From Bacillota bacterium (GTDB taxonomy: Bacteria > Bacillota > Clostridia > UBA1381 > UMGS1253), in the NCBI GenBank assembly GCA_022706785.1, contig JAKJBW010000017.1, positions 1 to 42,760 on the forward strand: DNA of 42,760 nt, in the 5' to 3' direction. Of this stretch, positions 1 to 42,760 are shown piece by piece. A program made the position numbers and the translations under genes. A model generated the notes under the pieces. It searched no databases and had not been told where the DNA came from. It saw only the letters and a list, made by a program, of their open reading frames with translations. The first letter of the stretch is position 1; each line of letters begins with the position of its first letter.

Positions 1-1
1 T

Positions 2-1327
2 GTCGTTGTGCTGGAGGCGGAACGCACAGCCGCAGGAATCACCAAAAACACCACCGCCAAAATCACGTCCCAGCACAGCCTGATCTATGATGAGCTGATC
101 AAAGCTTTCGGCGGTGAAAAAACGGCTATGTATGCCGCCGCCAACGAACAGGCTGTGTGCCAATACAGAAAGATGGTGCGGGAAAATAAAATCGATTGCG
201 ATTTTGAGGATACCAGCGCCTTTGTTTATACAAAAGACGACCCGGACAAAATTGAACGGGAGGTAAGGGCGGCGCAAAGCCTTGGGATAGAGGCCTGCGT
301 CGCCTCGGACACCGAGCTGCCATTCCCCGTTGCCGCTGCGGCTCAATTTAACAATCAAGCGCAGTTTAATCCGCTGAAATTTATAAAGGAAATATCCAAA
401 AATCTCACCATATATGAGCAGACCATGGCAAAGCAGATAGAGGACCGCACAGTTTTCACAGACCACGCCAAGGTGCATGCCGATAAAATCATTGTCGCTA
501 CGCATTATCCTTTCATCAACGCGCCCGGCTACTACTTTCTGCGGCTGTATCAGCAGCGTTCCTATGTGCTTGCGCTCAAAAACGCCGCAAAACTATCCGG
601 GATGTATATTGACGCTGACACCGACAGCGGCTATTCGCTGCGCAGCTACGGTGATTATCTGCTTTTTGGCGGCGAGGGCCACAAAACCGGGAAAAATCAC
701 GGCGGCGGGCACTATGAACGGTTGGCCAACGCCGCCAAAGCATACTATCCGCAGGCGGAAGTATGCTATAAGTGGTCAGCTCAGGACTGCATGAGCTTAG
801 ACGCCGTGCCCTATATCGGACAATACAGCACATCTACCCCGGACCTTCTGGTGGCAACCGGATTCAATAAGTGGGGCATGACCGGTTCCATGGCGGCCGC
901 CATGATCTTAACCGACAGCATAACAGGAACGTATAATCCCAATCAGGAAATCTTTTCGCCGCAGCGCTTTCAGATAACCGCCTCAGTAAAAACCCTTGCC
1001 CAAAACACCCTTGAGGCGGCCAAAGGTCTTTCCCGGACCGCGCTTCATATTCCCGGCACTGCCGCTGCCGATATCCCGGCGGGCCACGGCGGCATTGTAA
1101 CGTTTGAGGGACATAAATTCGGCGTATATAAATCCGAAAACGGAGAGCTCTTTGTGGTGGACCCCAAATGCACGCACCTGGGGTGTGAGCTCGCGTGGAA
1201 TCCTGATGAGCTTTCGTGGGATTGCCCATGCCACGGCTCACGCTTTGACTACAAAGGCAATCTGATCGACAATCCCGCCATGAAAGGACTTTCGTATAAT
1301 GAAGAATACGGCAAGACCATACTTTGA
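2..1327 (+). CDS. FAD-dependent oxidoreductase with C-terminal Rieske [2Fe-2S] domain (5' truncated)
   Basis: The reading frame is open from the window edge, so the N-terminus, including the expected GxGxxG FAD loop, lies outside. The visible protein opens with the strand VVVLEAERTAAGITKNTTAK, the acidic end of a Rossmann beta-alpha-beta unit as in the DAO/glycine-oxidase flavoprotein fold. The flavoprotein part fills about the first 340 residues. The last 75 residues are a Rieske domain: CTHLGC (first Cys near residue 388, counting from the GTG at position 8) and CPCHGS (near 406). These supply the CxH and CxxH cluster ligands plus the two extra cysteines that form a disulfide in bc/b6f-type Rieske proteins. 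The architecture matches Bacillus YhfW-type proteins, whose substrate is unknown. Its stop overlaps the next gene by 29 nt, which suggests translational coupling. The fold call is firm; the reaction is unknown. Confidence 0.88.
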   Translation, partial: VVVLEAERTAAGITKNTTAKITSQHSLIYDELIKAFGGEKTAMYAAANEQAVCQYRKMVRENKIDCDFEDTSAFVYTKDDPDKIEREVRAAQSLGIEACVASDTELPFPVAAAAQFNNQAQFNPLKFIKEISKNLTIYEQTMAKQIEDRTVFTDHAKVHADKIIVATHYPFINAPGYYFLRLYQQRSYVLALKNAAKLSGMYIDADTDSGYSLRSYGDYLLFGGEGHKTGKNHGGGHYERLANAAKAYYPQAEVCYKWSAQDCMSLDAVPYIGQYSTSTPDLLVATGFNKWGMTGSMAAAMILTDSITGTYNPNQEIFSPQRFQITASVKTLAQNTLEAAKGLSRTALHIPGTAAADIPAGHGGIVTFEGHKFGVYKSENGELFVVDPKCTHLGCELAWNPDELSWDCPCHGSRFDYKGNLIDNPAMKGLSYNEEYGKTIL

Positions 1328-2180
1328 AGGCTGGTATCTGAAGCATCAGGCAAAAGACCATGTGGTGTGCTTTATACCGGGCACCCACACGGAGCCTTCC
1401 GGCAGACAGTCCGCCTTTGTTCAGGTTATCACCGGGCGCGCGTCGTATCATATCCGCTATCCCTATGCCCAGTTCTGTACCGATAACAAAAGGTTTTCTA
1501 TAAGGATTGGCGGGAATTGTTTTTCTGAGGACGGCATTTGTGTGGATATCAAAACGCCTGAACTGACCATGCGCGGCAAAATAGACTACGGCGGCTTTAC
1601 CCCTATTGGCTATGACGCTATGGGACCATTTCGGTACATGCCGTTTATGGAGTGCCGACACGGCGTGCTGAGCATGCGGCACAGCCTTTCGGGCCGTCTC
1701 CTCATCAATGATAAGTGGGTTGACTTTGACAACGGCACCGGATACATTGAAAAGGATTCAGGCCGCTCCTTTCCGGGCAGCTACTTCTGGCTGCAGTGCA
1801 ATCATTTTGATGGACAGGATGCCGCAATCGTGGTATCCGCAGCCACAATCCCGCTTGGCGGCTTTGGGTTTAACGGCTGCTTGTGCTTTGTTTTGGCAAA
1901 CGGCAGGCAGTACCGGCTCGCCACTTACAACGGCGCCAAAATCACAGACGCCGGCGAAAGCTTTATTGCCATAACCAAGGGCAACTACCGCCTTGAAGCC
2001 GCAGCGGTTTCACCCGGCAACGGCTTTGCGCTTGCCGCGCCAATACGTGGTGAGATGGTACGCAGTATAAATGAAACGCCGTCATGCCAAGTCGAATTTA
2101 CGCTATATGAAAAAGGCAGGCGTTTGTTTGAGGGGATTGGCAGACACGCCAGCCTTGAAGCTGCCGGAAAGCTCATTTAG
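1299..2180 (+). CDS. Tocopherol cyclase-like protein
   Basis: A 293-residue protein starting at an ATG inside the end of the Rieske gene, with AAAGGA about 11 nt upstream. The N-terminal ARPYFEGWYLKHQ is the hallmark of the tocopherol cyclase-like family (Pfam Tocopherol_cycl). The later GTGYIEKDSGRSFPGSYFW and LQCNHF segments fit the same family. Plant and cyanobacterial members (VTE1) cyclise a prenylated quinol. Bacillota homologues have no established substrate, and a tocopherol pathway is not expected in an anaerobe. I see no signal peptide or membrane helix. The 29-nt overlap with the flavin/Rieske gene suggests that the two act on a common, possibly lipid or quinone-like, substrate, but that is inference. 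Family membership is likely; enzymatic activity is not shown. Confidence 0.75.
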   Translation: MKNTARPYFEGWYLKHQAKDHVVCFIPGTHTEPSGRQSAFVQVITGRASYHIRYPYAQFCTDNKRFSIRIGGNCFSEDGICVDIKTPELTMRGKIDYGGFTPIGYDAMGPFRYMPFMECRHGVLSMRHSLSGRLLINDKWVDFDNGTGYIEKDSGRSFPGSYFWLQCNHFDGQDAAIVVSAATIPLGGFGFNGCLCFVLANGRQYRLATYNGAKITDAGESFIAITKGNYRLEAAAVSPGNGFALAAPIRGEMVRSINETPSCQVEFTLYEKGRRLFEGIGRHASLEAAGKLI

Positions 2181-2234
2181 GGCTTATTTTTTCGGGTTTT
2201 GTCCGGCATATTGCACACATCGCGCAAATAAGGC

Positions 2235-2264
2235 TTGACAATACAAGCTTTGCCGGAGTATACT
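2235..2264 (+). promoter_or_regulatory. SigA-type promoter of the aroF-pheA leader
   Basis: A perfect -35 TTGACA (2235-2240) and a -10 TATACT (2259-2264) are separated by 18 nt. Transcription would start near 2271, giving an untranslated leader of about 435 nt before aroF. It is the only convincing promoter between the tocopherol-cyclase-like gene and aroF. Confidence 0.8.
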
Positions 2265-2292
2265 GTAACAAAGAATCATTTGCATTATTGCG

Positions 2293-2329
2293 AGGCTGTA
2301 TAGTTTGAAAATGCCTTTCAAACTAGCCT
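2293..2329 (+). promoter_or_regulatory. Hairpin at the 5' end of the aroF leader RNA
   Basis: TAGTTTGAAA (2301-2310) pairs perfectly with TTTCAAACTA (2316-2325) across a 5-nt loop. AGGC (2293-2296) and GCCT (2326-2329) extend it past a 4-nt bulge. It lies about 20-30 nt after the predicted transcription start. No T-rich tail follows, so it is not a terminator. It may stabilise the 5' end or form part of a larger regulatory fold. Confidence 0.5.
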
Positions 2330-2342
2330 TACGCGAAATTGA

Positions 2343-2475
2343 TTGCGCCGCCGATATTTTCGCCCAAGGGCGAAACGGCAATGCGCAAAAAATGCTCTTA
2401 TCATTCCCTGCCCTGCGGACAAGAGCATTTCAAATATTGTTTTGTGCCGACGCAGGGCGGCGAAATGGAGCATTT
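2343..2475 (+). promoter_or_regulatory. Structured leader RNA upstream of the Phe-rich ORF, with a possible pseudoknot
   Basis: Three pairings are visible. First, a long hairpin spans 2343-2388: TTGCGC/GCGCAA outside, GCCG/CGGC in the middle, TTTCGCCC/GGGCGAAA inside. Second, AAATGCTCTT (2390-2399) pairs perfectly with AAGAGCATTT (2421-2430). Third, GCCCTGCG in the loop of that hairpin (2410-2417) is complementary to CGCAGGGC (2451-2458), which would make an H-type pseudoknot. GAGCATTT occurs twice, at 2423-2430 and at 2468-2475. The second copy includes the Shine-Dalgarno GGAG of the leader ORF, so AAATGCTC (2390-2397) could pair with either. I know no riboswitch class that matches. The pairings are seen in the sequence; a regulatory role is inferred. 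Confidence 0.45.
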
Positions 2476-2477
2476 TT

Positions 2478-2597
2478 ATGGTCATGCAGAAAAGCACGTT
2501 ATGGAATTCTTTCTTCGGCTTTAGCTTTAGCTTTTATTTTAGCTACGGCTTTTTGCCGATGAAAAAATTTAATAACAGGCCTTGTCTGGGTGAATGA
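2478..2597 (+). CDS. Phe-rich leader peptide of the aroF-pheA attenuator
   Basis: A 39-codon ORF (ATG 2478-2480, TGA 2595-2597) with GGAG at 2467-2470, seven nt before the start. Residues 12-25 read FFGFSFSFYFSYGF, seven Phe and two Tyr in fourteen codons (2511-2552), and one more Phe follows at residue 31. This resembles the enteric pheL leader, where ribosomes stall on Phe codons when charged tRNA-Phe is scarce. It sits between a strong promoter and an intrinsic terminator directly ahead of DAHP synthase and prephenate dehydratase. The ribosome leaving the stop codon would cover 2576-2582, the segment able to block the terminator. The composition and position make chance unlikely. Function as an attenuator peptide is inferred. 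Confidence 0.8.
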   Translation: MVMQKSTLWNSFFGFSFSFYFSYGFLPMKKFNNRPCLGE

Positions 2598-2656
2598 ATA
2601 AACAGATAACGTAAATTTTAAGAAGAGGCCTGAATGTATCAGGCCTCTTTTATTTT
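2576..2656 (+). terminator. Attenuator: competing antiterminator and intrinsic terminator before aroF
   Basis: The terminator has a perfect 11-bp stem, AAGAGGCCTGA (2623-2633) with TCAGGCCTCTT (2639-2649), a 5-nt loop ATGTA and a T-rich tail to about 2656. It ends 50 nt before the aroF start codon, so it stands between the promoter and the gene. CAGGCCT (2576-2582), within the last codons of the Phe-rich ORF, is complementary to AGGCCTG (2626-2632) in the left arm of the stem. The two structures exclude each other. The Phe codons end at 2552, so a ribosome stalled there would leave 2576-2582 free. A ribosome at the stop codon would mask it and let the terminator form. Confidence 0.8.
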
Positions 2657-2705
2657 ATACATATACCAGCTGTCAGCATACACAAAAATTAAAGGGGGAT
2701 TTAAA

Positions 2706-3755
2706 ATGGTTATTATATTCAAACCATCGGCAAGCAAACAAGAGATTTTAAAAGTCAAAACCTATGTGGAAAGCCTTGGCAACATTACCGCCCAGCCCAT
2801 AGAGGGCCAGAGCACCACCATCCTCGGTCTGGTCGGCGACACGGCTTCTATAGATGCGGAAGCCATTAACCTTTATGACTGTGTCGACCGCATTATGAAG
2901 GTGGCTGAAGCCTACAAAAAGGCAAACCGCAAGTTTCATCCCGACAATACGGTGATTGATGTGCGCGGACGCAAAATCGGCGGAAATGAAATCGCTATTA
3001 TCGCCGGTCCATGCTCGGTTGAGTCGCAGGAGCAGATAGACGAGGTGGCGGGCAAGGTGTGCGCTTATGGCGCAGGCCTGCTTCGCGGCGGGGCTTACAA
3101 GCCCCGGACCTCACCCTACGCGTTTCAGGGCATGGGGCCCCAAGGCCTGGAGCTTTTATATGCGGCGGGCAAAAAATACGATATGCCTGTTGTGAGCGAG
3201 ATCATGCACCCCAACCATCTCGACATATTCCTGGAAAAAGTGGATATCATTCAGGTGGGCGCACGCAATATGCAAAACTTTGAACTGCTCAAAGAACTCG
3301 GAAGAATCCAAAAACCCATCCTTCTAAAAAGAGGATTTGCGGCCACTATTGAAGAACTTTTAATGTCGGCGGAATATATTCTGGCGGAGGGCAATCCGAA
3401 CGTCATTTTGTGTGAGCGCGGCATACGCACCTTTGAGCCCTCGACCAGAAATTCGCTTGATTTAAGCAGTATCCCCATTATAAAGCGCAACTCCCACCTG
3501 CCGGTCATTGTCGACCCGTCCCACGCCACAGGGCTGTGGTGGATGGTTGAGCCTATGAGCAAGGCGGCGATCGCCGCCGGCGCCGACGGGCTGATCATAG
3601 AGGTACACAACAATCCCCAAATGGCTAAGTGCGACGGTCAGCAGTCCATCACGCCCGCCTCCTTCGAGGAGCTGTTAAAAAAGCTTTGCGTGATCGCACA
3701 GGTGGAAGGCCGCGAGATCAAAAATTGGGCGGCGCCCACCGGCACGCCGCAGTAA
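2706..3755 (+). CDS. aroF: 3-deoxy-7-phosphoheptulonate (DAHP) synthase
   Basis: First enzyme of the shikimate pathway, joining phosphoenolpyruvate and erythrose 4-phosphate. The start is ATG 2706, preceded by AAAGGGGG, giving 349 residues. An in-frame ATG at 2634 is rejected because it lies in the terminator loop and has no ribosome-binding site. Residues 1-70 form a ferredoxin-like N-terminal domain of the kind that carries feedback control in the Thermotoga-type (type I-beta) enzyme. The TIM barrel shows AGPCSVES, RGGAYKPRTSPYAFQG, RGFAATIEE, CERGIRTFEPSTRNSLDLS, VDPSHATG and EVHNNP, which hold the PEP, metal and phosphate ligands. It is followed 87 nt later by pheA, consistent with a Phe/Tyr-directed operon under the upstream attenuator. 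The length is normal for the family. Confidence 0.95.
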   Translation: MVIIFKPSASKQEILKVKTYVESLGNITAQPIEGQSTTILGLVGDTASIDAEAINLYDCVDRIMKVAEAYKKANRKFHPDNTVIDVRGRKIGGNEIAIIAGPCSVESQEQIDEVAGKVCAYGAGLLRGGAYKPRTSPYAFQGMGPQGLELLYAAGKKYDMPVVSEIMHPNHLDIFLEKVDIIQVGARNMQNFELLKELGRIQKPILLKRGFAATIEELLMSAEYILAEGNPNVILCERGIRTFEPSTRNSLDLSSIPIIKRNSHLPVIVDPSHATGLWWMVEPMSKAAIAAGADGLIIEVHNNPQMAKCDGQQSITPASFEELLKKLCVIAQVEGREIKNWAAPTGTPQ

Positions 3756-3842
3756 TTGCGGCAGGCGTTTTAGCGCCTTATCCGGAAATCGGGTACGACG
3801 CGGATTTACCAAACAAAAAACTGTATTTAGTGAGGTTAGACA

Positions 3843-4961
3843 ATGAGCAGGAACATTGAGGATATCAGAAAGGACATCAACGCTTTAGACGCGCAAATCT
3901 TAAAAAGCTTTGAGCGACGGATGGAACTTGTACAGCAGGTAGCGGCGTATAAGGCCGAACGCGGCCTTGCTGTGCTGGATGAGGCAAGGGAGAGGGCGCT
4001 GCTTGAGCGTATCGGGAAAATGACCGAAAATGAAAAATATGCTCCCTTTGCACAGCGTCTTTTTACAGAGCTTATGCGTTATTCAAGGGAGCTTCAGCAG
4101 GCGCTTTTAACCGGCGATGCGCATAGTGTACAGCGTGTACGCCCCAAGGTAGTCTATCAGGGAATAGCGGGCTCATACGGTGAGGAGGCCGCATTGGGCT
4201 ACTTCGGCGAAGATGTGGACGCTCAAAGCGTTTCGGTATTTTCGGAGGTGTTCGACGCAGTGATGTCGGGCGGCGCCGATTTCGGGGTGCTGCCGATAGA
4301 GAATTCCTCTACGGGCGGCATAGGCGATGTGTATGATCTTTTCTGCTCATACCGCTGCTCCATTGCGGGCGAATATATCCTGCCCATACGCCATAACCTG
4401 CTGGGCTGCCCCGGTGCACGGCAAAACGATATTACCCAGGTATACTCCCATCCGCAGGGCTTTGAGCAGTGCAGCTCATTTCTAAAACATCATCCCGACT
4501 GGCAGCTGGTTCCCTACCACAACACCGCCATAAGCGCAAAATTTGTGGCCCAGCAGAGTGAACTTTGCATGGCTGCCATCGCCTCTCAGCGTGCCGCCAA
4601 GATCTACGGCCTTTCGGTACTTGCGCAAAACGTCAACAACAATTATAATAACTATACCCGCTTTGTCATCATCGCCAAAGAGGCCTCGGCGTGCGCCGAT
4701 GCCGACAAGGTATCGGTGATGTTCCAGCTGCCCCACAAGCAGGGTCAGCTGTATAAGATCATTTCACATTTTGCGGCACTGGGCGTAAACATGCTCAAGA
4801 TCGAGTCACGCCCCATCCCAAACCAAAGCTGGGAGTATAACTTTTATGTCGACTTTGAAGGCCGTATGTCGGAAGATGATACAGGCAGGCTGCTCGAAAA
4901 GCTAAAAGCGGACACCGATTCCTTTACCCTTTTGGGCAACTACAAGTCGGCAAGCAATTGA
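3843..4961 (+). CDS. pheA: Bifunctional chorismate mutase / prephenate dehydratase (P-protein)
   Basis: A 372-residue protein converting chorismate to prephenate and then to phenylpyruvate, the committed route to phenylalanine. Residues 1-90 are an AroQ-type all-helical chorismate mutase (IRKDINALDAQI, then RMELVQQVAAYK). Residues about 100-280 are the prephenate dehydratase, starting YQGIAGSYGEEAA and ending with the NNYTRF signature that carries the catalytic Thr-Arg-Phe. Residues about 285-365 are an ACT domain with GQLYKIISHFAALGVNM and the ESRP Phe-binding motif, so allosteric inhibition by Phe is expected. The start has GTGAGG 7 nt upstream. Together with aroF it explains a Phe-sensing leader. 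Confidence 0.95.
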   Translation: MSRNIEDIRKDINALDAQILKSFERRMELVQQVAAYKAERGLAVLDEARERALLERIGKMTENEKYAPFAQRLFTELMRYSRELQQALLTGDAHSVQRVRPKVVYQGIAGSYGEEAALGYFGEDVDAQSVSVFSEVFDAVMSGGADFGVLPIENSSTGGIGDVYDLFCSYRCSIAGEYILPIRHNLLGCPGARQNDITQVYSHPQGFEQCSSFLKHHPDWQLVPYHNTAISAKFVAQQSELCMAAIASQRAAKIYGLSVLAQNVNNNYNNYTRFVIIAKEASACADADKVSVMFQLPHKQGQLYKIISHFAALGVNMLKIESRPIPNQSWEYNFYVDFEGRMSEDDTGRLLEKLKADTDSFTLLGNYKSASN

Positions 4962-5010
4962 CAGCACGGCTAAATCAGCAATGTACAAGCAAAGAACAGG
5001 AGACGGCACA

Positions 5011-5982
5011 ATGGATTGGATTCAGGTTACCATACAAACAGCCACCGCCGGCATAGAAGCTGTCAGCGGGCGGTTGTACCAGCTCGGTATCAACGGGCTG
5101 GAGATTGAGGACGCGCAGGATTTCAATGATTTTTTAGAAAACAGCACACAAAGCTGGGACTATGTCGACGACGCGCTCATGCAGAGGGCGTCATCCCCCA
5201 CGCTGGTCCGGCTGTATCTGCCCGACGATATGGGCGGCGCCCAGACGCTCGTCGAAATAAAGTCTACTCTGCACACGCTTGCCGCACAGGATCCGGATCA
5301 TATATTCGGGCCACTCACGGTCAGCCTTGCAGGTCTGTCCGAGCAGGACTGGGCCGAAAACTGGAAGCAATACTACAAGCCGCTTAAAATCGGCGAAAGG
5401 ATTTTGATCAAGCCAGAATGGGAGGATGCAGGCGACACCGAAGGCAGGACTGTATTTGAAATCAATCCCGGTATGAGCTTCGGCACCGGAACACATGAAA
5501 GCACACAGCTCTGCATTGAAAACCTGGAAAAAATCATAACGCCGGATGCCGATGTGCTTGACCTCGGCTGCGGCAGCGGCATACTCTCCGTCATTGCGCT
5601 GCTTCTGGGCGCAGGCCATGCCGTCGCTGTGGACATCGACCCGAATGCCGCCCGTATCGCAGGCGAAAATGCGGCAAAAAACCATATTGCCTCCGACAGA
5701 TATATTACGCTTTCAGGCGATATCCTCTCAGATGAGCGTCTGCGAAATAAAATCGCTCAGCAAAAATACGACATCGTGCTTGCCAATATCGTAGCCGACG
5801 TCATCATCGCGCTTGCCCCTTCGGTGAAGGCTTTTTTGAAGCCGGACGCTGCATTCATATGCTCGGGGATCATTTCAGACAGGCTGGAGGATGTTAAGGA
5901 AGTCATGGCCGCAGGCGGCCTGATTATCAATAAAATTGAAACAAAGGGCGACTGGGCAGCGATAGTGGCAGGGGCGGTTTAA
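5011..5982 (+). CDS. prmA: Ribosomal protein L11 methyltransferase
   Basis: SAM-dependent enzyme that methylates ribosomal protein L11. The start is taken at ATG 5011 because AGGAGA lies 8 nt before it, giving 323 residues. The in-frame ATG at 4981 has no such site. The N-terminal third is the L11-recognition domain (MDWIQVTIQTATAGIEAVSG). The C-terminal Rossmann methyltransferase shows VLDLGCGSGILSVIALLLGA (SAM loop), AVDIDPNA (acidic ribose ligand) and VLANIVADVI, the PrmA variant of motif IV. It follows pheA by 49 nt and precedes rsmE by 28 nt, so it is probably in the same transcript. prmA-rsmE adjacency is common in Bacillota. Confidence 0.93.
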   Translation: MDWIQVTIQTATAGIEAVSGRLYQLGINGLEIEDAQDFNDFLENSTQSWDYVDDALMQRASSPTLVRLYLPDDMGGAQTLVEIKSTLHTLAAQDPDHIFGPLTVSLAGLSEQDWAENWKQYYKPLKIGERILIKPEWEDAGDTEGRTVFEINPGMSFGTGTHESTQLCIENLEKIITPDADVLDLGCGSGILSVIALLLGAGHAVAVDIDPNAARIAGENAAKNHIASDRYITLSGDILSDERLRNKIAQQKYDIVLANIVADVIIALAPSVKAFLKPDAAFICSGIISDRLEDVKEVMAAGGLIINKIETKGDWAAIVAGAV

Positions 5983-6010
5983 TATTTTTTTTCGAAAGCA
6001 GGCGAGGCCA

Positions 6011-6757
6011 ATGCCGCGTTTTTTTGTGGATGCGGACAATATTGAAAACGACAGCATAACCATAACCGGCGATGACGCGCACCATATCGCCAGGGTTTTG
6101 CGTATGCACACAGGCGATACGCTGACGGTATGCGATAAAAATGGTACGGACTTTGACACTGTAATAACCGCCCTGGGCGGCAATACTGTGCAAACAAAAA
6201 TTCTGTCGTCCGCGCCGGCGCGCACCGAACCGCCCGTATGCGTAACCTTGTTTCAGGCGCTGCCCAAGGCGGCGAAGATGGAAAACATCATTCAAAAATG
6301 CACTGAGCTTGGAATTTATAAAATTATCCCTTGCATTGCGTCGCGATGTGTTGTAAAATTAGACGATGCCAGGGATGCTTTAAAAAAGACGGCGCGTTGG
6401 CAGGCCATAAGCGAGCAGGCAGCAAAGCAGTGCGGCAGGGGGATTATCCCCGAAATATCTGAGCCGGTAACCTTTGATGAGGCGCTGCAGTCGCTTAAAG
6501 CGTATGATGTCTGTTTTGCGGCATATGAGCAGGAAACAACCGGCAGCTTAAGGCAGGTGCTGAAAAACGCCGGCCCGCCAACAACGGCGGCTTTCCTTAT
6601 CGGACCCGAAGGCGGGCTTGCGCCTGAGGAAGCCGGAGCTTTGAGGCAAAACGGTATCCCTGCCGTGACCTTAGGCCCGCGTATTTTGCGGACAGAAACC
6701 GCAGGGGCGGCGGTCCTTGCCATGCTGATGTACGAAATTGGGGATGTCAATCCCTGA
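6011..6757 (+). CDS. rsmE: 16S rRNA (uracil-1498-N3)-methyltransferase
   Basis: A 248-residue SPOUT-class methyltransferase that modifies U1498 of 16S rRNA. The N-terminal PUA-like part contains DDAHHIARVLRMHTGD, the usual RsmE opening. The C-terminal trefoil-knot region shows IIQKCTELGI, IGPEGGLAPEEAGAL and TLGPRILRTETAGAAVLAML, which form the knotted SAM pocket and are close to the family consensus. It directly follows prmA, so this is a pair of translation-apparatus methyltransferases. The length matches the family. No odd residues noted. Confidence 0.95.
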   Translation: MPRFFVDADNIENDSITITGDDAHHIARVLRMHTGDTLTVCDKNGTDFDTVITALGGNTVQTKILSSAPARTEPPVCVTLFQALPKAAKMENIIQKCTELGIYKIIPCIASRCVVKLDDARDALKKTARWQAISEQAAKQCGRGIIPEISEPVTFDEALQSLKAYDVCFAAYEQETTGSLRQVLKNAGPPTTAAFLIGPEGGLAPEEAGALRQNGIPAVTLGPRILRTETAGAAVLAMLMYEIGDVNP

Positions 6758-6798
6758 TCAAAATAATTACAGCGCATTATAAGGAGGTTTCATAACCA

Positions 6799-7314
6799 AT
6801 GTCCAAAACCGATTGGAAAAATACGCCAAAAAAACTGAAGGAAGAGAAGCTCACAAACCGTGTTCTGATTAATTTCGGATACATCCTGCTCGGATATGTG
6901 CTTCTGTGGATTTTTTATCTTTATGCGACCGGCCGTATGAGTATACAGCTGCTTACCTCGTATCCCATTGTTATGCTGTGCATTTTAATCCTTTTTCTGG
7001 CCGGTATGGCCGCCTGCTATTTGCTGGCCAAACGCGAGCCGGGACTGAAAAACTACGGCCATATGCTTTTAGGCGTATCTGCTGCGGTGTTTTATCTGAA
7101 CTTTGCGTTTTACACACGCTGGCTTGCACCCACAGCGCTTCCCGGCCCGTTGGCATCGTTTGTTTCATTCGTGAAAAACACAGCCAAATCATACTCTGTG
7201 GTTGCGATCCTGATGCTGGTTTATCTGGTTTTTATGATCGTCTATAACAGCTTCATTCTATATAAAAATCCCGCCAAAACAGCGCAGTCCAAAAAAAAGA
7301 GCAAAAAGCAGTAA
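6799..7314 (+). CDS. Hypothetical four-helix membrane protein
   Basis: 171 residues with AAGGAGG 11 nt before the ATG, so expression is likely. It has a charged N-terminus (residues 1-22), then four hydrophobic segments at about 25-43, 53-73, 86-105 and 133-153, and a Lys/Ser-rich tail KKKSKKQ. I do not recognise the family. It is the last gene of the plus-strand run before a strong terminator, 41 nt after rsmE. Topology would put both ends in the cytoplasm by the positive-inside rule. No catalytic motif is visible. Confidence 0.75.
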   Translation: MSKTDWKNTPKKLKEEKLTNRVLINFGYILLGYVLLWIFYLYATGRMSIQLLTSYPIVMLCILILFLAGMAACYLLAKREPGLKNYGHMLLGVSAAVFYLNFAFYTRWLAPTALPGPLASFVSFVKNTAKSYSVVAILMLVYLVFMIVYNSFILYKNPAKTAQSKKKSKKQ

Positions 7315-7374
7315 TTTTGTTTTATCGCTATAGGGTTCCCGTGCGTTATCTTTCAATACCATCTGACGCAAGTA

Positions 7375-7416
7375 AAAAGCTGCACAGGAAAACGGCTGTT
7401 TTCCTGCGCAGCTTTT
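7375..7416. terminator. Strong bidirectional terminator
   Basis: AAAAGCTGC (7375-7383) and CAGGAAAAC (7385-7393) pair with GTTTTCCTG (7398-7406) and GCAGCTTTT (7408-7416), an 18-bp stem with one A-C mismatch and a GGCT loop. It sits between convergent genes, and the A/T flanks supply a U tract on both strands. Confidence 0.9.
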
Positions 7417-7446
7417 GTGCGCTGTCCGTTCAACAAAATAATAGGG

Positions 7447-7926
7447 CTAACTTAAGTAATCCTCCAAAATCTGCAGCATATCCTCCTCACTGCTTACCGT
7501 GATTCCCTGCTTAAGCTTTTGCCTGTCGCTGTCCGGCAAAGAGCTCACGTCCACATCGGTCAGGCTCGCAAGCGTAGTTTCGCCATTCTTCACCGTCTTA
7601 TAGACCGCTATCTTGCCCATGTATTCCCTGACGGTATATTTCTCTGCTTTTTGCGCATTGTCATTTTGCTCCGGCTCCTGGGTCACCTGCGCATCGGCAT
7701 TGACAGGCTGCTCGGGCTGTATCGGTGCTGAGGTCGGCATATTTGCCGCCGCATCGTCAACCATCACCTGAGCTTGATTCGCAGGCACAGGCGTCGGCTG
7801 CGGTATATGGGCCATTCGGCTGTGGAGCAAAAGAAAGCTGCTTAAGTACCCGCTTAAAAACCCAAGCCCGAGAGCAATCACGCAGATCAATACAACACTC
7901 ATATTAAAATTGCGCTTGAAAAACAT
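7447..7926 (-). CDS. BofC-like membrane-anchored or secreted protein
   Basis: 159 residues with GAGGTG 8 nt before the ATG. Residues 9-33 form one hydrophobic segment (signal anchor or uncleaved signal). Residues 38-92 are a Pro/Gln/Ala-rich linker (PQPTPVPANQAQ). The C-terminal 65 residues contain YTVREYMGKIAVYK and DVDVSSLPDSDRQKLKQGI, close to the C-terminal domain of BofC as I remember it. BofC is the forespore-secreted protein of the sigma-K checkpoint in Bacillus. Clostridial proteins with this domain are often unlinked to sporulation proof. It lies 56 nt downstream of the cysteine-desulfurase-family gene and probably shares its transcript. The domain call is moderate; the role is unknown. 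Confidence 0.6.
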   Translation of the reverse strand: MFFKRNFNMSVVLICVIALGLGFLSGYLSSFLLLHSRMAHIPQPTPVPANQAQVMVDDAAANMPTSAPIQPEQPVNADAQVTQEPEQNDNAQKAEKYTVREYMGKIAVYKTVKNGETTLASLTDVDVSSLPDSDRQKLKQGITVSSEEDMLQILEDYLS

Positions 7927-7982
7927 GCCATTTCACCTCAATTTCTGTTGCTTGAGGTTATTATGGACATCTTTTTATAAAA

Positions 7983-9125
7983 TTATACATATTTTCCCTT
8001 TTTTATTTTGCTGACTGCCGTCAGCGCCCTGTCAACATCACTTTGGGTGTTGTAATACCCTACCGAAAACCGGACGGTTCCGTTTTCAAGCGTGCCGATG
8101 GTTTCATGGGCAAGCGGCGCGCAATGCAGGCCGCTGCGAACGCATATACCAAAATCCTGATCCAAAATTTGTGAAACTGTGATAGAATCCAATCCGTCTA
8201 TGTTGATACTGACAACTCCCACCCTGTTTTTGACGGATTCCGGTCCGTATACCGTTACGCCCTCTATGTTCCCGAAGCCTTCCATCAGTCGCCCTGCCAG
8301 CTTCATCTCATGCGCGGCAATAGCGCCTACGCCAAGCTTTCTAACAAACCTTATCCCTTCTCCAAGGGCGGCGATTGCGGGCATGTTGACCGTTCCGCTC
8401 ATAAGCCGGTCAGGCATATTAATAGGCTGCGACAGGCTCTCGGACTGGCTTCCTGTTCCACCCTCCAAAATGGTGTCCAGCTCCAGTCCTTCCCTGACGT
8501 ACAAACCGCCTGTGCCTTGTGGCCCCATCAGTGACTTGTGACCCGCAAAAGCAAGCAGATCTATGTGCTGTTTTTCCACGTTAATAGGAAGCACGCCCCC
8601 GCTCTGCGCAACATCCACCAAAAACAGAATGCCGTGTCCGGAAGCGATCCTGCCTATTTCACTTATGTCCTGTATACTCCCGCATACGTTTGAAGCGTGA
8701 TTGCAAACAATCAGGCGTGTGTCATCCTGAATGGCCGCCTCCACATCCGCAGGATTGACAATTCCCTGCCGGTTGGCACGCACGACCGTATAGCGGTTTT
8801 TGGCGACGCGGACAACCGGTCTTGCCACCGAATTATGTTCCATTGACGTAATAATCACATGGCCGCCCTTCAGCAGCACACCCTTGATGGCCATGTTGAG
8901 CGCCATTGTGGTGTTTAGTGTGAAGGCAATGTTTGCCGGGTCTTGTATGCCGAATAACTCAGCCACCGCCTCCCCGGCTTTGTAAACCATTTCGGACGCC
9001 GCGATGGATAGTTTATGTCCGCCGCGGCCTGCATTTGCGCCGTACCTGCGCATCGCTTCGCAAAGCGTCCTTTGTACGGCCGGCGGCTTTTGAAAGGTAG
9101 TCGCCGCATTGTCAAGGTAGATCAT
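7983..9125 (-). CDS. Cysteine desulfurase family protein (class V aminotransferase, EF2568-like)
   Basis: A 380-residue PLP enzyme of the NifS/CsdA superfamily. It begins MIYLDNAATTFQKPPAV, shows MEHNSVARPV, then AGHKSLMGPQGTG with the PLP lysine K197, and SGLHCAPLAHE with the likely catalytic Cys C335. This combination, with the cysteine in a short SGLHCAPL loop, is typical of the EF2568-like subgroup (TIGR01977) and not of the IscS proteins that feed Fe-S scaffolds. In several Bacillota this subgroup is found with selenium-related or molybdenum hydroxylase genes. Its ATG overlaps the stop of the DUF3343 gene by 4 nt, implying coupled translation. Likely activity is removing S or Se from Cys/selenocysteine; the acceptor is unknown. 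Confidence 0.88.
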   Translation of the reverse strand: MIYLDNAATTFQKPPAVQRTLCEAMRRYGANAGRGGHKLSIAASEMVYKAGEAVAELFGIQDPANIAFTLNTTMALNMAIKGVLLKGGHVIITSMEHNSVARPVVRVAKNRYTVVRANRQGIVNPADVEAAIQDDTRLIVCNHASNVCGSIQDISEIGRIASGHGILFLVDVAQSGGVLPINVEKQHIDLLAFAGHKSLMGPQGTGGLYVREGLELDTILEGGTGSQSESLSQPINMPDRLMSGTVNMPAIAALGEGIRFVRKLGVGAIAAHEMKLAGRLMEGFGNIEGVTVYGPESVKNRVGVVSINIDGLDSITVSQILDQDFGICVRSGLHCAPLAHETIGTLENGTVRFSVGYYNTQSDVDRALTAVSKIKKGKYV

Positions 9126-9379
9126 AGTCGAATATACACCTTCTCACCGTTTTGTATGGTTTCTTTAAATACCGCTTTTATTTTAAGTCCGAACTTGTCG
9201 CAAATAGCTCGGAGAGTTTCCAAATCCTCAAACTTACAGCGGATCGAATAGTTGCAGCCCTTTACGCCCAGACTGGCCGGAGCCTGTATTATGCCAAGGT
9301 AGCTGATTTGATTTGCCGCCAGCTTTTTTACACGGTTTGCTACTGTGATGGAGCTGTACATAGCAATAGCATAATCCAT
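9122..9379 (-). CDS. DUF3343 putative Se/S carrier-like protein
   Basis: An 85-residue small protein; the family (PF11823) is described as a putative Se/S carrier. It shows an N-terminal beta strand DYAIAMYSSITVANRV, then PASLGVKGCNYSIRC with a Gly-Cys that could carry sulfur or selenium, and a C-terminal DLETLRAICDKFGLKIKAVF. I place the start at ATG 9379 because AGGGGG lies about 11 nt before it. An upstream in-frame GTG at 9391 lies inside the Shine-Dalgarno region. The 4-nt overlap with the desulfurase gene supports a donor-carrier pair, which is inference from family and context. No selenocysteine insertion element or selD is seen in the window. Confidence 0.8.
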   Translation of the reverse strand: MDYAIAMYSSITVANRVKKLAANQISYLGIIQAPASLGVKGCNYSIRCKFEDLETLRAICDKFGLKIKAVFKETIQNGEKVYIRL

Positions 9380-9947
9380 GACGACGCTCACCCCCTTATT
9401 ATTTTATGTAACCGAAATATGCGTTTTCATGGGCAATAGCATCCTATCATTCCCTGTTTAACCTGTATAAACGATACACTGTTTTACGTATCGGGCACAA
9501 TAAGTGCGCAATAAATTTGTTATACTCATAGATTATTCTATGCCGCGCCGCTTCATTTCGTACCCGCATTTGCACGCTCCTACGCCTGGGAGCACAGTAT
9601 TATTTTGCACATTTGGCATATTCGCGTACGTCTGTGCGATAACAGCCATGCTCTGTTGAGAAGGGCGGTATGCAATGCCCGGCGCTTGCTTATTCAACGC
9701 CAAAGCCTTTACGACTGTACCGTGGTTGCCGGATCGGCTTTTTCAGGCGCTATCATTCCCCATCACCCGGTCGGCAACAAAGCGTCCTGTTCTGATGATT
9801 GTTTGCATGCTAAAATATTTCTGTCGTTTAATCCGCGCAGCAAGACAACAAAAAAGCGGGCAGCACCCGCTGGCACCTGCGCGGGCAGTCAGCGGTAATT
9901 CTGATCCTGTGCCCGGCAACGTATTTTGGCATAATCTCCCATAACAC
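9380..9947. other. Gene-free stretch of about 570 nt
   Basis: Several short ORFs occur here (for example 9605-9898) but none has a ribosome-binding site, a recognisable family or steady codon bias. The region holds a small hairpin GCTCC/GGGAGC near 9578-9594 and one copy of a hairpin repeat at 9856-9896. I see no tRNA or known small RNA. The promoter of the DUF3343-desulfurase transcript must be near the 9400-9520 end, but I could not pick one with confidence. It may hold decayed mobile sequence. Confidence 0.5.
9856..9896 (+). repeat. Intergenic hairpin repeat, copy A
   Basis: GCGGGCAGC followed by ACCCGC forms a short hairpin. AGCGGT follows after 20 nt, 41 nt in all. The same spacing and nearly the same ends occur at 38382-38422. 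The 20-nt spacers also resemble each other in their second half. It could be a small dispersed element. Confidence 0.4.
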
Positions 9948-9976
9948 AAAAAAACGCGTCTTAAAACGCGCTTTTT
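9948..9976 (-). terminator. Intrinsic terminator of the WsfD-like gene
   Basis: Read on the minus strand, CGCGTT and GACGCG form a stem with a TTAA loop, preceded by AAAAAG and followed by seven T. It lies 18 nt past the stop codon of the large membrane protein gene. Confidence 0.75.
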
Positions 9977-9993
9977 ACACTTGCTTACTATAT

Positions 9994-12222
9994 TTAAAGG
10001 AACCGCAAAGTAAAGGGCTCCGCTTCGCTTCCCTTGCCACAAAGCAGCAAATCACTAAAATGAATTTTAACAGCAGGAACCACACCTATTTTATTATAAT
10101 TTGCGTCTTTATGCAAAACCAATCCATTGGCAGTTACGATCCTTACCATACTTTCATTTGTATAATACGGTGCTCTTGTCCAGTAATCCCCCGTTTTAAC
10201 ATACGCCATTCCCTGTTTGATAACATACCTGTCAATTTCATCCGGGCTTAAAATGTAAATATCATCCCGTACCATATAATGAAATGCATCCTGATTATCT
10301 TTATGGGCAAACCTCGCAGAAGGCACCCAATAATAAGGGTGAATACCTCCGGTCGCTTTGTCGCGATTGTTCACTGATGTATAGCAGATATGCTCTGTCT
10401 TAGCAATCAGCTTGATTTCATTATCTGAAAAATCCTGCAAAAACAAGGTGTTTAACCAATTCCTCAGGCCGCAATCCTCCCAGCTGTTTGAACCATATAA
10501 ATACGCTTTGGAATGTGTATTGTCAAAAGCCGCATAATCCACGATGGTGTCACACCATAAAACAGCCTCATCATCTTCAATATCCAGTACCCTCCAGATT
10601 ACTTTTTTACCATGAAATTCACCGAAAGTAATATAGCTGCCCTTCTCCAACGTTTCAAAACCAATGCTATAAAAACGAACGGTTTGGGTGAGCACAATAA
10701 GCGTCAGCAATATCGCCCCGGCTATATTCGCCGTCTTGCGGTTTATGCTTCCTTGCTCCCAAGCCTTCCTCAGCAGTATCCTAATACAGCCTATGAAATA
10801 TAAGCCGGCTAAAACAAAAATCAAATCAAATAGTTGTATATACGCAAACATATGCTTGGAAAGGTCGGCTTCCCCGTTTCCCAAAACAGGCATGACCAAA
10901 GCACACAGCAAGCAGGCCATAAGTCCGGCTACAAATATAGCATATCCCCTTTTATCTCTGCGAAAAAACAATTGCCGGATCAGCCATATTGCAACACACA
11001 AAACAAACAACCAAACCAAAACAGGCTTGTCTGCCCCGATCCACCTTCTCATTCCGCTCCAATAAGAAAATTTGTCCACCAAATGATACCGTTCAAACTC
11101 CGGGCCGGTATTCCCTAAATAGGGCGGTGCGATTTGGTCCGAAAAGCAGATAGAAAGATTTATTTTGTCGATGAATCTTGACGGATGGGTTAAATAATAA
11201 AACAGGATATCTAATTTGCCGATTCTTTCATAGAAACCTTTTTGAAACTCTGCCGACGAAATATCCTGCGGATAATCCGTCAAGTATGCGGTAGTATTGG
11301 CAAGCGATACATACTCCTGCGCAAGTCCCAGATCCTGTAAATCCTGAGCAGGATTTGGGGAGTCTTTTAAAATACCAAAGAAAACGCTTTGATAATTGGT
11401 GACGGCGTTCATCCATACCGGAATCCTTGCACTATACAATGAAATAAATATGACAGTCACTACGGAAAGCGCAACAGAAATAACTTTTGAATTTTTGGGA
11501 AAATGCCTGAGCGAAATAACCAGCATAACCACACACATCAAAATCCCTATCGGTATATTCGCAAATTTTGCAGCTGAATAGAAAAATACAGCCGCAAAAA
11601 AAAGGATACCATATTTTATTTTTTCAGGCCGCATGATGGTTAAAAAGCCTGCTGATACCGCAATTAGCAAAGCGTATACTTGTATTGCCTCCCCGTAAAA
11701 AGAATTAAAATACACGATATAGCCCTGATCGCAAAATACAAAAACACAAAAGATACATGCGCAAAGTTTCAAGACCCAATGCCTGCCCCTGAATATTTCC
11801 AAAAACAAATATATTGCAAAAGCTGTCAGCACAATACTGATAATGGCTAACCAAAACAGGCTATAGCAAGACAAATCCATCCCTGTGATCAAGTTTGCGA
11901 TAAAATTCAAAATTTTTGAAACAACCACAAAAACCGAGCTGACTGAGGTGTAATCCACACCTGTGTCGGCCTGAAACAAGCTCCGGAGTTTTTGAAGCAG
12001 CGTATCCCCTTCCACATCCATTTGATAATCCTGATAATAAAAATAATTAATATCCTGCGTATGCACTTTATATATTTTATTGCTAAGCATGACCCTTGGA
12101 AAATCACCGTTGTCTGCAAGCCCTATACGGACGCCTGAATATAACGTACAAATCATTAAAATGGCGCAAAAAATGGCAACGATAAGAGAAAAATATCTAT
12201 CCGCGATCACCCTTAAGTTCAA
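9994..12222 (-). CDS. WsfD-like polytopic glycosyltransferase fused to a C-terminal DUF6273 domain
   Basis: 742 residues. TTG start with GGAGG 9 nt upstream. The N-terminal about 520 residues contain roughly a dozen membrane segments. After the first comes GIGLADNGDFPRVM-like sequence (RIGLADNGDFPRVM here); this LADNGDF motif in the first extracytoplasmic loop is typical of glycan-biosynthesis hexose transferases of the WsfD type, which use lipid-linked sugars. The C-terminal about 215 residues start near ITFGEFHGKKVIWRVLD and include AFDNTHSKAYLYGSNSWEDC and LRNWLNTLF, matching DUF6273, a domain common in clostridial surface proteins. It would lie outside the cell. The gene stands alone between its own promoter and terminator. 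By eye it is more AT-rich than its neighbours, which may indicate transfer. The fusion is clear in sequence; the sugar and acceptor are unknown. Confidence 0.72.
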   Translation of the reverse strand: MNLRVIADRYFSLIVAIFCAILMICTLYSGVRIGLADNGDFPRVMLSNKIYKVHTQDINYFYYQDYQMDVEGDTLLQKLRSLFQADTGVDYTSVSSVFVVVSKILNFIANLITGMDLSCYSLFWLAIISIVLTAFAIYLFLEIFRGRHWVLKLCACIFCVFVFCDQGYIVYFNSFYGEAIQVYALLIAVSAGFLTIMRPEKIKYGILFFAAVFFYSAAKFANIPIGILMCVVMLVISLRHFPKNSKVISVALSVVTVIFISLYSARIPVWMNAVTNYQSVFFGILKDSPNPAQDLQDLGLAQEYVSLANTTAYLTDYPQDISSAEFQKGFYERIGKLDILFYYLTHPSRFIDKINLSICFSDQIAPPYLGNTGPEFERYHLVDKFSYWSGMRRWIGADKPVLVWLFVLCVAIWLIRQLFFRRDKRGYAIFVAGLMACLLCALVMPVLGNGEADLSKHMFAYIQLFDLIFVLAGLYFIGCIRILLRKAWEQGSINRKTANIAGAILLTLIVLTQTVRFYSIGFETLEKGSYITFGEFHGKKVIWRVLDIEDDEAVLWCDTIVDYAAFDNTHSKAYLYGSNSWEDCGLRNWLNTLFLQDFSDNEIKLIAKTEHICYTSVNNRDKATGGIHPYYWVPSARFAHKDNQDAFHYMVRDDIYILSPDEIDRYVIKQGMAYVKTGDYWTRAPYYTNESMVRIVTANGLVLHKDANYNKIGVVPAVKIHFSDLLLCGKGSEAEPFTLRFL

Positions 12223-12258
12223 TTCGGCCAGCCTCCGTGCATTAAAATCTTACTGCCT

Positions 12259-12287
12259 ATACTAGCATACGGTATTGATAATGTCAA
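12259..12287 (-). promoter_or_regulatory. SigA-type promoter of the WsfD-like gene
   Basis: On the minus strand a perfect TTGACA (12282-12287) is followed after 17 nt by TAGTAT (12259-12264). It lies 37 nt upstream of the start codon. Confidence 0.75.
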
Positions 12288-12357
12288 TGTACGGCGGATT
12301 TGTCCGATCATAACAAGCTACCGGCAAAGGAGGACTTTTTTCACACTCACAGCTTTA

Positions 12358-12397
12358 ATACTGATTTTATTTTGAAATACAGAAATAAAATCAGTAT
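12358..12397. repeat. Perfect 15-bp inverted repeat
   Basis: ATACTGATTTTATTT (12358-12372) and its exact reverse complement (12383-12397) flank a 10-nt loop. It is AT-rich with no T tail. It lies 71 nt upstream of the WsfD-like promoter and could be an operator, the remains of a mobile element, or a second terminator for the prsA-like transcript. Confidence 0.6.
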
Positions 12398-12443
12398 GAG
12401 CCCCGCTGTTATCCGATATATAATACGGGGGTTATCTTACAAC

Positions 12444-12470
12444 AAAAAGCCGCCTCCCGGCGGCTTTTTT
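12444..12470. terminator. Bidirectional intrinsic terminator after the prsA-like gene
   Basis: AAAAAGCCGCC (12444-12454) pairs perfectly with GGCGGCTTTTT (12459-12469) across a TCCC loop. It lies 42 nt past the stop codon of the foldase gene. The A and T runs let it work on either strand. Confidence 0.88.
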
Positions 12471-12511
12471 GACAGCATAAGCGCAGAATAAGCTTTTATC
12501 CTGCAAAGGTA

Positions 12512-13537
12512 TTACTTGACTTCGTTATACACAGCATCATTTGTCGTAACGGTTGCGGCAGCCTTCCATTCCGCTACCCTGTTCTGATAGCGTGTGCTTT
12601 GAATATTACTGACGAGTGCGCTTCTGAGCTCGTCAAGCGTCTGCATTTTCTGCGTAGGTTCATAGCGCTTGATAATGTGATAACCGTAGTCCGTTTTGAC
12701 CGGTTCGCTCACATCACCAATCCCCAGCGCATACGCCGCATCGTCGAAATCCTGGAGCATACTGCCGTCGTTGTGTGTGAAGCTGTAGCCGTCTGCCGGC
12801 TCAGCCGTATCTTCATTATACTGCGCGATCATATCCTCAAATTTGGCGCCAGCTTTTATTTTGTCTAAAACCTCCTGAGCCCTTGCACGCGCCTGCTCGT
12901 CTGTCCTCTGCGTCCCGTCCGGCACCTCAAACATCACAAGTATATGCTTCACATGCAGCATCTCGCGTGCGTTTTGTTCCTTAGCCTTGTCGTATTCCGC
13001 CTGAATCTCATTTTCTGATACGCTGCTCAGCTCCGGATCCTGAGCGACTATTTTGGTCTTCAGCTTGGAAGCATACATATATTTTTCCAGTATAGCGTCA
13101 AACTGAGCCGATGAAATCTGCCAGCCTTTCAGCTGCTCGTTAAAGGCGCTCTCCCCGCCCGAATTCTGGACAAAGTTTTCCCTTTGCTTTTTGATGGTCA
13201 TCTTGTCGTTATAATCCAGCGTAATGCCCGCATCCTTAGCCCGCTTGACCTGTATCATCACGCCAGCCGCATCATCAAGCGCCTTTTCCTTTGCCACATC
13301 AATCGCCTTGCGATTTTCAATCTCGACGGTTTCCCAGGAGGCCTCATCCTCAATTTTAAGCCCCATGTTGCGCACCATAAGCACCTTCATGTTTTCAAGG
13401 TAAAACTTGAACTCACCGCGAGTAAGCTTTTCGCCGTCAACCCTTGCGACCTCCTTTGCACTCTGTGAGCATCCCGCCAACGCGGAAAAACAGACAAGCA
13501 CGGCGCACAGCAGCGAAACGAGTTTTTTCATCTGCAC
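12512..13537 (-). CDS. PrsA-like peptidyl-prolyl isomerase lipoprotein (parvulin family)
   Basis: 341 residues with a lipoprotein signal: KK at the start, a hydrophobic stretch, and a lipobox LAGC near residues 19-22, so it should be anchored on the outer face of the membrane. Residues about 30-185 are the SurA/PrsA-like chaperone segment. Residues about 190-285 are the PpiC parvulin domain: LHVKHILVMFE, then FEDMIAQYNEDTAE, and VSEPVKTDYGYHIIKRYE. It assists folding of exported proteins. The start is GTG 13537, with AAGGAG 10 nt upstream; ATG 13531 is the alternative. It lies just downstream of mfd. The family call is firm. The exact paralogue name (prsA) is not certain because clostridia often carry several. 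Confidence 0.88.
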   Translation of the reverse strand: MQMKKLVSLLCAVLVCFSALAGCSQSAKEVARVDGEKLTRGEFKFYLENMKVLMVRNMGLKIEDEASWETVEIENRKAIDVAKEKALDDAAGVMIQVKRAKDAGITLDYNDKMTIKKQRENFVQNSGGESAFNEQLKGWQISSAQFDAILEKYMYASKLKTKIVAQDPELSSVSENEIQAEYDKAKEQNAREMLHVKHILVMFEVPDGTQRTDEQARARAQEVLDKIKAGAKFEDMIAQYNEDTAEPADGYSFTHNDGSMLQDFDDAAYALGIGDVSEPVKTDYGYHIIKRYEPTQKMQTLDELRSALVSNIQSTRYQNRVAEWKAAATVTTNDAVYNEVK

Positions 13538-13601
13538 AAGCCATCATCTCCTTAAAAAATACTCCCCCGAATATATAGTCGAATAATATTATATCAAATT
13601 T

Positions 13602-16600
13602 CTATTCATACTTCAATTCTTTCATGCGCTGTAATAAAAACTTAATATTGCGAAGCCCTTCCGCTCCCCTGCCCGGATTCCGGCGGTACATCAAATACGG
13701 TCTTTCCCCTGCCGACAGCAGCATTTTTCCTTTATACTCCTTTGTGTTCATAATGCCTGTCACCGCTTTCATATCCAGCCTGCCCGGCTCAAAGCGCAGC
13801 ATAATTCCGTTCTCCTTCTGCGCCACCTCGCATACCCCCAGCTGCGCGGCATCCGCCTTTAAAAGCGCAATGTCCATGATATTGAGCACCGGTTCGGGCG
13901 GCTCGCCGAAACGGTCTTCAATTTCCTGGGCCACATCGTAGCTGTCGGCAAGGCTTGATATGGCGGCGATTTTTTTGTAGATATCAATGCGCTGGTCCTG
14001 ATTGGGAATAAAGCTTTCCGGAATATGCGCATCCACACTGATGTCTATCGTTGTGTTTATCTTCTCTTCCTGCGGCATGCCCCGCAGTTCATTTACGCTC
14101 TCCTTCAAAAGCTGGCAGTACATGTCGTAGCCCACCGCGTCCATGTGCCCGTGCTGCTCTGCGCCCAAGAGGTTTCCGGCTCCCCTGATCTCCAGATCGC
14201 GCATAGCGACCTTAAAGCCCGATCCGAACTCCGTAAATTCGCGGATCGCACTCAGGCGCTTCTGTGCAACATCGGTGATCACCTGATCCTTCCGGTAGGT
14301 CAGGTAAGCGTACGCCAGACGCCCGGAACGCCCTACGCGCCCTCGGAGCTGATACAGCTGGGCAAGCCCCAGCCTGTCGGCGTTGTCTATAATGATGGTG
14401 TTCACATTGGGAATATCCAGTCCCGTTTCGATAATGGTGGTGCATACCAGGATATCCACATCACCGTTCATCACATCCATCATGATATCCTCCAGCTCTT
14501 CCTCACGCATCTTGCCGTGGCCTACCCCGATCCTTGCCTCGGGGATCTGCGCCTGCAGGCGCTGCGCTACAGTATATATACCCTGCACACGGTTGTGCAG
14601 GTAATATACCTGCCCGCCCCGCCCCAGCTCGCGCCTGATGGCGTCTAAAATGACGCCATCGTCATGCTCCATCACATAGGTCTGCACGGGATAGCGGTTT
14701 TCGGGCGGTTCTGTGATAACGCTCATATCGCGGATGTTTACCATGGCCATATGCAGCGTGCGCGGTATGGGCGTAGCGGTGAGCGTCAGCACATCCACAT
14801 CGCGGCGCAGCGCCTTGAGCTTTTCTTTGTGCGCCACGCCAAAACGCTGTTCTTCGTCAATAATCACAAGCCCCAGGTTTGAAAATTCAACATCCTGCTG
14901 CAAAAGCCTGTGCGTTCCGATGATGATGTCGGTTTCGCCCGTTTTCAGCCGCTTCAGCGTTTGCTTCTGTTGAGTCGGCGTGCGAAAGCGAGACAGCATT
15001 TCCACCTTGACCGGAAAATTATACATACGCTGGGCGAAGGTGTTGTAGTGCTGCAGCGCAAGCACCGTAGTAGGTACCAGATAAGCCACCTGCTTAGAGT
15101 CGCTGACGGCTTTGAAGGCGGCGCGCAGGGCAACCTCAGTCTTACCGTAGCCAACATCGCCGCATAGCAGCCTATCCATTGCCCTATCCTGCTCCATATC
15201 ATGCTTGACCTCTTCTATGGAACGGAGCTGATCCGACGTTTCGTCGTAGGGAAACGTATCCTCAAACTCCCGCTGCCATGGCGTATCCGGCGGATAGGCA
15301 TACCCCTTTTCCTGCTGCCTTGCGGCATACAGGGCTATTAAGTGCTTTGCCAGCTCATCCGTAGACGCCTTGGCGCGTGCCTTGGCCTTGCTCCAGTCCG
15401 TCCCACCAAGCCGGCTGAGCTTTATCTGCCTGTCGGTATTGCCGATATATTTGTATAACACATCAAGCTGATCCACAGGAACATACAGGCTGTCTGTACC
15501 GTAATACGATATTTTGAGGTAGTCCTTTGTAATCCCTTCCACAGTCAGCTTATGGAGGCCGTCGTAGCGCCCTATGCCGTGCGCCTGATGCACGACATAA
15601 TCACCTGGAGAAATGTCGGTAAACGATGTAAGCGCGTTTGCCCTTACACCCTGCCCCTCCCGTTTTTTGCGTTTTTTCTCCGCAAACACTTCCCGGTCGC
15701 TAACCAAAACAAAATTTAATAACGGATACTCAAACCCCTTTGACACGCTCCCCTTGGTAACGCAAATCTTGCCCTTGGGCACATCGGTTATGTCCGGCAT
15801 ATAGACGCTTTCTATGTCCATGTTATTGAGTGTTTCGGAAAGGCTTTCGCCACGATTTCGGCTGCCTGCCAAAATAACCACGGTAGCGTGGTGCGACTGC
15901 CAGCTGCGCAGATCATCATACAGAAAATCGGCCTTGCCATGGAAGGAGTTGAGTCCTTTTACGGTAAAGCTTAAATTTGTTTTTGCTTTATAATCCCGAC
16001 AGCCCGACGGAAGCGTAGACAGCCCCACAAGGCTCCCGGCCGAAAAACGGCTAACCATGTCGTCATAGCGGGCAGTAAACACCGTATTGCCCGGAGCCAA
16101 TATCCCCTTTTCCATAAGGCTGCTCACTGTCTCGTCCATGTCCCAGCGGAAGGTTTTGGCCCGCTCGCAGATCCGCTTGGGCTCGTCAAAGAACACGACG
16201 CTCTCTGCGGGCATAAAGTCGCACACGGTAGGAATGGCTGTGTATATGAGTGAAACATACTTATCGGCCGAGGCAAAATAATGCCGCTCGGAAAACTTTT
16301 CAATGTCTGAAGCAATATGCCCAAGGCAAGCGGACATATCGCCTTTTTTGGACCGTTTCAGCCTGTCTGTCTGTGATTTCAGCTTATCAATAACATCATC
16401 GCGTTTGTGCGCGTCAAATAAAAGCTCACGACAGGGCGTTATGCGCACAGATTCCAGCTTGCCTGTAGAAAGCTGGGTGGAGGCATCAAAGCTGCGGACA
16501 GAATCCGTTTCATCGTCAAAAAACTCAAGCCTCACGGGTTCTTTAAGGTCGGGCGGATAAATATCCACTATCCCGCCGCGCACCGAAAACTGCCCTGCAC

Positions 16601-17105
16601 CCTCCACCATATCCTCCCGCGTATAGCCCATGGTAATCAGCTTTTCAGACAAGGCATCAAGGTCTGCCCTCTCCCCCACACGAAACTCCAGCGTACAGGC
16701 GGTATATCTAGCATAATCGGCAGTGTACTGCAAAAGCGCGTCAATACCCGCCACAACGATTTTATCGCCACTGCCGTCGGTCAGTGCGGATAAAACCTGC
16801 AGGCGTTTTTGTTCCATCTCCCTGCTGACCGTATCAACATCGTAGAACACATATTCTTTAGAAGGAAAATACAGCGCCCGCTCCGATGCAAAATAGCTAA
16901 GGTCCAGCCACAGCCTGCGCGCATCCATGTCCGATGCGGCAACAACAAGCCCGCCCGCGCCCAGCTGCTTGCATGTGCAGTAAATCAAATGCGCCTTTTG
17001 CGCCTCTGCGCCCGAAACCACATTGACGGGCGAGTTGCGCGCCTTCAGCGCCGATATCAGCGCCCTGAATTCTGCGTATTCACTTAATATCCCCGATAAA
17101 GGCAT
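13602..17105 (-). CDS. mfd: Transcription-repair coupling factor
   Basis: A 1167-residue SF2 translocase that pushes stalled RNA polymerase off DNA and recruits the UvrAB repair machinery. In order: UvrB-homology region (residues about 1-330, with SVRGGIVDIYPPD and VRLEFFDDE), the RNA-polymerase interaction domain around residue 508 (DYVVHQAHGIGRYDGL), and the helicase core with Walker A GDVGYGKTE near 648, DEEQRFG near 749 and TATPIPRTLHMA near 778. The TRCF C-terminal domain follows. GGGAGG stands 7 nt before the ATG. The length is normal for the family. It is between pth and the prsA-like gene, a usual clostridial order. Confidence 0.97.
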   Translation of the reverse strand: MPLSGILSEYAEFRALISALKARNSPVNVVSGAEAQKAHLIYCTCKQLGAGGLVVAASDMDARRLWLDLSYFASERALYFPSKEYVFYDVDTVSREMEQKRLQVLSALTDGSGDKIVVAGIDALLQYTADYARYTACTLEFRVGERADLDALSEKLITMGYTREDMVEGAGQFSVRGGIVDIYPPDLKEPVRLEFFDDETDSVRSFDASTQLSTGKLESVRITPCRELLFDAHKRDDVIDKLKSQTDRLKRSKKGDMSACLGHIASDIEKFSERHYFASADKYVSLIYTAIPTVCDFMPAESVVFFDEPKRICERAKTFRWDMDETVSSLMEKGILAPGNTVFTARYDDMVSRFSAGSLVGLSTLPSGCRDYKAKTNLSFTVKGLNSFHGKADFLYDDLRSWQSHHATVVILAGSRNRGESLSETLNNMDIESVYMPDITDVPKGKICVTKGSVSKGFEYPLLNFVLVSDREVFAEKKRKKREGQGVRANALTSFTDISPGDYVVHQAHGIGRYDGLHKLTVEGITKDYLKISYYGTDSLYVPVDQLDVLYKYIGNTDRQIKLSRLGGTDWSKAKARAKASTDELAKHLIALYAARQQEKGYAYPPDTPWQREFEDTFPYDETSDQLRSIEEVKHDMEQDRAMDRLLCGDVGYGKTEVALRAAFKAVSDSKQVAYLVPTTVLALQHYNTFAQRMYNFPVKVEMLSRFRTPTQQKQTLKRLKTGETDIIIGTHRLLQQDVEFSNLGLVIIDEEQRFGVAHKEKLKALRRDVDVLTLTATPIPRTLHMAMVNIRDMSVITEPPENRYPVQTYVMEHDDGVILDAIRRELGRGGQVYYLHNRVQGIYTVAQRLQAQIPEARIGVGHGKMREEELEDIMMDVMNGDVDILVCTTIIETGLDIPNVNTIIIDNADRLGLAQLYQLRGRVGRSGRLAYAYLTYRKDQVITDVAQKRLSAIREFTEFGSGFKVAMRDLEIRGAGNLLGAEQHGHMDAVGYDMYCQLLKESVNELRGMPQEEKINTTIDISVDAHIPESFIPNQDQRIDIYKKIAAISSLADSYDVAQEIEDRFGEPPEPVLNIMDIALLKADAAQLGVCEVAQKENGIMLRFEPGRLDMKAVTGIMNTKEYKGKMLLSAGERPYLMYRRNPGRGAEGLRNIKFLLQRMKELKYE

Positions 17106-17147
17106 GCAGCGCCTCCCGTTCTTAAAAATCGGTCAATACCAAATTTC

Positions 17148-17768
17148 TTATGCACGTTTTTGATTATACGCGCTTGCGGCCTTTTGCACGCCTTCCCGCA
17201 TCATACAGATAAGCGCCTGCGGTGCGGTTTTTACCGCATCTATGATATCCGGCGCCTCCGCCGCAGAAAACCGCCCAAGCACATAATCCACCAAACCGTC
17301 CGCCTGGCCGTCGGGCGCGCCCACGCCTATCCTGAGTCGTGCAAATTCTTCGGTATGCAGATGATAAATAATGGACTTCATACCGTTATGCCCTCCTGCG
17401 GAGCCCTTTTCGCGGATACGGACGGACCCTGTGGGCAGCGAAATATCGTCATAGACAACGATGAGCCGTTCGGGCGGGATTTTATAATACTGCGTCATCT
17501 CGCGTATGCTCTCCCCGCTGAGGTTCATGTATGTCTGCGGCTTTGCCAAAAGTACACGGATATCCTCCAGCATACCCTCACCCAAAAGCGCCTTGTGCTT
17601 TAGTTTATTAACCTTAATATTGTATTGCGCTGAAATATAATCAATGACTTCAAACCCTATATTATGGCGCGTTGACTCATACTGACGCCCGGGATTGCCA
17701 AGCCCCGCGATCAGATAAACGCCGCTCATGTCCTGTTTTGCCGCAAACCCGAAAGTTTTTCTCCACAT
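17148..17768 (-). CDS. pth: Peptidyl-tRNA hydrolase
   Basis: A 206-residue enzyme that releases peptides from stalled peptidyl-tRNA. Key features are LIAGLGNPGRQYESTRHNIG with the catalytic His, KPQTYMNLSGE, VVYDDISLPTGSVRIR with the catalytic Asp, and GSAGGHNGMKSII. I choose ATG 17768 because AAGGGA lies 8 nt before it. This leaves a 13-residue extension (MWRKTFGFAAKQD) before the family's usual MSGVYLIAGLGNPG start, whose own ATG has AGGA only 1 nt upstream. Order prs-pth-mfd is conserved in Bacillota. The 43-nt gap to mfd suggests one transcript. Confidence 0.94.
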   Translation of the reverse strand: MWRKTFGFAAKQDMSGVYLIAGLGNPGRQYESTRHNIGFEVIDYISAQYNIKVNKLKHKALLGEGMLEDIRVLLAKPQTYMNLSGESIREMTQYYKIPPERLIVVYDDISLPTGSVRIREKGSAGGHNGMKSIIYHLHTEEFARLRIGVGAPDGQADGLVDYVLGRFSAAEAPDIIDAVKTAPQALICMMREGVQKAASAYNQKRA

Positions 17769-17887
17769 AATGTCATCCCTTACGCTTTCCAATTAGATTT
17801 TGCCGCTTTGTTCGATATCAAATACACCAAAAAGGCCGGGCAAACGATACCTGACCTTTAAGCTATGTAAAGTATTGATTTAACGGC

Positions 17888-18844
17888 CTACACAAACAGC
17901 GTGCTGACGGACAGATCCCCGTAAATCCTCTCGATTGCCTCCGCAAACACAGGCGCCACCGACTTGATGAGGATCTTGTCTATCCGCTTTTCAGGCGGCA
18001 GCGCAATGGTGTCAAGCACAAGCAGCTCGCTTATGGGCGAAGCTGCTATCCGCTCGATCGCCGGCCCGGACAGCACCGGATGGGTGCAGCAGGCATATAT
18101 CGCCTTGGCGCCGCGCTCCATCAGCGCATGTGCGCCCTGGGTGATAGTGCCTGCGGTGTCTATCATATCGTCAACCAATATGACATTTTTATCCTTTACA
18201 TCGCCAATAACGTTCATAACCTCCGACACGTTGGCCTTTGGCCTTCTCTTGTCCACAATGGCAAGCGGGATATTGAGCCGCTGCGCAAAGGTACGCGCCC
18301 GCGTCACGCTTCCCAGATCAGGCGACACCACAATCACATCGTCGCGCTCGCGTCCGAATTTTTTTGCGTAGTAGGGCGCCAGAATCGGCACGCCCAGCAA
18401 GTGATCCACAGGGATATTGAAGAAGCCCTGAATCTGCGGCGCATGCAGGTCCATAGTGAGCACCCTGTCGGCGCCGGCGGTCGCGATCAAATCGGCCACC
18501 AGCTTGGCCGAAATCGGGTCCCTGGCCTTGGCCTTTCTGTCCTGACGGGCGTATCCCATATAGGGTATCACTGCGGTGATACGGCCCGCTGATGCGCGAC
18601 GGAACGCGTCTATCATGAGCAAAAGCTCCATCAGGTGGTCGTTGACAGGGTCGCACGTGGACTGCACCACAAATACGTCCGAGCCTCTTACGGTTTCGTA
18701 TATATTAACCGAAATCTCCCCGTCGGAAAACATGCCCACACTGGACTTGCCCACAGGCAGCTCCAGCTTTTCCGCAATTTTCGCGGTCAAATCGGGATTT
18801 GAATTGGCACTGAATATCTTAATGTTTTTGCCGTGTGTTATCAC
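17888..18844 (-). CDS. prs: Ribose-phosphate pyrophosphokinase (PRPP synthetase)
   Basis: A 318-residue class I enzyme that makes PRPP from ribose 5-phosphate and ATP for purine, pyrimidine, NAD, His and Trp synthesis. Motifs in order: [33 protein letters not shown] (ATP loop), [25 protein letters not shown], and the PRPP-binding loop [14 protein letters not shown]. It starts at GTG 18844, whose GTGA overlaps the glmU stop, so translation is coupled. The length is standard. glmU-prs pairing is the classical Bacillus arrangement. Confidence 0.96.
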
Positions 18845-20220
18845 TTCTTCTGCTCCCTTCTATCCTGCCAATTGATTTTGTTGACCTGCCTGCTTCTCGC
18901 GATCGCAAGGCTGTTGTCCGGCACTTCATCGGTAATGGTTGAGCCGGCGGCTATATAGGCATTTTTGCCCACACGCACAGGCGAGATGAGATTGGTGTTG
19001 CAGCCGATAAATGCATTATCCTCTACAACGGTGCGGTATTTTTTGGCGCCGTCATAATTAACGGCGATGCAGCCGCAGCCAAAGTTAACGCCCTGGCCGA
19101 CGTCACAGTCGCCAAGGTAGGTAAGATGCGAAATCTTTGTGCCGTCCTCCACAACCACATTTTTAAGCTCCACAAAGTCGCCGACCTTGACGTTTTTACC
19201 GACCTTGCTGTCCGGCCGCATATAGGCAAACGGGCCGACATGCGTACCGCCGCCTACCTGGCTGCTTAAAATCACAGAACAAAGCACGTCCGCTCCGTCA
19301 TCTATTTTAGAGTTCGAAATAACCGAATTTGTCCCGATCAGCACGTTTTTGCCAATAACCGTGCTGCCCTTGAGCATAACATTTGGCTGTATAACAGTAT
19401 CTTCGCCGATAACCACGTCAGCTTCTATATATACCGATACCGGATCCATAATGGTAACGCCGTTTTTCATATGGCCGTAATTGATCATCTGGCGCATCAT
19501 GCTCTCGGCCTCATGCAGCTGAACGCGGTCATTCACGCCAAAAATACGGCAAGGGTTATCCGCATCAAATGCGCCAACCCTTCGTCCCGATTTAATTAAA
19601 ACGTCAAGTACCCGGATAAGGTTATGCGGATCGACTCCGTCCCGGATAGAATCAAGATTATCCAAAGCATAGCAAAGCGCTTCGGTATTGAAAATGTATA
19701 TACTGGAATTGATCTCCTTTATTTCAAGCTCATTTTGATCAGCGTCAGTGTGCTCCACAATCCCCGCCACATCGCCCGCGCCGTTGCGTATGATCCTGCC
19801 GTAGCCGCTGGGGTTGTCCGTCACCGCTGTTATGATGGTGGCTTCGTTGCCAAACGCCTTGTGATAGTCAAGCGCACTTTCGATGGTATCGGCATCCAGC
19901 AGCGGTGTATCGCAGGGAAGCACCAGCGTGCAGCCGCCAAAACCCTCAAACGCCTCCCTGGCGCACATAACGGCATGTCCCGTGCCCTTCGGCTGCTCCT
20001 GATACGCGTATGAAACCGAATCGCCAAACACTGCCTTCACTTTTTCCGCTTCAAATCCGACAACCATTACATTACGCTCCACCCCTGCACTGCAGGCAGC
20101 TTCAAGCACCCATTTTGCCATGGGCTTACCGCATACCGTATGAAGCGCTTTGGGAATGGACGTGCACATAGGTTCCGCCAGGCCCGCTGCCAGAATTACC
20201 GACATCATTTCGTTTGACAT
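18841..20220 (-). CDS. glmU: Bifunctional UDP-GlcNAc pyrophosphorylase / GlcN-1-P acetyltransferase, with atypical nucleotidyltransferase signature
   Basis: Makes UDP-GlcNAc for the cell wall. I use ATG 20220 (459 residues) because AAAGG is 8 nt upstream; ATG 20229 directly abuts that site. Residues 1-230 are the uridyltransferase fold, and residues 250-440 the left-handed beta-helix acetyltransferase with SHLTYLGD (catalytic His) and AVNYDGAKK. The uridyltransferase signature is odd: the family's LAAGxGTRMxSxxPK reads [15 protein letters not shown], so the G-T-R with the catalytic Arg (R18 in E. coli) is replaced by A-E-P. The Lys of PK and the Asp of PCDTPLL remain. The usual QGEYYLTD segment reads [11 protein letters not shown]. 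The DNA shows no frameshift. Acetyltransferase activity is likely; uridyltransferase activity is uncertain. Confidence 0.9.
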
Positions 20221-20351
20221 CTGTTCCATCCTTTCGTCTTGCGATTTAACAAGATCTTAACAAAATAATTTTCTCACGTTTGCGACATAATTTCAAGGCT
20301 TATTTGCATTTTTCCGAAAAATTTTGAGCCGCAGCGGGTTATTTAAAGCGT

Positions 20352-21272
20352 TTACAGGATATCTTTGGCAGCCCTGATATCCTTTGCGATCTGCGCCGCC
20401 AATTCCTCCTGTGATTCAAACCTGATCTCATCGCGGAGCCGCCGCACAAATTCCAGCGTTATTTCCTGCCCGTAGATGTCGCCGTCAAAATCCAGTATGT
20501 GTGTTTCAATGCCGTATTGCCCCAACGAAAACGTGGGGCGTATGCCGACATTGGTCACACCGCGGTACCGTCTGCCGCCTAAAGACACGAAGGTGGCATA
20601 TACGCCGAACCTGAGCCTGACAAGCGACGGGTCGGGTATCAGGTTTGCCGTGGGTGCGTTTAGCTGTCTGCCCACGCCTCTGTCTGCCTGCACCCGGCCT
20701 GTTATGGCATAATACCTTCCTAAAAAACGGGCCGCGCTCCCCACATCACCCTGCCCAAGGAGCATACGGATATGTGTGGAACTGACCAGCGTCTGATCTA
20801 CTTTCATAAGCCGGGATACTGCCACATCGAATCCGAGGCGGCCTCCGAGCATTTTTAAGGTCTGCGCATCCCCTTCGGCGTTGCGGCCGAAATGATAATG
20901 CTCCCCTACCACCAGACGCACTGCATGAAACTTTTCTTTAAGCATTTCGGCAAATTCGCCGGCGCGCATGTTGCGAAACGCTTCATCGAATTTAATAAAA
21001 TACACAAACCCGACGCCCATCTCCGCTATGATTTTGCATTTATCCGCATTGGTATAAAGACTGGCGCAGAGCTCCTCCGGCCTGATCACGCATTCGGGAC
21101 GCCTGTCGAAAAGCAGTACGCCGGAGAGCAGGTTGTTTTGTTTGGCATACTGCACAGCATCGCATATGAGCTGCCTGTGGGCGATGTGAAGCGCATCAAA
21201 GCTGCCCAGCGCCAGTACCGTGCCCATGCCGGGGCACGCTGCAAACGCCTCCCCGTCGTTATAAACCCGCAA
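20352..21272 (-). CDS. ribF: Bifunctional riboflavin kinase / FAD synthetase
   Basis: A 306-residue protein that makes FMN and then FAD. It starts at TTG with GGAGG 8 nt upstream. The N-terminal half is the FAD synthetase nucleotidyltransferase. Its usual GNFDGxHxGHQ reads GSFDALHIAHRQ, so the HxGH signature is HxAH, and the ISSTxIR motif reads VSSTHIR. The C-terminal half is the riboflavin kinase: GRQLNAPTANLIP, FGVYATF, NVGIRPTF, and ETHILDFDGDIYGQEITLEF. It sits 30 nt downstream of truB, the conserved truB-ribF order. The family is certain; the FAD synthetase half carries unusual substitutions. Confidence 0.93.
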   Translation of the reverse strand: MRVYNDGEAFAACPGMGTVLALGSFDALHIAHRQLICDAVQYAKQNNLLSGVLLFDRRPECVIRPEELCASLYTNADKCKIIAEMGVGFVYFIKFDEAFRNMRAGEFAEMLKEKFHAVRLVVGEHYHFGRNAEGDAQTLKMLGGRLGFDVAVSRLMKVDQTLVSSTHIRMLLGQGDVGSAARFLGRYYAITGRVQADRGVGRQLNAPTANLIPDPSLVRLRFGVYATFVSLGGRRYRGVTNVGIRPTFSLGQYGIETHILDFDGDIYGQEITLEFVRRLRDEIRFESQEELAAQIAKDIRAAKDIL

Positions 21273-21302
21273 GCCTGTCCCCTCCTTTAAACGCCAAGCC
21301 TT

Positions 21303-22184
21303 TCACCGCTGCCAAAATGACGTCCGCATCACAAGCCTGCCCTCTTTTCCTTCCGACAAGCATAAAAAGTCTTTGTTTTGCCCATAAACACGGTAGCGCA
21401 TGCCTTCCTTTACGCCGTCAAGGCTGATGGGCACACCGTTGCGGATTTTGGCCTCGTCTTGGGGTGAAACACACACCGCCCCGTAATCGCCAAAAACAGT
21501 GTCCACCGCAATGAGCGCGTCTTTCAGCCTGCTATCCTGCGCCATAGCGGCCAGCGCCTCGGGCGTATGGCTTTGCTCCAGTGTGAAGCCGCCGCTTTTT
21601 GTGCGCAGCAGCTCACCCATGTGCGCAAAGCACCCCAAAGTCTTACCCATATCGTTTATCAGCGTCCGGATATAGGTGCCTTTGGTGCAATCAATGTCTA
21701 AGACGGCGACGCCCGCCGCAAGGTCTATATCAATGATTTCTATTTTGTAAATCTCTATTTCCCGGCTTTTCCGCTCGACCTGTTTGCCTTCACGGGCAAG
21801 CTGGTAGAGCTTTTTTCCCTCAATTTTCACCGCCGAATACATGGGCGGGATTTGCTCAAGCGGCCCTGTGAAGCGTTTTGTCACATCTATGATTTGTTTT
21901 TCCGTCACGTCTATTCTATGTTTTTGTAGCACAGTGCCATAGCCGTCCTGCGTATCTGTACTGCTGCCCAGGACCATTTGTGCCCTGTAGCTTTTGTCGC
22001 CCGCCGTAATATAACCCGCCGCTTTGGTGGCAATCCCGATGCACACAGGCAGCACGCCTGTGGCGCCCGGGTCCAGGGTGCCGGTGTGCCCCACCCTTCT
22101 GATGCCTGTCAGTCGCCTGACAAAGGACACCATGTCGTGAGAGGTTTTGCCCTGCGGCTTGTTTAAAATGATGATCCCATCCAT
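21303..22184 (-). CDS. truB: tRNA pseudouridine-55 synthase
   Basis: A 293-residue enzyme that makes pseudouridine 55 in the T-loop of tRNAs. It begins MDGIIILNKPQGKTSHDMV and carries RRVGHTGTLDPGATGVLPV with the catalytic Asp. Further motifs are KSYRAQMVLGSSTDTQDGYG, QIPPMYSAVKIEGKKLYQLA and GTYIRTLINDMG. The C-terminal 60 residues are a PUA-like RNA-binding tail. AAGGAA stands 11 nt before the ATG. The 5-nt spacing from nrnA shows one operon. Confidence 0.96.
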   Translation of the reverse strand: MDGIIILNKPQGKTSHDMVSFVRRLTGIRRVGHTGTLDPGATGVLPVCIGIATKAAGYITAGDKSYRAQMVLGSSTDTQDGYGTVLQKHRIDVTEKQIIDVTKRFTGPLEQIPPMYSAVKIEGKKLYQLAREGKQVERKSREIEIYKIEIIDIDLAAGVAVLDIDCTKGTYIRTLINDMGKTLGCFAHMGELLRTKSGGFTLEQSHTPEALAAMAQDSRLKDALIAVDTVFGDYGAVCVSPQDEAKIRNGVPISLDGVKEGMRYRVYGQNKDFLCLSEGKEGRLVMRTSFWQR

Positions 22185-22189
22185 ACTTT

Positions 22190-23158
22190 CTATTCCTTCT
22201 GCGTATTTCTGTGGGTACTAAACGCCTCGGACAGCGCACCCAGAACCAATTCCTGCGCCAGCTCCAGGCCAGCCTTCACGGTAAGTCCCGCCGCCCGCTT
22301 GTGACCGCCGCCGCCCAGCCTGACAGCTATATCCCCCACATCAATATACGCGTTTGAGCGCAGACTCACCTTCACTTCGCCATCCGACTCCTTAAACGAC
22401 ACCGCTACTTCCGCGCCCCGCACCTGTCTGGGGATATCCACAATGTTTTCAAGCTGATCACTTGCAAGGCCGCTTTCTGCTAAGCTTGCTGCGTCCACAG
22501 TCACGACCGCTACAAGGCCGCCCTCCAACACCTGTATGCGCTGCGAAAGGCTTCCCTTAAAGCGCAAAGCCGCAATATCCTCAGTGCCGAACAGCAGCCT
22601 GTTGATCTCCCATGCGTCTATACCATGCTCCATCAAGTCCGCCGCCGTCCGAAGGCTCGACGCGCTTGTGTTGGAATAACGAAAGCCTCCCGTATCGCCC
22701 GACAGCGCCGCATACAGGCAGGAGGCAATGTATGTATCAATCTCGGCGCCTATGTATTGCAGCAAACGGTAGCATATCTCACCTGTGGAGGAGGCGAGCG
22801 GCTCTACCAGGTTATAATCGGCAAAATTGGTGTTGGTGTAGTGGTGGTCAATATTTATGGTATACGCTGCGGCCGCAAAAACCGCCGCCCGGCCGCCCAG
22901 CCGCTCCATATCACCGCAGTCAAGGCACAGGCACACATCGTATACGGGCGCTTCCCCCGCAAAAATTTCGTACTTTCCGTCCAAAAACGAAAGGTATTCC
23001 GGGATGGCCTCATCGGTGTAAACCATAGTCGACTTGCCTTGCTTGCCAAGCGCATAGGCAAGCGCAAAACAAGACCCCAATGTGTCTGCATCAGGGCTTG
23101 TGTGCGGAAGGACCGCTATGGTTTGCGCTGTTTTCAGTAACGCCGCTATTTCGTTCAT
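22190..23158 (-). CDS. nrnA: DHH-family phosphoesterase (nanoRNase / pAp phosphatase)
   Basis: A 322-residue protein that degrades very short RNAs and may dephosphorylate 3'-phosphoadenosine 5'-phosphate. I start it at ATG 23158 (MNEIAALLKTAQ) because GAGGAA lies 9 nt upstream and this leaves a 4-nt gap to rbfA. The longer frame would overlap rbfA. The DHH part shows LPHTSPDADTLGSC, LDCGDM and NIDHHYTN, which bind the two metals. The DHHA1 part ends in VRLGGGGHKRAAG. The rbfA-nrnA-truB order is conserved in Bacillota. Confidence 0.92.
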   Translation of the reverse strand: MNEIAALLKTAQTIAVLPHTSPDADTLGSCFALAYALGKQGKSTMVYTDEAIPEYLSFLDGKYEIFAGEAPVYDVCLCLDCGDMERLGGRAAVFAAAAYTINIDHHYTNTNFADYNLVEPLASSTGEICYRLLQYIGAEIDTYIASCLYAALSGDTGGFRYSNTSASSLRTAADLMEHGIDAWEINRLLFGTEDIAALRFKGSLSQRIQVLEGGLVAVVTVDAASLAESGLASDQLENIVDIPRQVRGAEVAVSFKESDGEVKVSLRSNAYIDVGDIAVRLGGGGHKRAAGLTVKAGLELAQELVLGALSEAFSTHRNTQKE

Positions 23159-23162
23159 ATGC

Positions 23163-23513
23163 CTATTCCTCTTTTTTGGATATGTCATGAAGGATACTGT
23201 TGATATGCGCACCGTGCGCAATGGAATTGTCAAGCGCAAATATCAGCTCGGGCGTATAGCGAAGCTCCATACGCTTGCCAAGCTCACGCCGCATAAAACC
23301 CGCCGCGCTGTTTAAGCCGGCAAGCGCGCCTTTTTGCGCATCCGCCTCCCCCATCACGCTCACATAGACCTTGGCATAGCGCAGATCATTTGTAGCCTCT
23401 ACGGCCACAACGCTTGTCATCATAGGTATACGCGAATCCTTGAGCGAATGAATCACACTGCTTATCTCACGCATGAGCTGGTCGTTTATCTTCTGAGTTC
23501 TTTTTACCGACAT
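23163..23513 (-). CDS. rbfA: 30S ribosome-binding factor A
   Basis: A 116-residue KH-like 16S rRNA-binding factor that acts late in 30S assembly. It starts MSVKRTQKINDQLMREISSV and shows DLRYAKVYVSVMG and RRELGKRMELRYTPELIFAL, the family's central strand and helix. GGAGG is 9 nt upstream. An 83-nt gap separates it from infB, with nothing notable but the ribosome-binding site. Confidence 0.95.
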   Translation of the reverse strand: MSVKRTQKINDQLMREISSVIHSLKDSRIPMMTSVVAVEATNDLRYAKVYVSVMGEADAQKGALAGLNSAAGFMRRELGKRMELRYTPELIFALDNSIAHGAHINSILHDISKKEE

Positions 23514-23596
23514 GATTGTTATCCTCCGCAGTCAGGGCTTGCTTAATCAATCGCGTTGCGATGAATAAATGGATTTTTAAACAATCCCTAAAAAGC

Positions 23597-25870
23597 CTAC
23601 TGTTTTATTTCCTCCATATTAAAGCACTCAATGACGTCGCCTTCCTTGATGTCGTTGTATTTATCAATGCCTATGCCGCATTCGTAGCCTGTGGCGACCT
23701 CTTTGGCATCATCCTTGAACCGCTTCAAGCTGTTGAGCACACCTTCGTGGAACACCACGCCGTCGCGTACAACGCGCACCTGCGCGTTACGCTCGATTTT
23801 GCCGTCGGTGACATAACAGCCCGCAATCGTGCCGACACCTGTCACCTTAAACACCTGACGCACCTGCGCATGTCCTAAGATTACTTCCTTAAACTTAGGC
23901 TCCAGCATGCCCTTCATGGCCGCTTCAATTTCCTCGATCGCGTTGTAAATCACGCGGTAGAGCCTGATATCCACATCACCGCGCTCCTGCGCCCCGCGCG
24001 CCACGGTATCGGGTCTTACGTTAAAGCCTACGATAATGGCGTTTGACGCCGAAGCCAGCATGACGTCGGATTCATTCACCGCGCCTACGCCGCCATGGAT
24101 CACACGCACGCGCACCTCTTCATTGGACAGCTTCTCCAATGACTGCATAACAGCCTCCACAGAGCCCTGCACGTCTGCCTTGACAATAATATTCAAATCC
24201 TTTACCTGTCCCTGATTGATCTGGTCGAACAGGTTATCCAAAGAAACCACCTGACGTGACTTAAACTGCTCTTCCTTTGCCTTGAACTTACGGTTTTCCA
24301 CCACAGCCTTTGCCCGGCGCTCATCGCCGACCACATAGAACAGATCGCCGCCGTCCGGCGCTTCGGAAAGGCCGAGAATCTCCACCGGAACCGACGGCCC
24401 CGCCTCTGTGACGGTATGAGCGCGGTCATCCGTCATAGCGCGGACCTTGCCCACGCTTGTGCCGGCAACGATAATATCGCCGGTTTTTAATGTGCCGTTT
24501 TGCACCAGTACGGTAGCAATAGGCCCTCTTGCCCGGTCCAGACGCGCTTCAATGATAGTTCCCTTGGCGCTGCGGTTGGGATTGGCCTTGAGCTCCTTCA
24601 TATCGGCGGTTAAAAGCACCATCTCCAAAAGCTCGTCAATATTCAATCTCTTTTTGGCTGAAACCTCAACAAATATGGTGTCGCCGCCCCATTCCTCGGG
24701 GACAAGGTGATATTCGGTCAGATCCTGCTTGATCCGGTCGGGATTTGCCCCGTCTTTGTCTATTTTATTGACAGCAACAATAATGCTGACCCCTGCCGCT
24801 TTAGCATGGTTTATAGCCTCAACCGTCTGCGGCATAACGCCGTCGTCGGCCGCCACAACCAATATCGCAATATCCGTACATTGCGCGCCCCTTGCGCGCA
24901 TAGCGGTAAACGCTTCGTGGCCCGGCGTATCCAGAAATGTGATTTTTCTTCCGTTAATGTCTACGCGCGACGCACCGATATGCTGTGTGATACCGCCCGC
25001 TTCGCCCTCCACCACATTGGTTTCCCGGATTGCATCCAGAAGCGAAGTCTTGCCGTGGTCGACGTGGCCCATAACCACCACCACAGGCGAACGCGGCACA
25101 AGCTCTTGCGTGCTGTCCTCCTGTTCAAATTCCTTGAGCAGGATATCTTCATCCGACAAAATGATTTCACGCTCTACCTTTGCGCCAAGCTCCTCTGCGA
25201 CCATGGAGGCGGTGTCAAAATCAATCAGCTGGCTTACCGAGGCCATGATTCCCAGAAGCATCAGCTTTTTAATGATCTCTGTCGCCGATTTTTTCATTCT
25301 TGATGCCAGCTCGCCTACGGAAATCTCATCGGGTATGCTGACCTTTATCTGCTCCGGCTTGGGACGCTGCTGCTGGCTTGCTTTGGCATTTGCCGTACCT
25401 GCGCGGTTGTCATAGCGCCGCGGAATGGATTTTTTGATCTTCTGCTTTTTCACGGCTGTCTCTACTTTAATATTTTCAGGAACGAGCTTTTCAATACGCT
25501 CATTGTCGAGCTTTCCTAAATCAACCACCGTTTGGCGCGTATCAATATGGCGCATCTTACGCTCAATTTTTTTGGCTTGGTCGGATTCGCTTTGCTTGGC
25601 CTGTTCCTGCTGCGCTTGCTGGGGCGTTTCTTTAGACTCCTGCACGGCGGGCGTCCTGATAAGATCACCGAAAACAGACATATCTATCTCACCCTCAGGC
25701 AGGGCATGCTTTTGAGAATACACCTCAAAAATCAAGCTGAGCTGCTGCTCATCGAGTGTCGCCATATGGTTTTTAAGCGTAACCCCGTAATCCGTAAACA
25801 GATCTAAAAGGTCTGTGCTTTTGAGCTTTAAGTCCTTTGCAACCTCATGTACCCGTATTTTTTGTAACAT
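23597..25870 (-). CDS. infB: Translation initiation factor IF-2
   Basis: A 757-residue GTPase that brings fMet-tRNA to the 30S subunit. It opens with an IF2N domain ([20 protein letters not shown]), has a Gln/Lys-rich linker (residues about 85-190), and a second IF2N-like domain ([20 protein letters not shown]). The G domain shows G1 GHVDHGKTS near residue 271, G3 DTPGHEAF, and G4 NKID near 368. Two EF-Tu-like barrels and the fMet-binding C-terminus ([15 protein letters not shown]) follow. GGAGG is 6 nt upstream of the ATG. The linker is short compared with enterobacterial IF-2 but normal for clostridia. Confidence 0.97.
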
Positions 25871-26026
25871 ATATGACCTCCATTCCGCCAGTGGTGGCTT
25901 TGCGCCTTTGTCCAGAAGCCGCTTTTAAATACTTGGATTCCTACCCTGCTATATTGTAAACGGAAAAGCCCGGACGAAGCCCATTGCCGTTATTTTAACA
26001 TAAACTATAATATTCTTGCGCCGCTT

Positions 26027-26359
26027 TTATGTTTCCTTTGCAGACGCATCGCCCATACTGTGGTGCTTGCTGATGACGGCTGCGGCAAAGCTTTGATCGT
26101 TTATGCTCACAACGGCGGTGCTTTCATGGCCTGTATATTGCCCTAAAGACGCCTTGTCCGCATACTCGAGATATTCTGTAGCATAAAAGCTGCACAAATT
26201 CCGAAACTTCTTTTTTACATTATCCGCTGCATCACATGCCGCAACAACCATAACACTTTTGCCGGACTGCACGGCCTTTTCGGCAAGGAATGCGCCCGCG
26301 CTCACCTTACCCGCGCGCTTGGCCAAGCCGATCATGGAAAGCACTTTATCCCTGTTCAC
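26027..26359 (-). CDS. ylxQ: L7Ae-family RNA-binding protein (YlxQ)
   Basis: 110 residues of the L7Ae/L30e family. The core MIGLAKRAGKVSAG, followed by VMVVAACDAADNVKKKF and a C-terminal STAVVSINDQSFAAAVI, matches the YlxQ group found between ylxR and infB in Bacillota. It probably binds a kink-turn RNA. Its GTG start lies inside ylxR, a 14-nt overlap, so translation is coupled. A 156-nt gap then precedes infB, with no clear terminator or promoter. Confidence 0.88.
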   Translation of the reverse strand: MNRDKVLSMIGLAKRAGKVSAGAFLAEKAVQSGKSVMVVAACDAADNVKKKFRNLCSFYATEYLEYADKASLGQYTGHESTAVVSINDQSFAAAVISKHHSMGDASAKET

Positions 26360-26618
26360 CTTTTTTCAGCGCCTCCTTCAGCGTTTCGTATACCTGCGGC
26401 GGCACCGCCATGCAAAACGCCCGCTCCAAACACTTTTTTTTATACGCCTTCTCCAAACACGCCTCGCTGTTGCACAGATATGCGCCGCGGCCTTCCATTT
26501 TGCCCGTCTTATCTATCGTCAGTTGTGCTGATCTATTTTTCACAATACGGATCAGCTGTGCCTTGGGTATGTGATTCCTGCATGCGATACACATCCTGAC
26601 AGGAACTTTTTTTTCCAT
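26346..26618 (-). CDS. ylxR: YlxR-family (DUF448) nucleic-acid-binding protein
   Basis: A 90-residue protein of the YlxR/RnpM family. It shows RMCIACRNHIPKAQLIRIVK and EGRGAYLCNSEACLEKAYKK. In Bacillota the family has been reported to bind nucleic acid and to modulate RNase P and transcription of its own region. It starts 5 nt after nusA with GGAGG about 10 nt upstream. Four cysteines (CxxC and CxxxxxC) are visible. Placement between nusA and ylxQ is the conserved order. Confidence 0.93.
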   Translation of the reverse strand: MEKKVPVRMCIACRNHIPKAQLIRIVKNRSAQLTIDKTGKMEGRGAYLCNSEACLEKAYKKKCLERAFCMAVPPQVYETLKEALKKGEQG

Positions 26619-26623
26619 AGAAC

Positions 26624-27664
26624 TTACGCCTCCGAACTGCTCTCGCTCTTGATATCGATCTTCCAGCCGGTAAGCTTTGCCGCAAGCCTTGCATTCTGGC
26701 CCGCCTTGCCTATGGCAAGCGAAAGCTGCGTATCGGGCACGATCACCTCCGCCGATTTACTCTCCTCGTCTATCTTCACACTGATAACGCTTGACGGGCT
26801 GAGGCTTGCCGCAATATACTCGGACGGATTTTCGTTCCATCTGATGATATCGATCTTTTCGCCGCCGATTTCATCACTGACCGCCTGCACGCGCGCACCG
26901 TGAGCGCCGATACACGCACCCTGTGCGTCCACATTGGGGTCATTGGAAAAAACGGCGATTTTAGTGCGTGAGCCTGCCTCACGGCATATTCCCCTGATTT
27001 CCACAATTCCCTGCGCGATTTCCGGAATTTCATTTTCAAACAGCTTCCTCACAAGCCCGGGATGTGCGCGCGAAACCAATATAGAAACGCCGCGCGACCC
27101 ACTCTCCACCTTCAGCACATACACCTTCATGCGGCTGTGGAAACGGTAGTTCTCACCCTGCGTCTGCTCGCCCGGCATAAGCAGCGCTTCGGTGTTGCCC
27201 AGCTCCAGAAACACTTTGCCTCTTTCAATCCGCTGGATAACGCCTGTCACAATGTTATTTTCCTTATCGGCAAACTCATTTAGCACCATGCCGCGCTCGG
27301 CTTCGCGGATCCTCTGCATAACCACCTGCTTTGCCGTCTGAGCGGCAATCCTGCCGAAATTGGCCGGCGTGACCTCTATGTTTACGATGTCGCCGATCTC
27401 ATATTTCTTATCCTTTGACCTTGCGTCGTCAAGGCTTATCTGAGTCATGGTGTTTTCAGGCGTTTCCACCACCTCTTTTTGCGCGTAAACCTTGATTTCT
27501 CCGGTGTCGGCATCAATATTGACAACCACATTGTGTGCCGAGGCAAAGTTGCGTTTATACGCGGAAATCAGCGCCGCCTCCAGCGTATCTAAAAGTATGT
27601 CCTTACTGATCCCCTTTTCCTTGCCCAACGCATCTATCGCTAAAATCAGTTCCTCGTTCTTCAT
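26624..27664 (-). CDS. nusA: Transcription termination/antitermination protein NusA
   Basis: A 346-residue elongation factor that binds RNA polymerase and nascent RNA. I start it at ATG 27664 (MKNEELILAIDALGKEKGI), as in other NusA proteins, with GAGGAG about 13 nt upstream. An earlier in-frame ATG at 27694 lacks a good site. Domains: N-terminal RNAP-binding (1-130), S1 (about 135-200), then two KH domains. In the KH region lie VDAQGACIGAHGARVQAVSDEIGGEKID (first GxxG loop) and LAIGKAGQNARLAAKLTGWKID. No acidic repeats follow, as is usual in Bacillota. Confidence 0.96.
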   Translation of the reverse strand: MKNEELILAIDALGKEKGISKDILLDTLEAALISAYKRNFASAHNVVVNIDADTGEIKVYAQKEVVETPENTMTQISLDDARSKDKKYEIGDIVNIEVTPANFGRIAAQTAKQVVMQRIREAERGMVLNEFADKENNIVTGVIQRIERGKVFLELGNTEALLMPGEQTQGENYRFHSRMKVYVLKVESGSRGVSILVSRAHPGLVRKLFENEIPEIAQGIVEIRGICREAGSRTKIAVFSNDPNVDAQGACIGAHGARVQAVSDEIGGEKIDIIRWNENPSEYIAASLSPSSVISVKIDEESKSAEVIVPDTQLSLAIGKAGQNARLAAKLTGWKIDIKSESSSEA

Positions 27665-27723
27665 TGCTTTATTGCCACTCCTCTGCAAATTCATTTTCTT
27701 GAGAATTTATTTTGGGTTCATAT

Positions 27724-28182
27724 TTAAAACGAAACCGCCAGCCTGATCCACGCGGCATCCTTTTTATTGACTTTCAGCTCCTTACCGCCTATTTTTATTG
27801 TAGCAATTCCATCGGCGTACCCTGTCAGCACGCCGCAAAACTCCTTGACGCCGTCTATGGGGGCGTAAAGCTTCACATCCACCTCACGGCCGCAGAACCT
27901 GATAAAATCCTTATCCCGCTTCAACTGCCTGTCAAGCCCCGGCGAACACACCTCAAGATAATAGGCCTGCGATATGGGGTCGGCTTTATCAATAGCATCA
28001 CTAAACCTTTTGGACACATACTCACAGTCGTCGATCCCCACGCTGCCTTCTTCCCTATCTATAAAGACGCGCAAGAAGTACTCGCTGCCCTCTTTTTTAA
28101 ACTCCGCTTCCACCACCTCACAGCCGATTTGTGCTGCGATAGGCTCCGCCAGTTCAAAAGCGATCTGCTCTATTTTAGACAT
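27724..28182 (-). CDS. rimP: Ribosome maturation factor RimP
   Basis: A 152-residue factor for 30S assembly. Start at ATG 28182, with GGGGTG 6 nt upstream; the GTG at 28191 is part of that site. It shows FLRVFIDREEGSVGIDDCEYVSK in the N-terminal alpha/beta domain and YYLEVCSPGLDRQL, the family signature. The SH3-like C-terminal domain begins near FCGREVDVKLY. It is the first gene of the rimP-to-ribF transcript. Confidence 0.95.
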   Translation of the reverse strand: MSKIEQIAFELAEPIAAQIGCEVVEAEFKKEGSEYFLRVFIDREEGSVGIDDCEYVSKRFSDAIDKADPISQAYYLEVCSPGLDRQLKRDKDFIRFCGREVDVKLYAPIDGVKEFCGVLTGYADGIATIKIGGKELKVNKKDAAWIRLAVSF

Positions 28183-28214
28183 ATATGACACCCCGTTTTA
28201 CTGTAACAACATGA

Positions 28215-28238
28215 AAGAGTGGGAAAATCCCCACTCTT
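28215..28238 (-). promoter_or_regulatory. Hairpin in the rimP leader RNA
   Basis: AAGAGTGGG (28230-28238 on the minus strand) pairs perfectly with CCCACTCTT (28215-28223) with a 6-nt loop. It begins about 25 nt after the predicted start of the rimP transcript. Only three T follow, so termination would be weak. A protein-binding or attenuation role is possible. Confidence 0.5.
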
Positions 28239-28271
28239 CCGAAAAACATTCGATCCCACTTCAATGCCAGT

Positions 28272-28300
28272 AGTATACCATACTTTTTTATCCAATGCAA
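28272..28300 (-). promoter_or_regulatory. Promoter of the rimP-nusA-infB operon
   Basis: On the minus strand TTGCAT (28295-28300) and TATACT (28272-28277) are 17 nt apart. The leader would be about 80 nt. The murA promoter has the same -35 variant. Confidence 0.75.
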
Positions 28301-28390
28301 GAGGTTTTTATCAATTTTTTTGCCTTAAAATTCTTTAGATGAAAATATTTGTCCAAATTTTAAATTATGGTTACGTTTGCGGCTTTTAAC

Positions 28391-28420
28391 GTGACAAAAG
28401 ACTTTATTTTATGCTATAAT
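28391..28420 (+). promoter_or_regulatory. Promoter of the SLH-M15 peptidase gene
   Basis: A perfect TATAAT at 28415-28420 follows GTGACA (28391-28396) by 18 nt. The leader is about 30 nt and carries GGAGGG before the ATG. Confidence 0.65.
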
Positions 28421-28455
28421 TTTTATATTACAGCTTTCCTGCGGAGGGTGTCTCC

Positions 28456-29952
28456 ATGCTTAAATACAAAACTTTTCTTGTGTTCGTCTTAACGGCTTTT
28501 TGTATTGCCGGCGGTATTGCCCCTTTTTCCGCCTCCGCACTGACCGACTCCCCCAGCCCGTGGGCTGCGGACACCGTATCCCAGGCGGCGCAAAAGGACC
28601 TGATACCGCAAGACTTAAACGGTTCATCCTACCGTCAGGATATTACGCGGTCGGACTTTTCCCGTCTGGCATTGAGCCTGTACGCTCATCTCACCGGCGA
28701 TACGCCCACGGCGCCTGCAGCGTCCTATTTTTCGGATACCGATGACGCGGCAGTTTCCGCTGCCTATGAGCTGCAGCTGATGTCGGGCAGGGGCAACGGC
28801 ATTTTTTCACCCGCTGATCCCATAACTCGTCAGGAGGTTGCGGTGGCAATAACCAAAACGCTTGCTGCAAGCGGAATCGATACGTCTATGCCCGCAGATG
28901 ATATCTTGGGCGAACTTAAGCCCTTCTCCGACCTTTGTGATATGGCCGGCTGGGCCACACAGTCTTTCGCCTTTACGTTGGAAAATAAAATACTGTACGG
29001 TATGAGCGAAACCGAGCTTTGTCCCACCCGCCTTACGACCGTGGAGCAGGCGGTCGTTATTGCCTCACGCTGTCTTGACAAATACACCCTGCCCCCCATG
29101 GCTACCCCGTCGCCGTCTGCCACCCCCACCCCCGACGCCTCCGAGGCACGCAGGGTGAGCATCAGCGGGGATGCTTCGCTTGTAAGCACAGGCGACAGAT
29201 CCGCCGTCGTATCCTGGAAGGCCATGCCCAAGGCTTCTACATACAGGGTTGATATCTATCTGGACCAAAGCAATTTCTGGTTTGCCGATGACGACCAATT
29301 CGTAAAATCCGTATACACCGCCGCCAATACCATGGCCGGCCTGCAAAACCTGCGCGCCGGCATGACCTACAGGCTGCTGATAAACGGCCTTGACGCAGCG
29401 CAGAATCCTGTCTGCACATATGGGGCTGTTCTTAAAATAACGCCCCCCCAAACGCAGCAGCAGAAGGAACAAGCGGTATTTTCAGACGGGGATATCACGC
29501 AAAAAGAACAGGCCGACGCGCTTATGCAGAGTGTGACTGTGAATGTGTGGAAAATAGGCAGGGATGGCAGCAAATACGCATCAAAGGCCACAATTGTTGT
29601 ACACAAGCAGATCGCCGACCCCGTCAGGAACATATTTAAAGAGATTTTTGAAGGCACAGAGAAGTTTCCCATTAAGGACGCCGGCGGATATAACTGGCGC
29701 GAGCCTATGGCAAGCGGCAGGCTTTCCCACCACAACTACGGCACAGCCATTGACATTAATGCCGATGAAAACTACTGTATTTATAAGGACGGCAGCACCG
29801 TCGGAAAGTTTTGGCTGCCCGGTCAAAATCCTTATTCTATACTGCCCGATGGCGAGGTAGTGAGCATTTTTGCCAAGTACGGCTTTGTCTGGGGCGGGGA
29901 TTCGTGGAGTAATCCGAACGATTACATGCATTTTTCCTATCTCGGTCTGTGA
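28456..29952 (+). CDS. SLH-domain cell-wall peptidase of the M15 family
   Basis: 498 residues, exported: signal peptide in residues 1-28 ending ASA. Residues about 30-210 hold SLH-type repeats (SPWAADTVSQAAQKDLIP; YFSDTDDAAVSAAYELQLMSG; FSPADPITRQEVAVAI) that would bind wall polymer. A Pro/Ser/Thr linker (PSPSATPTPD) follows, then an FN3-like domain (RSAVVSWKAMPKASTYRVDI). The last 100 residues are a metallopeptidase of the M15 fold: GRLSHHNYGTAIDIN gives the HxxxxxxD zinc ligands, and the final MHF the last His. Such enzymes cut peptide stems of peptidoglycan (D-Ala-D-Ala carboxypeptidase or L-Ala-D-Glu endopeptidase). The exact bond is undecided. Confidence 0.85.
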   Translation: MLKYKTFLVFVLTAFCIAGGIAPFSASALTDSPSPWAADTVSQAAQKDLIPQDLNGSSYRQDITRSDFSRLALSLYAHLTGDTPTAPAASYFSDTDDAAVSAAYELQLMSGRGNGIFSPADPITRQEVAVAITKTLAASGIDTSMPADDILGELKPFSDLCDMAGWATQSFAFTLENKILYGMSETELCPTRLTTVEQAVVIASRCLDKYTLPPMATPSPSATPTPDASEARRVSISGDASLVSTGDRSAVVSWKAMPKASTYRVDIYLDQSNFWFADDDQFVKSVYTAANTMAGLQNLRAGMTYRLLINGLDAAQNPVCTYGAVLKITPPQTQQQKEQAVFSDGDITQKEQADALMQSVTVNVWKIGRDGSKYASKATIVVHKQIADPVRNIFKEIFEGTEKFPIKDAGGYNWREPMASGRLSHHNYGTAIDINADENYCIYKDGSTVGKFWLPGQNPYSILPDGEVVSIFAKYGFVWGGDSWSNPNDYMHFSYLGL

Positions 29953-30032
29953 TATGCCGGCCTGTTTTGCACCTTTTTCTGTACCTTTTTTGTAAAATCT
30001 TTGGCTGTGAGAAGTTTTTAATGTATTTTGCA

Positions 30033-30061
30033 TTGACTTACGGCTAATTCTATGATAGTAT
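30033..30061 (+). promoter_or_regulatory. Promoter of the RNase J gene
   Basis: TTGACT (30033-30038) and TAGTAT (30056-30061) are 17 nt apart. The -10 overlaps the ATG at 30060, so that ATG would not be in the transcript and cannot be the start codon. Confidence 0.7.
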
Positions 30062-30110
30062 GGCAAAGATTGTTTTGAGCGGAAAATATTTAGAAAACGG
30101 AGGAAAGTTC

Positions 30111-31775
30111 GTGCCAAAAAATCCAAAACTGAAAATTATACCGTTAGGCGGCCTGAACGAAATTGGCAAAAACATAACGGTGTTTGAGTACGAGGATGAT
30201 ATCTTCGTAGTGGACTGCGGGGTCGCGTTCCCCGACGAGGACATGCCGGGTATCGACCTTGTGCTTCCGGATTTCACCTACCTTGAGAGAAACATTGATA
30301 AGGTGAGGGGCTTCGTCATTACGCACGGCCATGAGGATCATATCGGATCACTGCCCTATGTCTTAAAAAAGGTCAACGTGCCTGTGTATGCCACGCGTCT
30401 TACCCTGGGCCTGATAGAAAACAAGCTCAAGGAGCACGGTATTCTGCCCCAGGTAAAGCTAAACCGTGTAAAGCCCGGGGATGTGCTGAAGCTGGGCGTG
30501 TTTAAAATTGAATTCATCCATTCCAATCACTCCATTGCGGACTGTGTTGCGCTGGCTGTCACTACCCCTGTCGGGCTTGTTGTGCATACCGGTGATTTCA
30601 AGATCGACACCACGCCTATAAACGGTGAGATGATCGATTTAACGCGTCTGGGCGAGCTGGGCCGCCAGGGCGTGCTTTTGCTGATGTCGGATTCGACTAA
30701 TGTGGAGCGCTCCGGCTACACTATGAGCGAACGCTCTGTCGGCGATAAATTTGACGATATCTTTAAAAACTGCGATAAACGCATTATCGTTGCCACCTTT
30801 GCCTCAAACGTCCACCGCATTCAGCAGGTCATCAACGCCGCGGCCAAATACGGCAGAAAGGTGGCCGTATCGGGCAGGAGCATGGAAAATATTGTTGAGG
30901 TGTCCATACTTTTAGGATACATGTCCATACCTGAGGGCACGCTTATCAGCATTGATGATATTAAACGTTACAGGCCCAATCAGCTTGTCATCATTACAAC
31001 CGGATCTCAGGGCGAGCCTATGAGCGCGCTTTTCCGGATGGCGTATTCCGACCACCGCAAGGTAGAGGTCACGAAAAACGATCTGATCATCCTGTCGGCA
31101 AGCCCCATTCCGGGAAACGAAAAAACCATTTCACGCGTTATCAACGAGTTGTTCCGCCTGGGCGCCGAAGTGATTTACGAGTCCTTGGCCGAGGTTCACG
31201 TATCCGGCCACGCTTGTCAGGAAGAACTTAAGCTCATGCTGGCGCTGACCAAACCCAAATTTTTCATGCCGGTACATGGTGAGCACCGCCACCTCCATAA
31301 ACATTTTACTTTAGGTGAAAAGATGGGCATAGCGCACGAGAACATATTTTTGTCTGAAAACGGCAAGGTGCTTGAACTTGACGCAAAGGGCGCAAAGCTT
31401 TCGGGCTCCGTTCCGTCGGGCAAACTGCTGTTGGACGGTTTAGGCGTCGGCGATGTGGGCAATATTGTCCTGCGCGACAGAAAGCATCTGTCCGAAGACG
31501 GCCTTATTGTGGCGGTTGTGAGCATTTCGTCCGATTCGGGCGAAATTGTAGCCGGACCCGATATCATTTCAAGGGGCTTTGTGTATGTCCGCGAATCCGA
31601 AGCGCTGATGGAAGAGGCCCGTGAGGTCGCCCGCAAGGCGCTTGACAGGAGCATTGAAAAGGGCGCAACCGATTGGACAGCCATGAAAACCGCGGTGCGC
31701 AATTCGCTCAGTGATTATCTGTATGAAAAGACTAAACGCAACCCTATGATCCTGCCTGTAATTATGGAGGTATAG
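30111..31775 (+). CDS. rnjA: Ribonuclease J
   Basis: A 554-residue metallo-beta-lactamase/beta-CASP ribonuclease with 5' exo- and endonuclease activity in mRNA decay and rRNA maturation. I start it at GTG 30111, with GGAGG 7 nt before it; the protein then begins PKNPKLKIIPLGGLNEIGKN like known RNase J. A longer frame from ATG 30060 is rejected. Metal-binding ITHGHEDHIGSLP lies near residues 70-83; HTGDFKIDTTP and the beta-CASP NVERSGYT, TTGSQGEPMSAL and HVSGHACQEEL follow. The C-terminal domain includes ISRGFVYVRES. A convergent terminator hairpin follows at 31844. Confidence 0.95.
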   Translation: MPKNPKLKIIPLGGLNEIGKNITVFEYEDDIFVVDCGVAFPDEDMPGIDLVLPDFTYLERNIDKVRGFVITHGHEDHIGSLPYVLKKVNVPVYATRLTLGLIENKLKEHGILPQVKLNRVKPGDVLKLGVFKIEFIHSNHSIADCVALAVTTPVGLVVHTGDFKIDTTPINGEMIDLTRLGELGRQGVLLLMSDSTNVERSGYTMSERSVGDKFDDIFKNCDKRIIVATFASNVHRIQQVINAAAKYGRKVAVSGRSMENIVEVSILLGYMSIPEGTLISIDDIKRYRPNQLVIITTGSQGEPMSALFRMAYSDHRKVEVTKNDLIILSASPIPGNEKTISRVINELFRLGAEVIYESLAEVHVSGHACQEELKLMLALTKPKFFMPVHGEHRHLHKHFTLGEKMGIAHENIFLSENGKVLELDAKGAKLSGSVPSGKLLLDGLGVGDVGNIVLRDRKHLSEDGLIVAVVSISSDSGEIVAGPDIISRGFVYVRESEALMEEAREVARKALDRSIEKGATDWTAMKTAVRNSLSDYLYEKTKRNPMILPVIMEV

Positions 31776-31843
31776 CAAGCCGGACGAGGTCTTTGTTACG
31801 CTTGCTGTAAATTTTAGACGGGATATTTAAGTAAGTATAGTAT

Positions 31844-31878
31844 AAGGCGGTCAGACCGGAATCCGGTTTGACCGCCTT
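31844..31878. terminator. Hairpin terminator between rnjA and rlmH
   Basis: AAGGCGGTCA-G-ACCGG (31844-31859) pairs with CCGGT-T-TGACCGCCTT (31863-31878), a 16-bp stem with one G-T pair and a 3-nt loop. It lies between convergent genes. The T tail is short (CTTAATT), so efficiency may be modest. Confidence 0.7.
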
Positions 31879-31892
31879 AATTGATGTCCGCA

Positions 31893-32372
31893 TTATTTAT
31901 GATAGGTTTCGCCATGCCCGATCTTAAACGCCCGGTAAATCTGCTCCGCTAAAATCACCCGCATAAGCTGGTGCGGAAATGTCATTTTGGAAAATCCGAG
32001 CTTCATATCCGCTCTGGCCTTGACCGCATCCGACAGTCCCAGCGAGCCGCCGATGACAAATGCGATATCGCTTTTCCCGTCCAGGGCGAGAGCGGAAAGC
32101 TTTTCTGCAAAGCCTTCGGACGAAAGCTGCGGCGCTTCCACGCACAGGGCTACAACATACTGCCCTGCGTTTATTTTGTCCAGAACAGCCTGCCCTTCCT
32201 GCCGAAGCGTCAAAAAATGCCCCGCTGCCCCGGCATTATCCGGGATACGCCTGTCGGGGATCTCAATGATTTTTAATTTGGCAAAGCGGCTGATCCGTTT
32301 TTCATATTCCTTCATGGCCGCCGAAAGGTAGCCTTCCTTAAGCTTTCCTACCGCTACGATGGTGATGGTCAT
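31893..32372 (-). CDS. rlmH: 23S rRNA (pseudouridine-1915-N3)-methyltransferase
   Basis: A 159-residue SPOUT methyltransferase that modifies pseudouridine 1915 in helix 69 of 23S rRNA. It begins MTITIVAVGKLKEGYL and shows FVIGGSLGLSDAVKARADMK in the knotted SAM pocket. The C-terminus FPHQLMRVILAEQIYRAFKI with GHGETYHK matches the highly conserved tail of the family. AGGAG is 8 nt upstream. It follows the walJ-like gene by 46 nt, the same neighbourhood as in Bacillus (yycJ-rlmH region). Confidence 0.97.
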   Translation of the reverse strand: MTITIVAVGKLKEGYLSAAMKEYEKRISRFAKLKIIEIPDRRIPDNAGAAGHFLTLRQEGQAVLDKINAGQYVVALCVEAPQLSSEGFAEKLSALALDGKSDIAFVIGGSLGLSDAVKARADMKLGFSKMTFPHQLMRVILAEQIYRAFKIGHGETYHK

Positions 32373-32418
32373 AATCCATACTCCTGCTTATTTCAAATGG
32401 CCTAAGCCCAATATGTCG

Positions 32419-33204
32419 CTAATACGCTCCGCTCACACAAAACCGCTGCGCCACGCCCAGACGCATATCCTTGCCCGCCTTTACGCTTGCGCACGCAAGC
32501 GCGTTTGCCACAACACGATAAGCAAGCGCCGGCACATTGTTCTCTTCGCTCAAATGCGCAAGCAGGATAGCCCTGGTTCCGCCGGCGGCAAGCTTGGCCG
32601 CTACCGCACCTGCCATCTCATTGGACAAATGGCCGACATCGCTTAAAATCCTCTGCTTCAAAAAATAGGGGTATCGCCCTTTTTTAAGCATATCCACATC
32701 GTGGTTGGCTTCTAAAATCACCATATCGCTGCCACAAACCCAGTCAAACACCGACTCGGGCATATGCCCCATATCCGTCGCTACCGACAGCTTCCTGCCG
32801 CCGGCGAACAAGCTGTAGCCCACCGATTCCGCCGCGTCGTGCGGCGTTGGGCACGCATTTACGCCAATGCTGCCGATTTCAAACGTGCGCAATGGCTCAA
32901 ACACCTTTTTATGCTCGGATTGGATGCGCCCAAGCCCCGCCTCCATAGCCGCCCAAGTTTTAGCGTTGGCATAAACCGGAATATGGTAGCGTCTGGACAA
33001 AACGCCCACGCCGCTGATATGGTCGCAATGCTCATGCGTCACTAATATAGCGTGGAGCTGCGTATGATCCACGCCAATTTCACAAAGCGCCTGCGCCGTA
33101 CGTTTCCCATTCAGGCCGCAGTCCACTAAGATATTCGTTTTGCCGTCTGAAACAAAAACGGCATTGCCGCTGCTGCCGCTTACAAGGGAACAAAACTTTA
33201 CCAT
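32419..33204 (-). CDS. walJ: Metallo-beta-lactamase-fold hydrolase (WalJ/YycJ-like)
   Basis: A 261-residue MBL-fold protein. The start is ATG 33204 (MVKFCSLVSGSSGNAVF) with GGAGGG 5-8 nt upstream; the longer frame lacks the family's usual start. Zinc ligands appear in LVTHEHCDHISGVGVL, PTPHDAAESVGYS, ATDMGHM and VILEANHD, with a late His in VGHLSNEMAG. Homologues next to the WalKR genes in Bacillus affect DNA replication and cell-wall control, perhaps as a 5'-3' exonuclease. No walKR is visible here. The gene name rests on similarity and on its place beside rlmH. Confidence 0.85.
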   Translation of the reverse strand: MVKFCSLVSGSSGNAVFVSDGKTNILVDCGLNGKRTAQALCEIGVDHTQLHAILVTHEHCDHISGVGVLSRRYHIPVYANAKTWAAMEAGLGRIQSEHKKVFEPLRTFEIGSIGVNACPTPHDAAESVGYSLFAGGRKLSVATDMGHMPESVFDWVCGSDMVILEANHDVDMLKKGRYPYFLKQRILSDVGHLSNEMAGAVAAKLAAGGTRAILLAHLSEENNVPALAYRVVANALACASVKAGKDMRLGVAQRFCVSGAY

Positions 33205-33427
33205 ACTGCCCTCCGAAAAAAGCCGATTGAACTCCCCTGTGCCCACAGGCGCAGGCCTCATAAGAAAACCCTGCTCTTGTTGCCGCCAAATCCGAATAAA
33301 TCCTGGCGCAATCCTATGCACAATAAAAAGCCGCGCCGCATTTCCCCAACCAATGCCCTTCCGAAGCTGTCGGCCTGATGGATACGCCCCGCCGCTTTAT
33401 TTTGCTGTATGACAAATCATAAAAAGC

Positions 33428-34699
33428 TTATTTCTTACCGCAGACTATCCGCCGTATATCGGCGCCCAGTGATACGAATTTGCCTTCCATATCCTCATAG
33501 CCGCGGTCTATATGGTGCAGGTCATGAATTTCTGTCACGCCGTGCGCGATCAGCCCCGCAATGACCATGCCCGCTCCCGCCCGCAGATCGGTTGCCTTCA
33601 CAGGCGACCCCGACAGACAGCCCACGCCTTCAATGACAGCCACTTTGCCGTCCACCTTGATGTTGGCGCCCATACGCTTTAATTCATCTATGTACTGAAA
33701 GCGGCAGTCCCATACATTTTCCGTCATGATACTGGTTCCGCCAACCACCGACAGAAGCGCCACAATCTGCGGCTGCATATCTGTGGGGAAACCGGGATAC
33801 GGCAGCGTTTTGACGTTGGCTTTATGCAGTGTTTTGGGCGGCAAACAGCTCACCCGGATGCTGTCGTCAAACTCCTCTACCTTAGCGCCCATCTCCACCA
33901 GCTTAGCTGTGATGGACTCAAGATGCTTGGGTATCACATTGGTAATCAGCACATCCCCTCTGGTGGCCGCGGCGGCAACCATAAAGGTGCCCGCCTCGAT
34001 CTGGTCGGGAATAATGGAGTAAGCGCCTCCGCTCAGGCTCCGGACACCTTTTATCCGGATAACATCGGTGCCGGCTCCCCTGATATTCGCGCCCATGACA
34101 TTCAAAAAGTTCGCCACATCAACAATATGCGGCTCCTTGGCCGCGTTTTCAATCACGGTCACCCCGTCGGCAAGGACAGCGGAAAGCATCAGATTGATGG
34201 TCGCCCCTACGCTGACCACATCAAGATAAACCTGCGCGCCGCACAACCGGTCGGCCGATGCTGTGATAATACCGTTTTTTATCTTAGTCTTCGCGCCCAA
34301 AGCCTCAAAGCCCTTGATGTGCTGGTCGATAGGCCTCGACCCGAAATCACAGCCGCCCGGCATGGCAACCTCCGCTTTGCAGAACCTGCCCAGAAGCGCA
34401 CCGATAAGGTAATACGACGCGCGCATCTTTTTAACCATTTCGTACGGGGCGCTGTGGTAGGCAAGGTCTGTCGCGTCTATCTCCACCACATTTTCTCCCG
34501 CATATTCAACCTTTGCCCCAAGCTGGGAAAGGATATCACACAACACAATAACGTCTTTTATTTTAGGAACATTTTCAATCCGGCATTTCCCGTTAACGAG
34601 CAAAGCAGCCGGTATAACAGCAACCGCAGCGTTTTTAGCCCCGCTGACAGACACTTGTCCGCAAAGCTTGTTACCGCCGTGAATCACCAGCTTTTCCAA
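33428..34699 (-). CDS. murA: UDP-N-acetylglucosamine 1-carboxyvinyltransferase
   Basis: A 423-residue enzyme for the first committed step of peptidoglycan synthesis (PEP plus UDP-GlcNAc). It starts [20 protein letters not shown] and shows [15 protein letters not shown]. The active-site Cys is C117 in [15 protein letters not shown], so fosfomycin sensitivity would be expected. Other motifs are [25 protein letters not shown] and [13 protein letters not shown]. The length is standard. It is transcribed from its own promoter at 34841-34869, in the same direction as the walJ-like gene and rlmH, which follow after 223 nt. Confidence 0.97.
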
Positions 34700-35054
34700 A
34701 CCGATTCACCTCTTCGAAATTTTAGATTAGGACCGCATATTTATACGACCGCACACGGTTTTTGATCCCCGCGTGCCGAAAACAGCAAAATAAATCCTCA
34801 GCTTTTACGCAAAATCACCGCTTCATAAAAATACTAGCTTATTATAACATTACTTTTCTGAAAATGCAAAATATTTTTTGATTTCCTATAATTACCTTTG
34901 TGAGATATTCATTCCCAAGTAAACATGAATGGCTTGTGTGGGAAAGGATGAATTTATCGCCTTGCGCGATCCGTGTTTTTGTTGCATTTTCAACATGCCG
35001 GCGCCTCCAATTAAAATATATTTATCCCGCCCCGGAATTTTTATTTTACTTTCC
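34700..35054. other. Intergenic region between divergent murA and porG
   Basis: About 350 nt with no convincing gene. It includes the murA leader and promoter (34841-34869). Between about 34908 and 34952, TTCATTCCC and GGGAAAGGATGAA form an imperfect inverted repeat, whose meaning is unclear. A small minus-strand ORF (34892-35143) has no ribosome-binding site and no recognisable family. Confidence 0.5.
34841..34869 (-). promoter_or_regulatory. Promoter of murA
   Basis: On the minus strand TTGCAT (34864-34869) and a perfect TATAAT (34841-34846) are 17 nt apart. The leader would be about 135 nt. Confidence 0.75.
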
Positions 35055-35083
35055 TTGACAAAAAAAGACCGGATTGTTATACT
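35055..35083 (+). promoter_or_regulatory. Promoter of the porGDAB operon
   Basis: A perfect TTGACA (35055-35060) and TATACT (35078-35083), spaced by 17 nt, about 75 nt before the porG start. It should be a strong housekeeping promoter. Confidence 0.82.
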
Positions 35084-35158
35084 AAAGTTTGGAGTTTGGG
35101 CAAACCTGTCCGCTCCGTAAACGTACAAAACAAACCAATACAAGGAGGGACATAGCTT

Positions 35159-35737
35159 ATGTCAAAAGTTCTTGAAATAAGATGGCATGGCAGAGGCGGT
35201 CAGGGAGCGAAAACTGCATCTTTATTGCTTGCAGACGCCGCTTTTAATACCGGCAAGTATATCCAGGGTTTTCCTGAGTATGGCCCGGAAAGAATGGGCG
35301 CACCCATTACGGCTTATAACAGAATCAGTGACACCCCTATTACTGTGCATTCCAATATTTATGAGCCCGACTATGTCGTAGTTGTGGATGAAACGCTTAT
35401 CGGCTCGGTAGACGTTACAGCCGGTCTGAAAGAAGACGGCGGTATCGTGATCAACACCAGCAAATCTCCTGCAGAGGTGGCGCCCAAGCTGAAGGGCTAT
35501 GCGGGCAAAATCTGCACCATCGACGCTAAAGAGATTTCGGAGGCCTGCCTTGGCAAAAACTTCCCCAACACGCCTATGCTGGCGGCAATCGTGAAGGTTG
35601 CAAATGTTATGGATCCCGGCGAATTCATCAAGGATATGGAAGATTCGTTTGCGCATAAATTTGCGTCTAAGCCTCAGGTCATTGAAGGAAACATGAATGC
35701 CCTGAAACGCTCTATGGAGGAGGTTAAAGGATTATGA
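35159..35737 (+). CDS. porG: 2-oxoacid:ferredoxin oxidoreductase, gamma subunit (pyruvate type)
   Basis: A 192-residue gamma subunit. It begins MSKVLEIRWHGRGGQGAKTA, the standard gamma-domain opening, and has FPEYGPERMGAPITAYNRIS. AAGGAGGG lies upstream. It shares a 4-nt ATGA overlap with porD, so the subunits are translated together. The four-gene order G-D-A-B is the multi-subunit form of pyruvate synthase known from Thermotoga and archaea and also found in various clostridia, in place of the single-chain enzyme. The substrate is most likely pyruvate; other 2-oxoacids cannot be excluded. Confidence 0.93.
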   Translation: MSKVLEIRWHGRGGQGAKTASLLLADAAFNTGKYIQGFPEYGPERMGAPITAYNRISDTPITVHSNIYEPDYVVVVDETLIGSVDVTAGLKEDGGIVINTSKSPAEVAPKLKGYAGKICTIDAKEISEACLGKNFPNTPMLAAIVKVANVMDPGEFIKDMEDSFAHKFASKPQVIEGNMNALKRSMEEVKGL

Positions 35738-36036
35738 GTAAGAAGCTGAGTGTTCCCGGCGTTGACGTATCGTGGAAGGATATCACCCCCGGCGGTATAG
35801 TAGAGGCAGGAACCTGCCGTGAATTCAAAACAGGCGACTGGAGAAGCGTAAAGCCTGTCTGGAAGCAGGATGCTTGCAAGCAGTGCCTGTTGTGCTTTCC
35901 TGTTTGTCCCGATTCGTCGATTCCCATCAACAAGGACGGCAAAAGAGAAGATTTTGACTATGACTATTGCAAAGGCTGCGGCGTATGCGCAAACGTATGC
36001 CCGTTTCATGCAATCGACATGGTAGATGAAGACTAA
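35734..36036 (+). CDS. porD: 2-oxoacid:ferredoxin oxidoreductase, delta (ferredoxin-like) subunit
   Basis: A 100-residue electron-transfer subunit with two [4Fe-4S] motifs: CKQCLLCFPVCP and CKGCGVCANVCP, each CxxCxxCxxxCP. It passes electrons from the TPP intermediate to external ferredoxin. It overlaps porG by 4 nt and precedes porA by 21 nt. The spacing between motifs (about 26 residues, including INKDGKREDFDYDY) is normal for PorD. Confidence 0.95.
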   Translation: MSKKLSVPGVDVSWKDITPGGIVEAGTCREFKTGDWRSVKPVWKQDACKQCLLCFPVCPDSSIPINKDGKREDFDYDYCKGCGVCANVCPFHAIDMVDED

Positions 36037-36057
36037 TAATAAAGGAGGCAAATATAA

Positions 36058-37239
36058 ATGGCTAAGAGAGACAGACTCAGCGGCAATGAAGCTGTTGCCG
36101 TTGCTATGCGTCAGATCAATCCTGATGTTGTCGCAGCGTTCCCCATCACACCCTCCACAGAGGTTCCGCAATATTTTGCATCCTTTGTTTCCGATGGTCA
36201 GGTAGATACTGAATTTGTTCCTGTCGAATCGGAGCATTCGGCAATGTCGGCTTGTATCGGTGCGCAGGCGGCCGGCGGCAGAACCATGACCGCCACGTCC
36301 GCCAACGGACTTGCGCTGATGTGGGAAATGCTCTACATCGCAGCCTCTTCAAGGCTGCCCATCACACTCGCCGCGGTAAATCGTGCGTTGTCCGGTCCTA
36401 TCAACATACACAACGATCATTCCGATACCATGGGTGCGCGTGATTCGGGCTGGATCCAGATTTACGGTGAAAGCAATCAGGAAGCGTATGATAACTTTAT
36501 CCAGGCTGTCCGCATAGGCGAGCATCCCGACGTTATGCTGCCGGTTATGGACTGCTTTGACGGCTTCATCACCAGCCACGCTGTGGAAAACATTGAACTG
36601 ATGGATGATGCGGACGTAAAAGCTTTTGTTGGAGAATACGATCCGGAATACTATCTCAACAACGCATCACATCCTGTTGCGGTAGGTCCTTTGGATCTTC
36701 CCCCCCACTACTTCGAGCACAAGCGCCAGCAGGCTCAGGCTATGATGAACGCAAAAAAGGTGATTTTAGAGGTAGCAGACGAGTTTTACAAGCTCACAGG
36801 CAGAAAATACGGCCTGTTTGAAGAATACAAAATGGACGACGCCGAAATCGCGATGGTTGTTTTGAATTCTACCGCCGGCACGGCAAAATATGTGGTTGAC
36901 GAGCTGCGCGCAAACGGCGTAAAGGCAGGTCTTATCAAAGTCCGCGTGTTCCGTCCGTTCCCTGTTGACGAAATTTGCGAGGCGCTTAAAAATGTGAAGG
37001 CCGTTGCGGTCATGGATAAAGCGGACAGCTTCAACGCTGCCGGCGGCCCGTTGTTCACAGAGGTCACATCGGCGCTTTACAAGAATGCAGGCACAGTGAA
37101 TGTAATTAACTACATCTATGGTCTTGGCGGCCGCGATGTAAAAACAGACGAATTAAAGAGCGTATATACCAAGCTTGAGGAAATTGCAAAGACCGGCAAA
37201 GTGGATTCGGTTTACAATTACCTCGGCGTCAGAGAATAA
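36058..37239 (+). CDS. porA: 2-oxoacid:ferredoxin oxidoreductase, alpha subunit (pyruvate type)
   Basis: A 393-residue subunit. It shows AAFPITPSTEVPQYFA and the ESEHSAMSACIGAQAAGGR pyrimidine-binding region, then a C-terminal transketolase-like domain with AVMDKADSFNAAGGPLFTEV. It forms the TPP site together with PorB. AAAGGAGG is upstream. The length agrees with PorA of Thermotoga type. It is followed by porB after 14 nt. Confidence 0.95.
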   Translation: MAKRDRLSGNEAVAVAMRQINPDVVAAFPITPSTEVPQYFASFVSDGQVDTEFVPVESEHSAMSACIGAQAAGGRTMTATSANGLALMWEMLYIAASSRLPITLAAVNRALSGPINIHNDHSDTMGARDSGWIQIYGESNQEAYDNFIQAVRIGEHPDVMLPVMDCFDGFITSHAVENIELMDDADVKAFVGEYDPEYYLNNASHPVAVGPLDLPPHYFEHKRQQAQAMMNAKKVILEVADEFYKLTGRKYGLFEEYKMDDAEIAMVVLNSTAGTAKYVVDELRANGVKAGLIKVRVFRPFPVDEICEALKNVKAVAVMDKADSFNAAGGPLFTEVTSALYKNAGTVNVINYIYGLGGRDVKTDELKSVYTKLEEIAKTGKVDSVYNYLGVRE

Positions 37240-37253
37240 GGAGGTGCACACGA

Positions 37254-38204
37254 ATGGCTTTTAATTTAAAACAGGAAGCAAAAAAACCGGAAAGGCTGAC
37301 GGGCGGACACAGAATGTGTGCCGGTTGTGGTGCACCGGTAGTAGTCAGGGGTATCCTTCGCGCGTTGAACGAGGAAGATCACGCTGTTGTATCGTGCGCG
37401 ACCGGATGTCTTGAAGTATCAACCTTTATCTATCCTTACTCCGCATGGACCGATTCCTTTATCCATTCGGCGTTTGAGAATTCGGCCGCAACTGTGTCGG
37501 GCGCTGAAGCCGCTTATGTGGCAATGAAAAGAAAGGGCAAGCTGCCCCAAGGCGAAACAAAATTCATCGCGTTCGGCGGTGACGGCGGCACGTACGATAT
37601 CGGTATCCAGTCGTTGTCGGGCGCAATGGAGAGAGGCCACAACATGCTCTATGTCTGCTATGACAACGGCGCATATATGAACACCGGTATCCAGCGTTCA
37701 TCGGCAACGCCGAAATACGCGGACACCACCACGTCGCCGGCGGGCAAGGTTGTCCCCGGCAAGCCGCAGTCCAGAAAAGATTTGACTATGATCATGGTCA
37801 ACCACAACATCCCCTATGTCGCCCAGACCTCTCCGTTGGGGTCGAAAAAAGGCGGCTTAAAGGACCTGCACGAGAAGGCTCAAAAGGCGCTCTACACGCC
37901 GGGTCCTGCATTCATAAACGCCTTGGCGCCCTGTCCGCGCGGCTGGAGATACGACACGCCCCGTTTGCTGGAGCTGTGCGACCTGGCTGTCGACACCTGC
38001 TTCTGGCCGCTCTACGAAGTGGTTGACGGTGTGTATCACATCACCTACTTCCCCAAAGAGAAACTGCCGGTCGAAGCTTATCTGAAGCCCCAGGGACGTT
38101 TCCGCCACCTGTTTAAGGCGGGCAACGAGCATTTGATTGAAAATATCCAAAAAGAAGTCGACGACAGATGGGCGATGCTTTTAAAGCTTGCCGATAACGC
38201 ATAG
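37254..38204 (+). CDS. porB: 2-oxoacid:ferredoxin oxidoreductase, beta subunit (TPP-binding, pyruvate type)
   Basis: A 316-residue subunit that binds TPP and one [4Fe-4S] cluster. Cluster cysteines appear in HRMCAGCGAP, in VVSCATGCLEVST and, further on, in APCPRGWR. The TPP/Mg motif is GDGGTYDIGIQSLSGAMERG followed by YDNGAYMNTGIQRS, which is characteristic of pyruvate synthase beta subunits. AAGGAGG stands before the ATG. It closes the operon; a clear terminator follows 31 nt after the stop. Confidence 0.95.
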   Translation: MAFNLKQEAKKPERLTGGHRMCAGCGAPVVVRGILRALNEEDHAVVSCATGCLEVSTFIYPYSAWTDSFIHSAFENSAATVSGAEAAYVAMKRKGKLPQGETKFIAFGGDGGTYDIGIQSLSGAMERGHNMLYVCYDNGAYMNTGIQRSSATPKYADTTTSPAGKVVPGKPQSRKDLTMIMVNHNIPYVAQTSPLGSKKGGLKDLHEKAQKALYTPGPAFINALAPCPRGWRYDTPRLLELCDLAVDTCFWPLYEVVDGVYHITYFPKEKLPVEAYLKPQGRFRHLFKAGNEHLIENIQKEVDDRWAMLLKLADNA

Positions 38205-38235
38205 TTATCACCGTATTGTCATCATATCAGACAAT

Positions 38236-38265
38236 AAAAGCCGCGTTTTTAAGATGCGGCTTTTT
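38236..38265 (+). terminator. Terminator of the porGDAB operon
   Basis: AAAAGCCGC (38236-38244) pairs with GCGGCTTTT (38256-38264) across an 11-nt loop, with a T run continuing to 38265. Confidence 0.88.
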
Positions 38266-38566
38266 GATTTGCCCGGGATGTTGCCGGACAGCGCCTTTCC
38301 TGTGCTAAAACCCTGTACTGTAAACGCATGAAAACTTCTTGCGCAGCAAAAAGGCAAAGTTTTGGCCGAACTTTTTTAAAAGCGGGCAGCGCCCGCATGT
38401 ATTACGCAGATAGCTTAGCGGTCATTTTTTGTCTTTCGCCCGGTATCCTAATTTTAGCGTAACTGCCTATAGGATAAGAATCGGGGGTGTGGGAAGGGCT
38501 AAGCCCACAAATCGCCGTCCGCAGACGGCGAAATTCTGATCATGGTGGAAAACCCTGTATTTGAAG
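38266..38566. other. Structured gene-free stretch upstream of queT
   Basis: About 300 nt with no credible ORF. It holds the second copy of the 41-nt hairpin repeat (38382-38422). Between 38488 and 38531 two adjacent hairpins are visible: TGTGGG/CCCACA (or GGGCT/AGCCC nested inside) and a perfect TCGCCGTC/GACGGCGA with a CGCA loop. They lie upstream of the predicted queT promoter. No known riboswitch consensus is recognised. Confidence 0.45.
38382..38422 (+). repeat. Intergenic hairpin repeat, copy B
   Basis: GCGGGCAGC-GCCCGC, a 20-nt spacer, then AGCGGT: same layout and 41-nt length as 9856-9896. The flanks also share A-rich sequence before the element and ATT after it. Confidence 0.4.
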
Positions 38567-38595
38567 TTGACTAAACGGCTGCCGTATGGTAGTAT
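38567..38595 (+). promoter_or_regulatory. Promoter of queT
   Basis: TTGACT (38567-38572) and TAGTAT (38590-38595) are spaced by 17 nt, the same pair of hexamers as before RNase J. The leader would be only about 40 nt, which leaves no room for a riboswitch. Confidence 0.65.
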
Positions 38596-38641
38596 ATTAG
38601 CGCACTAATGAATTTGGATCCACGAAAGGGCGAATTTTTCT

Positions 38642-39145
38642 ATGGACAGACGCATAAAAACAACGCTATACGCTGCGGTAATTGCCTCGCTTTATGTTGC
38701 GGTTTCACTGCTGCCCGGCATCAGCGCCGTAAGCTACGGCCTTGTTCAGTTCAGGTTTGCCGAAGCGTTCATGCTTTTATGCCTTTTTTCGCCTGCGGGC
38801 ATTGCAGGCGTAACAGTAGGCTGTCTGCTCACAAACCTGTTTTCACCGCTTGGGCCCAACATTTACGATGTAATATTCGGCACCCTTGCCACGCTCCTGG
38901 CGGGCAGCGCTACATACTTCTTCCGCTGTTACTTTCTCAGACACAAGTGGCTGGCGCCGCTCCCCACCATCATATTTAACGGGCTTATCGTGGGCAGCTA
39001 TCTTCCCGTTATTCTCACCGGACAAGCTGTGGCGGCATGGCTGTGCATCATCTCTGTCGCGTTTGGCGAAGCCGTTGTCTGTTACGCAGTTGGCATACCG
39101 CTCGCCGTTTTGTTTGAGAAATACAACCTCATGAAAAATTTGTAA
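38642..39145 (+). CDS. queT: QueT-family queuosine-precursor transporter
   Basis: A 167-residue membrane protein with about five hydrophobic segments. It shows SYGLVQFRFAEAFMLLCLF, SPAGIAGVTVGCLLTNLFSP and IYDVIFGTLATLLAGSATYF. These match QueT (PF06177), the substrate-binding S-component of an ECF-type transporter thought to import preQ0/preQ1 for queuosine in tRNA. ECF A/T components are not in the window. AAAGGG lies 11 nt upstream. No preQ1 riboswitch consensus is seen. A 20-bp terminator follows. Confidence 0.88.
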   Translation: MDRRIKTTLYAAVIASLYVAVSLLPGISAVSYGLVQFRFAEAFMLLCLFSPAGIAGVTVGCLLTNLFSPLGPNIYDVIFGTLATLLAGSATYFFRCYFLRHKWLAPLPTIIFNGLIVGSYLPVILTGQAVAAWLCIISVAFGEAVVCYAVGIPLAVLFEKYNLMKNL

Positions 39146-39184
39146 TGCTCTGCGACTCACTTGGTTCTGTATCAGTAATTGCCA

Positions 39185-39229
39185 ACACAAAAACATCCTG
39201 CACATGGCCTGTGCAGGATGTTTTTGTGT
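39185..39229. terminator. Very strong bidirectional terminator between queT and the glycosyltransferase
   Basis: A perfect 20-bp stem (39185-39204 with 39210-39229) and a TGGCC loop, containing AAAAAC and GTTTTT runs. It serves convergent genes on both strands. Confidence 0.9.
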
Positions 39230-39261
39230 AAGAACCCCCCGGCTAAGCCGGGGAGATTCTT
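39230..39261. repeat. C/G-rich palindrome resembling an IS200/IS605-type end
   Basis: CCCCGGC (39237-39243) and GCCGGGG (39247-39253) pair across TAA, flanked by AAGAA (39230-39234) and TTCTT (39257-39261). Such AAGAAccccc...ggggATTCTT hairpins are familiar at ends of IS200/IS605 (TnpB) elements. No transposase remains are seen nearby. Could be a solo end or a chance hairpin. Confidence 0.35.
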
Positions 39262-39286
39262 AATTAATGTCAATTTGTCTTGCCGC

Positions 39287-40537
39287 CTAATCCCCCGCTC
39301 TCATCACATCCGCAAGGTCAAGGCTGCGCGTGTGCTTGATCGGCGTCCACATGCAGTTAGGCTTGATCAGAGAAATAATCCCGATCGGAAGCCAGCTGGC
39401 GATAAAGAGTCCAAATGTCGCAATCGCTTTTACAAAGTTTTTAGGGTCTTTGCGCTCCGATTTCACAATAAGCCACGCTAAAACGACAGTAAGCAGATAT
39501 GACGCAACACCATATAAAACCGCAACTACCCCAAAGACAAACCACGACCTGACAGTCAGTTTCATGGTAAATAAGTTGACGAAGAAAAACACAACCGGAA
39601 TTAAGCTGACGATTTGCATCACCGGCGCGCCAAACAAAATCAGGATATCAATACATGAGGCACTGTCTTTAACCCCGGTACGCAGAAGCGTTTTAAAATA
39701 GCGCTGCAGGCACTGTATAGCGCCGACGGTCCAGCGTCTGCGCTGTATCCAGGACTCACTGAAGTTTAAGGGATGCTCATCATAGGTAATCGCGTCGGGC
39801 ACCCATATAATGCGTTCGCCCGATTCGGCTACCGCCTGGGCCGTATACTCAATATCCTCTGTCATGGTATAGGTCTGGAAGCCGTGCTTTTCGAGATACT
39901 GGCGACTGACCACAAAGCCGGTTCCGTTTAAAGCGGCCGACCATCCAAGCGCCATGCGCGCACGGTTGAAAAAGCCGTTGACGCTGAAATAATAAATGCT
40001 GTGGCAGCCCGAAATCCATGTGTCCGCCGGGTTTTTGCTGTCACGATACCCTTGCGCAATCTGCGCCCCACCTGAAAGCGCGTCGTTCATAGCCTTCATA
40101 AAGCCCGGATGAACCAGATTGTCGGCATCGAAGACACAAAACGCGTCATAGTGCGGCTCTCCACTGTCCAACAGGGCATCAAACGCATATTTTAAGACCT
40201 CACCCTTGGACTGAACCTTCACACTGCACGGGAGCACCCTTGCCCCGCATTCCTTTGCCACCTGCGCGGTGCGGTCGGTACAGTTGTTGGGCACCACAAT
40301 AATATCAATCAGCTCCGCCGGATAATCCTGTCCTTTCAGACTCTCAATAAGCTTTCCGACAACAGCCTCCTCATTTCGCGCAGGCAAAACCACAGCGATC
40401 CGCTTTTGTGCCTTAGAGACCGGCATTTTAGGTATCTCACGATAGGCGTTAAGCGAGGTCGTCACATAATAGACAGCATATATCAGCATAATAGCTGTAA
40501 AAGTCAACGATATTAAATGAAAAAATATATTCAGCAT
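39287..40537 (-). CDS. Family-2 glycosyltransferase, membrane-bound (BcsA/hyaluronan-synthase-like)
   Basis: A 416-residue processive-type GT2. ATG 40537 is chosen because GGAGG lies 11 nt upstream; an earlier in-frame GTG at 40555 abuts that site. An N-terminal membrane helix (residues 3-25) is followed by the cytosolic GT-A domain: IAVVLPARNEEAVVGKLIES, VVPNNCTDRT, FDADN (DxD), MTEDIEYT (catalytic base) and the acceptor-site WIQRRRWTVG. The last 150 residues hold three to four membrane helices, as in synthases that extrude a polysaccharide. The sugar is not predictable. It has its own promoter and is monocistronic. Confidence 0.88.
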   Translation of the reverse strand: MLNIFFHLISLTFTAIMLIYAVYYVTTSLNAYREIPKMPVSKAQKRIAVVLPARNEEAVVGKLIESLKGQDYPAELIDIIVVPNNCTDRTAQVAKECGARVLPCSVKVQSKGEVLKYAFDALLDSGEPHYDAFCVFDADNLVHPGFMKAMNDALSGGAQIAQGYRDSKNPADTWISGCHSIYYFSVNGFFNRARMALGWSAALNGTGFVVSRQYLEKHGFQTYTMTEDIEYTAQAVAESGERIIWVPDAITYDEHPLNFSESWIQRRRWTVGAIQCLQRYFKTLLRTGVKDSASCIDILILFGAPVMQIVSLIPVVFFFVNLFTMKLTVRSWFVFGVVAVLYGVASYLLTVVLAWLIVKSERKDPKNFVKAIATFGLFIASWLPIGIISLIKPNCMWTPIKHTRSLDLADVMRAGD

Positions 40538-40597
40538 AGGTCTTGCAACCTCCACGTAGTTTATTATGTATCATACAGACCAGTCGCAGTTTAGAAC

Positions 40598-40626
40598 AGT
40601 ATACCGCACATCGCCGCAATTTTCAA
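40598..40626 (-). promoter_or_regulatory. Promoter of the glycosyltransferase gene
   Basis: On the minus strand TTGAAA (40621-40626) and TATACT (40598-40603), spacing 17 nt, about 60 nt before the start codon. Confidence 0.7.
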
Positions 40627-40691
40627 GTAAAAATAATTGATTGCCACGATAGAAATCATACGAATTCATAAAATAATTCTAGGAAATAATA

Positions 40692-40720
40692 GTGCAAAAT
40701 CATTTTCTTTATGGTATGAT
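40692..40720 (+). promoter_or_regulatory. Likely promoter of trxB
   Basis: GTGCAA (40692-40697) and TATGAT (40715-40720), spacing 17 nt. Weaker match than the others. The leader would be about 105 nt. Confidence 0.5.
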
Positions 40721-40831
40721 TATTAGCGTAAACTACCATATACTGTACTGACGGAAAAAGAGCCCCTGCGGCGCCGCTTTGTTCCGGACTTGTACGTGTT
40801 TTCTTTAAAATATACAACAGGAGGATTTTTT

Positions 40832-41743
40832 ATGTATGATATCATTATTATAGGCGGCGGCCCTGCCGGGCTGAACGCCGCCCTGTACGCCGGCCGCGGC
40901 GGTATGAAAACCCTGCTTATCGAAAGGATGTTTTGCGGCGGGCAGGCGGCCACAACTTATGAAATAGAGAATTACATAGGCTTTTCCGAATCCTTATCCG
41001 GCCCTGATCTCATGATGCGTATGGAAACGCACGCAAAGCGCTTCGGGGCGGAGATCATAAACGGTGATGTCACAGCGCTTGAGCTTGACGGCGCCGTGAA
41101 AAAAATACATTGCGACGGCAAGACATATGAGAGCAAGACCGTGATCCTGTGCATGGGCGCCCAGCGCCGCACCCTGGGGCTGGCGCGTGAGGATGCGCTT
41201 CGCGGCAGCGGCGTTTCCTACTGCGCCACATGCGACGGCGCGTTTTTCCGCGGCAGAGATGTCGCCGTGGTGGGCGGCGGTAACGCTGCCGTTGAGGAGG
41301 CTATATTTTTAAGCCACCTCTGCGCTAAAGTATATCTTATCCACCGCCGCGATAAGCTCCGTGCGGTAAAATCGCTGTCAGACAAGCTCTTTGAAGAACA
41401 AAAGGTGCAGCTTGTATGGGATACCGTGGTCACCGCCATAAACGGCGATGGCACTGTGGAAGGTATAACCGTTAAAAATGTAAAAACAGGGCAAACCGGT
41501 ACTATTCCGGTAAACGCACTCTTTATCTGTATCGGCACAGACGCCAACACAGACCTGATTAAGGATGTTCTTCCGCTGGATGGTTACGGCCATGTCATTA
41601 CCAACGAAGAAATGGCCACAAAAATCCCGGGCGTTTTTGCCGCCGGCGATATCCGCCAAAAGCCGCTGCGCCAGGTGATAACCGCAGTAGCCGACGGCGC
41701 CGTTGCGGCAGACTCCGCGATAAATTATATTTTGGAATCGTAA
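40832..41743 (+). CDS. trxB: Thioredoxin-disulfide reductase (NADPH-dependent type)
   Basis: A 303-residue FAD enzyme. ATG 40832 follows AGGAGG by 7 nt; the longer frame from 40790 is rejected. The FAD loop is IIGGGPAGLNAALYAGRGG. The redox pair is C131-A-T-C134 in YCATCDGAFF. The NAD(P)H loop is VAVVGGGNAAVEEAIFLS, followed by HRRDKLRA, where the Arg pair suggests NADPH. The C-terminal FAD motif is GVFAAGDIRQKPLRQV. It reduces thioredoxin or a related protein. The downstream amidohydrolase starts 31 nt after the stop and may be cotranscribed. Confidence 0.95.
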   Translation: MYDIIIIGGGPAGLNAALYAGRGGMKTLLIERMFCGGQAATTYEIENYIGFSESLSGPDLMMRMETHAKRFGAEIINGDVTALELDGAVKKIHCDGKTYESKTVILCMGAQRRTLGLAREDALRGSGVSYCATCDGAFFRGRDVAVVGGGNAAVEEAIFLSHLCAKVYLIHRRDKLRAVKSLSDKLFEEQKVQLVWDTVVTAINGDGTVEGITVKNVKTGQTGTIPVNALFICIGTDANTDLIKDVLPLDGYGHVITNEEMATKIPGVFAAGDIRQKPLRQVITAVADGAVAADSAINYILES

Positions 41744-41774
41744 AATTATGCCCACAAAATGAGGATGTGAAAGC

Positions 41775-42760
41775 GTGAAAGCAATCATCAACGCGGCCGT
41801 CCACACCATGGAAGGCCCTTTTATACCGTGCGGATATATTTTATTTGAGGACGGAAAAATAGTAGAAGCCGGCGATATGTCGGCATTTGCTTCTTTTTCC
41901 AGCCAGCCTTGCGAAACCATAGATGTTTCGGGATGCCATGTCACGCCCGGCCTGATCGACGCGCACTGCCATGTGGGTATGTGGGAGGATTCCATGGACC
42001 TGGAAGGCGCCGACGGCAATGAGGACACCGATCCTATTACACCGCAGCTGCGCGCTATTGACGGCATCAATCCTTTCGACCGCTGCTTTAGCGACGCTGC
42101 CCGGGCAGGTATCACAACCGTGGTGACCGGCCCCGGCAGCTCCAATGTGATCTGCGGCCAGTTTGCCGCGCTCAAAACCCATGGCAGCTGTGTAGACAAC
42201 ATGATCGTGAAGGCCCCTGTGGCAATAAAAATAGCGTTGGGCGAAAATCCCAAGTTTTCTTATCGCGCCAAAAATCAGGCGCCTGTGACACGCATGGGCA
42301 CCGCCGCCCTGCTGCGTGACACTTTGCTTAGGGCTAAGCAGTATCAAAAGGATTTAAACGATTATGCGGCCGATCCCAAAGAAAACGACAGACCCGACTT
42401 TGACATCAAGCTGCACAGTCTGCTTCCCCTTTTAAACAAGGAAATCCCGGCCAAAGTACATGCCCACCGTGCCGACGACATAGCCACCGCACTGCGTATC
42501 GCAAAGGAATTTGACATACGCGTTACCATAGAGCACGCTACCGAAGGTCACCTGATTCTGGGTGTTTTAAAAGAGGCAAATGCGGCGCTTATGGTGGGGC
42601 CCGCGCTTTGCGAAAGAAGCAAAATAGAGCTTAAAAACCTCAGCTTCCGCAATTATAAAACCCTTAGTGACGCAGGCCTTGACGTTGCGATTATCACCGA
42701 CCATCCGGTCGTTCCTATAGAGTATCTGCCGCTTTGCGCTTCACTGGCGGTCAAAAGCGG
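41775..42760 (+). CDS. Amidohydrolase, imidazolonepropionase-like (3' truncated)
   Basis: The frame opens at GTG 41775, with GAGG about 10 nt upstream, and runs off the window after 328 codons. A nearby GTG at 41767 stops at once. It has the amidohydrolase layout: an N-terminal composite-sandwich strand (KAIINAAVHTMEGPFIPCG), then VTPGLIDAHCHVGMWE with the HxH metal ligands, AGITTVVTGPGSSNVICGQ, a central VHAHRADDI with a His ligand, IEHATEGH, and TDHPVVP with the late Asp. Clostridial proteins of this type are usually annotated only as amidohydrolase; the substrate is unknown. The C-terminal barrel end is missing because of the window edge. Confidence 0.85.
   Translation, partial: MKAIINAAVHTMEGPFIPCGYILFEDGKIVEAGDMSAFASFSSQPCETIDVSGCHVTPGLIDAHCHVGMWEDSMDLEGADGNEDTDPITPQLRAIDGINPFDRCFSDAARAGITTVVTGPGSSNVICGQFAALKTHGSCVDNMIVKAPVAIKIALGENPKFSYRAKNQAPVTRMGTAALLRDTLLRAKQYQKDLNDYAADPKENDRPDFDIKLHSLLPLLNKEIPAKVHAHRADDIATALRIAKEFDIRVTIEHATEGHLILGVLKEANAALMVGPALCERSKIELKNLSFRNYKTLSDAGLDVAIITDHPVVPIEYLPLCASLAVKS

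Follow-up and report, generated by a model that had tools for sequence, protein, structure and literature searches.

Organization of the aroF-pheA leader region

The window, by which we mean the whole 42,760-nt stretch of DNA that was analysed, carries the aroF and pheA genes preceded by a short, aromatic-rich reading frame and a set of RNA signals. The features of this region, all on the forward strand, are the following.

2235..2264 (+): sigma-A type promoter, TTGACA-18-TATACT, matching 11 of 12 consensus positions, for the leader/aroF-pheA transcript
2292..2295 (+): probable native Shine-Dalgarno sequence of the leader, GAGG, assigned from the sequence and from the joined flanks of the insert; 5 nt from the ATG at 2478 when the insert is left out
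2301..2477 (+): copy of a dispersed structured element, inserted between the native Shine-Dalgarno sequence and the leader ATG; its 3' end supplies GGAG at 2467-2470, seven nt upstream of the ATG
2478..2597 (+): leader peptide ORF, 39 codons, rich in Phe and Tyr, MVMQKSTLWNSFFGFSFSFYFSYGFLPMKKFNNRPCLGE
2511..2552 (+): run of control codons, FFGFSFSFYFSYGF, in which 7 of 14 are for Phe and 2 for Tyr
2576..2583 (+): antiterminator segment near the end of the leader ORF, 12 nt upstream of the stop codon; similarly placed, with matching base changes, in the relatives L004 and L005
2621..2651 (+): intrinsic terminator (attenuator)
2625..2632 (+): left arm of the terminator and partner of the antiterminator, from complementarity and folding
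2706..3755 (+): aroF, DAHP synthase (NCBIfam NF006421, 482.6 bits; PF00793)
3843..4961 (+): pheA, bifunctional chorismate mutase / prephenate dehydratase (PF01817 and PF00800)

The seven Phe and two Tyr codons occupy residues 12-25 of the leader, and a density of at least 8 F/Y per 12 codons was reached only twice when the upstream region was shuffled 2000 times with its dinucleotides preserved. The same segment, 2511-2552, also pairs inside the leader ORF to make a leader (1:2-like) hairpin. The terminator consists of 11 perfect pairs (2623-2633/2639-2649; 13 if the A/U ends are counted) followed by a T tract, and its 3' end lies ~54 nt before the aroF ATG at 2706. CAGGCCT at 2576-2582 is the exact complement of AGGCCTG at 2626-2632; in two tests, complementarity between this region and the terminator arm exceeded that of same-spacer shuffles (p = 0.012 and 0.027), and the 206-nt leader as a whole folds far better than its shuffles (z = -5.6). 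The promoter, the nine aromatic codons, the perfect 11-bp terminator before aroF and the complementarity of 2576-2582 to 2626-2632 had all been named in a preliminary description of the locus, and each was found again. The hallmarks of the attenuator class, i.e., clustered cognate codons, a terminator before the first gene and an antiterminator within the expected footprint of a terminating ribosome, are present in this leader, whose translation is predicted from the sequence.

Leaders upstream of DAHP synthase genes in related bacteria

The comparison drew on 80 named AroF loci, loci from the window's own family (including the second copy in its own genome) and 65 further loci of the order. 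An F/Y-dense ORF (at least 6 of 12 codons) lies upstream of 53% of 81 aroF genes, as compared to 0.9% of 453 regions before other ORFs of the same loci, 3% of shuffles and 1% on the reverse strand. The enrichment is specific to the reading frame: 7.6 of 12 codons are F/Y in frame 0, as compared to 1.9 and 2.0 when the same segments are read in the alternative frames and 3.9 in shuffled segments. The comparison leans toward frame 0, since the tested segment was picked as the densest in frame. An intrinsic terminator comes after the leader in 58-59 loci, in most of them a strong one 15-50 nt past the leader stop codon. The spacer between the F/Y run and the terminator complements the left arm, or the arm plus the loop, in 37 of 59 loci at p<=0.05 against its own dinucleotide shuffles (median p 0.03), and spacers complement the terminator of their own locus better than do spacers taken from other loci. 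The initial form of this test, restricted to the left arm and to ungapped helices, gave a weak result (6 of 40 loci at p<0.05) because several clades pair with the arm plus the loop; the result became strong once the loop and bulges were allowed. The Fisher-combined p-values of 1e-33 and 4e-20 are too favourable, as they ignore the kinship of the loci. The complementary segment usually lies within ~40 nt of the leader stop codon and so within reach of a ribosome that terminates there.

Only two relatives belong to the same family as the window, and both have a leader, namely L004, whose AroF is 80% identical to that of the window and whose leader reads MKMDMLLLTNESKFFGFSFSYFYGYGFFGLEKLNSDLQI, and L005, with the leader MMTRNVQYFTFTYRYYFSNGYLCCHNRNA. 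Both retain the promoter at the equivalent position before the leader, an aromatic run (KFFGFSFSYFYGYGFF and YFTFTYRYYFSNGYL, respectively) and a terminator, and in both the leader ends in an antiterminator segment. Paired arms co-vary between the three loci, from CAGGCC/GGCCTG in the window to CAGACC/GGTCTG in L004 and AATGCTT/AAGCATT in L005. The alignment of upstream regions, by which the preliminary description had proposed to check its reading, therefore came out in favour of it: the aromatic codons are kept and the terminator and antiterminator arms change together. Its view of the locus as a ribosome-mediated attenuator finds support, at the level of sequence comparison, in the aromatic leaders, terminators and matched antiterminator arms of these relatives.

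Almost every one of the closer AroF homologues in the order has such a leader, and the second, ~50% identical DAHP synthase is without it. The AroF tree places the AroF of L005 as the orthologue of the other DAHP synthase of the window's genome, which is leaderless. This second gene (L006; G000:C28:46781-47782, reverse strand) encodes a protein 56% identical to that of the window, and its nearest relative on the tree, the same-family L005, has a leader, so that control has seemingly moved between paralogues. A leader was sought before the gene on contig 28 and rejected, as the upstream region holds an apparent tRNA gene and a hairpin and no F/Y ORF.

A few further observations concern individual leaders. 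Those of L083 and L082 come from metagenome bins in records labelled Treponema or Lentisphaerae, which transfer or mis-binning may explain. In L032 (4851-4931), the Rfam Clostridiales-2 RNA (RF02937, listed there as an sRNA) lies directly before aroF and 3' of an F/Y-rich leader ORF, and may be a piece of the aroF leader in some clostridia. The leaders of L009, L010, L018, L020, L030, L032, L050 and L054, from Clostridium and its relatives, share residues other than Phe and Tyr (e.g., YFSAGYFFCKK), which could reflect either RNA pairing or a constraint on the nascent peptide.

A proposed model of attenuation

We consider it quite probable, judging from the sequences, that aroF-pheA is controlled by a leader-peptide transcription attenuator of the trp/phe type. 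The ORF with its aromatic codons, the terminator and the complementary segments are seen in the window and recur across clostridia; from them we infer a mechanism made up of ribosome stalling, masking of the antiterminator and kinetic antitermination in response to a physiological signal. Transcription would start near 2271 and a ribosome would translate the 39-codon leader. Were Phe-tRNA (and probably Tyr-tRNA as well) scarce, the ribosome would stall within 2511-2552, opening the leader's own hairpin and freeing 2576-2583 to pair with 2625-2632; this antiterminator pairing would block nucleation of the terminator and RNA polymerase would continue into aroF-pheA. With charged tRNA plentiful, the ribosome would reach the stop codon (2595-2597) and cover the RNA from 2577 onwards, leaving 2621-2651 to fold as the terminator.

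Folding calculations bear on two points of this model. With the ribosome stalled at the Phe codons and the right arm of the terminator not yet made, the antiterminator at 2576-2582 forms with pair probabilities of 0.93-1.0; once the full terminator has been transcribed, it is the terminator that is favoured even with the ribosome stalled (-28.7 vs -16 kcal/mol), and antitermination must therefore be kinetic. The antiterminator is also predicted to form when no ribosome is present (P about 0.9), so that the state without translation is not clearly an "off" state.

An inserted element between the Shine-Dalgarno sequence and the leader start codon

When aligned with L004 and L005, the window is ~170 nt longer from promoter to leader, and neither relative has this stretch. 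The insert, a copy of a dispersed element of about 180 nt that occupies 2301-2477, places the promoter ~210 nt from the leader ORF of the window; in L004, the nearest relative, the promoter lies ~60 nt from the leader ATG. When the insert is taken out, the joined flanks restore a native order of GAGG-CTGTA-ATG. The GGAG that the preliminary description had assigned to the leader, seven nt upstream of the ORF, is indeed there (2467-2470), but it belongs to the inserted element, and the probable native Shine-Dalgarno sequence is the GAGG at 2292-2295. With the new Shine-Dalgarno sequence supplied by the insert, initiation of the leader would now depend on how the insert folds.

Three further copies, at 87-91% identity, reside in the same genome (C12:25026-25204, C12:25204-25336 and C22:34923-35100, all on the reverse strand); L167-L185 are among the other loci with the element. 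In a survey of 95 genomes from the order, BLAST matches to the element occur in 19 and matches to the covariance model R1 in 42, with up to 25 per genome, a figure that belongs in part to a different repeat, as matches starting TTATAGGAAA were excluded from the copy counts by eye only. These latter matches (in G062, G039, G040, G047 and G068) were rejected as copies, being a different repeat that is not found before start codons; it follows a T-rich stretch, measures ~150-180 nt and is seen at L232, L234, L236, L240-L247 and L253, with many copies in G062. Most of the other copies share the layout of the window, i.e., Shine-Dalgarno sequence, element, ATG. At least 4 nt of AAGGAGGTGA occur within 15 nt upstream of 39 of 46 copies (background 23%), and the start codon of an open frame follows within 6 nt in 45 of the 46 copies checked, the short leader ORF of the window included. 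Among 20 copies from other genomes, nearly all end in GGAATGGAGATTTTT or GGAATGGAGATTATT and meet the start codon of an unrelated gene 0-4 nt further on. A second subtype, which ends in GGCAGAAAGGCTATGGATATTTTT-ATG instead of GGCGGAATGGAGATTTTT-ATG, likewise lies between a Shine-Dalgarno sequence and a start codon (L217-L229 in G023, and L230, L233, L235, L248-L252 and L254-L256). On contig 12 of the window's own genome (L155/L157), one copy is nested within the spacer between the Shine-Dalgarno sequence and the ATG of another, as if the Shine-Dalgarno sequence of the first insert had been the target of the second.

The element is structured. In an alignment of 18 copies, two hairpins, one of them at the 5' end, and a long-range helix covary strongly; none of 500 shuffles reaches the observed score, which collapses when the structures are slid along the alignment. 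Two of its helices are mutually exclusive: 2390-2402/2418-2430, which is conserved with no pair changed on both sides, and 2388-2397/2468-2477, which has three covarying pairs and engages the element's own Shine-Dalgarno sequence. Searches of the window and the copies matched the element to no Rfam family, and no group I or group II intron family was among the Rfam hits. An origin as a phage feature was considered and set aside, there being no match among the phage records searched; the seven exact 17-mer matches to the element in viral contigs may be due to chance. The open-licence literature that was searched yielded no description of elements inserted between Shine-Dalgarno sequence and ATG, and the TAACTGA repeats of Beggiatoaceae, which also precede start codons, offer a loose analogy only. 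Sequence-specific insertion at GGAG-like sites, with retention only where the element's own Shine-Dalgarno sequence rescues the gene, would explain the distribution; RNA-level targeting or splicing would be alternatives.

We tentatively suggest, as a possibility less likely than not, that the leader is translated only from a Shine-Dalgarno sequence brought by the insert, and that the insert belongs to a family of structured, mobile 5'-UTR elements, hitherto undescribed, which enter the spacers between Shine-Dalgarno sequences and start codons across the order. Their two exclusive, covarying folds, one of them hiding the new Shine-Dalgarno sequence, would make such elements a portable translational switch and, here, a second RNA layer over the Phe attenuator. 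It is also conceivable, if unlikely, that the attenuator is broken or constitutive in this genome, the insert sequestering the new Shine-Dalgarno sequence or altering the 5' UTR such that the leader is poorly translated and aroF-pheA escapes control. The insert does part GAGG (2292-2295) from the ATG at 2478, and in one of the two folds the GAG of the new Shine-Dalgarno sequence is taken up in a perfect helix between 2388-2397 and 2468-2477. Elsewhere, however, the element stands directly before the starts of many genes whose expression is required, such as ORFs that resemble pyrE, trpS and aspS by their N-terminal sequences, and evidently can therefore be compatible with translation, and no decay is seen in the leader frame, the codon run, the antiterminator or the terminator. 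Because the leader frame and all downstream parts are intact, attenuator function has probably been kept despite the insert, possibly with altered translation of the leader.

The amino acid signal and the apparent exchange of leaders with T-boxes

Summed over all leaders, the runs contain 353 Phe, 249 Tyr and 16 Trp residues, and the fraction F/(F+Y) averages 0.70 where the operon has pheA but lacks tyrA vs 0.55 where tyrA is included (p = 0.005; 8 vs 37 loci). The run in the window (7 Phe, 2 Tyr) is in line with its position before aroF-pheA. The preliminary description had the leader sensing Phe; it does read Phe codons, but Phe together with Tyr and not Phe alone. We think it very improbable that the leader works by a TnaC-like arrest, in which the peptide inside the ribosome tunnel would respond to free phenylalanine or some other ligand and not to charged tRNA. 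Residues other than Phe and Tyr that many clostridial leaders have in common, such as FSAG(F/Y)FCCKK, might point to a constraint on the peptide itself, but they are absent or altered in the window (SYGFLPMKK) and in L004 (GYGFFGLEK), RNA pairing inside the leader can account for them, and the number of aromatic residues is kept while their positions vary freely.

T-boxes recognized by Rfam lie immediately before aroF in L007, L011, L033, L036, L059, L065 and L077. The specifier that follows GAA, read from sequences and alignments, is UUC (Phe) in six of the seven and UGG (Trp) in L033, and the combination of leader and terminator is found in none of them. In the window itself there is no match to RF00230 at the gathering score and none among the weak Rfam hits to 2180-2720, whereas the control loci L007, L036 and L065 do match; nor does any other riboswitch family of Rfam match the window at gathering scores. 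The window groups with L004 and L008, which likewise have leaders, in a clade of the AroF tree with support 98; this clade joins the Phe T-box loci with weaker support (81). The labels leader and T-box cluster on this tree (none of 500 shuffles came out as low), which gives no polarity for gain as opposed to loss of either. As the leader clade is set among relatives in which a T-box with a UUC specifier takes the leader's place, one sensor of the signal appears to have been exchanged for another. The preliminary description had noted that Bacillota usually control such operons by T-box or protein. Sister AroF genes do have Phe T-boxes, and attenuators before DAHP synthase genes are common in clostridia and not the oddity of one genome. 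That the window has an ordinary partial terminator, or is under protein or T-box control, with an F/Y run arisen by chance in a U-rich leader, is scarcely credible, for although T-boxes or proteins are frequent here in Bacillota and T makes up 53% of the run in these T-rich leaders, the F/Y enrichment is frame-specific and far above controls, no T-box or other Rfam family matches at gathering scores, and T-box loci are without the leader.

Relation to known systems and significance

Leader-peptide attenuation was long held to be proteobacterial and actinobacterial, and T-boxes were credited with the corresponding role in Bacillota. The enteric pheA and pheST leaders (RF01859, Phe_leader) likewise combine a Phe-rich peptide, an antiterminator and a terminator before genes of Phe biosynthesis; the window differs from them in having DAHP synthase as the first gene and Tyr codons mixed in. 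RF01859 is the top-scoring weak Rfam hit in the region (2505-2653; 20.4 bits, E 0.66), below its gathering score of 55 bits. The Phe T-box (RF00230) of sister clostridia serves the same gene, in the same slot and for the same amino acid signal (UUC specifier), but, unlike the window, it senses uncharged tRNA directly and has no translated leader.

The closest published case is uORFC-13-1 (Brewer et al. 2021, PMC8632094), in which an upstream ORF with Phe codons and an adjacent intrinsic terminator precede aroF in Acholeplasma and attenuation by the speed of Phe incorporation was proposed. That motif comprises 24 sequences, from Acholeplasma and unassigned environmental sources only, with "at least one" Phe codon. 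Compared by description, the two share a Phe-codon ORF and a terminator before aroF; the present case differs in belonging to Clostridia, in the 9 F/Y codons in 14 and the explicit antiterminator of the window, and in the operons concerned, which are of the aroF-pheA and aroF-tyrA-aroB types, and uORFC-13-1 was not among the Rfam hits. Leader-peptide attenuation in Bacillota is known from the ilv leader of S. aureus (PMC5794164) and, with T-box exchange between related genes, from the histidine leaders that precede hisZ/hisS* in bacilli (Naville and Gautheret 2010, PMC2965389); both differ from the window in amino acids and genes. Our search, which covered open-licence literature, found no report of clostridial aroF leaders.

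As ribosome-mediated attenuation in Bacillota and an aroF upstream ORF with Phe codons are already known, it is the wide distribution of the leaders and the exchange of sensors that are the points of interest. Leader-peptide attenuation appears to be a common clostridial control of the first enzyme of aromatic amino acid synthesis, and since leaders and Phe T-boxes have been exchanged within one AroF clade, the swapping of RNA sensors becomes directly testable. The inserted element may matter more than the attenuator and is the more novel lead. By landing between the Shine-Dalgarno sequence and the ATG of unrelated genes and bringing a Shine-Dalgarno sequence of its own, it would act either as a mobile element that mitigates its own damage or as a translational switch that can be carried from gene to gene.
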